Positions 1 to 64,000 of a DNA stretch of 64,000 nt are shown one piece after another. The translations under genes were made by a program, and so were the position numbers. The DNA is from Microcella pacifica. GTDB lineage: Bacteria; Actinomycetota; Actinomycetes; Actinomycetales; Microbacteriaceae. Location: contig NZ_VIKT02000006.1 in the NCBI RefSeq assembly GCF_009371975.2, forward strand, positions 70,422 to 134,421, in the 5' to 3' direction. The stretch's first letter is position 1. Every line of letters begins with the position of its first letter. The notes beneath the pieces were generated by a model. The model was given only the letters and a program-made list of their open reading frames with translations, was not told where the DNA came from and made no database searches.

Positions 1-606
1 TACCGCGTCGAATCGCGCCGGGTTGCCACGACCACCGTGCTGAGCCTCATCGGCGGCAAGTGGACGACCTTCCGCGCGCTCGGCGAGCAGCTGAGCGACC
101 GCGTGCTCGCGCTGCTCGGCCGCGATCGCGGCGTGAGCACGGACGGCCGCCTCATCGGTGGGGCCGTCGGCTACCCCACGACGGCGGATGCTCGGCTCGC
201 GTGGAGCGAGCGCGTCGCGCCGGGCATCCCGCGCGACCGCGTCGAGACCCTCCTGGACCGCTACGGCACGAGCGCTGAGCAGATTCTTCGGCGCATCGAG
301 ACAGAGGGTGATGCCCCCCTCGCCAGCGCTCCCGGCTACTCCCGCACCGAGATGCTCCACCTCATCGAGGCGGAGCGGGTCGTGCGGCTGAGCGACATCG
401 TGATGCGGCGCACCTCGATGGCGTTCATCGGAGAAGTCGGGTACCCCCTGCTCGCCGAGCTCGCCGAACTCGCCGCCGTGCCGCTCGGATGGGATGCTGG
501 ACGCATCGCGGAGGAGATCGCCGAGACAGCAGAACTGCTGCGTGAGAAGCACGGAGTCACCGGGATCGAGGCACCGTCGCCCGCCCCAGGAAGGAACCGA
601 ACGTGA
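1..606 (+). CDS. glpD: Glycerol-3-phosphate dehydrogenase, C-terminal part (cut by window start)
   Basis: Frame 1 is open from the first base and ends in TGA at 604-606, so about 201 C-terminal codons are visible and the N-terminal FAD-binding half lies outside the window. The visible part begins in the last stretch of the FAD domain, with the family's GGKWTTFR motif at positions 49-72, followed by the helical C-terminal domain. The family (FAD-dependent, membrane-associated) oxidises glycerol-3-phosphate to dihydroxyacetone phosphate and feeds electrons to the quinone pool. Its stop overlaps the glpK start by 4 nt (GTGA), so the two are almost certainly one operon for glycerol use. The match rests on this motif and on the context. 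Confidence 0.9.
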
Positions 607-2117
607 GCCAGCACATCGTCGCCATCGACCAGGGCACCACGAGCACCCGCGCGATCATCATCGACCACGGTGGAGCGATCGTCTCCGTCGGGCAGCTCGA
701 GCACGAGCAGATCTTCCCGCACGCGGGCTGGGTCGAGCACGACGCGAGCGAGATCTGGAACAACACGCGCGAGGCGATCGGCCAGGCCCTCTCCAAGGCC
801 AACCTCACACGCCACGACGTCGCCGCGATCGGCATCACCAACCAGCGCGAGACCGCCGTCGTGTGGGACCGCGCGACGGGCAAGCCCATCTACAACGCCA
901 TCGTGTGGCAGGACACGCGCACGCAGCACCTCGTCGACCGCATCGCCGACGGCGACGTGCGGCGCTTCGCGGAGACGACGGGCCTGCCGCTCGCCACCTA
1001 CTTCAGCGCGAGCAAGATCGCGTGGATCCTCGAGAACGTCGAGGGGGCCCGTGAGCGTGCCGAGGCCGGCGAGCTGCTCTTCGGCACGACCGACACGTGG
1101 GTGCTCTGGAACCTCACGGGCGGCACCGAGGGTGGCGTGCACGCGACCGACGTCACCAACGCGAGCCGCACGCTGCTCATGGACCTGCGCTCGCTCGACT
1201 GGGACGACGCGCTGCTCGAGGCCTTCGGAGTGCCTCGCTCGATGCTGCCCGAGATCCGCTCCTCTGCCGAGGTCTACGGCCGCGCGTCGACGCACTCGCT
1301 GCTGCGCGAGGTGCCCGTGGCGGGCATCCTCGGCGATCAGCAGGCGGCCACCTTCGGTCAGGCGGCATTCGATGCCGGCGAGTCGAAGAACACCTACGGC
1401 ACCGGCAACTTTCTCATTGTGAACACGGGTGAGGAGATCGTGCGCAGCGAGCACGGGCTCATCACGACGGTCGCCTACCGGCTCGGCGACGAAGCACCGC
1501 GCTACGCACTCGAAGGCTCGATCGCCGTGACGGGCTCGCTCGTGCAGTGGCTGCGCGACAACCTCGGCCTCATCTCCTCGGCGCCCGAGGTGGAGAAGCT
1601 CGCGCTCTCGGTCGAGGACAACGGCGGCGCGTACATCGTGCCCGCGTTCTCGGGGCTCTTCGCCCCGTACTGGCGGCCCGATGCCCGCGGCGCGATCGTG
1701 GGCCTCACCCGCTACGTCACGAAGGCGCACCTCGCGCGCGCGGCGCTCGAGTCGACGGCGTTCCAGTCGCGCGAGGTGCTCGACGCCGCCGACGCCGGCA
1801 CGGATGTGCCGATCGCCGAGCTCAAGGTCGATGGCGGGATGACCGCCAACGAATTGCTCATGCAGTTCCAGGCCGACATCCTCGGCATCCCCGTCGTGCG
1901 GCCCGCCGTCGCCGAGACCACTGCGCTCGGCGCCGCCTATGCGGCTGGGCTCGCCGTGGGCTTCTGGGAGTCCCGCGACGAGCTGCGGGAGCTGTGGCGT
2001 GAGGATAAGCGCTGGGAGCCGCGCATGAGCGAGGAAGAGCGCGAGCGTCGCCTGCGCCTGTGGAAGAAGGCGGTCACCCGCACCTTCGACTGGGTCGACG
2101 ACGACAGCGAGGCGTAG
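603..2117 (+). CDS. glpK: Glycerol kinase
   Basis: This 504-residue protein has the normal length for glycerol kinase of the FGGY family, which phosphorylates glycerol with ATP to sn-glycerol-3-phosphate in the cytoplasm. The N-terminal phosphate-binding motif DQGTTSTRA is at residues 9-17, the YGTGNF nucleotide-domain segment near residue 265, and the [15 protein letters not shown] substrate-domain stretch near residue 350. The GTG start at 603 overlaps the glpD stop by 4 nt, which argues for translational coupling. No glpF facilitator lies in the visible flanks. Product confidence is very high. Confidence 0.97.
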
Positions 2118-2194
2118 CCCGCAGCGCGGCACGGCGCGGCAACGCGCACGGTACGTCGGCGAGCCGGCCGAGGGGTGCTCGAGCGCTCGCGCAT

Positions 2195-2270
2195 GTTCGC
2201 AACTCAGGCTGAGGTGACAGAAGTGAGCGGTTGACCTGCCACCCAGGTCGATCCTGCCTGAGTTGCGAAC
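2195..2270. repeat. Inverted repeat upstream of the DUF559 gene
   Basis: GTTCGCAACTCAGGC at 2195-2209 is repeated as its exact complement at 2256-2270, giving a 15-bp stem with a 46-nt loop. A third copy of the same 15-mer lies beyond the gene at 3319-3333. The arms also look like a REP-type palindrome or the border of an inserted module. No transposase is encoded nearby. Confidence 0.75.
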
Positions 2271-2362
2271 GGCCGTCCCTGCACAGGCTGTGCGAGCGGT
2301 CACCTCGACCCAGATCGCTAGTGAGCCACGAAGGGAGGCCCAGGTGCCATCACAGTGGTGCG

Positions 2363-3280
2363 ATGGATGCTCTCTCCGCCTTCAGCGCCCGCGACACTCT
2401 GTGCCTCACTCGTCGAGACCTCCTCGTCACCGGGGTCAGCCCCCGCGCTATCGCCTCGTCAGTACACGCTGGGGTGGTTGTTCGCGCTCGCCGAGGCGTC
2501 TACTGTCCAGCCTCCGCCCCGAGGCACGTCATTCGAGCCCTTCGTGTAGGCGGCCTTGCGGCCTGCACGACGGCGGCCGAGACCTTTGGCTTCTGGGTAC
2601 CCGAGAGTCGAATCACGGAGGTCTGGCTGCCTCATCAGGCATCTCGGCTGCGCAGCCCGGATAGTCGGCGCGTACCACTCGCGCACGCCGACCGGGCTCG
2701 ACTCAGCACCCACTGGAAACCTCTGACGCATCCGGCTGCAGCATCCTCGTGGCGCGTGGGGGCACAGGATGCGATCCTCCAGGTGCTGGGCTGCCTGCCG
2801 CGCGAGCTCGCCATCGCCGTGCTCGACAGCGCTCTCGCGGCGGGCGCCGTGGGCGGGTTCGAGTTGGACGCTGTCGCGGGACTCCTGTCAGCTCGTCGGC
2901 GACCGTGGCTGGCGCTCGCCGATGGACGAGCCGGCTCAGGTACAGAGACACTCGTGCGGCTGGCCCTGCGCGACGCAGGTCTTCGAGTCACCCCTCAAGT
3001 CAGGATTCCGGGCGTGGGTCGCGTAGACCTGCTCGTCGGCACGAAGGTAGTCGTCGAGGTCAACAGCGAGTTGTGGCATTCGACTGCGGTGCAGCGCGCC
3101 GAGGACTATCGACGCGATCTGGCGCTCGCCCGTCTCGGCTACACCGTCATTCGCGTGAGCTACGACCAGGCAATGAATAGCCGCGACCAGGTGGTACTGG
3201 CGGCTCTTTCGGCAGTTCGCTCGACGGGCACGGCGAGTCAATCGCTGCGCCACCGCCGCTCGCAACTCCGGCAGAGCTGA
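2363..3280 (+). CDS. AbiEi-type winged helix plus DUF559 endonuclease-like protein
   Basis: A 305-residue protein. Residues 1-50 resemble the AbiEi-type N-terminal DNA-binding domain (a helix-turn-helix followed by VVVRARRGVYCPA). The C-terminal third (about residues 195-285) resembles DUF559, a Vsr/restriction-like nuclease fold: GVGRVDLLVG, then VVVEVNSELWH, a following acidic/arginine helix and the hydrophobic strand YTVIRVSYD. The acidic residues in VDLL and VVEVNSE would be the metal site. The start is set at ATG 2363 because the domain begins there and CACAGT lies 6 nt upstream like other leaderless promoters here; the frame is open further upstream but that part has no domain character. 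Third codon positions look less GC-extreme than in the neighbours, judged by eye. Flanked by copies of one 15-mer. The cellular role is unknown; such genes are usually accessory. Confidence 0.8.
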   Translation: MDALSAFSARDTLCLTRRDLLVTGVSPRAIASSVHAGVVVRARRGVYCPASAPRHVIRALRVGGLAACTTAAETFGFWVPESRITEVWLPHQASRLRSPDSRRVPLAHADRARLSTHWKPLTHPAAASSWRVGAQDAILQVLGCLPRELAIAVLDSALAAGAVGGFELDAVAGLLSARRRPWLALADGRAGSGTETLVRLALRDAGLRVTPQVRIPGVGRVDLLVGTKVVVEVNSELWHSTAVQRAEDYRRDLALARLGYTVIRVSYDQAMNSRDQVVLAALSAVRSTGTASQSLRHRRSQLRQS

Positions 3281-3318
3281 CCCATGTGCACGGTGGAACT
3301 GTCACTCATGTTGATTTT

Positions 3319-3333
3319 GCCTGAGTTGCGAAC
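3319..3333. repeat. Third copy of the 15-bp flanking repeat
   Basis: GCCTGAGTTGCGAAC, identical to 2256-2270 and complementary to 2195-2209, lies 38 nt after the DUF559 gene stop. Read on the minus strand, this copy is followed by a TGAG-TGACAG stretch that also follows the 2195 copy (TGAGGTGACAG), so the similarity extends beyond 15 bp in diverged form and the two outer copies face each other across the gene. Confidence 0.75.
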
Positions 3334-3345
3334 AGGGCGGTGGAT

Positions 3346-6120
<2,775 letters not shown>

Positions 6121-6126
6121 GCCTCC

Positions 6127-6132
6127 AGTCTA
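6127..6132 (-). promoter_or_regulatory. -10 box of xthA (leaderless)
   Basis: TAGACT on the minus strand lies 6 nt upstream of ATG 6120 and fits TANNNT. This spacing leaves no room for a separate untranslated leader. Confidence 0.55.
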
Positions 6133-6170
6133 CGAAGCACGCCCGACGTGCGAGACCGGCCGCCCGGCGC

Positions 6171-7238
6171 TCACGAGCGCGAGAAGCGGCCTTTCAGGCG
6201 CTGCCAGAAGCCTGGCGGGTCCTCCGGCTCAGGGTCGTAGTAGTCGAGCAGCTCGCGGGCCTGCTTCAGCCGCGTCGCGAGGTAGTCCTCGTCGAGCACG
6301 ATGCGGTCGTCCTTGATGCCGACGGCGACCCACGCGGCTGCCGCGAGCACGACCTGGCACACCAGGTTGAACCAGATGAGCAGACCGATGAAGACGGCGA
6401 AGCTCGCGATGAGCGGGTTGTTGCTCGCGCCACCCAGCAGGCTGTTACCGAGCACCTTGAGGCCGCCCAGGGCGACCGCGCCGATGAGGGCGCCCTGCCG
6501 CAGCCGGCGCAGCGGGATGCGCACGCCCGCGAGCACCCGGTACAGTGCGGCGAGCACGACCGCGTCGAGCAGGAACATGACGCCCAGGGTGATGATGCGG
6601 CCGACGACGGTGCTCGTCGTCGAATCGCGGATGCCCACCCATTCGAGCACGGTGTCCAACGCTAGCGTGCTCACGACCGAGAGCACTGCGGAGAGCACCA
6701 GCAGGGCGCCGAAGCCGACCGCGAGACCGAGGTCCTTGAGCTTCAGCAGGGCGACATTCTGGTCCAGGAGCGGCAGATCGAAGATCGAGCGCACCGCCTC
6801 GCGCGCCGAGGCCAGCCAGTTGAGCGCGGCGAGCAGCAGCACCACGGCCGCGATCGCGCCCTGCCAGCTGAAGGCGTCCACGCTCGCCGCGAGCAGATCC
6901 TCCGGGTCGACGATGCCCTCCTGGCTGTCCGTCGTGATGAGACCCGGCACCGTCTGAGCGAGCACGTCGATGAGCGAGTCGCGCAGCCCGAGGTTCGTCG
7001 CGATCACGACACCGGCGATCGCGAAGCCGATCCACAGGGCCGCGAAGACGGCGAAGATCGCCTGGAACGCCAAGCCCGACGCCAGGATGGGCCCGCGCTT
7101 CGCCGTGTAGTGCTGCACGACGCGCACCGGTCGGGACTGCAGGACGGTCGTCAGGAGCCCCATCGCGCGGTCCTTGAACGACGGCGACTCCTCCTTATCA
7201 GGCTCCAGCGGGGCGCGGGAGGCGGACGTGCGAGGCAT
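6171..7238 (-). CDS. YihY/BrkB-family membrane protein
   Basis: A 355-residue inner-membrane protein with about six hydrophobic segments between residues 50 and 300 (for example VLLLAALNWLA and GVMFLLDAVVLAALYRVL) and charged cytoplasmic ends. The layout, with a first segment after GPILASGLAFQAIFAVFAAL and the ALIGAVALGGLKVLGNSLLG stretch, is typical of the YihY/BrkB (formerly called RNase BN) family. Molecular function is unknown. It follows sdhB by 9 nt, but a TAGGCT box overlapping the sdhB stop suggests its own promoter. Confidence 0.88.
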   Translation of the reverse strand: MPRTSASRAPLEPDKEESPSFKDRAMGLLTTVLQSRPVRVVQHYTAKRGPILASGLAFQAIFAVFAALWIGFAIAGVVIATNLGLRDSLIDVLAQTVPGLITTDSQEGIVDPEDLLAASVDAFSWQGAIAAVVLLLAALNWLASAREAVRSIFDLPLLDQNVALLKLKDLGLAVGFGALLVLSAVLSVVSTLALDTVLEWVGIRDSTTSTVVGRIITLGVMFLLDAVVLAALYRVLAGVRIPLRRLRQGALIGAVALGGLKVLGNSLLGGASNNPLIASFAVFIGLLIWFNLVCQVVLAAAAWVAVGIKDDRIVLDEDYLATRLKQARELLDYYDPEPEDPPGFWQRLKGRFSRS

Positions 7239-7244
7239 GGAAGA

Positions 7245-7250
7245 AGCCTA
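7245..7250 (-). promoter_or_regulatory. -10 box of the YihY gene, overlapping the sdhB stop codon
   Basis: TAGGCT on the minus strand is 6 nt upstream of ATG 7238. Its first three bases are the TAG stop codon of sdhB (7248-7250), so one hexamer serves as stop and promoter. Confidence 0.5.
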
Positions 7251-8003
7251 CGGGGCGCCCTTCAGGATCGCCTGCTTGACCTCGGCGATCGCCTTGGTGA
7301 CCTCGATGCCGCGCGGGCAGGCCTCGGTGCAGTTGAAGGTCGTGCGGCAGCGCCAGACGCCCTCCTTGTCGTTGAGGATGTCGAGGCGCACCTGAGCGTT
7401 GTCGTCGCGGCTGTCGAAGATGAAGCGGTGGGCGTTGACGATCGCGGCGGGGCCGAAGTACTGCCCGTCGGTCCAGAACACGGGGCACGACGAGGTGCAC
7501 GCGGCGCACAGGATGCACTTGGTCGTGTCGTCGAAGCGGGCGCGCTCCTCGATCGACTGGATGCGCTCCTTGTCGGGCTTCGAGTTCGCCATAAGGAATG
7601 GCTGCACCTGGCGGTACGACTCGAAGAACGGCTCCATGTCGACGATGAGGTCCTTCTCGAGCGGCAGGCCCTTGATCGCCTCGACGTAGATCGGCTTCGT
7701 GATGTCGAGATCCTTGATGAGGGTCTTGCACGCGAGCCGGTTGCGCCCGTTGATGCGCATGGCGTCGGAGCCGCAGATGCCGTGGGCGCACGATCGCCGG
7801 AAGGCGAGCGTGCCATCCTGATCCCACTTGATCTTGTGGAGGGCGTCGAGAACTCGATCGGTCGAGTACATCTCGACGTCGAAGTCCTCCCAGTACGGCT
7901 CGGTGTCCTGCTCCGGGTTGAAGCGGCGCACGATGAGGGTGACGGTGAAGGCCTGCACGGCAGCGGAGTCCGCTGCGGGAGCTTCGGGGGCGGCGGTCGC
8001 CAT
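7248..8003 (-). CDS. sdhB: Succinate dehydrogenase iron-sulfur subunit
   Basis: 251 residues carrying the three cluster-binding regions of SdhB. The [2Fe-2S] ligands are Cys72, Cys77, Asp80 and Cys92 (Asp in place of one Cys, as known from E. coli SdhB). The [4Fe-4S] motif CILCAACTSSCP has Cys163, 166, 169 and 173, and the [3Fe-4S] region has Cys219, 225 and 229. The protein transfers electrons from the SdhA flavin to the membrane quinone site. ATG 8003 overlaps the sdhA stop by 1 nt (TGATG). It is the last gene of sdhCDAB. Confidence 0.97.
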   Translation of the reverse strand: MATAAPEAPAADSAAVQAFTVTLIVRRFNPEQDTEPYWEDFDVEMYSTDRVLDALHKIKWDQDGTLAFRRSCAHGICGSDAMRINGRNRLACKTLIKDLDITKPIYVEAIKGLPLEKDLIVDMEPFFESYRQVQPFLMANSKPDKERIQSIEERARFDDTTKCILCAACTSSCPVFWTDGQYFGPAAIVNAHRFIFDSRDDNAQVRLDILNDKEGVWRCRTTFNCTEACPRGIEVTKAIAEVKQAILKGAP

Positions 8004-9799
8004 CAGTACTTCCTCTCCATGGGCTGGTAGTGCGTGATCGTGACCGGCTTCCAGTCCAGTCGAATGTGGTCCTCGGCGACGCCCGAGCGCGGGTCGCCCG
8101 TGAGGTAGGCCATCGTGTGCTGCATGTAGTCGGCGTCGTTCCGGTCGGGGAAGTCGTCGCGCATGTGGCCGCCGCGACTCTCCTTGCGGTTGCGCGCCGA
8201 GTAGACGACGACCTCGGCGATGTCGAGCAGGAATCCCAGCTCGATCGCCTCGAGCAGGTCGGTGTTGAAGCGCTTGCCGCGGTCCTGGATGCCGATGTTC
8301 TGGTACTTGTCGCGCAGCTTCGCGATCGTCTGGGTCACCTCGCCGAGCGATTCGTCGGTGCGGAACACCTGAGCGTTGCGGTCCATCTCCTCCTGAAGCT
8401 CCCGACGCAGCGCGGCGATGCGCTCCGAGCCGTCGGCGGTGCGGATGCGCTCCACGAGCTCGCGCACCTCCTTGGCGGGGTCGTCGGGCAGGGGAGCGAA
8501 CTCGGCCTGGTTCGCGTACTCGACCGCGTACGTGCCGGCGCGCTTGCCGAACACGTTGATGTCGAGCAGAGAGTTCGTGCCGAGACGGTTGGAGCCGTGC
8601 ACCGACACGCACGCGCACTCGCCGGCCGCGTAGAGGCCGGGGATGACGGTGTTGTTGTCGGCGAGCACCTCGGCCTTGATGTTGGTCGGAATGCCACCCA
8701 TCGCGTAGTGCGCCGTCGGCATGACCGGCACGGGCTCGTGCACGGGGTCGACGCCGAGGTAGGTGCGGGCGAATTCCGTGATGTCGGGCAGCTTGGTCTC
8801 GAGCACTTCGGCGCCGAGGTGCGTGCAGTCGAGCAGCACGTAGTCCTTCTCGGGCCCTGCTCCGCGACCCTCCGCGACCTCCTGCACCATGCAGCGCGAG
8901 ATGATGTCGCGCGGCGCGAGGTCCTTGATGGTGGGGGCGTAGCGCTCCATGAAGCGCTCGCCGCTCGCGTTGCGCAGGATCGCGCCCTCGCCGCGCGCAC
9001 CCTCGGTGAGGAGGATGCCGAGTCCCGCGAGCCCGGTCGGGTGGAACTGGAAGAACTCCATGTCCTCGAGCGGGATGCCCTTGCGCCAGATGATGCCAAC
9101 GCCGTCGCCCGTGAGCGTGTGGGCGTTCGAGGTGGTCTTGTAGATCTTGCCGAAGCCGCCGGTGGCGAAGACAATGCTCTTGGCGTGGAAGACGTGCAGA
9201 TCGCCGGTCGCGAGCTCGTAGGCGACGACTCCCGCGGCACGACCCTCGCTCATGACGAGGTCGAGCACGTAGAACTCGTTGTAGAACTCGATGCCGAGCT
9301 TGACGCAGTTCTGGAACAGCGTCTGCAGGATCATGTGCCCCGTGCGGTCGGCGGCGTAGCAGGCTCGACGGACGGGCGCCTTGCCGTGGTCGCGCGTATG
9401 CCCGCCGAAGCGGCGCTGGTCGATCTTGCCCTCGGGGGTGCGGTTGAACGGCAGTCCCATGTTCTCGAGGTCGATGATCGCGTCGATGGCCTCCTTCGCG
9501 AGGATCTCCGCCGCGTCCTGGTCGACGAGGTAGTCGCCCCCCTTGACCGTGTCGAAGGTGTGCCACTCCCAGCTGTCCTCCTCGACGTTCGCGAGGGCGG
9601 CGGCCATGCCGCCCTGCGCGGCCCCCGTGTGCGAGCGCGTGGGGTACAGCTTCGAGATGACGGCGGTCTTCGCGTTGGGCCCGGCCTCGATGGCGGCGCG
9701 CATGCCCGCGCCACCGGCGCCGACGATGACGACGTCGAACTGGTGCTGGTGCACCGTCGTGGGTGCGGGGGCGAGGGTGCTGGCGGAATCAGGGCTCAC
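8003..9799 (-). CDS. sdhA: Succinate dehydrogenase flavoprotein subunit
   Basis: 598 residues, full length. The FAD Rossmann motif is [11 protein letters not shown] near residues 23-33 and the histidine for covalent FAD attachment is His57 in [14 protein letters not shown], the [10 protein letters not shown] segment and the C-terminal RSGV motif complete the active site for succinate oxidation to fumarate. The GTG start at 9799 overlaps the sdhD stop by 4 nt. Part of the TCA cycle and respiratory chain, on the cytoplasmic face of the membrane. Confidence 0.97.
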
Positions 9800-10257
9800 G
9801 AAAGGTCTCCACAGAAGGATGCGACGAGGGCGGGATCGGCGCCGGCTGGGCAGGGGTCGAAGGTGAAGATCACCAGAGTGCCGAGGATGAGCAGCACTGC
9901 TGCGGACGAGGCGAGTGCCCCCAGGAGGATGGTGCGCACCCGCGGAGCGGACACGTAGTCGTTGATGATGGTCCGCATGCCGTTCGAGCCGTGGATGAGG
10001 GCGAACCACAGCAGGAAGAAGTCGTACCACTGCCAGAACGGGTCGGAGAGCTTGCCCGCGACGAAGGCGAAATCGATCTGGCTGACACCGTCACCGAGCA
10101 CGAGGTTCACGAAGAGGTGCCCGAAGATCAGCACGACCAGGATCACTCCCGAGACGCGCATGTAGATCCATCCCCACTTCTCGAGGTTGATGCCTCGGCG
10201 GGTGCGGGCGTGGGGGCTGCGAGGAGCGTCGAGCTGCGAAACGTCCGTGGTGGTCAT
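9796..10257 (-). CDS. sdhD: Succinate dehydrogenase membrane anchor, hydrophobic subunit
   Basis: 153 residues with three hydrophobic segments (around [32 protein letters not shown] and the C-terminal [21 protein letters not shown]). The conserved histidine is in LIHGSNGMR, which corresponds to the heme/quinone segment of SdhD. Position between sdhC and sdhA and the three-helix layout support the call. It overlaps sdhA by 4 nt (GTGA) and follows sdhC with 2 nt between them. Confidence 0.93.
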
Positions 10258-10259
10258 GG

Positions 10260-10721
10260 TCAGCCTCCGAACACGCTGATGAGGTGGCGCGGCGTGAAGG
10301 CGGCCATCACGACGACGCTCAGGGCGATGACGATGTAGAACATCGCCTTCTGGTGGCGAGTGCCGACGCCCCAGAAGTCCACGAGGATGATGCGCAGCCC
10401 GTTGAACGCGTGGAAGACGACGGCCGCGACGAGGCCGAGCTCGGCGATGCCCATGAGCGGCGTCTTGTAGGCGCCGATGACCGCGTTGTAGGCCTCCGGG
10501 CTCACCCGCACGAGTGCCGTGTCGAGAATGTGCACGAGCAGGAAGAAGTAGATGGCCACGCCGGTGATGCGGTGCAGGACCCACGACCACATGCCCTCAT
10601 TGCCCCGGTACAGCGTGCCGCCGGGGATCACCGACGGTCGGGGTGCTGGCACGGTCATGGTCGCCGAAGAGCTGTCCGCTGCGGCAGCCCCTTCTGTTGC
10701 GGGCATTGCCTTCGCTGGCAC
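10260..10721 (-). CDS. sdhC: Succinate dehydrogenase cytochrome b subunit
   Basis: 153 residues. A soluble, alanine-rich N-terminus of about 35 residues is followed by three membrane helices. The signature HRITG (His50) and HAFNGLR (His104) are the hallmarks of SdhC; a histidine of this class ligates heme b. The GTG start at 10721 has a strong ribosome-binding site (AAGGAGGG, about 6 nt upstream), which decides the start over the internal ATG before VPAPRPSV. First gene of the sdhCDAB operon. Confidence 0.94.
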   Translation of the reverse strand: MPAKAMPATEGAAAADSSSATMTVPAPRPSVIPGGTLYRGNEGMWSWVLHRITGVAIYFFLLVHILDTALVRVSPEAYNAVIGAYKTPLMGIAELGLVAAVVFHAFNGLRIILVDFWGVGTRHQKAMFYIVIALSVVVMAAFTPRHLISVFGG

Positions 10722-10827
10722 GAGAAACCCTCCTTGGGGAACGGTGACGACGAGCGCGCTCCGCGTCAGAACGTGCTCGCGGGGTCCTTCGGACTCCGTT
10801 TTCTCGACTGGTGGCCGCCGATAGAGG

Positions 10828-11979
10828 TCAGTCTACGTCGACTTTTCTGAGTGCTCGCGTCAGCACGGGGCCGCGCGCGCCGACGCTCTCGTAGTGCGAG
10901 AGCAGCTGGTCACCGAACGACTCCCAGGTGCGCCCGAGCACCGATCGGCGACCCGCCTCGCCGAGACGCGCGCGGCGGCCGGCGTCGCCCGTGAGGGCGG
11001 TCACCGCACGGGCGAGGGATCGGGGGTCGTCGGGATCGGTGAGCAGGCCGCTCACGCCGTGCTCGATGAGGTCGATCGGCCCGCCGGAGCGAGGTGCGAT
11101 CACGGGTGTGCCGCTCGCCTGCGCCTCTTGAATGGTCTGACCGAACGTCTCCTCGGTGCCCGTGTGCGCGAACACGTCGAAGGCGGCGTAGGCGCGCGCG
11201 AGCTCGCGACCGTGCAGCGGACCGGTGAAGGTGACGGGCATGCCGGCGAGCGCGCGGCGCACGCTCGACTCGGAGGGGCCGCCGCCGACGATGACGATCC
11301 GGATGCCCGGCACACCGCGCAGCGCCGAGAACGCTTCGACCTGCTTCTCGGGTGCGAGCCGCCCGACGTAGCCGACGATGAGCTCGTCGTTCGGCGCCCA
11401 CGAGCGCCGCAGCTGCGCGACCTCGGGCTCGAACCGCGTGCGCGGGTGGTAACCGTCGAGGTCGACGCCGCGGCCCCACCTAGCGAGGCGCTGCACGCCG
11501 GCCGCCGCGAGGTCGCTCATGGCGGCGCTCGAGGGGGCGAGCGTGAGGTCGGCCTTGTCGTGCACGAGGTTCACCACGCGCCAGGCGAAGCCCTCGGCGG
11601 CGCTGAGCCGGTTGCGGCGCGCGTAGCCGGCGACGTCGGTCTGGAAGACGGCGACGCTCGGGATGCCCAGGCGCGAGGCCTCGCCGATGGCGTGCGCGCC
11701 GAGGAGGAATGGTGAGGCGGCGTGCACGACGTCGGGGGCGAAGTCGGCGAGCGTGCGGTGCACGAGCGGGGTGGGGATGCCGACGGGGAAGCGGCGGTAC
11801 AGCACAGCGGGCACTTCGTGCACGGCGGCGCCGGCGTACTCGCTCGGGGAACCGGCGGCGGGGGCGATGACGAGGGCCTCGTGGCCGCGGCGCTGTAGGT
11901 GCTCGAGCACGCGGGCGACGGAGGTCGTGACCCCGTTCACGGTCGGCAGGAAGCTCTCACTCACCACGGCTACACGCAT
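10828..11979 (-). CDS. GT4-family glycosyltransferase (GDP-mannose-dependent mannosyltransferase-like)
   Basis: 383 residues of the GT-B fold. The N-terminal acceptor domain begins VAVVSESFLPTVNGV, a start typical of the MgtA/PimB'-like alpha-mannosyltransferases that act on lipid acceptors. The donor domain carries GYVGRLAPEKQV near residue 205 and the EX7E-type motif EETFGQTIQEAQ near residue 300. ATG 11979 is chosen because GAAGGG lies 9 nt upstream; ATG 11988 would sit directly on that site. The neighbouring divergent manC makes GDP-mannose, the expected donor, which supports mannose transfer to a glycolipid or lipoglycan. The acceptor is unknown. Confidence 0.88.
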   Translation of the reverse strand: MRVAVVSESFLPTVNGVTTSVARVLEHLQRRGHEALVIAPAAGSPSEYAGAAVHEVPAVLYRRFPVGIPTPLVHRTLADFAPDVVHAASPFLLGAHAIGEASRLGIPSVAVFQTDVAGYARRNRLSAAEGFAWRVVNLVHDKADLTLAPSSAAMSDLAAAGVQRLARWGRGVDLDGYHPRTRFEPEVAQLRRSWAPNDELIVGYVGRLAPEKQVEAFSALRGVPGIRIVIVGGGPSESSVRRALAGMPVTFTGPLHGRELARAYAAFDVFAHTGTEETFGQTIQEAQASGTPVIAPRSGGPIDLIEHGVSGLLTDPDDPRSLARAVTALTGDAGRRARLGEAGRRSVLGRTWESFGDQLLSHYESVGARGPVLTRALRKVDVD

Positions 11980-12058
11980 GTCGGGCATCCCTTCACCGGC
12001 CTTCGCTGAGCCCATGCTCCGCGCGCCAGGTGGCCCCTTCGTGAACGGCGGTTGCCGA

Positions 12059-12064
12059 TAGGGT
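12059..12064 (+). promoter_or_regulatory. -10 box of manC (leaderless)
   Basis: TAGGGT lies 7 nt upstream of ATG 12072. It overlaps the alternative GTG at 12063 and therefore argues for the ATG as the true start. Confidence 0.5.
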
Positions 12065-12071
12065 GACGGGC

Positions 12072-13193
12072 ATGCGAGCGACTGCCACTGCGCTGCCGGA
12101 CTTCCACGCGGTGATCCCGGCGGGCGGCGTCGGCTCCCGCCTGTGGCCGCTCTCCCGTGCGGAGGCCCCCAAGTTTCTGCACGACCTGACAGGCAGCGGC
12201 CACACACTGCTGCGCGATACCTGGAATCGCGTGCTGCCGCTCACCGGCAGCGACGGCATCATGGTCGTCACGGGTCGGGCGCACCGCGCGGCCGTGGAGG
12301 CGCAGCTGCCGGAGCTGACGGACGCGAACATCGTGCTCGAGAGCGAGCCGAAGGACTCCTCGGCTGCGATCGGCCTCGCCGCGGCGATCCTCGTGCGGCG
12401 CAACCCCGAGGTCGTGATCGGCTCCTTCGCGGCCGATCACGTGATCGGCGATGCCGTCGCCTTCCGTCACGCGGTGAGCGAGGCGGTGGCCGTCGCGCGG
12501 GAGGGGTACGTCACGACGATCGGGATGACCCCCACGGAGCCCTCCGTCGGCTTCGGCTACATCTGCTGCGGCGAACCGCTCGCCATCGAGGGGGCCCCGC
12601 ACGCGCAGCTCGTGACGCGCTTCGTCGAGAAGCCCGACCTCGCCACGGCGACCGAGTACGTCGCCTCGGGGGAGTACCTGTGGAACGGCGGCATGTTCAT
12701 CGCGCGCGCCGACCGGCTGCTCGAGGAGCTCGCGCAGTCGCAGCCCGAGCTGCACACGGGCCTCGTGCGCATCGCGGCGGCGTGGGACACCCCCGTGCGC
12801 TCGCAGGTCGTCGACGCGGTCTGGCCGGGTCTGCTGAAGATCGCGATCGACTACTCCGTGGCCGAGCCCGCGGCGGCGGGAGGTCGGCTCGCGGTCGTGC
12901 GCGGCACCTTCCCGTGGGACGACGTCGGCGACTTTTCCTCGCTCGCCAAGCTGCTCTCGAACGGCCGCGTGGGCGATCTGGCGATCCTCGGTGAGGGCGC
13001 GCGCGTCCTCGCCGACTCCTCGAGCGGCGTCGTCGTCTCGCGCACCTCCCGCCTCATCTCGCTCATCGGCGTGCAGGACATCGTCGTGGTCGATACGTCG
13101 GATGCCCTGCTCGTGACCACGCGCGAGAACGCTCAGCGCGTCAAGTCGGTCGTCGACGCGATCAAGCAGTCCGGTCGCGACGACCTGCTCTAG
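12072..13193 (+). CDS. manC: Mannose-1-phosphate guanylyltransferase
   Basis: 373 residues of the nucleotidyltransferase fold that forms GDP-mannose from mannose-1-phosphate and GTP. The signature near the N-terminus is AVIPAGGVGSRLWPLSR, with the lysine of EAPKFL. The product-binding FVEKP motif lies near residue 185 and the later GTFPWDDVGD motif near 280; both are typical of ManC/ManB-type guanylyltransferases without a fused isomerase domain. An in-frame GTG at 12063 would add three residues. Divergent from the glycosyltransferase gene that probably uses its product. A 13-bp direct repeat (13188-13200 and 13203-13215) straddles its stop codon. Confidence 0.93.
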   Translation: MRATATALPDFHAVIPAGGVGSRLWPLSRAEAPKFLHDLTGSGHTLLRDTWNRVLPLTGSDGIMVVTGRAHRAAVEAQLPELTDANIVLESEPKDSSAAIGLAAAILVRRNPEVVIGSFAADHVIGDAVAFRHAVSEAVAVAREGYVTTIGMTPTEPSVGFGYICCGEPLAIEGAPHAQLVTRFVEKPDLATATEYVASGEYLWNGGMFIARADRLLEELAQSQPELHTGLVRIAAAWDTPVRSQVVDAVWPGLLKIAIDYSVAEPAAAGGRLAVVRGTFPWDDVGDFSSLAKLLSNGRVGDLAILGEGARVLADSSSGVVVSRTSRLISLIGVQDIVVVDTSDALLVTTRENAQRVKSVVDAIKQSGRDDLL

Positions 13194-13407
13194 CACGCGC
13201 TCCTCTAGCACGCGCGGTGCTGTCGCGGTCGGCGGGCGAGGCGTCGACGACCGTCGCGGCCTTGCTCATTCGAGCACGCGCGCACGCACGAGCGCACCGG
13301 GACCCCTGGAATCCCGCGGATTTCCGGCACATGACGGTCTCGTCGCGGATTCGTAACGCTTCGGTCACCTGGGCCCTTCGGCCCTGCTGAGCGGGCCTCC
13401 CGTTCGC

Positions 13408-13413
13408 TAACGT
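13408..13413 (+). promoter_or_regulatory. -10 box of the nucleoside-import operon
   Basis: TAACGT fits TANNNT. With a start about 7 nt downstream, the mRNA would begin near 13420 and carry a 45-nt leader ending in GGAGGA (13455-13460), 4 nt before the GTG of the lipoprotein gene. An in-frame ATG sits at 13420, so a leaderless longer form is possible, but it would disrupt the signal peptide. Confidence 0.5.
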
Positions 13414-13464
13414 GGCCCCATGAGTCCCGCCATCGGTAGCGGGGCGGCAATTTTGGAGGACACA

Positions 13465-14547
13465 GTGATCAACACCACCCGTAAGCGCGCGTTCAGCGGG
13501 CTCGCCCTGCTCGGTGCGAGCGCGCTCGTGCTCGCCGGCTGCGCGGCAGCTCCCGAGGAGGAGGCTCCCGAGGAGACCGAGGCGCTCGACTTCTATCCCT
13601 GCATGGTGTCGGACGCCGGAGGCTTCGACGACCGCTCGTTCAACGAGGCGGCATTCAACGGTCTCGAGGAGGCCGCCGCCGAGCTCGGCGTGGAGTTCAA
13701 CGCCGTCGAGTCGGCTGACGAGAACGCCTACGAGCCCAACGTCGAGGGCCTCGTCGCCGAGGGCTGCGACATCATCATCACGGTCGGCTTCCTGCTCGCC
13801 GAGGCCACGGCCAACGCGTCGGCCGCGAACCCCGACATCAACTTCGCCATCATCGACGAGTTCGTCGAGGGCGACAACGTCAAGCCCATCCAGTTCGACA
13901 CCGTCCAGGCGGCGTTCCTCGCCGGCTACGCGGCGGCCAGCTACTCGGAGACCGGCGTCGTCGGCACCTTCGGCGGCATCCAGATCCCGCCGGTGACGAT
14001 CTTCATGGACGGCTTCGTCCAGGGCGTCGAGTACCACAACGAGGTCAACGGCACCGACGTCCAGGCGCTCGGCTGGGACTTCGAGGCTCAGACCGGTGCC
14101 TTCACCGGTGGCTTCGCCCCCGGCACCGAGGCGCTCACGACGGCTCAGGGTCTCATCGACCAGAACGTCGACGTGCTCCTGCCCGTCGGTGGCCCGATCT
14201 ACCAGAGCGCCGCTGAGGCGATCCGCGACTCCGGCCGCGACATCGCCCTGATCGGTGTCGACTCCGACGTCTACGTCTCCGACCCCTCGGTCGCCGACCT
14301 GCTGCTCACCTCGGTGCTCAAGAACATCGCTGTGGGTGTCTACGACGTCGTGATCGCTGCGGCGAACGGCGACTTCGAGAACAGCCCGTACGTGGGGACG
14401 CTCGAGAACGAGGGCGTCGGTCTCGCGTCGTTCCACGACTTCGAGTCGCTCGTCGACGCCGAGCTCTCGGGTCAGATCGATGAGGTCATCGCCGGCATCA
14501 TCGACGGCTCGATCGAGGTCACCTCGCCCGCCACGCCGGGCCAGTAG
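13465..14547 (+). CDS. BMP-family nucleoside-binding lipoprotein
   Basis: 360 residues. The N-terminus is a lipoprotein signal: KRK-type basic start, hydrophobic core and lipobox VLAGC near residue 26, so the mature protein is anchored outside the membrane. The rest matches the BMP/Med family (PnrA/BmpA type), with SDAGGFDDRSFNEAA near residue 50 and LIGVDSDVYVSDP near 270, which bind purine or pyrimidine nucleosides. The GTG start at 13465 has GGAGGA 4 nt upstream. It precedes the matching ABC ATPase and permeases and is followed by a hairpin, so it is likely made in excess over them. Codon use is highly GC-biased, suggesting strong expression. Confidence 0.92.
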   Translation: MINTTRKRAFSGLALLGASALVLAGCAAAPEEEAPEETEALDFYPCMVSDAGGFDDRSFNEAAFNGLEEAAAELGVEFNAVESADENAYEPNVEGLVAEGCDIIITVGFLLAEATANASAANPDINFAIIDEFVEGDNVKPIQFDTVQAAFLAGYAAASYSETGVVGTFGGIQIPPVTIFMDGFVQGVEYHNEVNGTDVQALGWDFEAQTGAFTGGFAPGTEALTTAQGLIDQNVDVLLPVGGPIYQSAAEAIRDSGRDIALIGVDSDVYVSDPSVADLLLTSVLKNIAVGVYDVVIAAANGDFENSPYVGTLENEGVGLASFHDFESLVDAELSGQIDEVIAGIIDGSIEVTSPATPGQ

Positions 14548-14580
14548 TCGGCGAGGGGCTACGGCCCCTCAGTCGCGTCA

Positions 14581-14617
14581 CATCGAGGGAGGTCAGCGCT
14601 GCTGGCCTCCCTCGATG
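14581..14617 (+). terminator. Hairpin between lipoprotein and ABC ATPase genes
   Basis: CATCGAGGGAGG pairs perfectly with CCTCCCTCGATG (12-bp stem, 13-nt loop) starting 33 nt after the lipoprotein stop. No T-run follows. It may end part of the transcripts so that the binding protein outnumbers the transporter. Confidence 0.65.
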
Positions 14618-14806
14618 CGTTGCCGGGCATCCCGGGATCACCGGAGCGCGAAGCGCTCACATGAGCACTGAATCGCTCAGATTCGTGTCGCCCTGCTCCC
14701 TTACAGTGGAATCTGACAGGCACACCGACGTCGCCCTGCGCGACGCCCGCGAGCCTCACCGGTTGCACAGCAGCGCCGCATCTCGACGGCGCAGGAAGGC
14801 CGAGAG

Positions 14807-16321
14807 ATGAAACTCGAGCTGCGAGGCATCACCAAGCGCTTCGGCGCGCTCGTCGCCAACGACCACATCGACCTCACCGTCGAGCCCGGCGAGATCCACG
14901 CCCTGCTCGGGGAGAACGGCGCGGGCAAGTCGACCCTCATGAACGTGCTCTACGGCCTCTACCAGGCCGAGGAGGGGCAGATCCTCCTCGACGACGAGGT
15001 GCAGCACTTCTCGGGGCCGGGAGACGCCATGGCGGCCGGCATCGGCATGGTGCACCAGCACTTCATGCTCATCCCCGTCTTCACCGTCGCCGAGAACGTC
15101 ATGCTCGGTCACGAGTCCACGCAGTTCGGCGGTCGGCTCGACCTCGAGGCGGCCCGCGCGACCGTGCGCGAGATCTCGCAGCGCTTCGGCTTCGACATCG
15201 ATCCGGATGCCCGCATCGAAGACCTCCCCGTGGGCGTGCAGCAGCGCGTCGAGATCATCAAGGCCCTCTCCCGCAACGCGAACGTGCTCGTCTTCGACGA
15301 GCCCACGGCCGTGCTCACGCCGCAGGAGACGGACGAGCTCATGGAGATCATGCGCCAGCTCAAGGACGAGGGCACCTCGATCGTCTTCATCACCCACAAG
15401 CTGCGCGAGGTGCGCGAGGTCGCCGACCGCATCACCGTCATCCGGCTGGGGAAGGTCGTCGGCGAGGCCGAGCCGACCGCGACCAACGCCGAGCTCGCCT
15501 CCCTCATGGTGGGCCGCGCCGTCGATCTCACCGTCGACAAGGCACCCGCGAAAGCCGGCGACGACGCTCTCATCGTGTCGGGCCTCACGGTCACCGACTC
15601 GATCGGCCAGATCCTCGTCAACGACGTCTCGTTCACGATCCGGAAGGGCGAGATCCTCGCCATCGCCGGCGTGCAGGGCAATGGGCAGACCGAGCTCACC
15701 GAGGCGATCATGGGTCTGCAGTCGCACGTGAGCGGCTCGGTGACGCTCGATGGCACCGAGCTGCTGGAGCGCGGCACGCGGGGCGTGCTCGACGCCGGTG
15801 TCGGGTTCGTGCCGGAGGATCGCACCGAGGACGGCCTCGTGGGCACGTTCACGATCGCCGAGAACCTCATGCTCGATCGCTCGACCGGGGCGCCCTTCGT
15901 GAAGCGCGGCACGCTACAGCTCGCGCACCTCGCCCAGTTCGCGACCGAGCGCGTGGAAGAGTTCGACGTGCGCACGCAGGGCATCACCTCGCCCGCTGGC
16001 AGCCTCTCGGGCGGCAATCAGCAGAAGGTGGTGCTGGCGCGCGAGCTCAGCCGCGAGCTCAGCCTGCTCATCGCGGCCCAGCCCACGCGCGGGCTCGACG
16101 TCGGCTCGATCGAGTTCGTGCACAAGCGCATCGTCGCGACGCGCGATGAGGGCGTGCCCGTCATCGTCGTGTCGACCGAGCTCGACGAAGTGACGGCCCT
16201 CGCCGATCGCATCGCGGTCATGTACCGCGGTCGCATCATCGGCATCGTTCCCGGCGACACCCCGCGCGACGTGCTCGGGCTCATGATGGCCGGAGAGACC
16301 CCCGCGGAGGTGGCGGCGTGA
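14807..16321 (+). CDS. Nucleoside ABC importer ATPase (two fused nucleotide-binding domains)
   Basis: 504 residues with two ABC domains, the layout of RbsA/NupO-type importers. Domain 1 (about 1-240) has Walker [10 protein letters not shown] near residue 37, the signature-like [11 protein letters not shown] and Walker [10 protein letters not shown]. Domain 2 (about 250-500) has a degenerate Walker A ([10 protein letters not shown]), a complete LSGGNQQK signature and a Walker B-like [12 protein letters not shown] in which the usual acidic residue is absent. This asymmetry is normal for the family. ATG 14807 has AGGAAGG upstream. It powers nucleoside import with the two permeases that follow; the first overlaps it by 4 nt. 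Confidence 0.94.
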
Positions 16322-17691
16322 GCAACACCAACGACCCGAAGGACGCGGCGCTCGGCGGCGCGGCGGCCTCCCCCTCGGCGAAGGGGCACCCGGCCGACAC
16401 GGCCGGTGCCGAGCCCCTCACGCCGGAAACGACGGATGCCGCCGGCGCGCAGCACGGTGCGAGCGACGTGCCGCCGCCTCCGCGCAGCACGCAGATCCTC
16501 AAGGAGATCTTCGGCGGCAGCGCCGCGATCTCCGTCCTCGCCGTCCTGCTCGCGCTCATCTTTGGCGGCCTCCTCATCGTCATGACCGACGAGGGTGTGC
16601 AGGAGGCTGCCGGCTACTTCTTCTCCCGCCCCGCCGACACGTTGCGCGCCATCGCCGACGCGGTCGGTGGAGCCTACGCAGCGCTCTTCCGCGGCTCGAT
16701 CTTCAACTACCTGCGCCCCGACGACCTCGTCGCGGCCTTCCGCCCCATCACCGAGACGCTCGCCAACGCCACGCCGCTCATCGCGGCCGGCCTCGGCGTC
16801 GCCCTCGCCTTCCGGGTCGGCCTGTTCAACATCGGTGGCCGTGGCCAGATGCTCATCGCGGCGGCTGCGGCGGGCTACGTCGGCGCGTACATCCCGATGC
16901 CGCCCGTGATCCACCTCATCGTGGCGCTCGTGGTCGGCATCATCGGCGGCGCTCTGTGGGGCGGGCTCGTCGGTCTGCTCAAGGCGCGCACGGGAGCGCA
17001 TGAGGTGATCGTCACGATCATGCTCAACTACGTGGCGTTCTATCTCGTCTCCTACCTTCTGCGTACCGAGGGGGCGCTCCAGGCTCCCGGCCAGAACAAC
17101 CCCAAGAGCGGCCCCATGCTCGAGACCGCGGTGTTCCCCGACCTCCTCGGGCCGCAGTACAACCTCAACCTGGGCTTCATCCTCGTCGTGCTCGCCACGA
17201 TCTACGTCTGGTACCTGCTCAACCGCTCGGCGATGGGCTTCCAGTTTCGCGCCGTCGGCGAAAACCCCCACGCGGCGCGCGTCGCCGGCATCAACGTGGG
17301 CAGCGTCTACGTCAAGGTCATGCTCATCGCGGGAGCCCTCGTCGGCCTCGCGGGCGTCTACCAGGTGCTCGGCAACTTCACCGGCGGCTTCGCCGCCGGC
17401 CTCGACGCAGGCATCGGGTTCGACGCCATCACCGTCGCCCTGCTGGGCCGCTCGAAGCCCTGGGGAGTGTTCTTCGCGGGCATCCTCTTCGGTGCTCTGA
17501 AGGCCGGCAGCTACACGATGCAGGCGGCCGAGGGCATTCCCGTCGACATCGTCCTCGTCGTGCAGTCGTTCATCGTGCTCTTCATCGCCGCACCGCCCCT
17601 CGTGCGTGCGATCTTCCGATTGCCGACCCCGGATTCCTCGTTCCGCTGGCGAGTCCCGTCGATCTCCCGCACGAAGGAGGCGGCCCGATGA
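16318..17691 (+). CDS. Nucleoside ABC importer permease 1 (NupP-like)
   Basis: 457 residues. A polar, low-complexity N-terminus of about 60 residues precedes some eight to ten membrane segments. The conserved block [26 protein letters not shown] near residue 165 and the [13 protein letters not shown] cytoplasmic loop near 315, which contacts the ATPase, are typical of the BPD_transp_2 permeases of nucleoside importers. GTG start overlaps the ATPase stop by 4 nt, and the stop overlaps the next permease by 4 nt. Confidence 0.93.
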
Positions 17692-18968
17692 GCGCCGTGA
17701 CCACGACCCCCGCCCCGTCGACCGCTGAGAGCACGTCCGTGACCGTGCGCAGCTGGAAGGCGCCCATCGCGTTCGCGATCTTCACCGTCATCGGGGCGGC
17801 GCTCTTCCTCGGCCTCGGCCGCGGCGGCGACACCACCTACCGCCTCAGCGATGGCCGCGACGCCATCCAGTTGCCCGCGCTCATCCTGCCCTCCTATGCG
17901 ACCGGCATCGTCGCGGTGATCCTCATGGCGGCTGCGGCCGTCGGCGCGTTCCTGCTCGTGCGCGCGGCCCGCAAGGTACCGCTGTGGCTCACGACCGTGT
18001 TCGCGCTCGTCTTCCTGCTCGGGTTCCTCACGTGGGCCGCAGCAGGGGCGACCGTCCCCCTCGTCGGGCTCCTCGCCGGTGCGCTCACCGTGAGCACGCC
18101 GCTCATCTTCGGAGCGCTCGGCGGCGTGATCTCCGAGCGCGTCGGCGTCGTCAACATCGCGATCGAGGCGCAGCTGCTCGCGGGCGCGTTCGTCGCCGCG
18201 ATGATCGGCACGCTCACGGGGCAGCCCATGCTCGGTCTGCTGGGAGCGATGATCGCCGGGGCGCTCGTGTCGGTCATCCTCGCCTCGTTCGCCATCAAGT
18301 ACCTCGTCGACCAGGTGATCGTCGGCGTCGTGCTCAACGTTCTCGTCATCGGTCTGACGAGCTTCTTCTACTCGACGTACATGGTCGACAACCCGGAGCT
18401 CTTCAACTCACCAGACAAGTTCGAGAGGGTCGCGATCCCGCTGCTGAGCGACATCCCGGTGCTCGGGCCGATCCTGTTCAACCAGACGCTCATCGTCTAC
18501 ATCATGTTCGTGCTCGTGCCCACCGTGTGGTTCGCGCTGTTCAAGACCCGCTGGGGTCTGCGCCTGCGCTCCGTGGGCGAGCACCCGAAGGCCGCCGACA
18601 CCGTCGGCATCAACGTCAAGGCCACGCGGTTCTGGAACGTCCTCCTCGCGGGTGCCATCGCCGGTGGTGGAGGTGCGTTCTTCACCCTCGCGGCCGTCGG
18701 CTCCTTCGCCAAGGAGATGACCAACGGTGCGGGCTTCATCGCCCTCGCGGCGGTCATCTTCGGTCGATGGGATCCGATTCGGGCGACGCTCGCGGCGCTG
18801 CTGTTCGGCTTCGCGACGAACCTGCAGTCGACGCTCTCGATCGTCGGGTCGCCGGTGCCGAGCGAGTTCATGCTCATGCTGCCGTACATCGTCACGATCT
18901 TCGCGGTCGCCGGGCTCGTGGGCATGTCCCGCCCGCCAGCGGCCTCCGGCAAGCCGTACATCAAATAG
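17688..18968 (+). CDS. Nucleoside ABC importer permease 2 (NupQ-like)
   Basis: 426 residues with about ten membrane segments, including an N-terminal pair that is longer than in many homologues. The core contains SERVGVVNIAIEAQLLAGAF near residue 145 and the ATPase-contact loop VGEHPKAADTVGIN near residue 295. Together with permease 1 it forms the heterodimeric channel. The start overlaps the preceding gene (ATGA); cdd follows after 12 nt. Confidence 0.93.
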   Translation: MSAVTTTPAPSTAESTSVTVRSWKAPIAFAIFTVIGAALFLGLGRGGDTTYRLSDGRDAIQLPALILPSYATGIVAVILMAAAAVGAFLLVRAARKVPLWLTTVFALVFLLGFLTWAAAGATVPLVGLLAGALTVSTPLIFGALGGVISERVGVVNIAIEAQLLAGAFVAAMIGTLTGQPMLGLLGAMIAGALVSVILASFAIKYLVDQVIVGVVLNVLVIGLTSFFYSTYMVDNPELFNSPDKFERVAIPLLSDIPVLGPILFNQTLIVYIMFVLVPTVWFALFKTRWGLRLRSVGEHPKAADTVGINVKATRFWNVLLAGAIAGGGGAFFTLAAVGSFAKEMTNGAGFIALAAVIFGRWDPIRATLAALLFGFATNLQSTLSIVGSPVPSEFMLMLPYIVTIFAVAGLVGMSRPPAASGKPYIK

Positions 18969-18980
18969 GGGGAGGCCACC

Positions 18981-19391
18981 ATGGCTGACATCGACTGGGA
19001 TGGCCTTCGCGAGGTCGCCCTCGACGCGATGACGAAGGCCTATGTGCCGTACTCGGAGTTCCCCGTCGGCGTGGCCGCGATCGTCGACGACGGCCGCGTG
19101 ATCGCAGGGTGCAACGTCGAGAACGCCTCGTACGGCCTCACGCTGTGCGCCGAGTGCGCTCTCGTCTCCACCCTGCACATGACCGGCGGCGGTCGTCTCG
19201 TCGCCTTCACGTGCGTCGACGGTGACGGCGGTGCGCTCATGCCCTGCGGGCGCTGCCGCCAGCTGCTGTACGAGCACTCCGCCGAAGGCATGCTGCTGGA
19301 GACCGTCTCCGGCATCAAGACCATCGACGAGGTGCTGCCCGACGCCTTCGGCCCCCGCACCCTCGAGACCTATCGCTCAACCCACGACTAA
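18981..19391 (+). CDS. cdd: Cytidine deaminase
   Basis: 136 residues, the size of tetrameric cytidine deaminases, which convert (deoxy)cytidine to (deoxy)uridine. The zinc site is CAE at residues 56-58 (Cys56 ligand, Glu58 catalytic) and CGRC at 89-92. NVENASYG near residue 45 is the ribose-binding segment. Position right after the nucleoside importer and before deoA means imported cytidine is deaminated and then phosphorolysed. Confidence 0.96.
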   Translation: MADIDWDGLREVALDAMTKAYVPYSEFPVGVAAIVDDGRVIAGCNVENASYGLTLCAECALVSTLHMTGGGRLVAFTCVDGDGGALMPCGRCRQLLYEHSAEGMLLETVSGIKTIDEVLPDAFGPRTLETYRSTHD

Positions 19392-19405
19392 CAGGAGCAC
19401 CACCC

Positions 19406-20701
19406 ATGGCCCTTGAGCCGTTCGACGTCGTCGACCTCATCCGCACCAAGCGCGACCGCGGCACCCTGACGACGGCCCAGATCGACTGGATGGTCGACGC
19501 CTATACCCGTGGCTACATCGCCGACGAGCAGATGTCGGCCATGACGATGGCGATCTTCCTCAACGGCATGGAGCGCGAGGAGGTCAGCGCGCTCACCCTG
19601 GCGATGGTCGCCTCCGGCACGCGCCTCGACTTCTCGGGCCTCGACAAGAAGACCACAGACAAGCACTCGACCGGCGGGGTCGGCGACAAGATCACGCTGC
19701 CCCTCGCGCCGCTGGTCGCCTCGTTCGGCGTCGCCGTGCCGCAGCTCTCCGGCCGCGGGCTGGGCCACACCGGGGGCACGCTCGACAAGCTCGAGAGCAT
19801 CCCGGGCTGGCGTGCCAGCATCACGGTCGATGAGATGATGCGGCAGCTCGACGATGTGGGCGCCGTCGTGTGCGCGGCCGGTTCGGGCCTCGCTCCCGCC
19901 GACGGCAAGCTCTACTCGTTGCGCGACATCACCGGCACTGTCGAGTGCATTCCGCTCATCGCCTCGTCGATCATGTCGAAGAAGATCGCCGAGGGCACCG
20001 CCGCGCTCGTGCTCGACGTGAAGTTCGGCTCTGGCGCGTTCCTGAAAGACATCGAGAAGTCGCGCGAGCTCGCCCAGGTCATGGTGCGGCTCGGCGAGGA
20101 CGCCGGGGTGGCGACGCGCGCCGTGCTCACCAACATGAACGTGCCGCTCGGTCTCGCGATCGGCAACGCCAACGAGGTGCGTGAATCGGTCGAGGTGCTC
20201 GCGGGCGGCGGGCCTGCCGACGTGGTCGAGCTCACGGTCGAGCTCGCGCGGCACATGCTCGAGCTCGCGGGCGTCACCGATGCCGACGTCGAAGCGGCGT
20301 TGCAGGACGGCCGCGCGATGGATGCCTGGCGCGGCATGATCGCGGCGCAGGGCGGCGACCCGGATGCTCCGCTCCCCGTCGCCCCGGAGTCCCACACCGT
20401 GCACGCCGAGACCTCAGGGGTGCTCGTCGAGCAGGAGGCCCTGCCCTTCGGCATCGCCGCGTGGCGCCTCGGCGCCGGGCGTGCGCGCAAGGAGGACCCG
20501 GTCGACCACAGCGCAGGCATCGACCTGCACGCCAAGCCGGGCGACACGGTCGAGGCGGGGCAGCCGCTCTTCACGATGCTGACCTCCGACGCGGGCCGGT
20601 TCGCCCGCGCGCTCGAGGCGCTCGAGGGCGCCTACCGCATCGGCTCGGCGGGCGACGAGGTGCACACGGGCGGCCCGCTCATCGCGGGCGTCGTCGAGTA
20701 G
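19406..20701 (+). CDS. deoA: Thymidine (pyrimidine-nucleoside) phosphorylase
   Basis: 431 residues. The family signature is visible as the phosphate-binding SGRGLGHTGGTLDKLE near residue 115, and the KHSTGGVGDK loop lies near residue 88. The C-terminal PYNP domain contains the lysine-rich GAGRARKEDPVDH segment. The enzyme splits thymidine or uridine with phosphate to base plus (deoxy)ribose-1-phosphate. It ends the import-deamination-phosphorolysis operon. A short GC-rich hairpin follows at 20732-20744. Confidence 0.95.
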   Translation: MALEPFDVVDLIRTKRDRGTLTTAQIDWMVDAYTRGYIADEQMSAMTMAIFLNGMEREEVSALTLAMVASGTRLDFSGLDKKTTDKHSTGGVGDKITLPLAPLVASFGVAVPQLSGRGLGHTGGTLDKLESIPGWRASITVDEMMRQLDDVGAVVCAAGSGLAPADGKLYSLRDITGTVECIPLIASSIMSKKIAEGTAALVLDVKFGSGAFLKDIEKSRELAQVMVRLGEDAGVATRAVLTNMNVPLGLAIGNANEVRESVEVLAGGGPADVVELTVELARHMLELAGVTDADVEAALQDGRAMDAWRGMIAAQGGDPDAPLPVAPESHTVHAETSGVLVEQEALPFGIAAWRLGAGRARKEDPVDHSAGIDLHAKPGDTVEAGQPLFTMLTSDAGRFARALEALEGAYRIGSAGDEVHTGGPLIAGVVE

Positions 20702-20759
20702 GGCCAGTCGAGTAGCCCGCGTGATCGAGCAGCCCGTGCCGGGCATCCCGCCCCGCCGA

Positions 20760-20765
20760 TAAGCT
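20760..20765 (+). promoter_or_regulatory. -10 box of the MFS transporter gene (leaderless)
   Basis: TAAGCT lies exactly 6 nt upstream of ATG 20772; no ribosome-binding site is present between them. Confidence 0.5.
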
Positions 20766-20771
20766 CGCAGC

Positions 20772-22193
20772 ATGCCCTCGAGGACCGCAGCGCAGCGCCC
20801 GACTCCGCACCACCCGTCGCTCACGAGGCGCACGGTCGCCGGCTACGCGATCGGCTCGCTCGGCACGGGAGGGTTCGGCACTCTGCCCGGCCTCGTGCTC
20901 CTCTACTACATGACCGATTCGCTCGGCATCACCGCGCTTGTCGCGGGGCTCATCGTCACTCTCGCCAAGCTGTGGGACGTCATCATCGACCCTGTCATCG
21001 GCGCGCTGAGCGACCGTATGCGCCAGCGCTCGGGAACCCGCCGCACGCTCATGCTCGTCGGCGCGCTGAGCCTCCCGGTGTTCTTCGCGGCGACCTTCGC
21101 CGTGCCGGCTGAGCTCACCGGCAGCCTTGCCGCGCTGTGGGTGCTCATCGCCTTCGTGCTCTCCACCACCGCCTTCAGCCTCTTCCAGGTGCCCTATATC
21201 GCCCTCCCTGTCGAGATCTCCGGCGACTACGACGGCCGCACGCGCCTCCTCACCTGGCGCGTCGTCGTCCTGACAGTCGCGATCCTCCTGTTCGGCGCGG
21301 GAGGCCCCGTGCTGCGCGGTCTCGGCGACGACCCGCGGCTCGGCTACCTCCTCATGGGCGTGGTCGCGGGGCTCGTCATCTCCCTCGGGCTCACGGCCTC
21401 GTCGTTCACCGCGCCTCGTGGCGTCGCGGTCGTCGAGCCGGCCCCGGCGAGGGTCGCCGACGCGTATCGTCAGGCGATCGTCGCGCTGCGGGAGAGCCGG
21501 CCGCTGCGGCGGCTGCTCGGCGGCTTCGTGCTGCAGGCCCTCGCGACGGGTCTCATGCTCGCCGCCGCGCAGTACGTCGCCACGTGGGTTCTCGTGAGCG
21601 AGGACGCTGTGACGCTCCTCTTCCTCGCGCTCATCGCGCCGGCCGTGCTCGTCACCCCCGTGTGGGGTCGTCTCGCCCGGCGCTTCGGCAAGGAGCGCAG
21701 CTACCTCGCCGCGTCGCTGCTGTTCGGCGTCGCGGCGCTCAGCATCGTCGTCGCGGTGATCGCCCCCGGCCCGTGGATCTACGTGCCCGTCGGCATCGCG
21801 GGAGCCGCCTACGCGGGCATGCAGGCGCTTCCGCTCGCGATGCTGCCCGACGTCATCGCCCACGACGGTCGACGGCGGGGCCGGGAGCGCGCCGGCGTCG
21901 TGAGCGGCGTGTGGACGGCGGGGGAGACCGCGGGCATGGCGCTCGGCGCGACCCTCCTCGCGCTCGTCCTCGGGGCGACCGGCTACCTCGAGTCGACGGC
22001 GGACGTCGTCGTCGTGCAGCCCGCGAGTGCGACGCTCGGCATCGTCATGGCGTTCAGCGTGATCCCGGCCGTGCTCGTGGCGCTGAGCATCCTGGTTCTG
22101 CGTGGCTACGGACTGAGCCGCAGCGACATCGACGTCCCTGCGCCGTCGGGCGTCCGTGCGAGCGATGGTGGCGAAGCGGGGAGCGCGCGATGA
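20772..22193 (+). CDS. MFS transporter, GPH (glycoside/cation symporter) type
   Basis: 473 residues with about twelve membrane segments. The loop after segment 2, KLWDVIIDPVIGALSDRM near residue 70, is the MFS_2/GPH signature shared with melibiose-type symporters. The middle loop and the second half (LPDVIAHDGRRRGRERAG near 365) are also typical. Substrate is not readable; the neighbouring nucleoside genes make a nucleoside or sugar moiety possible. The last 4 nt overlap the start of the PLP-enzyme gene, so the two probably serve one pathway. Confidence 0.88.
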   Translation: MPSRTAAQRPTPHHPSLTRRTVAGYAIGSLGTGGFGTLPGLVLLYYMTDSLGITALVAGLIVTLAKLWDVIIDPVIGALSDRMRQRSGTRRTLMLVGALSLPVFFAATFAVPAELTGSLAALWVLIAFVLSTTAFSLFQVPYIALPVEISGDYDGRTRLLTWRVVVLTVAILLFGAGGPVLRGLGDDPRLGYLLMGVVAGLVISLGLTASSFTAPRGVAVVEPAPARVADAYRQAIVALRESRPLRRLLGGFVLQALATGLMLAAAQYVATWVLVSEDAVTLLFLALIAPAVLVTPVWGRLARRFGKERSYLAASLLFGVAALSIVVAVIAPGPWIYVPVGIAGAAYAGMQALPLAMLPDVIAHDGRRRGRERAGVVSGVWTAGETAGMALGATLLALVLGATGYLESTADVVVVQPASATLGIVMAFSVIPAVLVALSILVLRGYGLSRSDIDVPAPSGVRASDGGEAGSAR

Positions 22194-23698
22194 CCGGTGC
22201 TGGGCCGCAGCCGCGCGAGATCCTCGCCGAGCTGGAGGGACTGCGGGCCGGTGACGCGCCCACGCACGGCGGTCGAGTGCTCTCGTACGTCTACGACTCT
22301 GGCTCGGCCGAGCTCGATGAGCTCGCGGCCTCCGCCATCCGTCTGTTCCAGTCCGTCAACGGGCTCGACCCGACCGTGTTCCCCTCCGTCGCCCGACTGG
22401 AATCCGATCTCGTCGCCTTCGGTCGGAGCATCACGCACGGTGACGACGAGGTCGTCGGCACGGTGACGACGGGCGGCACCGAGAGCTGCCTGCTCGCCGT
22501 CAAGACCGCGCGCGACCTGTGGCGCCGGGAGAATGGCGAGCACGCGCGCCCGCGGCTCGTCGCGCCGACGACGGCCCACGCGGCCTTCCACAAGGCCGCG
22601 CACTACTTCGGCCTCGAGCTCGACCTCGTGCCCGTGGATGTCGCCACCGGCGCCGTGCGCGCCGACGACATCATCGCGAGGCTCGGCCCCGATGTCGCGC
22701 TCGTCGTCGTCTCGGCGCCGTCGTATCCGCACGCGGCACTCGACCCCATCGCGGAGGTCGCCGCGGCCGCCCGCGAGCACGGGCTCTCGTGCCACGTCGA
22801 CGCGTGCATCGGCGGGCTGGCGCTGCCGTGGTGGCCCGACGTGGCACCGTGGGACTTCCGCCTGCCCGGCGTCACGAGCATCTCCGCCGACCTGCACAAG
22901 TACGGCTACGTGCCCAAGGGTGCGAGCCTCCTCCTGCACCGCGATCGGCGGCGCCGAGACGCGCAGTACTTCGCGACGACGGGCTGGCCGGGGTACCCCG
23001 TGGTCAATCCCACGATGCTGGGCTCGCGCTCGGCGGGCGTCCTGGCGGCGGCCTGGGCGATCACCCGGCGGCTGGGAGACGAGGGATACGCGGAGCTCGT
23101 CGCGCGCACGCTCGAGGCGACCAGAGCTCTGCGTGGCGCGATCGAGAGCATCGACGGCCTCACGATCCTCGGCGAACCGGTGGGGCCGCTCTTCGCGGTC
23201 GTCACCGATGCGGGCCGACCGGCGGAGGAGCGCGTCGACCCGCACCGCTGGGCGGACGTGGTGCGGCGCCACGGGTGGCTGCTGCAGCAGCAGCCGGGGT
23301 TCACGCAGTCCGACGGCACGCTGCTGCCGCGCAGCACCCACGTCACGGTGACGCCCGTCACCGCCGGGGTGCTCGAGCCGCTCGTGGCCGCTCTGCGCGA
23401 GGCGGCCGACGAGGTTCGCGGCCTGCCCCCGGCCGACGCCGCGCCCGTGCTCGAGGCGCTCCCCGCCGAGCTGCTCGCGAGTCTCGCGAGTGCCGGCTCG
23501 GCCGACGCCGACCTCGACCCCGCCGTGCTCTCCAGCGTCCTCGCGCAGGCGGGCATCGGGCCCGACGGCTCGCTGCCCGAGGAGGCGGCCGGGCTCACGG
23601 CGCTCATCGAGGCGTTGCCGCCCGCACTCGTCGAGCAGGCGCTCATCGGCCTGCTCGGCTCACTCGTCGACCCGCCGGCGACGGGCGCGGGCCGCTAG
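22190..23698 (+). CDS. PLP-dependent decarboxylase/lyase-like enzyme
   Basis: 502 residues. The fold-type I core resembles group II decarboxylases and sphingosine-1-phosphate lyase: GTVTTGGTESCLLAVKTA near residue 90, HVDACIGG near 200 (cofactor-contact Asp), and SADLHKYGYVPKGAS near 232 with the PLP-binding lysine. The HKYGY-x-PKG context is characteristic of the phosphosphingosine lyase/tyrosine decarboxylase-like branch. About 90 C-terminal residues after the core are alanine/leucine-rich and unlike the usual family end. The ATG overlaps the symporter stop by 4 nt. Substrate unknown; an amino-alcohol phosphate or amino acid is plausible. Its stop codon overlaps that of the convergent nucleoside hydrolase. 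Confidence 0.82.
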   Translation: MTGAGPQPREILAELEGLRAGDAPTHGGRVLSYVYDSGSAELDELAASAIRLFQSVNGLDPTVFPSVARLESDLVAFGRSITHGDDEVVGTVTTGGTESCLLAVKTARDLWRRENGEHARPRLVAPTTAHAAFHKAAHYFGLELDLVPVDVATGAVRADDIIARLGPDVALVVVSAPSYPHAALDPIAEVAAAAREHGLSCHVDACIGGLALPWWPDVAPWDFRLPGVTSISADLHKYGYVPKGASLLLHRDRRRRDAQYFATTGWPGYPVVNPTMLGSRSAGVLAAAWAITRRLGDEGYAELVARTLEATRALRGAIESIDGLTILGEPVGPLFAVVTDAGRPAEERVDPHRWADVVRRHGWLLQQQPGFTQSDGTLLPRSTHVTVTPVTAGVLEPLVAALREAADEVRGLPPADAAPVLEALPAELLASLASAGSADADLDPAVLSSVLAQAGIGPDGSLPEEAAGLTALIEALPPALVEQALIGLLGSLVDPPATGAGR

Positions 23699-24642
23699 AG
23701 CTCCACCGCGCCGATGCGCTCGAGGGCGTCGATCACGAGGTCCCAGAAGCGGTCGGCGTCGAGGTCCATCGCGACCTGGGTGGGGCAGCTCTCCGGCGCC
23801 GGTGCCCGCAGGTCGGCCACCGTCATGCCGAGGGTGAGCGTGCCGGTGAGCTCGACGTCGAGCGGGGCCCGCACCGTGCGCACGATGCTCGGGTCGATGA
23901 CGTAGGCCACGGCGCAGGGGTCGTGCACGGGAGGGTGGTCGAAGCCCTGGGCGTCCTGGTACGAGTGCGCGAAGAACTCCAGCAGCTCGCCCGTGAAGCG
24001 GGCCGGGCCGGTGCCGATCGCGGCGATGCGGGCCGCGACCTCGTCGGTCGCGAGTGCCTGGTGCGTGACGTCGAGCCCGACCATCGTCAGCGGCCAGCCC
24101 GCCGTGAACACGATGTGCGCGGCCTCCGGGTCGATGACGATGTTGAACTCGCTCGTGGCGCTCCAGTTGCCGATGTGCACGCCGCCGCCCATGAGCACGA
24201 CCTGCTTGACCCGCTCGACGATGCGCGGCTCGCGCCGCACGGCGAGCGCGATGTTGGTGAGGGCGCCGGTCGGCACGAGCGTGACGGTGCCGGGCTCGTG
24301 CGCCATGACGGTGTCGATGATCAGGTCGACGGCGTGGCGGCCGTCGAGCTCGATGGCCGGTTCGGGCAGCACGGGCCCGTCGAGCCCCGACTCCCCGTGG
24401 ATGTCGGGAGCCGTCTCGACCTCGCGCACGAGCGGACGCTCCGACCCGCGGGCGAACGGCACCGAGTCGAGGCCGATGACGCGGGCGACGGCGAGCGCGT
24501 TGCGCGTCACCTTCTCGATCGTCTGGTTGCCCATGACGGTCGTGACGGCGAGCAGCTCGATGTCGGGCGAGCCGTGGGCGAGCATGAGGGCGACCGCGTC
24601 GTCGTGGCCGGGGTCGCAGTCCAGGATGATCTTCTCAGGCAT
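23695..24642 (-). CDS. Inosine-uridine-preferring nucleoside hydrolase family
   Basis: 315 residues, standard for the family. The N-terminal calcium-binding motif is DCDPGHDDA near residue 8. VLMGGGVH near 150 and the SEFNIVIDPEAA segment near 165 form the active site, with HDPCAVAYV near 240 supplying the last aspartate. It hydrolyses ribonucleosides to ribose and base in the cytoplasm. It is divergent from the SAHH-like gene across 62 nt holding back-to-back -10 boxes. The TAG stop lies in CTAG 23695-23698, shared with the convergent gene. Confidence 0.93.
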   Translation of the reverse strand: MPEKIILDCDPGHDDAVALMLAHGSPDIELLAVTTVMGNQTIEKVTRNALAVARVIGLDSVPFARGSERPLVREVETAPDIHGESGLDGPVLPEPAIELDGRHAVDLIIDTVMAHEPGTVTLVPTGALTNIALAVRREPRIVERVKQVVLMGGGVHIGNWSATSEFNIVIDPEAAHIVFTAGWPLTMVGLDVTHQALATDEVAARIAAIGTGPARFTGELLEFFAHSYQDAQGFDHPPVHDPCAVAYVIDPSIVRTVRAPLDVELTGTLTLGMTVADLRAPAPESCPTQVAMDLDADRFWDLVIDALERIGAVEL

Positions 24643-24648
24643 GGGCCC

Positions 24649-24654
24649 AGCCTA
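24649..24654 (-). promoter_or_regulatory. -10 box of the nucleoside hydrolase gene (leaderless)
   Basis: TAGGCT on the minus strand is 6 nt upstream of ATG 24642. Confidence 0.55.
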
Positions 24655-24665
24655 GCGACATTCTG

Positions 24666-24673
24666 CATATATG
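24666..24673. promoter_or_regulatory. Possible operator between divergent promoters
   Basis: CATATATG is a perfect 8-bp palindrome inside an AT-rich island (24660-24675) that stands out from the surrounding GC-rich DNA. It lies between the two divergent -10 boxes, in a position to control both. The IclR regulator encoded by the same operon (25976-26644) is the obvious candidate to bind here; this is inference. Confidence 0.35.
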
Positions 24674-24692
24674 AAAGCGTCTTGCACCTGTG

Positions 24693-24698
24693 TAGAGT
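24693..24698 (+). promoter_or_regulatory. -10 box of the SAHH-like gene (leaderless)
   Basis: TAGAGT is 6 nt upstream of ATG 24705. Confidence 0.55.
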
Positions 24699-24704
24699 GC
24701 GCTC

Positions 24705-25979
24705 ATGAGCACGGACAGCAGCACGAGCAGACCCGCCCGCATCAACCACGGCGCAGCGGAGGCGCCGGACTCGGCGGCGCTCGCCGCCCGCGGCGCTGCC
24801 CGCATCGACTGGATCCGCTCGCGCATGCCCCTGCTCGCCGAGGCGCGCGACGCCCTCGCGGCGAGCCGACCCTTCGACGGCCACCTCATCGGCATGAGCC
24901 TGCACCTCGAGCCCAAGACGGCGGTGCTGCTCGAGACCCTCCAGACCGGCGGCGCCGAGATCGTCGCGACCGGCAACCACGGCTCGACGCAGGACGACGT
25001 GGTCGCCTACCTGCGCACCCTCGGCATGACCGTGCACGGGCGGCGCGCCGACACCCTCGACGACCACCACGCGAACGTCGCCGCCGTCGATGCGGCGCGG
25101 CCGAGCATCCTGCTCGACAACGGGGCAGACCTCGCCGCGCTCGCCGCCGCTCGCGTCGACCCCGCGGCCGTCTCCGGGGGAGACCCGACGGGCGGCACCG
25201 GCATCATCGGCGGAACGGAGGAGACGACGAGCGGAGGGCTGCGGCTGCGCGCCGAGCTTGCGCAGAGCATCCCGTTCCCCATGCTCGTCATCAACGACTC
25301 GCGCCTCAAGGCGATCGGCGAGAACAAGCACTCCGTCGGCCAGTCCGTCGTCGAGAGCCTCATGCGCATCACCAACCTGCGCCTCGCCGGCCGACGCTTC
25401 CTCGTCGCCGGCTACGGCTGGTGCGGTCGCGGCATCGCGCAGTACCTGCGGGCGATGGGCGGCAAGGTCGCCGTCGCCGAGATCGACGAGCTCGTCGCCT
25501 TCGAGGCCGCGTGGGACGGCTACCGGGTCGGCCCGATCGAGGAGCTCGCCGAGTGGGCGGAGGTCGTCGTCACCGCGACCGGGCATCCCGACGTCGTCAC
25601 ACCCGCCGTGCTCGACCGGCTCGCCGACGGCACCGTGCTCGCCAACGCCGGTCACGTGCCCTGGGAGATCGACGTGGCCGCCCTGTACGCGCGGTCCACC
25701 GCGCGCACGGTGCTCGACGAGGCGATCGAGCGCGTGGACCTGCCAGGTGGGCGCCACGTGATCCTGCTCGCCGAGGGTCGCATGGTCAACCTCGCCGGGC
25801 GCGAGCCCAAGGGCAACTCGCTCGAGGCGATGGACCTCGGCTTCCTGCTGCAGGCGCTCTCCCTGGAGCGTGTCGCGACGAGCGCGGCATCGCTCGCTCC
25901 CGGCGCCCAGCCGGTGCCCGACGACATCGATCGCGATATCGCCAGACGGATGCTCGCCGTCATGGGCGCGGACCGGTGA
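24705..25979 (+). CDS. Divergent S-adenosylhomocysteine hydrolase-like protein
   Basis: 424 residues, archaeal-type length without the C-terminal lysine-tyrosine tail of long SAHH. Kept: HLEPKTAVLLETL (His67), NHGSTQDD (91-98), GGTEETT with Glu173-Thr174, Lys202 and Asn207, the NAD motif GYGWCGRG (236-243), His317 in NAGHVPWEID, and EGRMVNLAG. Changed relative to human SAHH as I remember it: Asp131 becomes Asn139 (LLDNGADL), Asp190 becomes Glu206 (GENKHS), and the GHP motif with His353 is replaced by EPKGNS with an insertion. These residues hold the adenosine part, so NAD-dependent oxidation/elimination on another nucleoside-like substrate seems more likely than the classical reaction. Coupled by GTGA to an IclR regulator and divergent from a nucleoside hydrolase. 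Confidence 0.8.
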   Translation: MSTDSSTSRPARINHGAAEAPDSAALAARGAARIDWIRSRMPLLAEARDALAASRPFDGHLIGMSLHLEPKTAVLLETLQTGGAEIVATGNHGSTQDDVVAYLRTLGMTVHGRRADTLDDHHANVAAVDAARPSILLDNGADLAALAAARVDPAAVSGGDPTGGTGIIGGTEETTSGGLRLRAELAQSIPFPMLVINDSRLKAIGENKHSVGQSVVESLMRITNLRLAGRRFLVAGYGWCGRGIAQYLRAMGGKVAVAEIDELVAFEAAWDGYRVGPIEELAEWAEVVVTATGHPDVVTPAVLDRLADGTVLANAGHVPWEIDVAALYARSTARTVLDEAIERVDLPGGRHVILLAEGRMVNLAGREPKGNSLEAMDLGFLLQALSLERVATSAASLAPGAQPVPDDIDRDIARRMLAVMGADR

Positions 25980-26644
25980 CGCAGCCCGGCTACGCGGTAC
26001 CGGCGCTCGACAAGGCGCTCGACATTCTCGAGCTGCTCGCCGACGAGCCAGCGGGGCTCGCGCAGTCGGAGATCGCCGAGGCCACGGGGCGCAGTGTCGG
26101 TCAGATATTCCGCGTGCTCGTCTCCCTCGAGAGGCGCGGCTACCTCGTGCGCGAGCGTGGCGGTCGGTACCTGCTCGGCACGCGGCTGTTCGACCTCGCT
26201 CACCGGCATGCGCCCCTGCGGGGCCTGGAGGCCGTGGCGCTGCCGATCATGCGCGAGCTCGCCGACAGCGTGCGGCAGTCGTGCAACCTCGCCGTGCTCG
26301 AAGGCGACCGCGTACGGGTCGTCGCGCAGGTGGAGTCGCCCGCTGACTTCGGCTACCGGGTGCGGGTCGGCGCGCTGTTCGACGTCGCGGGCACCGCGAC
26401 GGGGGAGGTGCTCGCGGGCGACCGCGACGAGCTCGTGCGGGCCGACGCTCTGCAGCCCGGCATCACCGACGTCGTGGCCGCCGTGCGCGGTGCTACCGGC
26501 GCGACGATCGCCGCGCTCACCGTGCCGTACGTGAGCACGAGCTTCAGCACCGTCGCGCACACCCAGGTCGTGCAACAGGCTCGCAGTGCCGCCCGAGACA
26601 TCTCGCAGGCACTCGGGTGGATACCGGGGGTCACAGGGAGGTAA
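25976..26644 (+). CDS. IclR-family transcriptional regulator
   Basis: 222 residues. An N-terminal winged helix-turn-helix (about 8-65: ALDKALDILELLADEPAGL, then SEIAEATGRSVGQIFRVLVSLERRGYL) is followed by an IclR effector-binding domain (about 80-215). The GTG at 25976 overlaps the SAHH-like stop by 4 nt; the frame is open much further upstream but that part is only the antisense-like shadow of the preceding gene. It probably senses a substrate or product of the SAHH-like or nucleoside hydrolase reaction and acts on the divergent promoter region 24643-24704. Confidence 0.9.
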   Translation: MTQPGYAVPALDKALDILELLADEPAGLAQSEIAEATGRSVGQIFRVLVSLERRGYLVRERGGRYLLGTRLFDLAHRHAPLRGLEAVALPIMRELADSVRQSCNLAVLEGDRVRVVAQVESPADFGYRVRVGALFDVAGTATGEVLAGDRDELVRADALQPGITDVVAAVRGATGATIAALTVPYVSTSFSTVAHTQVVQQARSAARDISQALGWIPGVTGR

Positions 26645-26651
26645 CGACCGG

Positions 26652-26657
26652 TAGGTT
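26652..26657 (+). promoter_or_regulatory. -10 box of add (leaderless)
   Basis: TAGGTT is 6 nt upstream of ATG 26664, with no separate ribosome-binding site. Confidence 0.55.
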
Positions 26658-26663
26658 GGGAGC

Positions 26664-27788
26664 ATGACAACGGCGACGCAGAACCTCCTTCCCGGCACCG
26701 ACCTCGCCCTGGAGGCGCTGCCGAAGGTGTCGCTGCACGACCACCTCGACGGCGGCCTGCGCCCCGCGACGATCGTCGAGCTCGCGGCCGAGATCGGCTA
26801 CGAGCTTCCCGCGGGCGCCACCGACGCCGAGTCGCTCGGCGAGTGGTTCGCCACGCAGGCCAACTCGGGGTCGCTCGTGCAGTACCTCACGACGTTCGAC
26901 GTCACGATCGCCGTCATGCAGACCCGCGACGCCCTCGTGCGCGTCGCCCGCGAGTTCGTCGAAGACCTGGCGGCGGATGGCGTCGTGTGGGGCGAGATCC
27001 GCTGGGCCCCCGAGCAGCACCTGCAGCAGGGCCTGAGCCTCGACGAGGCAGTCGAGGCCGTGCAGCAGGGCCTGGACGAGGGCGTCGAGGCGGCGCGCGG
27101 CGCCGGCACGAGCCTCCGCGTCGGCCAGCTGGTCAGCGCCATGCGCCACGCCGATCGCGGCCTCGAGATCGCCCAGCTCGCGCTGCGTCACCGCGACACG
27201 GGCACGGTCGGCTTCGACATCGCGGGCGCCGAAGCAGGGTTCCCGCCCTCTCGTATGCGCGACGCGTTCGAGCTGCTCGCCGACGAGTTCTTCCCCGTCA
27301 CGATCCACGCCGGCGAGGCGGACGGCATCGAGAGCATCCGCGGGGCGCTGCGCGACGGCCACGCCCTGCGCCTCGGCCACGGCGTGCGCCTGCTCGAAGA
27401 CATCACGCTCGTCGACGAGGGCGAGATGACGCGCGCGAGCCTCGGCCGCATCGCCGAGTGGGTGAAAGACCGCGGCATCGCGCTCGAGACGAGCCCCAGC
27501 TCGAACCTGCAGACCGGCGCGATCGCCGCGTGGGGCGACGCGATGGAGGACCACCCGCTCGACCTGTTCACCCAGCTCGGGTTCCGCGTCACCGTCAACA
27601 CCGACAACCGCCTCATGAGCGCCACGACCCTCAGCCGCGAGCTGCGCCTCGTCGCCGAGACCTTCGACTACGACCTCGACGACATCCTCGCCCTGCAGCT
27701 GAACGCCGCCCAGGCGGCCTTCCTCCCCGTCGAGGACCGCGAGGCGCTCATGGACACGATCATCGCCGGCTTCGAGGAGCACGCATGA
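26664..27788 (+). CDS. add: Adenosine deaminase
   Basis: 374 residues. The metal site is HDH at residues 25-27 (in KVSLHDHLDG), then HAGEADG near 213 with the catalytic Glu, HGVRL near 238 and the C-terminal NTDNRLMS near 312, where the Asp binds metal. The Asn after that Asp replaces the NTDDP of eukaryotic enzymes, as I recall also for actinobacterial homologues. It converts adenosine and deoxyadenosine to inosine forms, the substrates of the PNP encoded at 32215. The last 4 nt overlap the start of a PTS IIA gene, an unusual partnership. Confidence 0.95.
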   Translation: MTTATQNLLPGTDLALEALPKVSLHDHLDGGLRPATIVELAAEIGYELPAGATDAESLGEWFATQANSGSLVQYLTTFDVTIAVMQTRDALVRVAREFVEDLAADGVVWGEIRWAPEQHLQQGLSLDEAVEAVQQGLDEGVEAARGAGTSLRVGQLVSAMRHADRGLEIAQLALRHRDTGTVGFDIAGAEAGFPPSRMRDAFELLADEFFPVTIHAGEADGIESIRGALRDGHALRLGHGVRLLEDITLVDEGEMTRASLGRIAEWVKDRGIALETSPSSNLQTGAIAAWGDAMEDHPLDLFTQLGFRVTVNTDNRLMSATTLSRELRLVAETFDYDLDDILALQLNAAQAAFLPVEDREALMDTIIAGFEEHA

Positions 27789-28237
27789 GTCTGCCCTCCC
27801 TCGCCGACCGCGCCATCGTGCTGCAGGCGCACGCCGCCGACTGGCGCGCCGCCGTGCGCCTGGCCGGCGACGCCCTCGTCGACAGCGGCTGCACGACCGC
27901 CGAGTACACGGAGGCGATGCTGCGCCTCGTGGAGACCCACGGCCCGTACATCGTCATCGCGCCCGGCCTCGCTCTGGCGCACGCGCGCCCCGGCCCCGAG
28001 GTGCGCCAGGACGGACTTTCGGTCGTCACGCTCGCCGAGCCGGTCGAGTTCGGTCACGCGCACAACGACCCGGTCTCCGTCGTCATCGGCCTCGCCGGGG
28101 TCGCCGCCGACGCCCACCTGAGCGCCGTCGCCGACCTCGCGAACGCCTTCAACGACTCGGCGGCCATCCAGGCGCTCGCCCGAGCGACGAATCGTGAGGA
28201 TGCTCGCGCCATCCTCGAAGGCCGCCGAGTGTCATGA
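27785..28237 (+). CDS. PTS EIIA protein, mannitol/ascorbate (UlaC) type
   Basis: 150 residues, a single EIIA domain of the PTS-EIIA type 2 family. The phosphorylated histidine is His66 in GLALAHARPG, the standard context; a VVIGLAGVAADAHLS stretch follows near residue 98. It would take phosphate from HPr and pass it to the EIIB encoded next. ATG 27785 overlaps add by 4 nt. No EIIC permease follows, and the transcript seems to stop after EIIB. Confidence 0.9.
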   Translation: MSLPSLADRAIVLQAHAADWRAAVRLAGDALVDSGCTTAEYTEAMLRLVETHGPYIVIAPGLALAHARPGPEVRQDGLSVVTLAEPVEFGHAHNDPVSVVIGLAGVAADAHLSAVADLANAFNDSAAIQALARATNREDARAILEGRRVS

Positions 28238-28277
28238 CGCCGCGTGTCGTGATGCCGCGGGTCAGGGAGGTGTCGGC

Positions 28278-28550
28278 GTGAAGATCGTCGCCATCTGCGG
28301 TGCCGGCATCGGCTCGAGCGGCATCCTCAAGGTGAACGCCGAGCGCGTGCTGCAACGGCTCGGCGTGACCGCGACCGTGGTCGCCGCTGACATCGACTCG
28401 GTCGCGCGCGTCGCCGCCGACGCCCAGGTGATCCTCACGAGCGAGGAGTTCGTCGAGGCGATCGGGCGCACGCACGCCGACGTCGTCGTCGTGCACAACT
28501 ACTTCGACACCGATGAGCTCACGCAGAAGCTGACCGACGCGGTCGGGTAG
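28278..28550 (+). CDS. PTS EIIB protein, lactose/ascorbate type
   Basis: 90 residues, a lone EIIB domain. The phospho-cysteine is Cys7 in ICGAGIGSSGILKVN, the P-loop-like motif of UlaB/SgaB and galactitol EIIB proteins. The GTG at 28278 is chosen because GGGAGG lies 7 nt upstream and the domain starts at once; 40 nt separate it from the EIIA gene. A membrane EIIC subunit is absent from this window. Confidence 0.9.
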   Translation: MKIVAICGAGIGSSGILKVNAERVLQRLGVTATVVAADIDSVARVAADAQVILTSEEFVEAIGRTHADVVVVHNYFDTDELTQKLTDAVG

Positions 28551-28580
28551 CGGGCCCCGCTCGTTCCGCACTGTTGCGCC

Positions 28581-28639
28581 CCTTCCACAACTTCGGAGTG
28601 GGGCGAACCAGGCTCATGTCACTCCGAAGTTCAGGAAGG
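28581..28639. terminator. Long hairpin between convergent operons
   Basis: A 12-bp perfect stem (AACTTCGGAGTG at 28589-28600 with its complement at 28620-28631), extended to 20 bp after three mismatches by CCTTCC/GGAAGG, encloses a 19-nt loop. It lies 30 nt after the EIIB stop and just beyond the end of the minus-strand membrane gene, so it can end transcription from both sides. Confidence 0.65.
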
Positions 28640-28648
28640 CTGTCCGTT

Positions 28649-29302
28649 CTAGTCCTTCTCGCCGCGCTGCTCCCAGGGGTCCGGTGGCAGCGGCGGCTTG
28701 CGCAGTGACAGGGCGACCGCGAGGCCGAGAGCCGTCAGGGGCGCGACATAGGGGGCGAACGCGAAGAGCGTGAGGGCCACGAGGAGCCCCGCGCCGACGC
28801 CGACGACGAGGGAGCGCAGCGGGCTGCCGACCGGCTCGCCCTGAGCGTCGTGCGTCGGTTGCAGGGCGACCGCGGCGAGACCCGCGGCGACGCCCGTGGT
28901 GCCGAGGAGGGCGTAGAAGAACCCGAGGCCGGCGAAGACCGCTGTCGGGGCGTTGGCGATCTCGATCACGAGCACGACCGGTCGGATGAGCAGCACGAGG
29001 TAGGCGACCGGGAGCAGCCAGCCGGGCCGTCCGGTGCGCGCCGTCGCGGCGTGCGCCGCGTGCAGGAGCGGCAGAAAGCCGAGCAGCGCGATCGCATTGA
29101 GCCCTAGGAAGATCTGCACGGCGGGGACCGGGTCAGTTCTCTCGTCGAGGAGCACGAGCTCGAGCGCGGGCACCAGGAGGAGCACGACGGCCACAACGGC
29201 CGCGACGATGCCGGCTCTGCGGCCCGGCGCGCGGGAGATGCGCTCCAGCAGGGAGTCCGCGTCAGAGCCCGAGGGCTCGGGAGTCGGGGATGCGGTGGTC
29301 AT
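28649..29302 (-). CDS. Membrane protein of unknown function
   Basis: 217 residues with about five or six hydrophobic segments (AGIVAAVVAVVLLLVPALELVLL near residue 35, then segments near 65, 100, 125 and a long final pair at 165-200) and a charged tail ending PWEQRGEKD. I do not recognise a family. ATG 29302 overlaps the stop of the upstream membrane gene by 4 nt, so the two are co-translated and may form one complex. Confidence 0.75.
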   Translation of the reverse strand: MTTASPTPEPSGSDADSLLERISRAPGRRAGIVAAVVAVVLLLVPALELVLLDERTDPVPAVQIFLGLNAIALLGFLPLLHAAHAATARTGRPGWLLPVAYLVLLIRPVVLVIEIANAPTAVFAGLGFFYALLGTTGVAAGLAAVALQPTHDAQGEPVGSPLRSLVVGVGAGLLVALTLFAFAPYVAPLTALGLAVALSLRKPPLPPDPWEQRGEKD

Positions 29303-30453
29303 GGGCGTACCTTTCTGCGCAGCGAGACGAGCACCGTCACGACGGCGACGAAGGCGAGCAGGATTCCGCCCGTGCTCGCGATGCCGATCCACCACGCGAT
29401 CGCCGCGGTCGTCGCGACCATCGCCGCTCCGGCGGGGCCGGAACCGCGCACGGCGTGGTGCGACCACCCCACGGCGAGGGCGACCGCGACGGACTGCAGC
29501 GCGAGCGCCGAGAAGTACACGGCGTCGGCGGGGGAGACGATGATGGCGGTCGAGGCGATGCCGAGCATCCCGATGCTGGCCCAGGCGACCACGCGCAGCT
29601 CGGGCCAACGGCGCAGCAGCAGCACCGACTGCGCGAGCAGTGCCGCGGCGCCGAGCGAGGCGACCGCGAAGCCCTGGCCCTGCCGCAGCACGCCCTCCTC
29701 GGCGAGCACAATGCCCACCGTCCACGCGACGACGACAAGGGTCAGCGCGGCGATGCCGAGGGCGATCGTCGCCCGGCGCTCGCGGCGCGACCACGGGCGG
29801 GTATCGGCTGGTGCGGTCACGAACAGCGGCAGGCCGGGCAGCCCGGAGACGCCGATGTTGCGCCCCTGCGCCTGGCCGCGCTCGATCATCTCGCGCTCGA
29901 TCTGCGCGCGAACCTCCAGCTCGCGGGCGACGCGCGCGTAGTGCGCACGGTCGGCGATGCCGAGCCCCACCGCGGCGGCCATGACGAACGCCGGCGAGAC
30001 GCCCGCGACCATGAGCGGCACGCCGAGGCCGACCCCGCCGATGCCCGCCCAGATGTGGGCGGCGAACGCGTCGACGTGCGGGCGGATGAGCACCGAGGTG
30101 GATGCGGCGGCCGCAGCCGCCGTCACGGTCACGATCGCGGCCGAGACCACGTCGAGAGTGCCGATCGGTCGAGCGGGGCCCACGTTGATGAGGGCGATGA
30201 TGCCCACCGTGGCGAGCGCGCTCGCCGTCGAGATGACGATCGTCGCGACCGCCGCCGTGCGGTCGAGCCGGTCGGCGCCGCGGCGGTTGTAGAGGGTGGC
30301 GAGCCCGACCGCGCCGAGCGCCACGGCGACCGAGGTGAGGGTCGAGCCGCCGGGCAGGGCGAGCGCCGAGACCCCCAGCCCCGCCGACCACAGCAGCAGC
30401 GCCGCGAACCAGATTCCCGCGACGGCGGGCGGCAGCAGCGGGGCGCGGGTCAC
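29299..30453 (-). CDS. Polytopic membrane protein of unknown function
   Basis: 384 residues with about ten hydrophobic segments in two groups (1-180 and 225-380) and a central cytoplasmic stretch rich in Arg/Glu (ELEVRAQIEREMIERGQ near residue 190). No catalytic or transport motif is recognised. The GTG start at 30453 is supported by TAGGGT 6 nt upstream. Confidence 0.75.
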   Translation of the reverse strand: MTRAPLLPPAVAGIWFAALLLWSAGLGVSALALPGGSTLTSVAVALGAVGLATLYNRRGADRLDRTAAVATIVISTASALATVGIIALINVGPARPIGTLDVVSAAIVTVTAAAAAASTSVLIRPHVDAFAAHIWAGIGGVGLGVPLMVAGVSPAFVMAAAVGLGIADRAHYARVARELEVRAQIEREMIERGQAQGRNIGVSGLPGLPLFVTAPADTRPWSRRERRATIALGIAALTLVVVAWTVGIVLAEEGVLRQGQGFAVASLGAAALLAQSVLLLRRWPELRVVAWASIGMLGIASTAIIVSPADAVYFSALALQSVAVALAVGWSHHAVRGSGPAGAAMVATTAAIAWWIGIASTGGILLAFVAVVTVLVSLRRKVRP

Positions 30454-30459
30454 CCCTCC

Positions 30460-30465
30460 ACCCTA
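30460..30465 (-). promoter_or_regulatory. -10 box of the membrane-protein pair (leaderless)
   Basis: TAGGGT on the minus strand lies 6 nt upstream of GTG 30453. Confidence 0.5.
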
Positions 30466-30499
30466 GGCTCTGCGTCGCGGAGGAGCGTGGTGCCGCGGC

Positions 30500-32203
30500 T
30501 CAGGCGACGAGGGCGCGCATGCCGGCTTCGAGCGCGGCGACCTCGGCCTGCGCGGCCGCACGGCGCTCGGTCACCGAGCCCTGCTCGCTCGACGCGTCGA
30601 TGTAGACCTTCACTTTGGGCTCGGTGCCGCTCGGCCGCACGATGACGCGGGCGCCGCCGTGCATCCAGAACCGCAGAATGTCGCCGGGCGGGTAGTCGCC
30701 GAAGCCGCGGATGAAGTCGTCGACCTCCCTCACCCGCACGCCGCCGATCTCGGCGGGCGCCTGCTCGCGCAGAGCCGACATGATCTGGCCGATGCGGCTC
30801 AGGTCGGTCACCCGCAGCGACACCTGGGCGCTCGCGAACGCCCCGAACAGAGCGTCGAAGTCGTTCTGGCGGTCGGTGAGGGTGCGGCCGGCCGCGGCGA
30901 GCTCGCCGACCATCGTGAGGAACTCGACCGAGGCCGAGATGCCGTCCTTGTCGCGCACGGTGCCCGGGTTCACGAGGTAGCCGAGCGCCTCCTCGTAGCC
31001 GAAGCGCAGGCGGGGGGTGCGCGAGATCCACTTGAAGCCCGTGAGCGTGTCGCGGTAGTCGAGGCCGTAGTGGCGCGCGATCGCACCGAGAGCAGGAGAG
31101 GAGACGAGGGATGCTGCGAGTGCGCCGTCCTGCCCCTCGCGCTGCAGACGCTCCGCGGCCCGCCATCCCAGCAGGGCGCCGACCTCGTTGCCACTGAGAC
31201 GCCGCCATCCGGCGCTGTCCGCCGTCGCCGACTCGGGGCGCGGCACGGCGACCGCGAGTCGGTCGGCGTCCGGGTCGTGCGCGATGATGAGCTCGGCGCC
31301 CGCGCGGTTCGCCGTGGCGATCGCGAGGTCGAGGGCACCCGGCTCCTCCGGGTTGGGGAACGACACGGTCGGGAAGCCGCCGTCGGGCTCCACCTGCTCG
31401 GCGACGACCGTCGGCTCGCCCAGGCCTGCGGCGGCGAAGACGCGCTGGGAGACCTCCCACCCGACGCCGTGCATCGGGGTGTACACGAAGGGCACAGCCA
31501 CAAAGGGTTCGCGCTGCTCGCCACCCGCGATCGCCGCCGTGCGCTCGACGTACGCGTCGAGCACGCTCTCGCCCGCCACCTCGAACTCGCTCGAACGGGG
31601 CAGGTCGCCCACGGCGACGCTGCGGGCCACCTCGAGGATCGCCTCGTGGATGAGCCCGTCGCTCGGCGGCACGATCTGCGCCCCCTGGTCGTCGTCGCCG
31701 AGGTACACCTTGTAGCCGTTGTCGCGCGGCGGGTTGTGGCTCGCCGTCACCATGACGCCCGCGCTCACGTCGAGATGGCGCACGGCGAAGGCCAGCACAG
31801 GGGTCGGCAGCATGCGCGGCAGAAGGGTCACCCGCACGCCCGCGCCCGCCATGATCTCGGCGCTGTCGCGCGCGAACACGTCGCTGTTGGTACGGCCGTC
31901 GAAGCCGATGACGACGCTCGGTGCGCCGCCCTCGGGGCGGTCCGCCCGGTCGAGGAGGAACCGCGCGAGCCCCGCGGCCGCCTGCGCGACGAGCACGCGG
32001 TTCATGCGGTTCGGCCCAGCGCCGAGCTCGCCGCGCAGCCCGGCCGTGCCGAACGCGAGCCGTGAGCCGAAGCGGTCGCGCAGCCCCGCGATCGCGGTCG
32101 CCTCGCCGAGCTCGGCGCCGTCGATGAGGGCTGCGAGCTCGTCTCGCGTGATCGGGTCAGGGTCTTGCGCGAGCCAGTTCTTGGCGTCGTCGAGGTGCGT
32201 CAT
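30500..32203 (-). CDS. Phosphosugar mutase (PmmB-like; probable phosphopentomutase/phosphoglucomutase)
   Basis: 567 residues of the alpha-D-phosphohexomutase superfamily with four domains. FGTAGLRG near residue 50, the phosphoserine loop TASHNPPRDNGYKVY near 155, the metal site DPDADR near 315 and the phosphate-binding RPSGTEPK near 530 are all intact. The PNP gene lies 11 nt upstream on the same strand. PNP releases ribose-1-phosphate, so ribose-1-phosphate to ribose-5-phosphate conversion is a likely job, as expected where no separate DeoB is seen; glucose or mannose phosphates are the alternative. Confidence 0.92.
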   Translation of the reverse strand: MTHLDDAKNWLAQDPDPITRDELAALIDGAELGEATAIAGLRDRFGSRLAFGTAGLRGELGAGPNRMNRVLVAQAAAGLARFLLDRADRPEGGAPSVVIGFDGRTNSDVFARDSAEIMAGAGVRVTLLPRMLPTPVLAFAVRHLDVSAGVMVTASHNPPRDNGYKVYLGDDDQGAQIVPPSDGLIHEAILEVARSVAVGDLPRSSEFEVAGESVLDAYVERTAAIAGGEQREPFVAVPFVYTPMHGVGWEVSQRVFAAAGLGEPTVVAEQVEPDGGFPTVSFPNPEEPGALDLAIATANRAGAELIIAHDPDADRLAVAVPRPESATADSAGWRRLSGNEVGALLGWRAAERLQREGQDGALAASLVSSPALGAIARHYGLDYRDTLTGFKWISRTPRLRFGYEEALGYLVNPGTVRDKDGISASVEFLTMVGELAAAGRTLTDRQNDFDALFGAFASAQVSLRVTDLSRIGQIMSALREQAPAEIGGVRVREVDDFIRGFGDYPPGDILRFWMHGGARVIVRPSGTEPKVKVYIDASSEQGSVTERRAAAQAEVAALEAGMRALVA

Positions 32204-32214
32204 GGTGCCCGGCC

Positions 32215-33051
32215 CTACAGTTCGGCCACGATGCGCGCGAGGAGGGCGCTGATCACCGGCTCAGCATCCCGACCTGCCTCGATGACCTCCTGGTGACTGA
32301 GCGGGTTCGGCGAGATGCCCGCCGCGAGGTTCGTGATGAGCGAGAGGCCCAGCACCTCCATACCCGCCTGGCGCGCGGCGATCGCCTCGAGCGCCGTCGA
32401 CATGCCCACGATGTGGCCGCCGAGCGTCTTCGCCATCTGCACTTCGGCGGGAGTCTCGTAATGCGGCCCGCGGTTCTGCACGTAGACGCCCTCGTCGAGG
32501 TCGGCGTCGACCGTGCGGGCGAGGTCGCGCAGCCGTTGCGAATAGAGGTCGGTCAGGTCGATGAAGGTGGCCCCCTCGAGGGGCGAGTCGCCCGTGAGGT
32601 TCAGGTGGTCGCTGATGAGCACGGGAGTGCCGGGGGTCCAGTGCGGCTTGATGCCTCCGGCGCCGTTCGTGAGGATCATCGTGGATGCTCCCGCCGCGGC
32701 CGCCGTGCGCACCGAGTGCACGACGCGCCGAACGCCGTGGCCCTCGTAGTAGTGGGTGCGGGCGCCGATGACGAGGGCGCGCTTGCCGCTCGGCAGCAGG
32801 ATCGAGCGCAGGGTGCCGACGTGGCCCTCGAGCGCGGGCTTCGAGAAGCCGGCGATGTCGGAGGCGGCGATCGTGTGCGTCGTCTCGCCGATGAGGTCGG
32901 CGGCCTTCGCCCAGCCGGAGCCGAGGGTGAGGGCGATGTCGTGGCGCTCGACGCCGGTAACCTCGGCGAGTTGCGCGGCAGCCTGGGCGGCGACCTCGAA
33001 CGGGTCGGCGGAGGGGTCGTCGAGAGGGTTGTGCGGTGCGTGGTGGGACAT
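32215..33051 (-). CDS. deoD: Purine nucleoside phosphorylase (trimeric PunA type)
   Basis: 278 residues, the size of high-molecular-weight trimeric PNPs. LTLGSGWAK near residue 43 is the phosphate loop, GRTHYYEGH (here GARTHYYEGHGVRRVVHSVR) near 95 contacts phosphate and ribose, and the LTNGAGGI and MSTALEAIAA segments follow near 130 and 215. It phosphorolyses inosine and guanosine to base plus ribose-1-phosphate, completing the route from adenosine through Add. TACCAT lies 6 nt upstream of ATG 33051. The symbol follows the M. tuberculosis naming. Confidence 0.93.
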   Translation of the reverse strand: MSHHAPHNPLDDPSADPFEVAAQAAAQLAEVTGVERHDIALTLGSGWAKAADLIGETTHTIAASDIAGFSKPALEGHVGTLRSILLPSGKRALVIGARTHYYEGHGVRRVVHSVRTAAAAGASTMILTNGAGGIKPHWTPGTPVLISDHLNLTGDSPLEGATFIDLTDLYSQRLRDLARTVDADLDEGVYVQNRGPHYETPAEVQMAKTLGGHIVGMSTALEAIAARQAGMEVLGLSLITNLAAGISPNPLSHQEVIEAGRDAEPVISALLARIVAEL

Positions 33052-33057
33052 GCCCTC

Positions 33058-33063
33058 ATGGTA
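33058..33063 (-). promoter_or_regulatory. -10 box of the PNP-mutase operon (leaderless)
   Basis: TACCAT on the minus strand is 6 nt upstream of ATG 33051. Confidence 0.5.
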
Positions 33064-33147
33064 GTGATGCGCGGGTGAGCGGGGCTGTGCTCAGTCGCGC
33101 GCGTTCGCGCAGGCGGTGCTGAACGAGAGACGCCGGATGCTCGGTGC

Positions 33148-33153
33148 CACAAT
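33148..33153 (+). promoter_or_regulatory. Possible -10 box of lpdA
   Basis: CACAAT is 6 nt upstream of ATG 33160. A GGAG follows too close to the start (2-3 nt) to be an ideal ribosome-binding site. Confidence 0.35.
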
Positions 33154-33159
33154 GGAGCA

Positions 33160-34599
33160 ATGGCTACTTCCTTCGACCGCACGCAGCGCATCGTCGTCCT
33201 GGGCGGGGGCCCCGGCGGCTACGAGGCGGCCCTCACGGGCGCGCAGCTCGGCGCCGACGTCACCCTCATCGAGCGCGTCGGCGTCGGAGGCGCCGCCGTG
33301 CTCACCGACGTCGTCCCCTCCAAGACGCTCATTGCCACGGCCGACGCCGCCACCGCGATCTCCGACGCCACCGACCTGGGCGTGCAGTTCTTCGCGCGCG
33401 GCGAGTCGGGCCGCGCGTCCAAGCCCGAGGTCGCCGTCAACCTCACGCAGGTCAACCAGCGGCTGCTGCGGCTCGCGCAGGACCAGTCCGACGACATGCG
33501 CGAGCAGCTGGAGGCCGCGGGCGTGCGCATCATCATCGGCGACGGGCGCCTCGAGGGGCCGCAGCGCGTCGTCGTCTCGGCCGGGAGCGGCAGCAAGCGC
33601 AAGGACTTCGACCAGTGCGACGCCGACACCGTCGTCGTCGCCGTCGGGGCGTCACCGCGCGAGCTGCCGACCGCGAAGCCGGATGGCGAGCGCATCCTCA
33701 CCTGGACTCAGCTCTACGGGCTGCCCGACGTGCCCGAGCACCTCATCGTCGTCGGTTCGGGCGTGACGGGCGCCGAGTTCGCCTCGGCGTACACGGCGCT
33801 CGGCGCGAAGGTCACGCTCGTCTCGAGCCGTGACCAGGTCCTGCCGGGGGAGGACGCCGATGCGGCCGCCCTCATCGAGGCGGTGTTCCGCCGCAACGGC
33901 ATGACGCTGCTCGCCAACTCGCGCGCCCAGTCGGTCGTCAACACGGGCGAGGGCGTCACCGTGACGCTCACCGACGGCGAGACGCTCGAGGCCTCGCACG
34001 TGCTCATGGCCGTCGGCTCGGTGCCCAACACGGCTGGCATCGGCCTGGAGGAGGCGGGCGTGCAACTCACCGACTCGGGGCACGTGAAGGTCAACCGGGT
34101 GGCGCGCACCTCCATGCCGAGCGTGTACGCGGTCGGCGACTGCTCCGACTCGCTGCCGCTCGCCTCGGTCGCGTCGATGCAGGGCCGCACGGCGGTGTAC
34201 CACGCGATGGGTGACGCGGTCACGCCGATCAAGCTGCGGAACGTGACATCCAACATCTTCACGTCGCCCGAGATCGCGACCGTGGGGTTCTCGCAGAAGC
34301 AGATCGAGGACGGCGAGACGCGCGGCATCGTGCACAAGCTCATGCTCGAGACGAACCCGCGCGCGAAGATGCAGGGCGTCACCGACGGCTTCATCAAGCT
34401 GATCGCCGCGAAGACCTCGGGCACCGTCATCGGCGGGGTCGTGGTGGGCCCGCGGGCCTCCGAGCTCATCCTGCCGATCGCCCTCGCGGTCGAGCACCGG
34501 CTCACGGTGGACCAGCTCGCGCGCGCCTACAGCGTGTACCCCTCCCTCTCGGGCGGCATCACGGATGCTGCGCGCGCGATGCACGTCGCCCGCGAGTAG
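33160..34599 (+). CDS. lpdA: NAD(P)H quinone/dye reductase, LpdA type
   Basis: 479 residues of the pyridine nucleotide-disulfide oxidoreductase family. FAD motif VVLGGGPGGYEAA near residue 12, NAD(P) motif VVGSGVTGAEFAS near 195, second FAD motif YAVGDC near 325, and a C-terminal dimerisation domain. The redox CXXXXC of true lipoamide dehydrogenases is missing: the helix reads GGAAVLTDVVPSK. M. tuberculosis LpdA (Rv3303c) shows the same loss and works as a quinone reductase. Stands alone on the plus strand, divergent from the PNP operon. Confidence 0.92.
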   Translation: MATSFDRTQRIVVLGGGPGGYEAALTGAQLGADVTLIERVGVGGAAVLTDVVPSKTLIATADAATAISDATDLGVQFFARGESGRASKPEVAVNLTQVNQRLLRLAQDQSDDMREQLEAAGVRIIIGDGRLEGPQRVVVSAGSGSKRKDFDQCDADTVVVAVGASPRELPTAKPDGERILTWTQLYGLPDVPEHLIVVGSGVTGAEFASAYTALGAKVTLVSSRDQVLPGEDADAAALIEAVFRRNGMTLLANSRAQSVVNTGEGVTVTLTDGETLEASHVLMAVGSVPNTAGIGLEEAGVQLTDSGHVKVNRVARTSMPSVYAVGDCSDSLPLASVASMQGRTAVYHAMGDAVTPIKLRNVTSNIFTSPEIATVGFSQKQIEDGETRGIVHKLMLETNPRAKMQGVTDGFIKLIAAKTSGTVIGGVVVGPRASELILPIALAVEHRLTVDQLARAYSVYPSLSGGITDAARAMHVARE

Positions 34600-34635
34600 C
34601 GCACTCCGCGCTGCGGGGTGGCTCGGCGCGGCGGC

Positions 34636-36414
34636 CTACGCGTCGGCGATGGTGAGCAGCACGTGCCCGCCCGCGACGGTCTCGCCGACCGAGACGCCGA
34701 TCGAGCTGACCGTGCCGTCCTTGTGCGCGGTCATCGGCTGCTCCATCTTCATAGCCTCGAGCACGACCACGAGGTCGCCCGCCACCACGTGGTCCCCTTC
34801 CGTCACGGCGAGCTTCACGACGGTCGCCTGCATGGGGCTCGCGACGGCGTCGCCGCCGGCGGCCGCCGCCACGCCGACGCCCGTGCGGCGCTTGGGCGGT
34901 GCCGCGAGGGCGGTCGCGGTGCGGGATGCTCCGCTCGGCATGAGCGTCTCCGGCAGTGACACTTCCAGCCGCTTGCCGCCGACCTCGACGACCACGGTGT
35001 GCCGCGGTGCGGGCTCGGCGGTCGGCTCGGCGAGCGAGCCGCTCCAGGGCTCGAGCTGGTTGTCGAACTCCGTCTCGATCCAGCGCGTGAAGACGGTGAA
35101 CGGGGCGCCGTCGGCGGGCGCGAAGGCCGGGTCGTCGACGATCGCGCGGTGGAAGGGCAGCACGGTGGGCAGGCCGGCCACCTCGAACTCGGCGAGGGCC
35201 CTGCGGGAGCGCTCGAGGGCATCCTCACGCGTCTTGCCGGTGACGATGAGCTTGGCGAGCAGCGAGTCGAACGCGCCCGAGATGACGTCGCCGGTCGTGA
35301 CACCCGAGTCGACGCGCACTCCGGGGCCGCCGGGGAAGCGCAGGGCGTGCACGGGGCCCGGCATGGGCATGAAGTTCAGCCCGGGGTCCTCCCCGTTGAT
35401 GCGGAACTCGATTGAGTGCCCGCGGGCGACGGGGTCGTCGTAGCCGATCTCCTCACCTTCGGCGAGGCGGAACTGCTCGCGCACGAGGTCGATGCCCGTG
35501 ACCTCCTCCGAGACGGGGTGCTCCACCTGGAGGCGCGTGTTGACCTCGAGGAACGAGACGGTACCGTCGGAGCCGATGAGGAACTCGCACGTGCCGGCAC
35601 CGAGGTAGCCGACCTCGCGCAGGATCGCCTTCGACGACGAGTACAGCAACGACGTCTGCTCCTCGGTGAGGAACGGCGCGGGCGCCTCCTCGACGAGCTT
35701 CTGGTGGCGGCGCTGCAGGGAGCAGTCGCGCGTGGAGATGACGACGACGTTCCCGTGCGCGTCGGCGAGGCACTGGGTCTCGACGTGGCGCGGCTTGTCG
35801 AGGTACTTCTCGACGAAGCACTCCCCGCGGCCGAAGGCTGCGACGGCCTCGCGGGTGGCCGAGTCGAACTGCTCGGCGACCTCCTCGCGCGTGCGGGCGA
35901 CCTTGAGGCCGCGGCCGCCGCCTCCGAACGCGGCCTTGATGGCGACGGGCAGGCCGTGCTCGTCGACGAACGCGAGCACCTCATCGGCGCCGCTCACGGG
36001 GTTGAGCGTGCCGGGCGCCAGGGGCGCACCGACTTTCTCGGCGATGTGCCGCGCGCTCACCTTGTCGCCGAGCTTCTCGATCGCCTCGGGGCTGGGCCCG
36101 ATCCAGATGAGCCCGGCGTCGATGACGGCGCGCGCGAAGTCGGCGTTCTCGGCGAGGAAGCCGTAGCCGGGGTGCACGGCGTCGGCGCCCGAGCGGCGGG
36201 CGACGCTGAGGATCTTGTCGACGACGAGGTACGTCTCGGCGCTCGTCGACCCGCCGAGGGCGTACGCCTCGTCGGCGAGGCGCACGTGCCGGGCATCCCG
36301 ATCCTGGTCGGCGTAGACGGCGACCGTGCCGAGACCGGCGTCGCGGGCGGCGCGGATGACGCGGACGGCGATTTCGCCGCGATTGGCGATGAGAACCTTG
36401 CTGATGCGGGCCAT
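34636..36414 (-). CDS. accA3: Acyl-CoA carboxylase alpha chain (biotin carboxylase plus biotin carrier)
   Basis: 592 residues. An N-terminal biotin carboxylase (1-450) with [13 protein letters not shown], the ATP-grasp loop [13 protein letters not shown] near 170, and the catalytic [14 protein letters not shown] near 290 is followed by a linker and a C-terminal biotinyl domain with the biotin lysine in [10 protein letters not shown] near 553. It carboxylates biotin for acetyl- or propionyl-CoA carboxylation with the beta chain at 42499 and epsilon at 42245. TAGGCT lies 8 nt upstream of the ATG, with GAGGG between. Biotinylated by the BirA at 52482. Confidence 0.95.
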
Positions 36415-36512
36415 GATCCCTCAGCCTATTGCCGGGCGGGGCGCCGCGGTTTGGGCATGGTCCACAAAAGGATGCGCGAGCACTTGGCGACTACGCTGCG
36501 CGAGTCGACGGC

Positions 36513-37172
36513 TCAGCGGTTCCAGAGCTCCGTCCAGCGCCCGCCGAGCTCGTGCACGAGTCGGCGCAGCAGGGGGATCGACAGCCCGACCACCGTGTGC
36601 GGGTCGCCCTCGATGCGGTCGATGAATCCGGCCCCGCGCGCGTCGATCGTGAACGCTCCGGCGACTTTCAGCGGCTCGCCGGTAGCGATGTAGGCGTCGA
36701 TCTCGTACGTCTCGATGTCGTCGGCGAAGTGCACGACGGCACGGGATGCTCGGCCCACCGCCGCACGCACCGCACCGCCGCGGTGGTCGATGAGCCAGTG
36801 GCCCGAGTGCAGCACCCCGCTGCGCCCGCGCTGCTGCAGCCACCGCTCGCGGGCGATGTGCGGCTCGTGGGGCTTGCCGTAGATGGTGCCGTCGAGCTCG
36901 AAGGCCGAGTCGCCGCCGAAGAGGAAGCCGTCGAGGTCGACCGGTTCGAGGCCGGCGGCGGCGAGCACCTCGGGATCGAGGACGGCCTCGCACTTGAGCC
37001 GGGCGAGCAGCTGCACGAGCTCGGCTGGCTCGAGGGCGCGGCCCGTGCGCGCCTCCGCCTCGGCCACGGCGGCCTCCTCGTCGACGCCCGGTGCGATCGC
37101 GACGGGCTCGATACCCGCAGCGCGGAGGGTGGCGAGGCGGGCCGGGGAGGTGGAGGCGAGGTACAGGCGCAC
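36513..37172 (-). CDS. maf: Maf-family nucleoside triphosphate pyrophosphatase
   Basis: 219 residues. LYLASTSPARLATLRAAGI at the N-terminus is the Maf phosphate-binding start, GGDSAFELDG near residue 90 supplies the catalytic Asp, and the GKPHEPHIARERW segment follows. The C-terminal GDPHTVVGLSIPLLRRLV is typical. Maf proteins hydrolyse non-canonical or modified NTPs. GTG 37172 is chosen because the conserved VRLYLAS starts there and TAGCAT is 7 nt upstream; GTG 37190 would add six residues. In actinobacteria maf usually lies next to the acyl-CoA carboxylase genes; here accE/accD are 5 kb away. Confidence 0.9.
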   Translation of the reverse strand: MRLYLASTSPARLATLRAAGIEPVAIAPGVDEEAAVAEAEARTGRALEPAELVQLLARLKCEAVLDPEVLAAAGLEPVDLDGFLFGGDSAFELDGTIYGKPHEPHIARERWLQQRGRSGVLHSGHWLIDHRGGAVRAAVGRASRAVVHFADDIETYEIDAYIATGEPLKVAGAFTIDARGAGFIDRIEGDPHTVVGLSIPLLRRLVHELGGRWTELWNR

Positions 37173-37179
37173 CCTGCCG

Positions 37180-37185
37180 ATGCTA
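37180..37185 (-). promoter_or_regulatory. -10 box of maf (leaderless)
   Basis: TAGCAT on the minus strand lies 7 nt upstream of GTG 37172. Confidence 0.45.
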
Positions 37186-37298
37186 CGCACCTGGGCGAAC
37201 CCTCACACTCGATCGCCCCCGAGTTGCGCTGGCCTCGTAGGCTGGTGGGATTGGCTGAACAGCGTGGATCGAGAAGCGCAGCGTGGGTGAGGAGCACT

Positions 37299-38528
37299 GT
37301 GGGAGAGAATGCAGGCCGTGACGTCGAGCTGACGCTCGAGCGCATGGCGCACGGCGGTGTCGCCGTCGGGCGCCTCGATGGCCGCGTCGTGTTCGTGAGC
37401 GACGCGATCCCGGGCGAGACGGTTCGAGCGCGCATCAGCGACGACCGCAAGAAGAGCTTCTGGCGCGCCGACACGGTGGAGGTGCTCGAGCCGAGCGAGC
37501 ATCGTCGACCCCACGTGTGGAGCGCGGCCGGCATCGAGAACCCGCCGGGTCGCCGTGCGGGCGGCGCCGAGTTCGGCCACATCGCACTCGCTCATCAGCG
37601 CGAGCTCAAGCGCGGCATCCTCGTCGAGGCCCTGCAGCGCATGGCCGGCCTCGAGGTCGATGTCGAGGTGGAGGCTCTGCCCGGGGACGACGATCGTGGC
37701 GGTCTCGGCTGGCGCACGCGCATCCGCCTGCACGTGGACGAGGAGGGCCGGTTGGGGCCCATGGCGGCGCGCTCGCACACGGTGATCCCGGTGACGGATG
37801 CTCCGCTCGCGACCGACGCGGTGCAGGCCGCGACGCCGTTCGAGGAGCGCTTCTCGGGGTTCGACACCGTCGATGTGCTCGTGCCGAACGGCTCGGACGC
37901 GCGGCTCGTCATCGGCGAGCAGAAGCCGACGGTCATCCACGAGCGCGTCGGTGACCGTTCCTTCGCGCTCGACGACACCGGGTTCTGGCAGGTGCACCGC
38001 GAGGCTCCGGCGACGCTCACGCGCGCCGTGCAGGACGCCGTGGACGTCGAGCTGTTCGACCCTCGGGCGGGGAACCTCGACCTGTACGGCGGGGTGGGTC
38101 TGCTCGCAGCGGCGGTCGCCGACCGTTTCGGCCCCTCGACGCGCATCACGAGCGTCGAGGCCGACCCGCGCGCGACCGATCACGCCTCGGAGAACCTCGC
38201 CGAGTGGCTGGGTGCCGGCGCCGAGTCGGGCCGCGTCGACCGCTGGCTGCGGGCGCTGCAGGAGCGCACCGCGGGAGACCGTTCGCCGCTCGACGGCGCG
38301 ACTGTCGTGCTCGACCCGCCGCGGTCGGGTGCGGGTGTCGACGTCATGGCCGCTCTCGGTCGGCTGGCTCCCGCGCAACTCGTGTACGTGGCGTGCGATC
38401 CGGTGGCGCTCGCACGGGATGTCGCTCTCGCCGAGGCGCACGGCTACCGGCTGGCGCGCATCCGGGCCTTCGATCTGTTCCCGCACACGCACCACGTCGA
38501 GGCTGTCGCGACGCTCATTCGGGACTGA
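37299..38528 (+). CDS. TRAM-domain RNA (uracil-C5) methyltransferase, cluster-less type
   Basis: 409 residues. A TRAM domain (about 5-60, ERMAHGGVAVGRLDGRVVFV) precedes a TrmA/RlmD-type SAM methyltransferase: FWQVHREAPATL near 230, motif I LDLYGGVGLLA near 262, VLDPPRSGAG near 338 and the nucleophile Cys in VYVACDP near 364. The four cysteines that hold a [4Fe-4S] cluster in RlmD are absent; the equivalent stretch reads HRRPHVWSAAGIENPPG. GTG 37299 has GAGGAG 4 nt upstream; GTG 37287 is an alternative. Target, rRNA or tRNA uridine, is not determined. Confidence 0.88.
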   Translation: MGENAGRDVELTLERMAHGGVAVGRLDGRVVFVSDAIPGETVRARISDDRKKSFWRADTVEVLEPSEHRRPHVWSAAGIENPPGRRAGGAEFGHIALAHQRELKRGILVEALQRMAGLEVDVEVEALPGDDDRGGLGWRTRIRLHVDEEGRLGPMAARSHTVIPVTDAPLATDAVQAATPFEERFSGFDTVDVLVPNGSDARLVIGEQKPTVIHERVGDRSFALDDTGFWQVHREAPATLTRAVQDAVDVELFDPRAGNLDLYGGVGLLAAAVADRFGPSTRITSVEADPRATDHASENLAEWLGAGAESGRVDRWLRALQERTAGDRSPLDGATVVLDPPRSGAGVDVMAALGRLAPAQLVYVACDPVALARDVALAEAHGYRLARIRAFDLFPHTHHVEAVATLIRD

Positions 38529-38602
38529 TTCGGTTTCATCATTCTTGCGCGGTGTTCGCCCTTCGGGCGCGCCGTGCCCCGAGGGAGGCGGCCCCCTGCC
38601 GC

Positions 38603-38608
38603 TACGAT
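38603..38608 (+). promoter_or_regulatory. -10 box of the signalling operon
   Basis: TACGAT fits TANNNT and would start an mRNA near 38615 with a leader of about 57 nt before ATG 38672. No clear ribosome-binding site is seen near the ATG. Confidence 0.4.
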
Positions 38609-38671
38609 GAAGGCAGCAGAGCACCCGATCGTCCCCCACCGGAGTGCGCTGAGCACTGATCCCGACAGAAG

Positions 38672-39361
38672 ATGGGCAGATACGTGGTTGCCGAGACCGA
38701 GAGCGCAGTGCGCGTCGCCGTCGTCGACGACCACGAATCGGTGCGCCTCGGGCTGCAGGCGGCGTTCACGAATGCAGGCTTCGACTTCGTGCTCTCGGCG
38801 GCGACCGTTCCCGAGTTCGTCGAGAACCTCGACGGTCGCGAGGTCGACGTGGTCGTCCTCGACCTCTCCCTCGGCGACGGCTCGAGCGTGACCGACAACG
38901 TCAAGTCGGTGCAGGCCACCGGCTCGGCCGTGCTCGTGCACTCCATCGCCGATCGCGTCGCGAGCGTGCGCGAGGCGCTCGCCGCGGGTGCGGCCGGCGT
39001 GATCCCCAAGTCGTCGGCGACCCGCGCGGTCATCGCCGCGGCGGAGACGGTCGCGCGCGGCGAAGTGCTCAACAACCTCGAGTGGGCGAGCGCGATCGAT
39101 GCCGACCGCGACTTCGCGAAGGCGCAGCTCGGGCGGCGCGAGCGCGAGATCCTGCACCTCTACGCCTCCGGGCTGCCGCTCAAGCTCGCCGCCCAGCAGC
39201 TCGGTATCGGCTACTCGACGGCTCGCGAGTACCTCGACCGTATTCGGGCGAAGTACGTCGAGGTCGGCCGTCCGGCGCCGACGAAGGTCGACCTGCTGCG
39301 CCGCGCGGTGGAGGACGGCATTCTGCCGGGCCTCGACCCGGACGGTGATGAGTCGGCCTGA
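38672..39361 (+). CDS. LuxR/NarL-family response regulator
   Basis: 229 residues. The receiver domain (14-135) has the acidic pair VVDDHE at 18-22, the phospho-acceptor Asp64 in VVVLDLSLGDG and the conserved lysine in GVIPKSSA near 112. The C-terminal helix-turn-helix (about 150-215) reads LGRREREILHLYASGLPLKLAAQQLGIGYSTAREYLDRI in outline, the LuxR type. An alternative start ATG or GTG a few codons downstream is possible. The last 14 nt overlap the kinase gene. Forms the output of the three-gene module; its targets are unknown. Confidence 0.9.
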   Translation: MGRYVVAETESAVRVAVVDDHESVRLGLQAAFTNAGFDFVLSAATVPEFVENLDGREVDVVVLDLSLGDGSSVTDNVKSVQATGSAVLVHSIADRVASVREALAAGAAGVIPKSSATRAVIAAAETVARGEVLNNLEWASAIDADRDFAKAQLGRREREILHLYASGLPLKLAAQQLGIGYSTAREYLDRIRAKYVEVGRPAPTKVDLLRRAVEDGILPGLDPDGDESA

Positions 39362-40631
39362 GGTCGCTGCCCCGACCGCGCTGAGCGTGTCGAAGCAGCC
39401 GCGCAACCCGATCAGTCGCAAGCGCGTCGACACCGTCATCTCGCGATCGGTGGCCTGGTTCGGCATCGTGTTCGGCCTGCAGGCCGTGCCGACCCTGCTC
39501 GGCCAGTACTCGCTGGGCCAGCCCCTCTGGTCGGCGATCACGGTCTCCTTGCTGTTCGGCTCCCTCGTCTTCTCGCTCCTGTGCACGACCCTGAAGCGGT
39601 TCGTGGTCGGAGCGAACCGCATCGTCGCGGGCGTGTACGTCGTCGCCCTGCTCACCTGGCCCTTCTTCCTCGCCGACCCGGAGGTCGCGCAGCGCGGCGA
39701 CCACTGGCTGTACCAGCTGACGACGGTGGCGACCGCCGCGGCGGCGATCGGGTTCACGGTCCGCGGCGCCACGATCTACCTGTTCATCGTGCCGACGATC
39801 TACGGTGTGATCCGCGCGCTGCCGGAGGGCGGCGGCGGGCCGTGGCAGCTCGGGCTCTTCAACGCGGTCTACGCGATCATCCTCGGTGGGGCCGTGCTCG
39901 TGCTCGTGACGATGCTGCGCGCGGCGGCGAGCTCGGTCGACGACGCGCAGGGCATGGCCCTCGACCGCTACTCGCGGGCCGTGCGCCAGCACGCGACGGA
40001 GGTGGAGCGCGTGCAGGTCGACTCGATCGTGCATGACAGCGTGCTCACGACCCTGCTCTCGGCGGCTCGGGCCGAGGGGCCGCAGGAGAAGAGGCTCGCG
40101 AGCGCCATGGCCTCCAACGCGATGCGCCACCTGCGCGAGGCCGCGCTCGTGACACCCGACGACGGCAGCACGGTGCGATTCCGGTCGCTGTGCGATCGCA
40201 TCGTCGAGGCTGCGCGCGGCATGCAGTCTCCGTTCTCGATCCGGATGCGCTCCATCGACACGCGCATCATCCCCGCTGCGCAGGCGGAGGCCCTGTACTC
40301 GGCCGCCGTGCAGGCGATGGTCAACAGCGTGCAGCACGCCGGCGGGCCGGAGGTGAAGCGCTGGGTGCGCATCAGCGGCGCAGAGGGCGGCATGATCGAG
40401 ATCGAGATCGGCGACTCGGGTGCCGGGTTCGACCCCTCGGCGGTCGCCGAGGGTCGTCTGGGCGTGCAGCGCTCGATCCTGGCCCGCACGATCAACGCCG
40501 GCGGTCACGCGCAGTTGGAGTCCGCACCGGGCAAGGGCACCACGATCCTGCTGACCTGGCCGGTGCTCGTGCCGACCGAGGACGCGACGGCAGATCTCGA
40601 GGGCGATCTGCGCGAGGAGGTCGATCGATGA
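39348..40631 (+). CDS. Membrane sensor histidine kinase (HisKA_3-like)
   Basis: 427 residues. About six membrane segments at 35-190 form the sensor, without an evident extracellular domain. The dimerisation helix carries the candidate phospho-histidine His229 in SIVHDSVLTTLLSAA, then the HATPase domain with N box QAMVNSVQHAGG (Asn326), G1 box GDSGAGFDPS near 355 and G2 box SAPGKGTTI near 400. It overlaps the regulator gene by 14 nt and the next gene by 4 nt. Signal unknown. Confidence 0.88.
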   Translation: MSRPEVAAPTALSVSKQPRNPISRKRVDTVISRSVAWFGIVFGLQAVPTLLGQYSLGQPLWSAITVSLLFGSLVFSLLCTTLKRFVVGANRIVAGVYVVALLTWPFFLADPEVAQRGDHWLYQLTTVATAAAAIGFTVRGATIYLFIVPTIYGVIRALPEGGGGPWQLGLFNAVYAIILGGAVLVLVTMLRAAASSVDDAQGMALDRYSRAVRQHATEVERVQVDSIVHDSVLTTLLSAARAEGPQEKRLASAMASNAMRHLREAALVTPDDGSTVRFRSLCDRIVEAARGMQSPFSIRMRSIDTRIIPAAQAEALYSAAVQAMVNSVQHAGGPEVKRWVRISGAEGGMIEIEIGDSGAGFDPSAVAEGRLGVQRSILARTINAGGHAQLESAPGKGTTILLTWPVLVPTEDATADLEGDLREEVDR

Positions 40632-41767
40632 GAATCGGCGTGCCCCGGGCCCTCGTCGTCACGATGGCGGCGCTCTTCTCGGGCTACATCATCGTGCTGG
40701 GCCTCTACGCGATCGACATCCCCGCGAATCCGCTGCCGGTCATGATCGCGATGATCCTGTACGCGCTCATGTCGACGGTGAGCCTCCTGCCCTCGGGTCC
40801 CTCGCGCATGCCGCACTGGATGGCCGCGAGCAACGTCCTCGTCTGCGTCCTCATGACGCTGCTCGTCACGCCGCAGCTCGACCCGGCTCGCGAGGGCGGG
40901 CTCGGCTACTCGACCTGGTACGTGGCGGCGATCGGCACGCTCATGACGATCACGTCGACGCGCCGGCGCCACAGCTACGCCTGGGCGGGCATCGTGGCGC
41001 TCGTCGTGCAGACGGTGATCTGGGGCGGCGGAATGGGGGGCGTCGTGCTCCTGCTCGGCACGGGCGCCATCGGCAGCGTGTCGTGGGTCGCCGTGTCGCA
41101 CATCCTCTCGGTCGCGATGCTCAAGGCGTCGCGCGATGCTGCTCGGTTCGCACAGGCCGAGCGCGAGGCGACCGATTGGCAGGCGGCGCAGGAGGCCCAC
41201 CTGTACGAGCGGCAGTTCCGGCTGGGCCAGACGGGCACGATGGCCGCGCCCATGCTGCGCATCATCGAGTCGACGGGTGGCGAGCTGACCGACGAGCAGC
41301 GTCAGGAGTGCCTCAACCTCGAGGGCGCCATCCGTGACGAGATCCGCGGTCGCAGCCTGCTCAACGATGCGATGCGCCACGAGGTCATGGCGGCGCGGCG
41401 GCGCGGTGTGGCGGTCACGCTCTTCGATGAGGGCGGACTCGACGACCTTGACGATCGCTCTCGGGATGCCGTGCTCAACACTCTCGCCGAAGCACTGCGC
41501 ACGACGAGCGCGCAGCGGGTCATCGCGCGCACGGCTCCCGCCGAGTCCGATATCGCGGTGACGGTGGTCGGGTTGAGCCCCGTGCCGGAGCTCGCAGGGT
41601 TGGCCACCGCCGCCGACCGGTACGGCAGTCACGGCTACGACGACGCGGGCTCGGGGTACGAGGACGACGAAGACGACGAAGAGGTCGCGCTCTGGCTCGA
41701 GATTCCGCGGTCTCTCTCGGCGGCGCCGGTCTCGGTGCCATCCTCGGCGCCGACGTCCGCCCCGTAG
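40628..41767 (+). CDS. Membrane protein resembling a histidine kinase without catalytic motifs
   Basis: 379 residues. Five or so membrane segments (10-165) are followed by a coiled helix (SRDAARFAQAEREATDWQ near 175) and a cytoplasmic domain. That domain follows the outline of a kinase: a helix GQTGTMAAPMLRII where the histidine would be, then LLNDAMRHEVMAARRRGVAVTLFDEGG, like the ATPase-side helices of actinobacterial kinases. But there is no phospho-histidine in the helix and no DXGXG boxes. The acidic segment GYEDDEDDEE (about 345) and a Ser/Pro tail end it. ATGA overlap with the kinase gene suggests a partner or modulator of it. Confidence 0.75.
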   Translation: MRIGVPRALVVTMAALFSGYIIVLGLYAIDIPANPLPVMIAMILYALMSTVSLLPSGPSRMPHWMAASNVLVCVLMTLLVTPQLDPAREGGLGYSTWYVAAIGTLMTITSTRRRHSYAWAGIVALVVQTVIWGGGMGGVVLLLGTGAIGSVSWVAVSHILSVAMLKASRDAARFAQAEREATDWQAAQEAHLYERQFRLGQTGTMAAPMLRIIESTGGELTDEQRQECLNLEGAIRDEIRGRSLLNDAMRHEVMAARRRGVAVTLFDEGGLDDLDDRSRDAVLNTLAEALRTTSAQRVIARTAPAESDIAVTVVGLSPVPELAGLATAADRYGSHGYDDAGSGYEDDEDDEEVALWLEIPRSLSAAPVSVPSSAPTSAP

Positions 41768-41851
41768 CGCGCTCACGCCGACCGGCGTCGATGCGGGGCG
41801 TGGTTCACAGCGCCTTCGTGCGCTGACGCCGCACGCGGGCCCGTTAACGAT

Positions 41852-41884
41852 CGAAGGGCCGGAGTACCCAACTCCGGCCCTTCG
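41852..41884 (+). terminator. Strong hairpin terminator after the signalling operon
   Basis: CGAAGGGCCGGAGT (41852-41865) pairs perfectly with ACTCCGGCCCTTCG (41871-41884): a 14-bp stem and a 5-nt loop. It lies about 85 nt after the last stop. No T-run follows. Confidence 0.85.
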
Positions 41885-42244
41885 CTACGTATCGAGTTAG
41901 ATCGACAACCCGAATGTCAACCTAACTCGCCCCCCAATCTCTCGCCGCTTACCCGAGCGGCGTGTGATGGGCGGTGTGCTCCATGAGCGACACCTAGCAA
42001 TAAGTACTCTGCCACTCCTCCTGCCGGAGGACAGTCGTCACTTTGGGGGACACCTAGGGGACAATTTCGCAAGAACGGGGGACAAGAACCCCGGAAAACG
42101 GGGGTAGTACGAGGGGTATGTCCGTGAGAACGGGGGACAAACCCCTCGTTCGGGGGGGGGTCAGAGCACCGTGCTCAGGGCTCAGGGCTCAGGGCGCGGG
42201 ACACAGGGTACGGGGTTCAGGGTGTCGGGCGCACGGTGCGGGGC
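41885..42244. repeat. Gene-free, repeat-rich gap (possible mobile-element scar)
   Basis: About 360 nt with no credible gene. It holds an inverted repeat CGAGTTAG/CTAACTCG (41893-41900, 41922-41929), two small hairpins (41943-41962 and 42016-42031), a 9-bp direct repeat GACACCTAG (41989 and 42049), a 14-bp direct repeat AGAACGGGGGACAA (42072 and 42127), further GGGGACA copies at 42046 and 42056, and the 7-bp tandem GCTCAGG x3 (42173-42193). Repeated GGGGACA blocks recall the end repeats of some insertion sequences, but no transposase or clear terminal pair is present. Confidence 0.6.
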
Positions 42245-42502
42245 TCAGCCGCGCATGCGGCGCGAGGCCGCCCAGGCGCCGGGCCCGGGGGCGAGCGGCT
42301 GGCGCAGGGCGTGCGCGCGCGACGACCACTGGTCGATGGGCGGCTCCACGCGTTCCACTCCGCGCTCGTGCTGCTCGGCGAGCACGGCGCTGATCACGGC
42401 GTGGGCGGCGGCGAGCTCGACCTCGGTCGGGCTACCCGTGAGGACCGTGACGCGGGGCGCCGTCTCGCTCTCGGCCGAGACCGCTGACTCGTCGCCGGTC
42501 AC
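42245..42502 (-). CDS. accE: Acyl-CoA carboxylase epsilon subunit
   Basis: 85 residues, the small actinobacterial carboxylase subunit. [24 protein letters not shown] and the Trp-containing C-terminus ([13 protein letters not shown], then AWAASR) match the AccE/PccE family, in which the C-terminal half binds the beta subunit. GTG 42502 overlaps the beta-chain stop by 4 nt. It stimulates the acyl-CoA carboxylase holoenzyme. Confidence 0.9.
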
Positions 42503-44103
42503 AGCGGGATGTTCCCGTGCTTCTTCGCCGGCAGGCTCGCGCGCTTCGTCTTGAGAGCCCGCAGCGCCTTGATGATCGACACGCGAGTGGCGGCAGGCTC
42601 GATGATGCCATCCAACTCACCGCGCTCGGCGGCGAGGAACGGGCTCGCCACGTCGTACGTGTACTCGTTCGCGAGCCGTGCGCGCACGGCCGCGACATCC
42701 TCACCGGCTGCTTCGGCCGCCTTGATCTCGTTGCGGTACAGGATGTTCACCGCGCCCTGCCCGCCCATGACGGCGATCTCGGCGGTGGGCCAGGCGAGGT
42801 TCATGTCGGCTCCGAGCTGCTTGGAGCCCATGACGATGTAGGCGCCGCCATAGGCCTTGCGGGTGATGACGGTGATGAGCGGCACGGTGGCCTCGGCGTA
42901 GGCGTAGAGCAGCTTTGCGCCGCGGCGGATGACGCCCTGCCACTCCTGATCGGTGCCGGGCAGGTATCCGGGCACGTCGACGAGGGTGAGCACGGGAATC
43001 GAGAAGGCGTCGCAGAAGCGCACGAAGCGGCTGGCCTTCTCGCCCGCGTCGATGTTGAGCGTGCCCGCCATCGCGTTGGGCTGGTTGGCGATGACCCCGA
43101 CGCTGCGGCCCTCCACGCGAGCGAAGCCCACGACGATGTTGGGGGCGAAGAGGGGCTGCACCTCGAGGAAGGAGCCGTCGTCGACGACGTGGTCGATGAT
43201 GTCGACGACGTCGTACGGCTGGTTGGGGCTGTCGGGCACCATCGTGTTGAGCCGGCGATCGGCGTCGGTGATCTCGAGCTCGGCCGAGGATTCGTACTGC
43301 GGCAGCTCGGCGAGGTTGTTGTCGGGCAGGTAGCTCAGCAGGGCCCGTGCGTAGTCGAAGGCGTCGCTCTCGTCGCTCGCGAGGTAGTGCGAGACGCCGG
43401 AGGTGCGGTTGTGGGTGAGCGCGCCGCCCAGCTCCTCCATGCCGACGTCCTCGCCCGTGACGGTCTTGATGACGTCGGGGCCGGTGACGAACATCTGGCT
43501 CGTCTTGTCGACCATGATGACGAAGTCGGTGAGAGCGGGGGAGTACACGGCGCCGCCCGCGGCGGGCCCGCAGATGATCGAGATCTGCGGGATCACGCCG
43601 CTCGCCGCCGTGTTGCGGCGGAAGATCTCGCCGTACTTGCCGAGCGCGACGACGCCCTCCTGGATGCGCGCTCCGCCCGAGTCGAGAATGCCGATGATGG
43701 GCACGCCCGTCTTGAGGGCGAGCTCCATGACCTTGATGATCTTCTCGCCCGCGACTTCGCCGAGCGAGCCGCCGAAGATCGTGAAGTCCTGGCTGTAGAC
43801 GGCCACCTGGCGACCGTGGATCGTGCCGGTGCCCGTGACGACCGCATCGCCGTACGGTCGCTTGGCGCCCATGCCGAAGGCGTGCGTGCGGTGCCGCACG
43901 AACTCGTCGAGCTCGACGAAGCTGCCGTGGTCGAGAAGCGTGTCGATGCGCTCGCGGGCGGTCATCTTGCCCTTGGCGTGCTGCTTCTCGATCGCGGCCT
44001 CGCCGCTCGCGGTCACGGCCTCGTGGTAACGCACCTTGAGGTCGGCGATCTTGCCGGCCGTCGTCGACAGGTCGGGGGCGGGGGCGGGGGCAGAGTCGGT
44101 CAC
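42499..44103 (-). CDS. accD5: Acyl-CoA carboxylase beta chain (carboxyltransferase; propionyl/acetyl-CoA)
   Basis: 534 residues, the standard length of PccB/AccD5. The N-terminal crotonase-like half has [19 protein letters not shown] near 50 and [18 protein letters not shown] near 130 (oxyanion loop); the C-terminal half has [29 protein letters not shown] near 380 and the second glycine-rich loop [14 protein letters not shown] near 425. It transfers CO2 from biotin to acetyl- or propionyl-CoA. It works with the alpha chain at 34636 and the epsilon subunit encoded next. The symbol follows the mycobacterial order; substrate preference is not proven. Confidence 0.94.
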
Positions 44104-44229
44104 GATGTCAGCCTATCGACCAGAGGGAGGCGGGAAGGCTTGGCGATATGCCACAAGAATGCGGGGATGCGCTGTCGTGCGTGCATGAGAGGCACCCGAC
44201 GGCGGCGCGCCGGCCGAGAGTGCGAGCGA

Positions 44230-46506
44230 CTACTGCAGGAGCCCCGCCGCTTGCAGCCGCTCGTCGACGGCCGCCGTGAGGGTCGCCCCATAGGTCGCCG
44301 TGAAATGGTCGGCGTCGCGGTAGACGAGCGCACCGCCGATGACCGTCGGGCACACGGTCGGCGTGCAGAACGCGTCGCGCAGGTCGAGGATCACCGCGTC
44401 GAGCTCCCGCCCGGCCTCGACCGCCAGGTCGCTGAAGTCCAGTGCGCTCGCGCGCGCGGGCGAGCACGGTAGCGGATTCTCGGGTCGAGCGAGCTGGCAC
44501 CGCTCGCCGTCGTCGCCGAGAAGAGGCGGCTCGGCGAGCACGACGAGCCGGGAGCCGCGATCGATGAGAGGGCGCCATGCCTCGATGAAGCCGTCGACGC
44601 CCGCCTCGGCGGACTCCTCGCCGTCGGCGTCGCGGTAGGTGGCCCCCGTGGAGGCGGCCGTGAGGACGAGGTCGGGGGCATCGCCCTCGGCGAGCCGCGC
44701 GGAGACGCCATCGACCCAGCGCAGGCACGCCTCGGTGCGGGCCCTGTTCTGGGCGCTGCCGCGGTCGGCCGTCGAGAAGGCGCAGGCGCCGCGGAAGTAG
44801 ACGGTGAGGCGCCAGCCCTCGCGCTCGGCGATCGGCTCGAGAGCCGGAAACCAGACGGCGGAGTGCGAGTCGCCGACGAGCACGACGGGGCGCCCGTCGA
44901 CCGGCCCGAAGGCGCAGTCGAGCACCTCGTCGCTGTCGAGACTCGTGCGGCAGTCGGAGGAGTAGATGATCGCGCGATCCCCGGAGGCGGCTTCGACCGT
45001 CGGGGTGAACCCCGTGGCCTCGAGCACACCGTCGCACGCGGGGTTCGTGAGGGCGGGTGCACCGAAGCACTCCGCGGGGCTAAGGGGCGCCTCGGCCGAC
45101 GGGTCGGGCGCAGCGGGGTCCTGTGACGGCGGGAACCCGAGGCCACGCGTGACCTCGGCCGCATCCCCCGCACCTGCCGCGCGCGCCTGCGCCGTCTGAG
45201 CGCCGCCCCAGAGGGCGCCGGCGACGAGCAGGCTCGCGAGACCCCCGATGCCGATCACCCGCAGCGACGGCGCCCGCGATGCGGCACCGAACCGCACGGG
45301 GTTCTCGATCCAGCGCGTGCTGAGCCACGCGAGCACGAGCGTGGCCGCAACGATGGCCACCTTCTCGAGCGCCGTCAACGGATGCAGCGTCACCCAGGGC
45401 AGCAGCACGATGAGCGGCCAGTGCCACAGGTAGGCGGCGTAGGAGACACCGCCGACCCACTGCACGGGGCGCCATGCGGCGAGCCACGCGATGCCCCGAG
45501 GCTGCAAGGGTGTGCCGGCCGCGATGATGAGGAGGGTGCCCGCAACGACGGGCAGGGCGCCGACGCCGGGGAAGGGAGTCTCGGGGCCGTACAGCAGGGT
45601 GCTCGCGCCGAGGAGGATCCAACCGGCCCAGCGCGCCGCCGACCGTGCTCGCCCCGCGTTCTCTGCCTGCTCTGCCTGCTGCCGTGCCTGCCCGTCGAGC
45701 GGGGAAGCATGTCCCACTCGACCTGGCCCCCGGCGGGTGAGCAGCGCGAGCACCCCGCCGGCGGCGAACTCCCAGACGCGGCCACCCGTGCCGAGGAAGG
45801 CGTCGGGCTGCCCCGTGGCGACGGCGAGCGTCGACAGGGCGATGCTGAGCGCGAGCGCTCCAATCACGATGCTGAGCACCACGCCGCGGCGCAGACGCAG
45901 CTCTCGTTGCGCGTCCGGCTGCGCGGGCTGAGTTGGCCGAGCGGTCTGGGCGCGTCTTCGGGCGACCGCGGAGACGAGCAGCACGGTGGCGAGCAGCAGG
46001 AGGGGCGCGGCCACGTAGAGCTGCTCCTCGATGCTGAGCGACCAGAAGTGCTGCCCGGGCGCGACGGCCTGACCAGCCTGCAGGTAGTCGGCCTCCTGCG
46101 CGAGGAGCGCCCAGTTGCCGAGGGCCACGGCGCTCGCCGCGAGCTGGGCGAGCTGCTCGTCCTGCAGGCTGAGGGGCACGACGGCCACGACGGCGGCGCC
46201 CGTGCACCCGAGCACGAGCAGCGCCGCAGGAGCCAGCCTCCGCATGCGCCGAGCCCAGAAGTCGGCCAGGTCGAGTCGACCGGTGGAGATGAGCCGATGC
46301 CCCAGGTGCCCGAGGATCAGGTACCCCGAGACGACGAAGAACACGTCGACGCCGATGTACCCGCCCGGCATGCGCGCCGGCCAGGCGTGGTACAGGATGA
46401 CCGCGACGACCGCGAAGGCTCGCAGGGCCTGGATCTCGGGCCGCCAGCGGCGCGCGCGCTGTGCCGGGGCGTCGACGGTCAGCGGTGTCGACGCGGGAGC
46501 AGCCAT
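44230..46506 (-). CDS. Acyltransferase 3 with SGNH domain (OafA type)
   Basis: 758 residues. The membrane acyltransferase part (20-425) begins RPEIQALRAFAVVAVILYHAW with the catalytic-type His, has FFVVSGYLI near 57, FWSLSIEEQLY near 165 and about ten or eleven segments. The C-terminal extracytoplasmic SGNH domain (about 450-758) has block I GDSHS near 550 and the catalytic DADHF near 735; Cys residues around 475-530 may form disulfides. Such proteins O-acetylate cell-surface polysaccharide or peptidoglycan. The ATG at 46506 is the only sensible start. Monocistronic, near other cell-envelope genes. Confidence 0.9.
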   Translation of the reverse strand: MAAPASTPLTVDAPAQRARRWRPEIQALRAFAVVAVILYHAWPARMPGGYIGVDVFFVVSGYLILGHLGHRLISTGRLDLADFWARRMRRLAPAALLVLGCTGAAVVAVVPLSLQDEQLAQLAASAVALGNWALLAQEADYLQAGQAVAPGQHFWSLSIEEQLYVAAPLLLLATVLLVSAVARRRAQTARPTQPAQPDAQRELRLRRGVVLSIVIGALALSIALSTLAVATGQPDAFLGTGGRVWEFAAGGVLALLTRRGPGRVGHASPLDGQARQQAEQAENAGRARSAARWAGWILLGASTLLYGPETPFPGVGALPVVAGTLLIIAAGTPLQPRGIAWLAAWRPVQWVGGVSYAAYLWHWPLIVLLPWVTLHPLTALEKVAIVAATLVLAWLSTRWIENPVRFGAASRAPSLRVIGIGGLASLLVAGALWGGAQTAQARAAGAGDAAEVTRGLGFPPSQDPAAPDPSAEAPLSPAECFGAPALTNPACDGVLEATGFTPTVEAASGDRAIIYSSDCRTSLDSDEVLDCAFGPVDGRPVVLVGDSHSAVWFPALEPIAEREGWRLTVYFRGACAFSTADRGSAQNRARTEACLRWVDGVSARLAEGDAPDLVLTAASTGATYRDADGEESAEAGVDGFIEAWRPLIDRGSRLVVLAEPPLLGDDGERCQLARPENPLPCSPARASALDFSDLAVEAGRELDAVILDLRDAFCTPTVCPTVIGGALVYRDADHFTATYGATLTAAVDERLQAAGLLQ

Positions 46507-46548
46507 GGTGCTTTCGAGGATACGGCCGCGCGGCCCCGCTGCTTCGCG

Positions 46549-47466
46549 CTAGGCGGAGGCCGCGATCGTCGAGACCCCGAGGAAGACCATGGCGACGCCC
46601 GCGATCTGGATGCGTAGCAGACGCTCCCCGAGCAGCTTCCAGCCGAGCAGCACCGTGACGACCGGGTACAGCGACGCGAGCACCGCGACGACACTCAGCG
46701 CGCCGTCCAGACTCGCGAGCGCGAAGGAGAGCTGGGCCGCGTAGCCGAGCACGCCGATCGCCGCCATGCCGACCCAGTCGCGCGCGCGGATGGGCACCGG
46801 CAGCAGGGCGGGGCTCGCCGTCTGCCCCGCGTGCAGGCGGGCCGCCGCACCGCGCAGGCGGATGTGCACCCAGATGGAGAACCCGACGAGGTAGAGGCCG
46901 AGCACGACGAGCATGTTGACGACGAGCGTCGTGCTGACGCCCTGCACGCTGCCGTAGGCGACCGACACGTTGGCGAGGCCGAAGCCGAACGCCGAGAGCA
47001 CGGCGAACACGACGGAGAGAAGACGATTGCGGCGGCCCTCCAGCGCTCCGGCGCGCACCTCCGGCCCCGAGGCCAGCACCGTGCCGACGACGGCGACGGC
47101 GAGGCCGATGCCGAGCAGCCACGACACCGGGTCCCCGCCGGCGAGACCCACGATGACCGGAACGGCCACGCTGAGCGACGTGATGGGCGCGACGACGCCC
47201 ATCGTGCCGATCGCGAGGCCGCGGAACAGGCACGAGACGCCGACCGCGGTCGCGGCGCCGCCGATGACGCCCCACAGAATGGCGTCGGAGGCGTTCGGGT
47301 CGAAGGGCTCGACGATCAGGCGCGTGCTCAGCGCGATCGCAGCGACGACCTGCGAGACGAGCAGAACGACCATGAGCGGGATGCGCCGCGACAGCACGCC
47401 GCCGAGAAAGTCGCTCACGCCGAGGAAGCCGCTCGCGAGCAGCGCGAGCAAGGTGAGCCCGCTCAT
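46549..47466 (-). CDS. EamA/DMT-family permease
   Basis: 305 residues with ten membrane helices in two repeated halves, the layout of the drug/metabolite transporter superfamily. The first half has GVVAPITSLSVAVPVIVGL near 95 and the second has DGALSVVAVLASLYPVVTVLLGW near 255, the paired EamA motif. Its ATG overlaps the stop of the ECF ATPase gene by 4 nt, so it is the last cistron of the ECF operon. It may export a breakdown product such as a free base; that is inference. Confidence 0.88.
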   Translation of the reverse strand: MSGLTLLALLASGFLGVSDFLGGVLSRRIPLMVVLLVSQVVAAIALSTRLIVEPFDPNASDAILWGVIGGAATAVGVSCLFRGLAIGTMGVVAPITSLSVAVPVIVGLAGGDPVSWLLGIGLAVAVVGTVLASGPEVRAGALEGRRNRLLSVVFAVLSAFGFGLANVSVAYGSVQGVSTTLVVNMLVVLGLYLVGFSIWVHIRLRGAAARLHAGQTASPALLPVPIRARDWVGMAAIGVLGYAAQLSFALASLDGALSVVAVLASLYPVVTVLLGWKLLGERLLRIQIAGVAMVFLGVSTIAASA

Positions 47467-48371
47467 GCGCTCGACCCGGAGCCGCGCTGCTGAGCCAGCT
47501 GGTCGACGAAGGCGCGAGCATCCCGCGGCGTTCCGCTCCAGCCGAGTGCCCGCGCCACCCGCAGCAGCTGCGGGGGTTCGACGGCCGCGGCCTCGAGCGC
47601 GGCGACGTCGGCGAAGACCTCCTCGGCCGGGCCGTCGGCGCGCACCTCGCCCTGCGCCATGACGACGACGCGGTCGAAGTTCTCGATGCAGAAGTCCATG
47701 TCGTGCGTGATCGCGACGACCGTGCGGCCCTGCGCGATGAGGGAGCCGACGATGGCGGCGATGAGCTGCACGCCCGCGTCGTCCTGACCGGTGGTCGGCT
47801 CGTCGAGCACGACGATGGGCGTCTGCATGGCGAGCACCGCGGCGATCGCGATGCGCTTGCGCTCGCTCAGCGACAGGTGGTGGGGGTGCACGTCGGCCTC
47901 GTGCGCGAGACCCACGGCCTCGAGCGCGTCGGAGACAGCCCGCTGCGCGCGCTCCTCGTCGAACCCGAGGTTCTTGGGGCCGAAGCCCACGTCGGTCGCG
48001 ACCGTGCGGGCGAAGATCTGCTCGTCGGGGTTCTGGAAGACGTAGCCCACGCGGTGCGCGAGCTCGGCGATCGACTTCTCCGTCGTCGACCAGTCGCCGA
48101 TGCGCACCTCGCCCTCCGTCGGCCGCACCATGCCGTTGAGGTGGCGCACGAGGGTCGTCTTGCCTGCGCCGTTTTGGCCGACGATGGCGACGCGTTCGCC
48201 GGGGGCGACGTCGAGGTCGACGCCCTGCAGCGCCGTGACGCCGGAGGGGTAGGTGTGCACGAGCCCGCGCACGCTGATCGCGATGTCGCCGGCTGACGAT
48301 GCATCCGCCGCAGCGCCGGCTGCCGCGCCTGCCGCCGCGCCCGCCGATTCCGCGTGCCCGCTCTCGCTCAC
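47463..48371 (-). CDS. ECF transporter ATPase 2
   Basis: 302 residues. Alanine-rich N-terminal tail of about 28 residues, then an ABC ATPase: Walker A VGQNGAGKTT near 65, Q loop QNPDEQIFA near 113 (the NPD-EQIF form is typical of ECF ATPases), a deviant signature LSLSERKRIAI near 167 in place of LSGGQ, Walker B IVVLDEPTTG and switch ITHD near 225. In a heterodimer the partner's complete signature serves one ATP site. Overlaps both neighbours by 4 nt. Confidence 0.92.
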   Translation of the reverse strand: MSESGHAESAGAAAGAAAGAAADASSAGDIAISVRGLVHTYPSGVTALQGVDLDVAPGERVAIVGQNGAGKTTLVRHLNGMVRPTEGEVRIGDWSTTEKSIAELAHRVGYVFQNPDEQIFARTVATDVGFGPKNLGFDEERAQRAVSDALEAVGLAHEADVHPHHLSLSERKRIAIAAVLAMQTPIVVLDEPTTGQDDAGVQLIAAIVGSLIAQGRTVVAITHDMDFCIENFDRVVVMAQGEVRADGPAEEVFADVAALEAAAVEPPQLLRVARALGWSGTPRDARAFVDQLAQQRGSGSSA

Positions 48372-49276
48372 GACGCCGCTCCCGTCTGCGTCGAGAACGC
48401 CTCGACGGCATCATCGACCCCGATCGGCAGGGCGCGCTCGACGGGCAGCAGCCCGCGCTCGCGTGCGAGTCTCGCCGCTGTCGTGACGCGCGTCTCGCCG
48501 ACCCCCCAGCTCGTGAGCCGGTCGTCGGCGAGCACCGCGCCGGGGGTGCCGTGCTGCACGATGAGCCCGCCGGCGAGCACGGCGATCGAGTCGCAGTGCT
48601 CGTGCAGCAGCTCGGTCTTGTGCTCGATGATGACGACGGTCGTGCCGCCGTCGCTCAGGGTGCTCAGCACGTCGTAGACGAGGCGCGTGCCGGCCGGGTC
48701 GAGCTGCGAGGTCGGCTCGTCCATGACGAGCACGGGCGGCTGCATGATGACCATCGAAGCGATCGCGACGAGCTGCATCTGCCCGCCCGAGAGCGCGTAC
48801 GGCGAGCGGTCGAGCAGCGGCTCCAGGCGCAGGCGCGCGGCCACCTCGTCGACGCGGCGCTCCATCTCGTCGCGCGGCACCGAGCGGTTCTCGAGCCCGA
48901 ACGCGAGCTCCTCGCGCACGGTGAAGCGTGCGCCCGAGATCTGGTTGAACGGGTTCTGCGTCACGAGCCCCACGGCCGCCGCCGCTTCGGAGAGCGTTCC
49001 CTCGGCGAGCACACGGCCGGCGACGCTCGCGGCGCCCCGGTACGTGCCGCCCTCGTTGAGCGGGATGAACCCGGCGATCGTCTTCGCCAGGGTCGTCTTG
49101 CCCGCCCCGGATGCGCCGACGATGCCCGTCACTGTTCCGGCATCGATGCGCAGGTCGAGGTTCGCGAGCGTGAAGCGCTCGGCATCCTCGTAGGCGAAGC
49201 CGACGCCGCTCAGCTCGATCATGGGCGCATTCGCATTCGCCATCGTCGCCTCCTTAACGCTCTCGCGCTCGGTCAC
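48368..49276 (-). CDS. ECF transporter ATPase 1
   Basis: 302 residues. Walker A VGASGAGKTT near 55, Q loop QNPFNQISG near 107, complete signature LSGGQMQLVAI near 163, Walker B VLVMDEPTSQLD near 185 and the switch histidine in IIEHKTE near 218. The GTG at 49276 overlaps the T-component stop by 4 nt; ATG 49243 (MANANAP) is an alternative start with little lost. Forms the energising heterodimer with ATPase 2. Confidence 0.92.
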   Translation of the reverse strand: MTERESVKEATMANANAPMIELSGVGFAYEDAERFTLANLDLRIDAGTVTGIVGASGAGKTTLAKTIAGFIPLNEGGTYRGAASVAGRVLAEGTLSEAAAAVGLVTQNPFNQISGARFTVREELAFGLENRSVPRDEMERRVDEVAARLRLEPLLDRSPYALSGGQMQLVAIASMVIMQPPVLVMDEPTSQLDPAGTRLVYDVLSTLSDGGTTVVIIEHKTELLHEHCDSIAVLAGGLIVQHGTPGAVLADDRLTSWGVGETRVTTAARLARERGLLPVERALPIGVDDAVEAFSTQTGAAS

Positions 49277-50055
49277 GCGATCACCCCCACGACGACGAGC
49301 ACGACCACGGCGATCGCACTGAGGAACATCAGCCAGCGAGCCACGCGCTCGCCGACCGGGTCGGGCACGATGATGAGGCTCGTCGGCTTCGGCGTCGCGC
49401 CGAACGCGCGCGCCTCCATGGCCGTCGACCGTTCGTCGACGTCGGTGATCATGCCCAGAATGAGGGGCCCCAGCAGGGGCAGCAGGGCGCGCGCCCGCTT
49501 GAGGGGGCTGCCGACGATCGCGAGACCCCTGGCCTGCTGGGCGAGCAGGATGCTCTGCGCACGCGCCTGGAAGGCCGGAATGATCTGCAGGCTCGCGCTG
49601 ATCACGTACGCGATCTTGGGGCTCATGCCCACCTGCGTGAGGGCGCTCATGAGGCGGGCCGGGTCAGTCGTGAGCACGAAGACGAGCGAGCCGAGCACGA
49701 GGGCCGTGAGGCGCGAGCCGATGGTGATCGCGAACAGCAGCCCCTCGGTGGTGAGCTGGGCGAGGCCCCACTCCCACAGCACCGTGGAGCCGTCCGGGTA
49801 GAACAGGCCCTGGATGAGGAACAGCACCACCAGGAGCGGCAGAAGAAGAATGAGGAACAGGCGCAGCAGCCTGCCGCCGACTCGACCGAGTACGGCGGCA
49901 GGCACGATGACGACGGCGACGATCCCCAGGGGAATCCACCAGTGCGGCACCGCGAAGACCGCGAGGATGATCGAGAGCAGAGCCACGAGCTTCGTCACGG
50001 GGTTCAGGCGGTGCAGAGCAGAGGTGCGCTCCAGGTAGAGGGTCGTCGTCGTCAT
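49273..50055 (-). CDS. ECF transporter T component
   Basis: 260 residues with about six hydrophobic segments. The N-terminal LYLERTSALHRLNPVTKLVALL and the coupling-helix motifs with Ala-Arg-Gly (AQSILLAQQARGLAIVGSPLKRARALLPLL, two such helices near 160-190 and ERSTAMEARAFG near 210) are the EcfT hallmarks. It joins the ATPases to the S component at 50113, which lies 57 nt upstream. Confidence 0.93.
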   Translation of the reverse strand: MTTTTLYLERTSALHRLNPVTKLVALLSIILAVFAVPHWWIPLGIVAVVIVPAAVLGRVGGRLLRLFLILLLPLLVVLFLIQGLFYPDGSTVLWEWGLAQLTTEGLLFAITIGSRLTALVLGSLVFVLTTDPARLMSALTQVGMSPKIAYVISASLQIIPAFQARAQSILLAQQARGLAIVGSPLKRARALLPLLGPLILGMITDVDERSTAMEARAFGATPKPTSLIIVPDPVGERVARWLMFLSAIAVVVLVVVGVIA

Positions 50056-50112
50056 CGCTTCGTGCTGTCCTGTCTGGTTATCCCGAAGGGGTCGAGGCCG
50101 CCGGTGGGCGGC

Positions 50113-50946
50113 TCAGGCCTTCGGTGCGGCCGGCTCGGCGGGGGCGACCGGGGTCACCTTGCCGAACACGTTGTACTGCCGCACGAACGGGAACCTGCTG
50201 CGCAACCTGCCCGGCAGGGCGAACAGGATCAGCACGACGACCGTGAACGTGATCGTCTTGTCGAGCGGGTCGCTCAGCAGACCCTGCAGCGTCGTCGAGG
50301 CGAGCAGCGAGTTGCCGAACGCCTGGAACGCCGCCACGAGAGCACCCGTGCCGCCGCTCGTCGCACCACCGAAGATGAACGCCGCGATGGGAGCCGAGAC
50401 GAGCGCCGCGACGATGCCCGTCACGAAGCCCGCGACCGGCGCGAGGTAGAACCGGCGGAACATGCCGAGTCGAGCCGCGTAGCCCGCGAGCACACCGATG
50501 ACGACCGCGGTCACCGCGAAGGGCAGCGCGATCGGTCCGATGGTGAGACCCCAGATGACGTTCGTCAGCGCACCCGTGACCGCGCCGGCGGCGGGGCCGG
50601 CGAGCACGCCTACGAGCACCGTGCCGATCGAGTCGAGGTACACCGGCAGGCCGAGGGTCGCCGCGAGCTGACCGACCGCGATGTTGATGACGATCGCGAT
50701 GGGGATGAGGCTCAGGGTCGCCGTCGGCAGTCGGTGGATCGCCCCGACCGCGATGAGCGCGGCTCCGATGAGGTACCCGGCCAGCGCGATGAGCGCCGAG
50801 GTGCCGAGACCGCCCTCGGCCAGCTCGGTCGGCTGGGCGAGGATGAGGTAGAGGTACGTCGCCACGATGACGGCGGCCCCCAACCCGACGAAAATACGGT
50901 TGCGCGTGCGGTTGGGATCAACCGCTGCGCTGGTGGTGCTGCTCAT
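50113..50946 (-). CDS. ECF transporter substrate-binding (S) component, nucleoside-related (predicted)
   Basis: 277 residues, longer than most S components, with about seven membrane segments and a glycine/alanine-rich pattern (VLVGVLAGPAAGAVTGALTNVIWG near 125). It fits the ECF S family by hydrophobic layout and by its position directly before EcfT, EcfA and EcfA'. ATG 50946 is preceded by AGGAGGC about 5 nt upstream. Its upstream neighbour is a nucleoside hydrolase, so the ligand is probably a nucleoside or modified nucleoside. Exact subfamily not recognised. Confidence 0.8.
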   Translation of the reverse strand: MSSTTSAAVDPNRTRNRIFVGLGAAVIVATYLYLILAQPTELAEGGLGTSALIALAGYLIGAALIAVGAIHRLPTATLSLIPIAIVINIAVGQLAATLGLPVYLDSIGTVLVGVLAGPAAGAVTGALTNVIWGLTIGPIALPFAVTAVVIGVLAGYAARLGMFRRFYLAPVAGFVTGIVAALVSAPIAAFIFGGATSGGTGALVAAFQAFGNSLLASTTLQGLLSDPLDKTITFTVVVLILFALPGRLRSRFPFVRQYNVFGKVTPVAPAEPAAPKA

Positions 50947-51016
50947 GAATGCCTCCTTGCACTCGATGACGTGCGGCGCCATGCCGCGGGGGTGGAAAGG
51001 GTGACGGGCGTGGGCC

Positions 51017-52153
51017 TCACGGCTGCCGCTCACCACCCTCCTCCGCCTCGCCGACGCGCGTCGCCAGGGCGGAGACGCGCTCGATGAGGTGGTCGAAGAA
51101 CGCCGCGGGGTCGGTGTCGACCACGATCGCGGCGTTGGGGTCGCGGCCCCACAGGCCCGCGAAGTCGGCGATGGTCTGGCCTCGCGCGAGGGTGCCCCCG
51201 AGCTCGACGTCGACGGTCGCTGCGCGCAGGGTCGCGAGCTCGGGGTGCAGGGCGACGGCGGCGGCGAACGGGTCGTGCATGTGGGCGAGCCAGCCCTGGT
51301 CATGGGTCACGTGGAATTCGAAGTAGAACCGCACCGCGTCGGTGAGGTGCCGCAGCACGGGGTTGCGGGCGCGAGACCGGGAACCGAAGGCGCTGTCGGG
51401 CGTGAGCGCAGCATCCTCATCACCGATCTGGTCGGCGATGCGACGCAGATGCTCCGGCTTCATCTCGATGCGTTCGGTCACGTCGAGCGCGCACACGATG
51501 GGGCGGCGGTCGGCGGGCAGGCCGCTGAACGCGTCGAACACCATCTTCGCGCTCTCGGGGTCGACGGCGATGTTCCACTCGCTCACGGGCGTCGTGTTGC
51601 CGGAGTGGTGGAAGGCGCCGCCCATGATCACGAGGCGCTTAAGCAGGCGGGGCAGCTCCGGCTCGAGGCGCAGGGCGAGCGCGAGGTTCGTGAGCGGGCC
51701 GGTCACGAGGCCGACCACCTCACCGGGATGCGCCCGGGCCGTCTCGATCCACACCTCGGTGGCGTGGCGCTCGCTGATCGTGCGCGTCGGCGCGGGCAGC
51801 TCGGCATAGCCGATGCCCTGCGGGCCGTGGGTCTCCTCCGTCGTCATGAGCGGGGCGAGCACGGGCACTTCGCTGCCGAGGGCCACTTCGATCTCGGGCG
51901 CGTCGCACAGGTCGAGCCACGCGAGGTTGTTGATCGCCACCTGTCGGGCGGGCACGTTGCCGGCCGTGCACGTGATGCCGAGGATCTCGGCTTCGGGGCT
52001 CGCGAGCAGGTAGAGCAGGGCGAGCGAGTCGTCGATGCCCGTGTCGACGTCGACGAGCAGAGGGACGGTGGGGCTGGTCGGGAGGGGGGTGCTCGGCGCG
52101 GCGGGGGTGGTGCTCGGCACGGTGCTGGGAGGCACGGTGTGCGGTCCTTTCAT
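51017..52153 (-). CDS. Nucleoside hydrolase heading the ECF operon
   Basis: 378 residues, about 60 longer than the nucleoside hydrolase at 23695 because of a Pro/Thr/Ser-rich N-terminal tail (about 30 residues) and an insertion near 240. Calcium site VDVDTGIDDSLA near 34, VIMGGAFHHSGN near 178, SEWNIAVDPESA near 195 and HDPFAAAVAL near 290 keep the catalytic residues. It would split an imported nucleoside into ribose and base. No signal peptide is apparent, so it acts inside the cell. It is only distantly like the other hydrolase of the window. Start ATG 52153 has TACGGT 8 nt upstream. Confidence 0.9.
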   Translation of the reverse strand: MKGPHTVPPSTVPSTTPAAPSTPLPTSPTVPLLVDVDTGIDDSLALLYLLASPEAEILGITCTAGNVPARQVAINNLAWLDLCDAPEIEVALGSEVPVLAPLMTTEETHGPQGIGYAELPAPTRTISERHATEVWIETARAHPGEVVGLVTGPLTNLALALRLEPELPRLLKRLVIMGGAFHHSGNTTPVSEWNIAVDPESAKMVFDAFSGLPADRRPIVCALDVTERIEMKPEHLRRIADQIGDEDAALTPDSAFGSRSRARNPVLRHLTDAVRFYFEFHVTHDQGWLAHMHDPFAAAVALHPELATLRAATVDVELGGTLARGQTIADFAGLWGRDPNAAIVVDTDPAAFFDHLIERVSALATRVGEAEEGGERQP

Positions 52154-52481
52154 CGTCGGCGACCGTAAGCGGGGTCGCGGACGATGCTCGACGCGACCTG
52201 ACGGTTCACCGTGCTGGTCAGCGGGCCGTGCCGGAGCCGTCTGGCTCGGTTGCGGTGCCCGTTGAGGCGGTGAGGGGAGGGTCTCGGCGGCGCGAACCGG
52301 TGGTGTGTGTCGCGCGGCGTTGACCTATCCAGTCAAGGAAGCGGCTCCTGTTCGTCGATGAACTCTCGAGGTTCGCACGCGGTCGTGGTCGACGCGGCGG
52401 GCCCTCGTGCGGGTAACCATAGCGCCGCCCCGGGGTCGTGTCCAGCGTTCGCTCAGGGTGCGGCGCGCCTAGGCTCGCAGC
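52154..52481. promoter_or_regulatory. Divergent control region between the ECF operon and birA
   Basis: 328 nt without a gene. For birA (plus) TAGGCT at 52470-52475 lies 6 nt before ATG 52482. For the ECF operon (minus) two candidates exist: TACGGT at 52162-52167, 8 nt before ATG 52153, and a better sigma-70-like pair TGGACA (52439-52444), a 17-nt spacer and TATGGT (52416-52421), which would give a leader of about 255 nt. TTGAC-N7-GTCAA (52320-52336) is a possible operator inside that leader. I recognise no riboswitch consensus in it. Confidence 0.5.
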
Positions 52482-53423
52482 ATGCATCTTCCGCTCAGTG
52501 CACGCGTGTGCGACGAGGTGGGGGTCGCCCTCATCTGGCGGGAGGCGAGTGCTTCCACGAACAGCGACCTGGTCTCGCGGGCCGCGCGAGTCGCCTCCGA
52601 ACTGCGGGATGCACGGCTCGCCGAGCACGCGACCGCCGATTCCGGGCCGCCGCCGACGGCGCTCGCCGACCTCACCGTCCTCGCGACCGACACGCAGACC
52701 GCCGGGCGTGGTCGGCTCGACCGCGCGTGGTCGACGCCGCCAGGGACGGCGCTCGCCGTGTCGGTCTTCCTCGCCCACGAGCCGAGCGGGGCGCCCGAGC
52801 TCGTAGGCTCCGCGTCCTCGGCACGTGACCCGGCCGCGGCACTCCCACGCGCGACGCTCGACCCGCGCCGTCTCGGCTGGGTGCCCCTGCTCGCCGGGGT
52901 CGCGATGGTGCGCGCGGTGCGCAGTCTCGGTGTGACCGGGGGCGGACTGAAGTGGCCCAACGACGTGCTCGTCGACGGACGCAAGCTGTGCGGCATCCTC
53001 ACCGAGCTCACCCCGACCGGCGTCGTCGTCGGAGCGGGGCTCAACGTGTCGATGACGGCGCAGCAGCTGCCGGTCCCCACGGCGACGTCGCTCGTCATCG
53101 AGGGCGTGCCCGAGCACGGTGAGTCGGTTGATGGAGAGGTTGCGTCCCTGCTGGACCGTGCCCTCGCGGCCTACCTGCGCGAGCTCGTGCAGCTCGTGGG
53201 TCGCTGGCGTGAGGCGGAGCATCCCGCTGATCTTCGCCCCCTCGTCGAGCAGCACCTGCAGACGCTCGAGTTGGCCGTGCGCGTCGACCTGCCCGGCCAG
53301 CCGCCGCTGCGCGGGGTGGCGGTCGGGCTCGACGACGACGGCCGATTGCTCGTGCGCGAGACCGCGACCTCGGGCGTCGTCGCCGTGGCGGCTGGCGACG
53401 TGACGCACCTGCGATATGAATAG
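52482..53423 (+). CDS. birA: Biotin-[acetyl-CoA-carboxylase] ligase
   Basis: 313 residues. The ligase core has TAGRGRLDRAW at 73-83 (adenylate-binding GRGR at 75-78), the catalytic lysine Lys157 in LKWPNDVLVDG, and GILTE plus VVGAGLNVS following. The C-terminal SH3-like domain is present (GVAVGLDDDGRLLV near 280). No N-terminal helix-turn-helix, so it is a plain ligase without repressor function. It attaches biotin to the AccA3 lysine. An unusual alanine-rich insertion (about 105-130) precedes the core helix. Its stop is 3 nt before the PH-domain gene. Confidence 0.93.
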   Translation: MHLPLSARVCDEVGVALIWREASASTNSDLVSRAARVASELRDARLAEHATADSGPPPTALADLTVLATDTQTAGRGRLDRAWSTPPGTALAVSVFLAHEPSGAPELVGSASSARDPAAALPRATLDPRRLGWVPLLAGVAMVRAVRSLGVTGGGLKWPNDVLVDGRKLCGILTELTPTGVVVGAGLNVSMTAQQLPVPTATSLVIEGVPEHGESVDGEVASLLDRALAAYLRELVQLVGRWREAEHPADLRPLVEQHLQTLELAVRVDLPGQPPLRGVAVGLDDDGRLLVRETATSGVVAVAAGDVTHLRYE

Positions 53424-53426
53424 AGC

Positions 53427-53984
53427 ATGACCGAGCCGGGGCGTGAGCAGGGGCGCGAGCCGGGGCGTGAGCCCGAGCGCGTCGTGGCGCGGTTCCGCCC
53501 GCACGCGCGCGTGCTCGTGCTGCCGTCGATCGTGCTCATCGGCGCCGTCGGCGCGGCCACCTACGGCGCGCTCGTGCTCGAGGAGCTCTGGCAGCGTCTC
53601 GCAGTCGCCGGGGCCGGCCTGCTCGCGATCGTGCTGCTGTGGATGCTGCCGCTCGTTCGCTGGCTGGGCACCCACTATGTCGTCACGACGCGCCGTATCG
53701 CCCTGCGCGGCGGGCTCGCGGTGCGCCTGCGGCAGGAGCTGCTGCACTCGCGCGGATACGACGTCTCGGTACGGCAGTCGGGTCTGCAGCGCATGTTCCG
53801 CTCGGGTGACGTGCTCATCAACACGGGCCTCGAACGCCCGGTGATCATGCGGGACGTCCCGCGCGCCGACCTGGTGCAGGATGCTCTGAGCGAGCTCATG
53901 GAGGCGAGTACCTCCTCGATCGCGACCGTGCGACGCACGACGGCGGCGCAACCCGTTCTGCGGCGCTCCCGCGAGGGCCGCTGA
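53427..53984 (+). CDS. Membrane protein with bacterial PH (bPH2) domain
   Basis: 185 residues. A charged N-terminus (GRE repeats, residues 4-18) is followed by two membrane segments (about 30-75) and a bPH2/YdbT-like domain: HYVVTTRRIALRGGL near 85, ELLHSRGYDVSVRQSGLQRMF and DVLINTG near 125. Function unknown. The same kind of gene follows birA in M. tuberculosis (Rv3278c). The start lies 3 nt after the birA stop, with TATGAA 6 nt upstream. Confidence 0.85.
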   Translation: MTEPGREQGREPGREPERVVARFRPHARVLVLPSIVLIGAVGAATYGALVLEELWQRLAVAGAGLLAIVLLWMLPLVRWLGTHYVVTTRRIALRGGLAVRLRQELLHSRGYDVSVRQSGLQRMFRSGDVLINTGLERPVIMRDVPRADLVQDALSELMEASTSSIATVRRTTAAQPVLRRSREGR

Positions 53985-54046
53985 CGGGTCGCGCCCTTCG
54001 TTACGCCACGGCCTCCGCCTCCGCACGCGCCTTCCCCTTCCCCGCC

Positions 54047-54074
54047 GCCCCGCCCCGCCCCGCCCCGCCCCGCC
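54047..54074. repeat. GCCCC pentanucleotide tandem repeat
   Basis: Five perfect GCCCC units (54047-54071) plus a partial one in a C/T-rich, A-poor gap of 190 nt (53985-54174) between the PH-domain gene and ugd. The rest of the gap holds only CCTCCGC-type low-complexity sequence. The repeat is a likely slippage site. Confidence 0.85.
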
Positions 54075-54162
54075 TTCCCTTCTTCGCCGCCCCGCCTCCG
54101 CTCCGCCTCCGCACGGTCGCCCGCGTGTCGCCGGCTGTTCGCCCGCGCGTCGACTGCGCCAG

Positions 54163-54168
54163 TAGAGT
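54163..54168 (+). promoter_or_regulatory. -10 box of ugd (leaderless)
   Basis: TAGAGT lies 6 nt upstream of GTG 54175. Confidence 0.55.
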
Positions 54169-54174
54169 CGTCGG

Positions 54175-55470
54175 GTGCGAATTTCAGTCATCGGATGCGG
54201 ATACTTGGGCGCGGTTCACGCCGCCTGCATGGCCGAGCTCGGCCACGAAGTCGTCGGAATCGACGTCGATGAGAGCAAGATCGAGAACCTGTCGGCGGGG
54301 CGTGCTCCGTTCTTCGAACCGGGTCTCGGCGACCTGCTGTCGCCCGACAATGCGCGCCTGCGGTTCACGACCGACATCGCTGCCGCTGAGCATGCGCGCG
54401 TGCACTTCATCGCGGTCGGCACGCCCCAGGTCGCGGGCGGCGTCGCGGCAGACCTGACCTACGTCAACGCGGCGGTCGAGGCCCTTCTGCCGCACATCGG
54501 CCCCGGGCACCTCGTCGTCGGCAAGTCCACGGTGCCCGTCGGCACTGCCGCTCGGCTCGCGGAGCTCGTCGCGCCGACCGGGGCGAGCCTCGCGTGGAAC
54601 CCCGAGTTCCTGCGCGAGGGTTTCGCGGTCTCCGACACGTTGTCCCCCGACCGTCTCGTCTACGGCGTCGACAACCGCGACGACCGTGCGGCCGAGGTGC
54701 TCGACGAGATCTACAAGCGCCCGCTCGAGGCGGGAACGCCGCGCATCGTCACCGACTACGCGACCGCTGAGCTCGTGAAGGTCTCGGCGAACGCGTTCCT
54801 CGCCACGAAGATCTCGTTCATCAACGCGATGGCGGAGATCGCCGAGGTCACGGGTGCGGATGTCACGACTCTCGCCGACGCGATCGGTTACGACGCCCGC
54901 ATCGGTCGCCGCTTCCTCAACGCCGGGGTCGGCTTCGGCGGCGGTTGCCTTCCGAAGGACATCCGCGCGTTCCAGGCTCGCGCCGAGGAGCTCGGCGTCG
55001 GCCACTCGCTCGCCTTCCTCGCCGACGTCGACGACGTGAACCTGCGCCGCCGTCAGCGCGTCGTCGACCTCGTCACCGAGAACTTGGGGGGCGACCTCAC
55101 GGGCAAGGCGGTCACCGTGCTCGGCTTGGCGTTCAAGCCCGAGTCGGACGATGTGCGCGACTCGCCCGCCCTGGATGTCGCGCAACGGCTGGCCGATGCG
55201 GGCGCGATCGTGCGCGCGACCGACCCGGAGGCGATCGAGACGGCACGTCGCATTCGCCCGCATCTCGACTACGTGGAGAGCATCCAGGAGGCGATCTCAG
55301 GTGCGGACGCCGTCGTTGTCGTGACTGAGTGGCACCAGTTCCGTGAGCTCGACCCGGCCGAGGTCGCGGGTTGGGCGCGCGGGCGCGTCGTCGTGGATGG
55401 CCGCAACTGCTTGGACGCGTCGGACTGGCGCTCGGCAGGCTGGACCTACGCCGGTCTCGGCCGCCCCTAG
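54175..55470 (+). CDS. ugd: UDP-glucose 6-dehydrogenase
   Basis: 431 residues of the UDP-glucose/GDP-mannose dehydrogenase family. N-terminal NAD motif ISVIGCGYLG at 3-12, the substrate loop WNPEFLREGFAV near 142, the catalytic Cys258 in GFGGGCLPKD, and the C-terminal GLAFKPESDDVRDSPA near 320. It oxidises UDP-glucose to UDP-glucuronate with two NAD for cell-envelope sugars. The GTG start is set by the -10 spacing and by the Rossmann motif at once downstream. Confidence 0.94.
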   Translation: MRISVIGCGYLGAVHAACMAELGHEVVGIDVDESKIENLSAGRAPFFEPGLGDLLSPDNARLRFTTDIAAAEHARVHFIAVGTPQVAGGVAADLTYVNAAVEALLPHIGPGHLVVGKSTVPVGTAARLAELVAPTGASLAWNPEFLREGFAVSDTLSPDRLVYGVDNRDDRAAEVLDEIYKRPLEAGTPRIVTDYATAELVKVSANAFLATKISFINAMAEIAEVTGADVTTLADAIGYDARIGRRFLNAGVGFGGGCLPKDIRAFQARAEELGVGHSLAFLADVDDVNLRRRQRVVDLVTENLGGDLTGKAVTVLGLAFKPESDDVRDSPALDVAQRLADAGAIVRATDPEAIETARRIRPHLDYVESIQEAISGADAVVVVTEWHQFRELDPAEVAGWARGRVVVDGRNCLDASDWRSAGWTYAGLGRP

Positions 55471-55500
55471 CCCAGCCATCCCGGGCACGACCAACCGCGG

Positions 55501-55965
55501 CTAGGCGGTCTCCTGCTCGGGTGCCGCCGGACGGGGCACCGGGCGGCGCGGGTCGAACACCCACGTGCGGTAGAGCACGAAGCGGAAGGCGCTGCCGAGT
55601 GCGAGCCCGATGACGTTCGAGGCCATGTTGTCGGCCAGCAGGCTCGTGTAGCCGAGCACGTAGCGCGAGACGACGAGGCACCCGACGGCGATGAGCAGCC
55701 CTCCGACGCTCACGAGTGCGAATTCGAGGCTCTCGCGCATCGCGGGCCGGCGCCGTTCGAGGCGGAAGCTCCAGTAGCGACTGCCGATCCAGTTGACGGC
55801 GATCGCCACCGAGGTGGAGACGACTTTCGCGATGACGGGGCCTTCGGCGATGAGCTCGGGGCTGAGCACGGTAAGGCGCAGCAGGTTGAACAGCGCGATG
55901 TCGACGATGAGCCCGACGACGCCGACCGCCCCGAATCGGGCGAGTTGGCCCACCAGTATCGGCAT
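55501..55965 (-). CDS. GtrA-family membrane protein
   Basis: 154 residues with four membrane helices: FGAVGVVGLIVDIALFNLL near 12, a second near 45 with NWIGSRYWSF, a third near 85 and a fourth near 115. The FRFVLYRTWVF end is typical of GtrA (DPMS-like, polyprenyl-linked sugar flipping). The function in cell-wall glycan assembly is inferred from family. The same position next to purK is held by Rv3277 in M. tuberculosis. Convergent with ugd. Confidence 0.88.
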   Translation of the reverse strand: MPILVGQLARFGAVGVVGLIVDIALFNLLRLTVLSPELIAEGPVIAKVVSTSVAIAVNWIGSRYWSFRLERRRPAMRESLEFALVSVGGLLIAVGCLVVSRYVLGYTSLLADNMASNVIGLALGSAFRFVLYRTWVFDPRRPVPRPAAPEQETA

Positions 55966-56044
55966 CCGGTCTCGTTTCGTACGTCTGCGTGCTCGCGATC
56001 GGACAGAATGGGAGGCGAGCGAATTCGCAGTCTAGAGGAGTGCC

Positions 56045-57151
56045 ATGCCCGTCGTCGGCGTCATCGGTGGTGGTCAGCTCGCGCGCATGATGATTCCGCC
56101 CGCGGTCGCGCTCGGCGTCGAGGTGCGCGTGCTCGCGGAGGCCGCCGATTCGTCGGCGCGGCTCGCCGCGACTGTTGTGGGCGACTACCGCGACACCGAG
56201 ACGGTGCTCGCGTTCGCCCGCGGCTGCGACGCGATCACGTTCGACCATGAGCATGTTCCGCAGGAGGTGCTGCGCGCCCTCGTCGATACCGGCGCCGCGG
56301 TGCGCCCTGGCCCGGATGCTCTGCTCTACGCGCAGGACAAGCTCGCCATGCGCGCTCGCCTCGCCGAGTTGGGCGTGCCGATGCCCGACTGGGCGCGGGT
56401 GTCGTCGGCGGCGGAACTGGGTGCGTTTCTCGACGATCATGGCGGCCGCGCGGTCGTGAAGACTCCCCGCGGCGGCTACGACGGCAAGGGCGTGCGCGTC
56501 GTGGACCAGTCGAGTGCGGCGGACGACTGGCTCGCGTCGGGGCCCGTGCTCGCGGAGGAGCTCGTGCCGTTTCGACGCGAGCTCGCCCAACTGGTGGCGC
56601 GACGCCCGAGCGGCGAGGTTCGCCCCTGGCCTGTCGTGGAGACGGTGCAGCAGAACGGCGTGTGCGCAGAGGTCTTCGCTCCAGCACCGCACACGACGGA
56701 GGCGGTCGAGCGCGCAGCTGCGGAGATCGCGACGACCGTCGCCCACGGCCTCGACGTGACGGGTGTGCTCGCGGTCGAGCTGTTCGAGACCACGAACGGG
56801 CGCGTGCTCGTCAACGAGCTGGCGATGCGGCCCCACAACAGCGGGCACTTCTCGATCGAAGGGTCGGTGACGAGTCAGTTCGAGCAGCACGTGCGCGCGG
56901 TGCTCGACTGGCCGCTCGGCGAGACGGAGCTGCGAGCCCCGGCGACGGTGATGATCAACGTGTTCGGGGCGCTGCCTGCCGACCAGATCGTGGCGTCGCT
57001 CGCGCATCAGCCGAGCGTGAAGGTGCACGCCTACGGCAAGGGGCCGCGCGCGGGCCGCAAGGCGGGCCACGTGACGGCGCTCGGGGAAGACCTCGACGAG
57101 ACGGTGTACCGGGCGAGGGCGGCCGCGGCGCACTTCGAGTTCGAGGAGTGA
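56045..57151 (+). CDS. purK: N5-carboxyaminoimidazole ribonucleotide synthase
   Basis: 368 residues with the ATP-grasp fold. VIGGGQLARMM near residue 6, DHEHVP near 65, the ATP-binding VVKTPRGGYDGKG near 140 and NELAMRPHNSGH near 258 are the PurK signature. It carboxylates aminoimidazole ribonucleotide with bicarbonate and ATP; PurE then moves the carboxyl group. A GAGGAG site lies 6 nt upstream of ATG 56045. In most relatives purE follows at once; here a 1.5-kb opposite-strand gene intervenes. Confidence 0.95.
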   Translation: MPVVGVIGGGQLARMMIPPAVALGVEVRVLAEAADSSARLAATVVGDYRDTETVLAFARGCDAITFDHEHVPQEVLRALVDTGAAVRPGPDALLYAQDKLAMRARLAELGVPMPDWARVSSAAELGAFLDDHGGRAVVKTPRGGYDGKGVRVVDQSSAADDWLASGPVLAEELVPFRRELAQLVARRPSGEVRPWPVVETVQQNGVCAEVFAPAPHTTEAVERAAAEIATTVAHGLDVTGVLAVELFETTNGRVLVNELAMRPHNSGHFSIEGSVTSQFEQHVRAVLDWPLGETELRAPATVMINVFGALPADQIVASLAHQPSVKVHAYGKGPRAGRKAGHVTALGEDLDETVYRARAAAAHFEFEE

Positions 57152-57207
57152 TCGTCGCGGCGCCATGAGCCCAGGGCAGGATTGCCTGACCGGGGTCGAG
57201 TGCGGGA

Positions 57208-58713
57208 TCACACTGCACACACCAATGCTGGCCGCAGGGCTCGACGCAGGGGCTCGCTGCGGCTCGGCAGGTCGAGCGGCGTCTGCCGGGCATCCGCATG
57301 GAGCGCATCGGTGGGCGGCGGGATCGCCTCGTAGCGGTCGCCGGGCGGTTCGTCGGGACGCGCGGCTCGTCGCCTGATGCGCCAGCCGTTGTTGTGCACG
57401 AGCAGGTGGTGGTGGCGGCACAACAGGATTCCGTCAGCGACATCTGTGCGGCCGTGGTCGCTGTGCCAGGGGTTGATGTGGTGCGCCTCGGTCCATGACG
57501 GCGGCCGTTCGCACCCCGCCCACCGGCAACCGCCGTCGCGCGCCGCGAGGGCGATGCGTTGCCGCCGTGTGAAGTGACGTCGAGTGCGGCCGACATCCAG
57601 GGGCTGGCCCGTGCCGGAGATCAGAATCGGGGTGTGGGTGCCCGTGCAGAGCATCCGCTCCACGGTGGGGAGCGACAGCGGCGCCGTCTGCCCCTCTACA
57701 GTCGCGACGCCCGCCCCGCTGCGGAGGTCGTCGGCGGTGACGAGCACGCGCACGGACGGCGCGCCGGAGCCGAGCAGCTGCGAGGAGTCGGCGTCGGCGC
57801 CCGCGACGAGGAGGGCGAGGAACGCGTCGGAGGCATACTGCTCGGGCGAGCGCTCGTCGTCTCGGATGCGCTGAGCGAGTGCTGCGTCGCGCTCGCCGAC
57901 GAAGGTGGGGCCACCGCGTCGGGGGGACGTCGCGCGGTCGAAGATGTCGGTGACGATGGCCGCCGACTCCGGGTCGAGCAACCATGAGGCGCGGGTCATG
58001 CCGTCGGGCAGCCGGTGCAGGCGCAGCGACCGCGCCGATCGACGCTCGGCTTCCCGCTCGGCCACACCCTCAGCGTCGAGCTCATCCCGCAGGTCGCGAG
58101 CACGCCGGTACAGGCGATCCGCGTCGAGAGTGGAGGCTTCGGCAAGTAACGCTTCGACGGCCCCACGCAGCACCTCGACCGTCACGGTCGCCGTCGGCTG
58201 CCCGAGCCCTGAGCGGATCGCTTGCAGCGCGGCAAGGGAGAGCGCACCGCGGCGCACCGGCGCCACAAGACCCTGCGCCCACGCGGGCAGGGGCGGCATC
58301 CCCTCCGGAAGCTCGAGCGCGGCCACACCCAGACCCCGGTCGTCGGCGACACCGCCCCCGCCCGGCCCCGCCGCGCCGGCCGCTTCCGCCCCGAGCAGCA
58401 GCACGCCCGCCTGCACGGCATCGCGGGCGTCGCGCTGCGTGCTCCCGGTCGCGACGCGCACGAGCTCGTCGGCAGTGCGGTGACCGCGTCGTTGCGCGAG
58501 CCCGGAGTGCGCGAGCGAGGGCGCCGATCGCCGCGCGACTTCGCCGGCGTAGAGCGAGATGCGAGCATCCAGAATGCGGCGCACGGCGGAAGCCTCCGAG
58601 AGCGCGGCGACCAGTTCGTCGTCAGGAAGGTCGGCGAGCGACGCGACCGAATCCGGGGCGCCCTCGAGGGCGCTCCGTGCCGCCGAGATGGCGGTGGTGA
58701 GGGATTCGGTCAT
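57208..58713 (-). CDS. DUF222 / HNH endonuclease (13E12-repeat type)
   Basis: 501 residues. The N-terminal two thirds are the DUF222 helical domain seen in the 13E12-repeat proteins of actinobacteria, and the C-terminal part (about 400-460) is an HNH nuclease: RIALAARDGGCRWAGCERP, then WTEAHHINPWHSDHGRTDVADGILLCRHHHLLVH in outline, with the AHHI, N, H and CXXC-like metal ligands. ATG 58713 is chosen, with GGAAGAG about 8 nt upstream; ATG 58740 lies inside the LexA-type box and so within the promoter. Probably a mobile or SOS-regulated nuclease. It stands on the opposite strand between purK and purE. Confidence 0.88.
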   Translation of the reverse strand: MTESLTTAISAARSALEGAPDSVASLADLPDDELVAALSEASAVRRILDARISLYAGEVARRSAPSLAHSGLAQRRGHRTADELVRVATGSTQRDARDAVQAGVLLLGAEAAGAAGPGGGGVADDRGLGVAALELPEGMPPLPAWAQGLVAPVRRGALSLAALQAIRSGLGQPTATVTVEVLRGAVEALLAEASTLDADRLYRRARDLRDELDAEGVAEREAERRSARSLRLHRLPDGMTRASWLLDPESAAIVTDIFDRATSPRRGGPTFVGERDAALAQRIRDDERSPEQYASDAFLALLVAGADADSSQLLGSGAPSVRVLVTADDLRSGAGVATVEGQTAPLSLPTVERMLCTGTHTPILISGTGQPLDVGRTRRHFTRRQRIALAARDGGCRWAGCERPPSWTEAHHINPWHSDHGRTDVADGILLCRHHHLLVHNNGWRIRRRAARPDEPPGDRYEAIPPPTDALHADARQTPLDLPSRSEPLRRALRPALVCAV

Positions 58714-58732
58714 GGCGTCCACTCTTCCGTAG

Positions 58733-58748
58733 TCGAACATATGTTCTA
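58733..58748 (-). promoter_or_regulatory. LexA-type SOS box over the HNH gene promoter
   Basis: TCGAACATATGTTCTA contains the perfect palindrome GAACATATGTTC (58735-58746) and matches the mycobacterial SOS box TCGAAC-N4-GTTCGA at all but one position. The minus-strand -10 candidate TATAGA (58745-58750) overlaps it, so LexA bound here would block transcription. Confidence 0.8.
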
Positions 58749-58800
58749 TACAGGGGCGGGCAATCTTGGGACGACTCGTCATGCCAGTCGACTGTGGAGG

Positions 58801-58970
58801 AGAGGCGGGCACGGAAGCTGGGCACAGGGGAGGGCGCGGACGGCGGGCACAGAGGCGGGCACGGAAGCTGGGCACAGGGGCGGGCACGGACGGTGGGCAC
58901 AGGGGCGGGCCTGGAGGGAGCGCACAGAGGGCGGGCACTGACGGCGGGCACGGTCGGCAGGAACGGGGTG
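58801..58970. repeat. GC-rich tandem repeat before purE
   Basis: A 50-bp unit is present twice in tandem: 30 bp are identical (58801-58830 and 58851-58880) and the next 20 bp match at about 17. Degenerate copies built on GGGCACGGACGGCGGGCACAG continue to about 58970. With the SOS box this fills the gap (58714-59054) between the HNH gene and purE; the gap holds no other gene. Confidence 0.8.
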
Positions 58971-59042
58971 CGGCACGGCGAGGGTGAGCATCGGCACCGC
59001 GGCGCGCGGGCCCCATACCTGACCCGGCGCCCGCCCCGCACC

Positions 59043-59048
59043 TACGAT
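59043..59048 (+). promoter_or_regulatory. -10 box of purE (leaderless)
   Basis: TACGAT lies 6 nt upstream of GTG 59055. It gives purE its own promoter, as needed after its separation from purK. Confidence 0.55.
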
Positions 59049-59054
59049 TGACCC

Positions 59055-59690
59055 GTGACCACGCCAGACCCCGCAGACGCCACCACCGGCGCCCCCACCA
59101 CGAGCGCCCCCACCCGCACCACCCCCCTCACCACCCCGCGCGTCGCCGTCGTCATGGGCTCCGACTCCGACTGGCCCGTCATGGAAGCCGCTGCCGAAGC
59201 ACTCGAGCAGTTCGGCATCGGCTTCGAGGTGCACGTGCTGAGCGCGCACCGCACTCCCGACGCGATGATCGCGTACGGGCGCGCGGCCGCCGGGAAGGGC
59301 ATCCGGGTCATCATCGCGGGCGCGGGCGGCGCCGCCCACCTGCCGGGCATGATCGCGAGCGTGACGACGCTGCCGGTGATCGGCGTGCCCGTTCCCCTGA
59401 AGACCCTCGACGGACTCGACAGCCTGCTGAGCATCGTGCAGATGCCGGCGGGCATTCCGGTGGCGACGGTGTCGATCGGCGGCGGCCGCAACGCGGGCAT
59501 TCTGGCGGCCCGCATCATCGGATCCCACGACCCGCGCGTGGCGGAGGCGCTCGCCGCGTTCGCTCGCGACCTAGAAACCACGGTCGGCGCGAAGAACGAG
59601 GCACTGAAGAGCACGGTAGCCAACCGCACACCCAACACGCCCGCACCGACCACCCCCAGCACCCCCGCACCCAGCACCACGGCCCCCTAG
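59055..59690 (+). CDS. purE: N5-carboxyaminoimidazole ribonucleotide mutase
   Basis: 211 residues. The PurE core (about 28-185) has [11 protein letters not shown] near 33, SAHRTPDAM near 65, and the GGAAHLPGM loop near 90, all of the class I mutase type. Low-complexity Thr/Pro/Ala stretches at both ends (2-27 and 190-211, ending [12 protein letters not shown]) are unusual additions. The GTG start depends on the -10 spacing; GTG or ATG codons closer to the core are possible. It converts the product of PurK. Confidence 0.94.
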
Positions 59691-59703
59691 GCGCACCTTC
59701 CCC

Positions 59704-61044
59704 GTGACGCTCACCTCCCCGCTCCGGCACCCAGACACCCGGGATGCCGCTCTCATGACCCGCCGCGCCTGGTGGCTCCTCGGTCTGAACCTGCTGATCC
59801 CGGGCACGGCCCAGCTGCTCGCGGGCAGTCGTCGCTGGGGTCGATTCGCGGTGGGGTCGACGTTCACGCTGTGGGCGGTGGCGCTTTCCGCTGCCATCAT
59901 CACGGCCACCGCCCGCCCGCTAGCGCTGACGATCGCGACGAACGTGGTCGTGCTGTGGCTGGCTCAGGCGGCGCTCGTCTTCTACGCGCTGCTGTGGCTG
60001 GTGACGACTCTGAACGCGTTCACGCTGCTGCGTCTGGTACGCACGGCTCCGGCGGCGCGCGGCTGGCTGGCGGCGCTGACGGCGGTGACGATCGTGGTGG
60101 CGACGGGCGGGGCTGCCTACGCCGCGTATCTGACGGGCGTGGGTCGGGATGCTCTGGGCGCCGTCTTCGCGGGCGGCGGCATCGTCGAGCCGATCGACGG
60201 GCGGTACACGGTGCTGCTGCTCGGCGGCGATGCGGGCCCGGACCGTCTGGGCCTGCGGCCCGATAGCATCACGCTGGCGAGCATCGACGCGTCGAGCGGC
60301 GCTGTGTCGCTCATCGGTATTCCGCGCAACCTGTACGACGCGCCAGTTCCCCCGGAGTCGCCGCTGTACGAGGCGTGGCCGAACGGCTTCGACTGCGGCG
60401 ACGACTGCTTGATCAGCTACCTGTACCCGTGGGCGGAGGAGCGCCCCGAGCTCTATCCGACGGCGGCGGCGACCGGGTCGAGCCCGGGTATCGAGGCGAT
60501 GCGCGACGCCGTGGAGGGCGTCACGGGGCTGACCGTGCAGTTCACGGTGCTCATCGATATGGCGGGGTTCGAGGATCTCATCGATGCGCTTGGCGGCGTC
60601 GTGATCGACGTGGAGGAGCCGATCACGCTCGGCATCAACGGCGGCCCGGTGGTGGGCGAGATCGCGGCGGGGGAGCAGCGCATGGATGGCGAGACGGCGC
60701 TCTGGTACGCCCGCAGCCGCTACAACCTGACCGACTTCGACCGCATGGAGCATCAGCGCGACGTGCAGGAGGCGATGCTGCGCCAACTGGACCCGGCGAC
60801 GGTGCTCACACGGTTCGAGTCGATCGCCGATGCGAGCAGCGACCTCGTGCGCACCGACGTGCCGCAGTCGATGATCGGCGTGTTCACCGACCTCGCGGTG
60901 CGGGGGCGCGAGCTGCCGCTGCGTCGGCTCGAGCTGGTGCCGCCGGCGATCGACAACGTGCAGCCCGACTACGCGCTCGCGCGCATCCTCGTCGCCGAGG
61001 CGGTGGCCCCGCTGCCGACGCCCACGCCGACGCCGACCCCGTAG
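59704..61044 (+). CDS. LCP-family (LytR-CpsA-Psr) cell-wall glycopolymer ligase
   Basis: 446 residues. Four or so membrane segments at 20-150 precede the extracytoplasmic LCP domain (about 165-390): VLLLGGDAG near 175, RPDSITLASID near 190, IGIPRNLY near 212, and the arginine-rich YARSRYNLTDFDRMEHQRDVQ near 340, which binds the polyprenyl pyrophosphate. A TP dipeptide repeat ends the protein. Such enzymes attach glycopolymers to peptidoglycan. Start GTG 59704 follows purE by 13 nt; ATG 59755 is equally possible. Confidence 0.88.
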   Translation: MTLTSPLRHPDTRDAALMTRRAWWLLGLNLLIPGTAQLLAGSRRWGRFAVGSTFTLWAVALSAAIITATARPLALTIATNVVVLWLAQAALVFYALLWLVTTLNAFTLLRLVRTAPAARGWLAALTAVTIVVATGGAAYAAYLTGVGRDALGAVFAGGGIVEPIDGRYTVLLLGGDAGPDRLGLRPDSITLASIDASSGAVSLIGIPRNLYDAPVPPESPLYEAWPNGFDCGDDCLISYLYPWAEERPELYPTAAATGSSPGIEAMRDAVEGVTGLTVQFTVLIDMAGFEDLIDALGGVVIDVEEPITLGINGGPVVGEIAAGEQRMDGETALWYARSRYNLTDFDRMEHQRDVQEAMLRQLDPATVLTRFESIADASSDLVRTDVPQSMIGVFTDLAVRGRELPLRRLELVPPAIDNVQPDYALARILVAEAVAPLPTPTPTPTP

Positions 61045-61059
61045 AGCTGCCGGCGACCC

Positions 61060-62190
61060 CTACAGGTCGGCGTGCAGCTGCCAGGTCTTCTCGGCCGAGT
61101 CGCGCCAGTTGTAGGCGTGCGCGCGGTCGCGCCCGCGCACGCTCAGCTGCGCCGCGAGCGCCTCGTCGTCGAGCACGCTCTGGATGGCGTCGGCCAGCCG
61201 ACGCGGGTACCCGGCGGCGTCGAGCCGCGGCACGATGAGCCCGGCGTCGGCGCACACTTCGAGCAGTGCGGGAGCGTCGGAGTGCACGACGGGCGCACCG
61301 AGCCCCATGGCTTCGAGGGCGGGCAGGCCGAAGCCGTCGGAGATGCTGGGCACGACGACGACGGCGGCGCGCGCGTAGGCGAGCGCGAGGTCGGCGTCGT
61401 CGAGCGTGCCGAGGGCGATGACGCTGCCGGCGTCGAGGTGGGCCTGGTGCTCGATCTCGGCGATCTCGTCGGCGTCGATGCCGACGAGCACGAGGGGCAC
61501 GTCGGGTGCATGCACGTCGCCCATCGCCCACAGCAGGTCGGGGATGCCTTTTCGCTTCTCGAGCGGCCCGACGGCGAGGGCGTAGCGCTCGGGGAGGCCG
61601 AGGGCGTGAGCTCGGGCATCCGCGTCGACGGGCACGGTGAGGTCGCTGCTGACAGCGCCGGCGATGACGCGGATGCGCTCGCCCATGTCGATGACGCCCG
61701 CCAGCTCGTCGCCCACGGCGTGCGTGGGTACGACGACGGCGTCGGCGTAGCGCTCGGCGCGCTTGGCCATGGCCTTGTGCCACGCGACGGCGCGCGGGCT
61801 CATGGTCTCGGGGTGCGTCCACGGCGTGGCCTCGTGCACGGTGACGATGAACTGCTCACCGGGGTTGTTGAGCCGGTCGTGGCGGTAGAGGGGCGCGAGC
61901 AGGCTGGGGGCGTGCACCATGCCGCTGCCGGGGAGGCGCGTGAAGCCGTGCTGCCAGGCGGCGGCGAGCTGGCGCCGGTCGAGGGCGCTCTTGTGCAGGG
62001 CGGTGAGGCCGGGCAGCGCCTTCTCGATGCGCGCGTAGTGGTCGGCGGGTGAGGAGGGCACGATGCCGGCCACGTCGATGCCGCGCGGCGCGGTCTCGAT
62101 GAGGGCGCGCGTGAGTTCGAGTGCGTAGCGGCCGATGCCGGAGGGGCGCGCGGTGCCGACCTGGTCGAGCACGACCCTGAGCGTCGACAT
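61060..62190 (-). CDS. GT4-family glycosyltransferase
   Basis: 376 residues, GT-B fold. N-terminal VVLDQVGTARPSGIGRYALELTRAL is typical of GT4 enzymes that start with a glycine-rich acceptor loop. The donor domain has AVGPLEKRKGIPDLLWAMG near 230 and the EX7E motif SDGFGLPALEAMG near 300. ATG 62190 has GGGAGG 8 nt upstream. Donor and acceptor unknown; an envelope glycan is likely because an LCP gene converges on it. Confidence 0.88.
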   Translation of the reverse strand: MSTLRVVLDQVGTARPSGIGRYALELTRALIETAPRGIDVAGIVPSSPADHYARIEKALPGLTALHKSALDRRQLAAAWQHGFTRLPGSGMVHAPSLLAPLYRHDRLNNPGEQFIVTVHEATPWTHPETMSPRAVAWHKAMAKRAERYADAVVVPTHAVGDELAGVIDMGERIRVIAGAVSSDLTVPVDADARAHALGLPERYALAVGPLEKRKGIPDLLWAMGDVHAPDVPLVLVGIDADEIAEIEHQAHLDAGSVIALGTLDDADLALAYARAAVVVVPSISDGFGLPALEAMGLGAPVVHSDAPALLEVCADAGLIVPRLDAAGYPRRLADAIQSVLDDEALAAQLSVRGRDRAHAYNWRDSAEKTWQLHADL

Positions 62191-62265
62191 GCGGCGGGCC
62201 CTCCCTCGTCGTGGCGCGGTTGCGGGCGCGATCAACTTGGGGTGGCCGCGCTCCAACTGCACATG

Positions 62266-63531
62266 TTACTCGTTGCCCGTGACGCGGCCTTCCCCCATGG
62301 CCAAGGCGCGCTGCCTGTTGGGTCCGTCGAATGCGCGTGTCATCGCATCGGCGGCTTCAGGTGAGATTCCGAACTGTCGGGCGGTCGCCTTCCAGTTCTG
62401 GGTCATCTCGGCGACGTGGCGAATGTGCTTCTCCGCCCCCGCGCGGGTGAGCGCGAAGGCGTCGTGGACATCGCGGAGCTCTCGAATGTCTCGACCCCGC
62501 TGTTCGCCGCCGTCGACGATGGGGGTCGCATCGACCGTCTCCGGTCGACGGTGCGGTTCGAGGTCGAACACGGGTGACGGGCTCCATCCGGTGGCGGTGC
62601 GCAGGAATCCGTGGTTGCGGAAGTGGTCGTCGACGTTGCCGATGAGGAGGTTGAGTGCGACGCGCTGGAAGAGCTCTGCAGTGTCGTGTCGAGGCCTGTC
62701 GCTGGCGAGTTCGATCGCTTCGGCGATGACGGCGTACGAGGAGGCATCGTTGTTGCGCTTCGTGGTGAGGGAGTGGGCGCTGAGGTAGCCGCGTCGACGC
62801 GTGCCGTCTCGGTCGAATCGTCGTGTGAGCAGGATCGACCGTGACTCTCCGAGTCGAGCCAACTCGAAGGCGGGAGTGTCTATGCCGGCCTGGGCCGCGA
62901 GGGAGAGGGCTGTTGCTTCCCAGGCCATGGGGTCGTGGTAGTCGGTCTGCCGGGCGAACTTTGCCATCCACAGTTCGCCGCCCTTGTCGACGACGGCTTT
63001 GGGCTTGGCGCCTCCGGCGCTCGTGCCGGCGTCGACGAGCACGCTCAGCTCGTCTTCGGTCTCGACTCCGTCTTCGAATGCTCGTGCCGCGCTCACGATC
63101 TGATCCAGTGAGTGGATGCTCGCCACGGGGTGAGGGCGATGACCGACGTAGGTCTGCCCCTGTCGAATGCGTATCGCGCCGTGCCGGGTCGCATCGTTCA
63201 CGTGCACGAGGTAGTCGAAGGTGGTGCGAGCCGCTGTCCCGGCGCGAATCACTCGACGACCCCACTCGTCGGGCATGACGTCGGCGAGGGCGCCGAGTTC
63301 GGAGCGATTGGGCCATGCCCGCAGGGGGCCGCTCATGCGCGGCATGTCGGGGGAGAGGTCGTACCCGAGGGGTTCGGTCAGGTAGCTCTCTGCGTAAGTG
63401 AAGGTGAGTCGGTGTGCTGATGCCTGCGGTGCGGGGATGTCGGTGACGACGCCGGCCAGAACCTCGTTGCCGTCGGGGAGCACGACGGTGACCTCGGCTG
63501 TCTTGAGATCAGGTGGGGCCATGGGCGTCAC
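62266..63531 (-). CDS. HipA-like serine/threonine kinase toxin
   Basis: 421 residues. An N-terminal HipA-N1-like part (10-110) with the GPLRAWPNR loop, the ATP-binding GGAKPKAVV at 173-181, the catalytic loop GNVDDHFRNHGF at 298-309 (Asp301, His303, Asn306), and the metal loop VFDLEP at 321-326 (Asp323) are all intact, so it should be active. E. coli HipA phosphorylates glutamyl-tRNA synthetase; the target here is unknown. GTG 63531 overlaps the HipB stop by 4 nt; ATG 63522 is the alternative. Codon use looks less GC-extreme than the neighbours by eye. Confidence 0.9.
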   Translation of the reverse strand: MTPMAPPDLKTAEVTVVLPDGNEVLAGVVTDIPAPQASAHRLTFTYAESYLTEPLGYDLSPDMPRMSGPLRAWPNRSELGALADVMPDEWGRRVIRAGTAARTTFDYLVHVNDATRHGAIRIRQGQTYVGHRPHPVASIHSLDQIVSAARAFEDGVETEDELSVLVDAGTSAGGAKPKAVVDKGGELWMAKFARQTDYHDPMAWEATALSLAAQAGIDTPAFELARLGESRSILLTRRFDRDGTRRRGYLSAHSLTTKRNNDASSYAVIAEAIELASDRPRHDTAELFQRVALNLLIGNVDDHFRNHGFLRTATGWSPSPVFDLEPHRRPETVDATPIVDGGEQRGRDIRELRDVHDAFALTRAGAEKHIRHVAEMTQNWKATARQFGISPEAADAMTRAFDGPNRQRALAMGEGRVTGNE

Positions 63532-63839
63532 GCCGGGTGCGTGGTTCGGGGCTGGCGAACTCGCTGGTGATGGGTGCGCTGCAGATTCCGCACGCCGAAG
63601 TCGTCGTTCACCGGGTTGGTCGCGTCGACGACACTGTGGATGACTCCGACGACCTGCATCACGGCGAGGAGATTCTCAGATGACGTGGAGTGGCCGTTCT
63701 CGATGGCGCGCAGGGTGTCGCGCGACACGCGAGCGCGTTGAGCGACCATCTCGGCGGTCAAGCCATGGATCTTCCGCCAGGCACGAAGGTTCTCGCCCAT
63801 GCGGCGCATGTCGCGCGTGAGGCCCGGGCGTGCAGACAC
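63528..63839 (-). CDS. HipB-like antitoxin / XRE-type repressor
   Basis: 103 residues. An XRE helix-turn-helix (about 14-65: ENLRAWRKIHGLTAEMVAQRARVSRDTLRAIENG in outline) is followed by a basic tail of about 25 residues (HHQRVRQPRTTHPA). GTG 63839 has AAGGAGGG 5 nt upstream. Translational coupling to HipA through the GTGA overlap fits a toxin-antitoxin pair with antitoxin first. Likely represses its own promoter through the inverted repeat at 63855-63909. Confidence 0.88.
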   Translation of the reverse strand: MSARPGLTRDMRRMGENLRAWRKIHGLTAEMVAQRARVSRDTLRAIENGHSTSSENLLAVMQVVGVIHSVVDATNPVNDDFGVRNLQRTHHQRVRQPRTTHPA

Positions 63840-63854
63840 GAGACCCTCCTTTCA

Positions 63855-63909
63855 TAAGTACGGTCTATTCCGTCATTATAGGTCTTTATGACGACATTTG
63901 CCGTACTTA
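63855..63909 (-). promoter_or_regulatory. Operator and promoter of hipBA
   Basis: TAAGTACGG (63855-63863) is repeated in reverse complement at 63901-63909 with 37 nt between, and a smaller GTCAT/ATGAC pair (63872-63892) sits inside. On the minus strand the centre holds a consensus TATAAT -10 box (63875-63880), the most AT-rich site of the window; a -35 is weak. The arms flank the promoter as expected for an autoregulated pair. The right arm covers the stop codon of the upstream gene. Confidence 0.7.
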
Positions 63910-64000
63910 ACTGAGCGCCCCCAGCAACTGCTGGAAGAAGCCGCGCGACATCGCCTCGGGCGGGTACTCCTCGGCGGCCTGCCGTGCGGCCGCCGCGCGC
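63907..64000 (-). CDS. C-terminal end of an unidentified protein (cut by window end)
   Basis: On the minus strand a frame stays open from the window edge to a TAA at 63907-63909. The 31 visible residues are alanine-rich and end in EEYPPEAMSRGFFQQLLGALS. No family can be named from this. The gene would lie upstream of hipBA on the same strand, so the toxin pair probably sits downstream of it. It shows codon bias like the surrounding genes. Confidence 0.5.
   Translation of the reverse strand, partial: RAAAARQAAEEYPPEAMSRGFFQQLLGALS

Follow-up and report, generated by a model that had tools for sequence, protein, structure and literature searches.

What does a protein related to S-adenosylhomocysteine hydrolase (SAHH) do among genes of nucleoside catabolism, when two aspartates found in the active site of its canonical relatives are replaced? 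This question is raised by a gene at 24705..25979 (+ strand, ATG start, 424 amino acids) of the window, that is, the whole stretch of DNA analysed (64,000 nucleotides). The encoded protein has the SAHH fold over its full length (Pfam AdoHcyase_NAD, 1.6e-39; AdoHcyase, 1.1e-18) and carries the NAD motif GYGWCG, Asn139 and Glu206, the base motif HxExK, and a PKGNS loop. With the TIGR00936 model (ahcY, NCBIfam) it reached 330.2 bits, below the cut-off of 497.6, while with NF004005 (adenosylhomocysteinase) it reached 355.5 bits, above the cut-off of 275. The latter cut-off is also passed by AgmF, an NAD-dependent dehydratase of angustmycin biosynthesis that belongs to the SAHH family and uses a free nucleoside as substrate (PMC8599513).

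Alignment confirmed the residues that a sequence-only reading of this gene had described as kept, namely His67, Glu173-Thr174, Lys202, Asn207 and His317. The 3'-oxidation residues of AhcY (Glu156, Thr157, Lys186 and Asn191) correspond to Glu173, Thr174, Lys202 and Asn207, all of them conserved together with GYGWCG, and His55 and His301 on the 5' side of the AhcY site correspond to His67 and His317, kept in all 45 proteins compared (the window protein and 44 relatives). The changes named in that reading, Asn139, Glu206 and EPKGNS, are present as well, but the loop is a two-residue insertion plus a His-to-Asn change (GN-S for GH-P) and not an insertion alone. Asn139 and Glu206 replace Asp131 (C4' proton) and Asp190 (2'-OH) of AhcY, respectively, in 45/45 proteins, whereas Asp is found at both positions in 20/20 comparison rows (N/E and D/D types hereafter). 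The correspondence was checked via AgmF, whose mutated residues carry published numbers (PMC8599513): an AgmF-like protein of locus L173 has H56, D129, K184, D188 and H299 at exactly these numbers, and its D129 and D188 align with N139 and E206. The two positions had been taken for lost adenosine-site residues and are indeed changed, but, in the mouse SAHH structures, both touch the ribose and not the adenine: the Asp at position 139 contacts the 5'-OH and gives a proton to C4', and the Asp at position 206 contacts the 2'-OH (PMC4647836). In these structures, main-chain atoms of the GHP histidine bind adenine N6 and N7 (PMC4647836). Regarding the base pocket, the canonical HxTxE(Q) adenine motif and the GHP loop are missing, and HLEPK (H67-x-E69-x-K71) and EPKGNS are found instead. 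The HxExK motif, which was absent from the sequence-only reading, is the fingerprint of SAHHs that prefer inosine or S-inosylhomocysteine (SIH), in which Glu binds N1 and Lys binds O6 (PMC10978960).

To establish how far this signature is conserved, one-genome-per-species contigs were scanned with six short peptide patterns. The scan gave the 44 relatives (59-84% identity to the window protein). Nine of these come from Mesorhizobium and one from Aestuariivita; the other 34 are mostly Microbacteriaceae or more broadly labelled MAGs, with one labelled Acidobacteria. N139, E206, P368, G370, N371 and S372 are invariant in 45/45, as are H67, E69, K71, D138, E173, T174, K202, N207 and H317, and position 369 is Lys in 43 and Arg in 2. 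A pseudogene or drift is ruled out by this 45/45 signature, the open frame and the pLDDT of 89 of the predicted model. Among 128 rows (duplicates included), 90 were N/E, 37 were D/D and one, the degenerate protein of locus L060, was D/E; K71 was found in 90/90 and E69 in 89/90 of the N/E rows. The E/K pair of the base motif also occurs in six D/D rows, two of which (T. maritima and one L120 protein) have the His of HxExK, so the pair is older than, or independent of, the N/E change. Further positions that part 31 N/E from 20 D/D proteins include T89, G112, V195, I196, V211, M360, G379, L382 and L387. In a second survey of 66 rows, 54 were D/D and 12 were N/E, the latter including 3 reference rows.

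The counts of wider spread are lower bounds, as scoring was confined to the best 4 to 6 candidates of each genome and members of one subclade (C, see below) score lower. An N/E protein was found in at least 6 genomes of a 392-genome sample of the presumed Streptomyces genus (390-416 bits); at least 4 of the 394 genomes of a class-level sample scored above 500 bits, the window's own genome among them, and at least 3 of the 296 genomes of a phylum-level sample scored above 480. Matches below 390 bits whose signature was read (28 rows of the phylum sample and 26 loci of the class sample) were all D/D. No match was found in a plasmid collection at E 1e-60. A search of open-licence literature found no paper describing an N/E-type SAHH subfamily.

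The sequence-only reading had proposed a tree as a check, and in it the window protein is not placed among canonical SAHHs. In two trees built without the signature columns and the loop, the N/E proteins form one separate clade with support of 100/100 (33 of 55 rows and 31 of 51 rows), outside which are the T. maritima SAHH, archaeal-type and canonical actinobacterial SAHHs, and AgmF. Near-identical rows and most archaeal-type SAHHs were dropped beforehand, and the 51-row tree was also built without L060; the 55-row tree kept it and the N/E clade was unchanged. Four lines were distinguished inside the clade. Subclade A includes the window protein and those of Microbacteriaceae, Mesorhizobium and Aestuariivita; B has LGNS or RGNS in the loop, C has GNP, and D, a single protein (L121), has GHA, C and D being without the loop insertion. 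The trees do not firmly resolve how B, C and D branch, and the branch leading to D is long. Judged by its defining residues, the N/E type is a distinct and conserved subfamily of the SAHH superfamily and not a canonical SAHH.

Among solved proteins, those nearest in sequence are SAHHs of archaea, T. maritima and Synechocystis, and SAHHs of the T. maritima, Pyrococcus furiosus and Methanococcus type are among the top sequence and fold matches of the window protein. The N/E type resembles these enzymes in fold, short C-terminus, HxExK motif and NAD site, and the H, K, N and E-T residues are also common to both. However, the T. maritima SAHH (38.5% identity to the window protein), the only one of this type that was read, has D/D and GHP, whereas the N/E type has N, E and mostly GN(S/P). 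The SIH hydrolase fingerprint is present in 45/45 and the catalytic Asp pair of T. maritima is absent. An orthologue of AgmF was also considered and ruled out: the AgmF mutants H56A, D129A, K184A, D188A and H299A are inactive (PMC8599513), and the essential D129 and D188 are N139 and E206 in the window protein. Unlike the N/E type, AgmF keeps both aspartates and HxTxE, belongs to a biosynthetic cluster and groups with D/D enzymes in the tree, although the AgmF-like L173 protein does have, like the N/E type, Asn in place of the GHP histidine. Its gene lies in an angustmycin-type cluster (L173:5135-10147) beside genes like those of a LOG-type phosphoribohydrolase, PRPP synthetase, allulose-6-phosphate epimerase and APRT; no agm-type genes were found among the 8 window proteins scanned. 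PenD and PenG of the pentostatin/ara-A cluster are SAH-hydrolase homologues assigned to the ara-A pathway, where the role given is SAH/adenosine conversion (PMC12648386), and they are likened to the N/E type by description only, as homologues of this family in an arabinonucleoside pathway.

The surroundings of the gene agree with what had been read from the sequence, that is, pairing with an IclR regulator, a divergent nucleoside hydrolase and add nearby. The gene of the IclR-family regulator (25976..26644, +; 222 amino acids, presumed GTG start at 25976) shares 4 bp with the SAHH-like gene and is followed after 19 bp by add, encoding adenosine deaminase (26664..27788, +; NF006847, 537 vs 412 bits), while the uridine-preferring nucleoside hydrolase UriH is encoded divergently (23695..24642, −; NF052221, 506 vs 450 bits). 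The window IclR protein is short (222 amino acids versus 227 to about 310 in the loci compared, starts being uncertain), and its best match to the effector-domain model spans only positions 9-72 of 174. Directly after add, a domain and family-model scan identified a PTS EIIA-2 domain protein (27785..28237, +) and a PTS IIB protein (28245..28550, +; start uncertain), an ascorbate-like pair (27785-28550). Further upstream, at 14807-18968, there is what we take by resemblance to be an ABC importer, with an ATPase (14807..16321, +), whose assignment to the nucleoside type also considers its position, and two permeases (16318..17691 and 17688..18968, both +). It is followed by a presumed cytidine deaminase (18981..19391, +), of which a distant Mesorhizobium homologue was model-scanned, and by a thymidine/pyrimidine-nucleoside phosphorylase (19406..20701, +), whose homologue at L024:4841-6202 matches NF004490 (615 vs 269 bits). 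A presumed purine nucleoside phosphorylase lies at 32215..33051 (−). The stretch between deoA and UriH (20772-23698) encodes a symporter of the MFS_2 type and a PLP-dependent decarboxylase resembling MfnA/GAD.

The neighbours of the SAHH-like gene in the 44 other loci, some of which end at contig ends, were searched by tblastn with those of the window. An IclR homologue follows the gene in 42/44, UriH is present in 30/44 (it is missing from 4 of the 34 non-proteobacterial loci), add in 30/44, thymidine phosphorylase in 28/44, and PTS IIA and IIB in 28/44 and 26/44, respectively. ABC ATPase matches were obtained in 32/44, 6 of them distant (37-38%) and in Mesorhizobium. Six of the 9 Mesorhizobium loci have, divergent from the pair of SAHH-like and IclR genes, a sodium:solute symporter and a cytidine-deaminase-like gene (TIGR01354, 103 vs 114 bits; NF004064, 97 vs 74 bits). 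For subclades B, C and D, the neighbourhood clues are one clear case each. In L057 (B), one run holds an ABC importer whose ATPase is of the PotA type, then the SAHH-like gene, then the genes of a PfkB/ribokinase-like kinase and a nucleoside hydrolase; in L172 (C), adenosine deaminase is immediately downstream (559 vs 412 bits); and in L121 (D), the SAHH-like gene is divergent from those of a Gfo/Idh dehydrogenase and an SDR, as well as from importer-like genes, one of which encodes a weakly BMP-like binding protein. The neighbours of the other B and C members (L056, L123, L124, L125, L122, L169, L170, L171 and L175) are uninformative. The regulator gene near L056 and L057 (B) and L121 (D) is presumably of the LacI type. 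Across the subclades, therefore, the neighbours repeatedly include functions for taking up nucleosides, deaminating them and cleaving their glycosidic bond, and the case is firmest for A. These data confirm that the observation behind the sequence-only reading was real and coherent, the N/E subfamily being tied to nucleoside catabolism. Besides these genes, an HpcH/HpaI-type aldolase gene was found in a subclade C locus (L122:6157-6942, Pfam), and another, presumably of the same type, at L058:1-488 (subclade C), about 8.5 kb away.

Concerning regulation, a palindrome, CATATNNNAAN7TTNNNATATG, is conserved upstream of the SAHH-like gene. The best match per locus, sought in the 300 bp before the position equivalent to residue 25, has no more than 3 mismatches among the 14 fixed bases in 37 of 45 loci, versus 0.14 expected from crude two-base shuffles. 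The window has a degenerate copy, the presumed IclR operator, at 24666..24692 between UriH and the SAHH-like gene, with 3 of the 14 fixed bases mismatched. The actinobacterial and Mesorhizobium palindromes have a common frame and a different interior. In 12 whole genomes searched with at most 2 mismatches, a site was present in 9 and none in the window's genome, whose own copy has 3. The exact sites were those at the SAHH-like gene, in G685 and in G684 and G388, which look like one assembly; the other matches had 1-2 mismatches, versus 0-2 control matches. A 2-mismatch palindrome is common to two genomes of one genus (G208:C12:492198-492224 and G348:C28:1316-1342) and another was found in G685, so the palindrome may have a second genomic target besides the SAHH-like gene. 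Control of the locus by the paired IclR protein, acting at this palindrome, is probable.

A second, canonical SAHH in the same genome was another point that the sequence-only reading had proposed to look for, and this copy was found at C61. It is a long form with HxTxQ, D/D and GHP that shares the superfamily and the 3'-oxidation residues with the window protein but is 34% identical to it over 387 positions; the window protein is thus ruled out as the only SAHH of its genome. Of 199 sampled genomes from the window's family, 43 matched the N/E profile at 500 bits or more. The signature was read in 32 of these and was N/E in all, at least one (G229) belonging to subclade B. A canonical SAHH is present in 36/43 (best E 5e-168 or lower), and in the remaining 7 none was found at E 1e-40. 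Two of the seven have LuxS and MTAN above the cut-offs, but in G219 (87% complete), G261, G277, G338 and G388, the last three being of one genus, neither LuxS (PF02664) nor MTAN (TIGR01704) was found. By the models used, therefore, the N/E type is the only SAHH-family protein found in these five genomes, the weightiest finding against a role entirely unconnected with SAH. On the other hand, of 13 genomes of the same family searched with the window protein, two were without a match and in two others the matches reached only 5e-4 to 9e-4, among the best 9 or fewer candidates per genome. The absence of SAHH is consequently not rare in this family. In 9 genomes reached via named loci (Mesorhizobium, Mycetocola, Aestuariivita, Microbacterium, Salinibacterium and Agreia), some of them apparently the same assemblies as among the 43, a canonical SAHH was found in 8, Salinibacterium being the one without.

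The sequence-only reading had concluded that the gene encodes an NAD-dependent oxidation/elimination enzyme for a nucleoside or thio-nucleoside other than SAH, and this interpretation is partly supported. The oxidation of a nucleoside other than SAH agrees with the separate clade, the genome's own canonical SAHH, the nucleoside-catabolic setting and the shortfall in TIGR00936, and in this genome neither the tree nor the second SAHH refuted it. The words "elimination" and "thio-nucleoside" are not supported in that form. The Asp of the C4' proton is Asn in every member read and the D129A change abolishes AgmF activity (PMC8599513), so that, of the chemistry, the N/E type has most likely lost 5' elimination. 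On the other side, His67 and His317, which handle the 5' leaving group, are retained in the N/E rows read, so that some 5' chemistry may persist, and Glu206 or a histidine could take over proton transfer.

We propose that N/E-type enzymes work on the sugar of an imported nucleoside and not on SAH, and this explanation is given a probability of about 0.55. That they are nucleoside-sugar enzymes with a main reaction other than SAH hydrolysis seems slightly more probable. Considering the residues that are kept, the bound NAD+ would oxidise the 3'-OH, with K202, N207, T174 and E173 in their usual roles. The 3'-keto intermediate would not be driven into 4',5'-elimination, since Asn139 stands for the Asp that moves the C4' proton, and Glu206 would act on C2' instead; NADH would finally reduce the ketone and the product would be released as a nucleoside. 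A 3'-ketone acidifies both C4'-H and C2'-H, and the loss of the C4' relay together with a lengthened acid at C2' would lead to C2' chemistry, either epimerisation or base expulsion. A nucleoside product is favoured because the nucleoside hydrolase beside the gene in A and L057 is then easier to understand: the product would be cleaved by this hydrolase or by a neighbouring phosphorylase. The substrate base would probably be a 6-oxopurine or a 4-oxopyrimidine, as HxExK suggests, made by the neighbouring adenosine or cytidine deaminase.

In its most specific version, the enzyme would be a C2'-epimerase converting arabino- into ribonucleosides. Adenosine deaminase accepts ara-A and cytidine deaminase accepts ara-C, and the resulting 6-oxo and 4-oxo arabinosides are poorly used by phosphorylases and hydrolases. 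Classical isotope work on ara-A reportedly found exchange at C2' and C3'. The change of the C2' acid, the neighbouring hydrolase, this logic of deaminases and arabinosides, and the presence of PenD and PenG in the ara-A pathway favour C2' epimerisation; against it, nothing in the data singles out C2' or the arabino configuration, and the review naming PenD and PenG credits them with SAH/adenosine conversion instead of epimerisation (PMC12648386), so that this particular reaction is put forward tentatively and with the odds against it. A little more doubtful is the complete scenario in which the N/E clade consists of NAD-dependent C2'-epimerases, Asp131 to Asn and Asp190 to Glu having moved the 3'-keto proton chemistry from C4' to C2' and let bacteria use or disarm arabinonucleosides. 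The latter would be ara-U and ara-hypoxanthine, derived from ara-C and ara-A after deamination, and the ordinary nucleosides formed would then be cleaved by the neighbouring hydrolase. A uracil-specific version, in which the loop insertion would occupy the imidazole part of the pocket, is no more than an idea, C and D being without the insertion.

Several other explanations should be weighed against the action on a nucleoside sugar. The N/E type could still hydrolyse SAH or SIH, with Asn139 and Glu206 tolerated, and serve to salvage either of them. It has the SIH-preferring motif (PMC10978960), the 5'-side His67 and His317 are kept in the N/E rows read, SIH could come from the adenosine deaminase encoded next to it in A and C, the cut-off of NF004005 is passed (355 vs 275), and the five genomes without canonical SAHH, LuxS and MTAN by the models used would fit. 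Nevertheless, we consider it unlikely: mouse SAHH uses the Asp equivalent to Asn139 to protonate C4' (PMC4647836), D129A kills AgmF (PMC8599513), 36 of the 43 N/E genomes, the window's included, retain a canonical SAHH, SAH salvage would not explain a nucleoside hydrolase and ribokinase-like neighbours, and 4 of 13 genomes of the family have no or only weak matches anyway among the 9 or fewer candidates scored in each.

The same kept residues and the new acid at C2' would also suit an NAD-dependent nucleosidase, in which 3'-oxidation is followed by removal of the C2' proton by Glu206 and expulsion of the base from C1'. The release of bases from 3'-keto nucleosides is an abortive reaction of SAHH, which counts for this option; yet such an enzyme would be redundant beside the nucleoside hydrolases of A and L057, and its keto sugar would need another enzyme, whereas clear oxidoreductase neighbours are found only in D and one C locus (L058), which makes it quite improbable. 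Slightly less probable still is a reaction on a nucleoside with another 5' leaving group, or a 5'-dehydration. AgmF demonstrates that the fold can be recruited for other nucleosides (PMC8599513) and the AgmF-like L173 protein also has Asn for the GHP histidine, but AgmF has both aspartates, groups with the D/D enzymes and is inactive as D129A or D188A (PMC8599513). Finally, an IclR gene adjoining in 42/44 loci could suggest a catalytically weak nucleoside sensor serving the regulator, which is very hard to reconcile with the invariance of H67, E69, K71, D138, N139, E173, T174, K202, E206, N207 and H317 in 45/45 and with the presumed LacI-type regulator near L056, L057 and L121.

If the action on a nucleoside sugar is correct, a highly conserved enzyme of methyl metabolism would have been turned to a different reaction by a matched change of two residues, and proteins currently labelled adenosylhomocysteinase by NF004005 would be given a function. 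If the epimerase version holds, this would be an SAHH-type enzyme for arabinonucleosides, bearing on the C2' inversion in ara-A biosynthesis, on how environmental bacteria degrade antiviral and anticancer nucleosides, and on biocatalysis. In any event, the automatic AhcY annotation of N/E-type genes is not to be trusted.

Two further SAHH-like forms appeared in the surveys. One is a line found at L120:8532-11059, L126:8963-10126, L055 and L059:9031-10581, in which the E/K base motif and D/D are kept, both 5'-side histidines are lost (I/V and G) and the loop is GNP. In L120, the copy without these histidines is in tandem with a full-site copy, and the surroundings in L120 and L126 include importer genes, an amidohydrolase of the nucleoside/guanine-deaminase type and a gene that we take to be of the LacI type. 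The other is the degenerate protein of L060 (D/E), an order-level relative that has Ala at the Lys202 position, with a second partial SAHH match at the end of the same contig.
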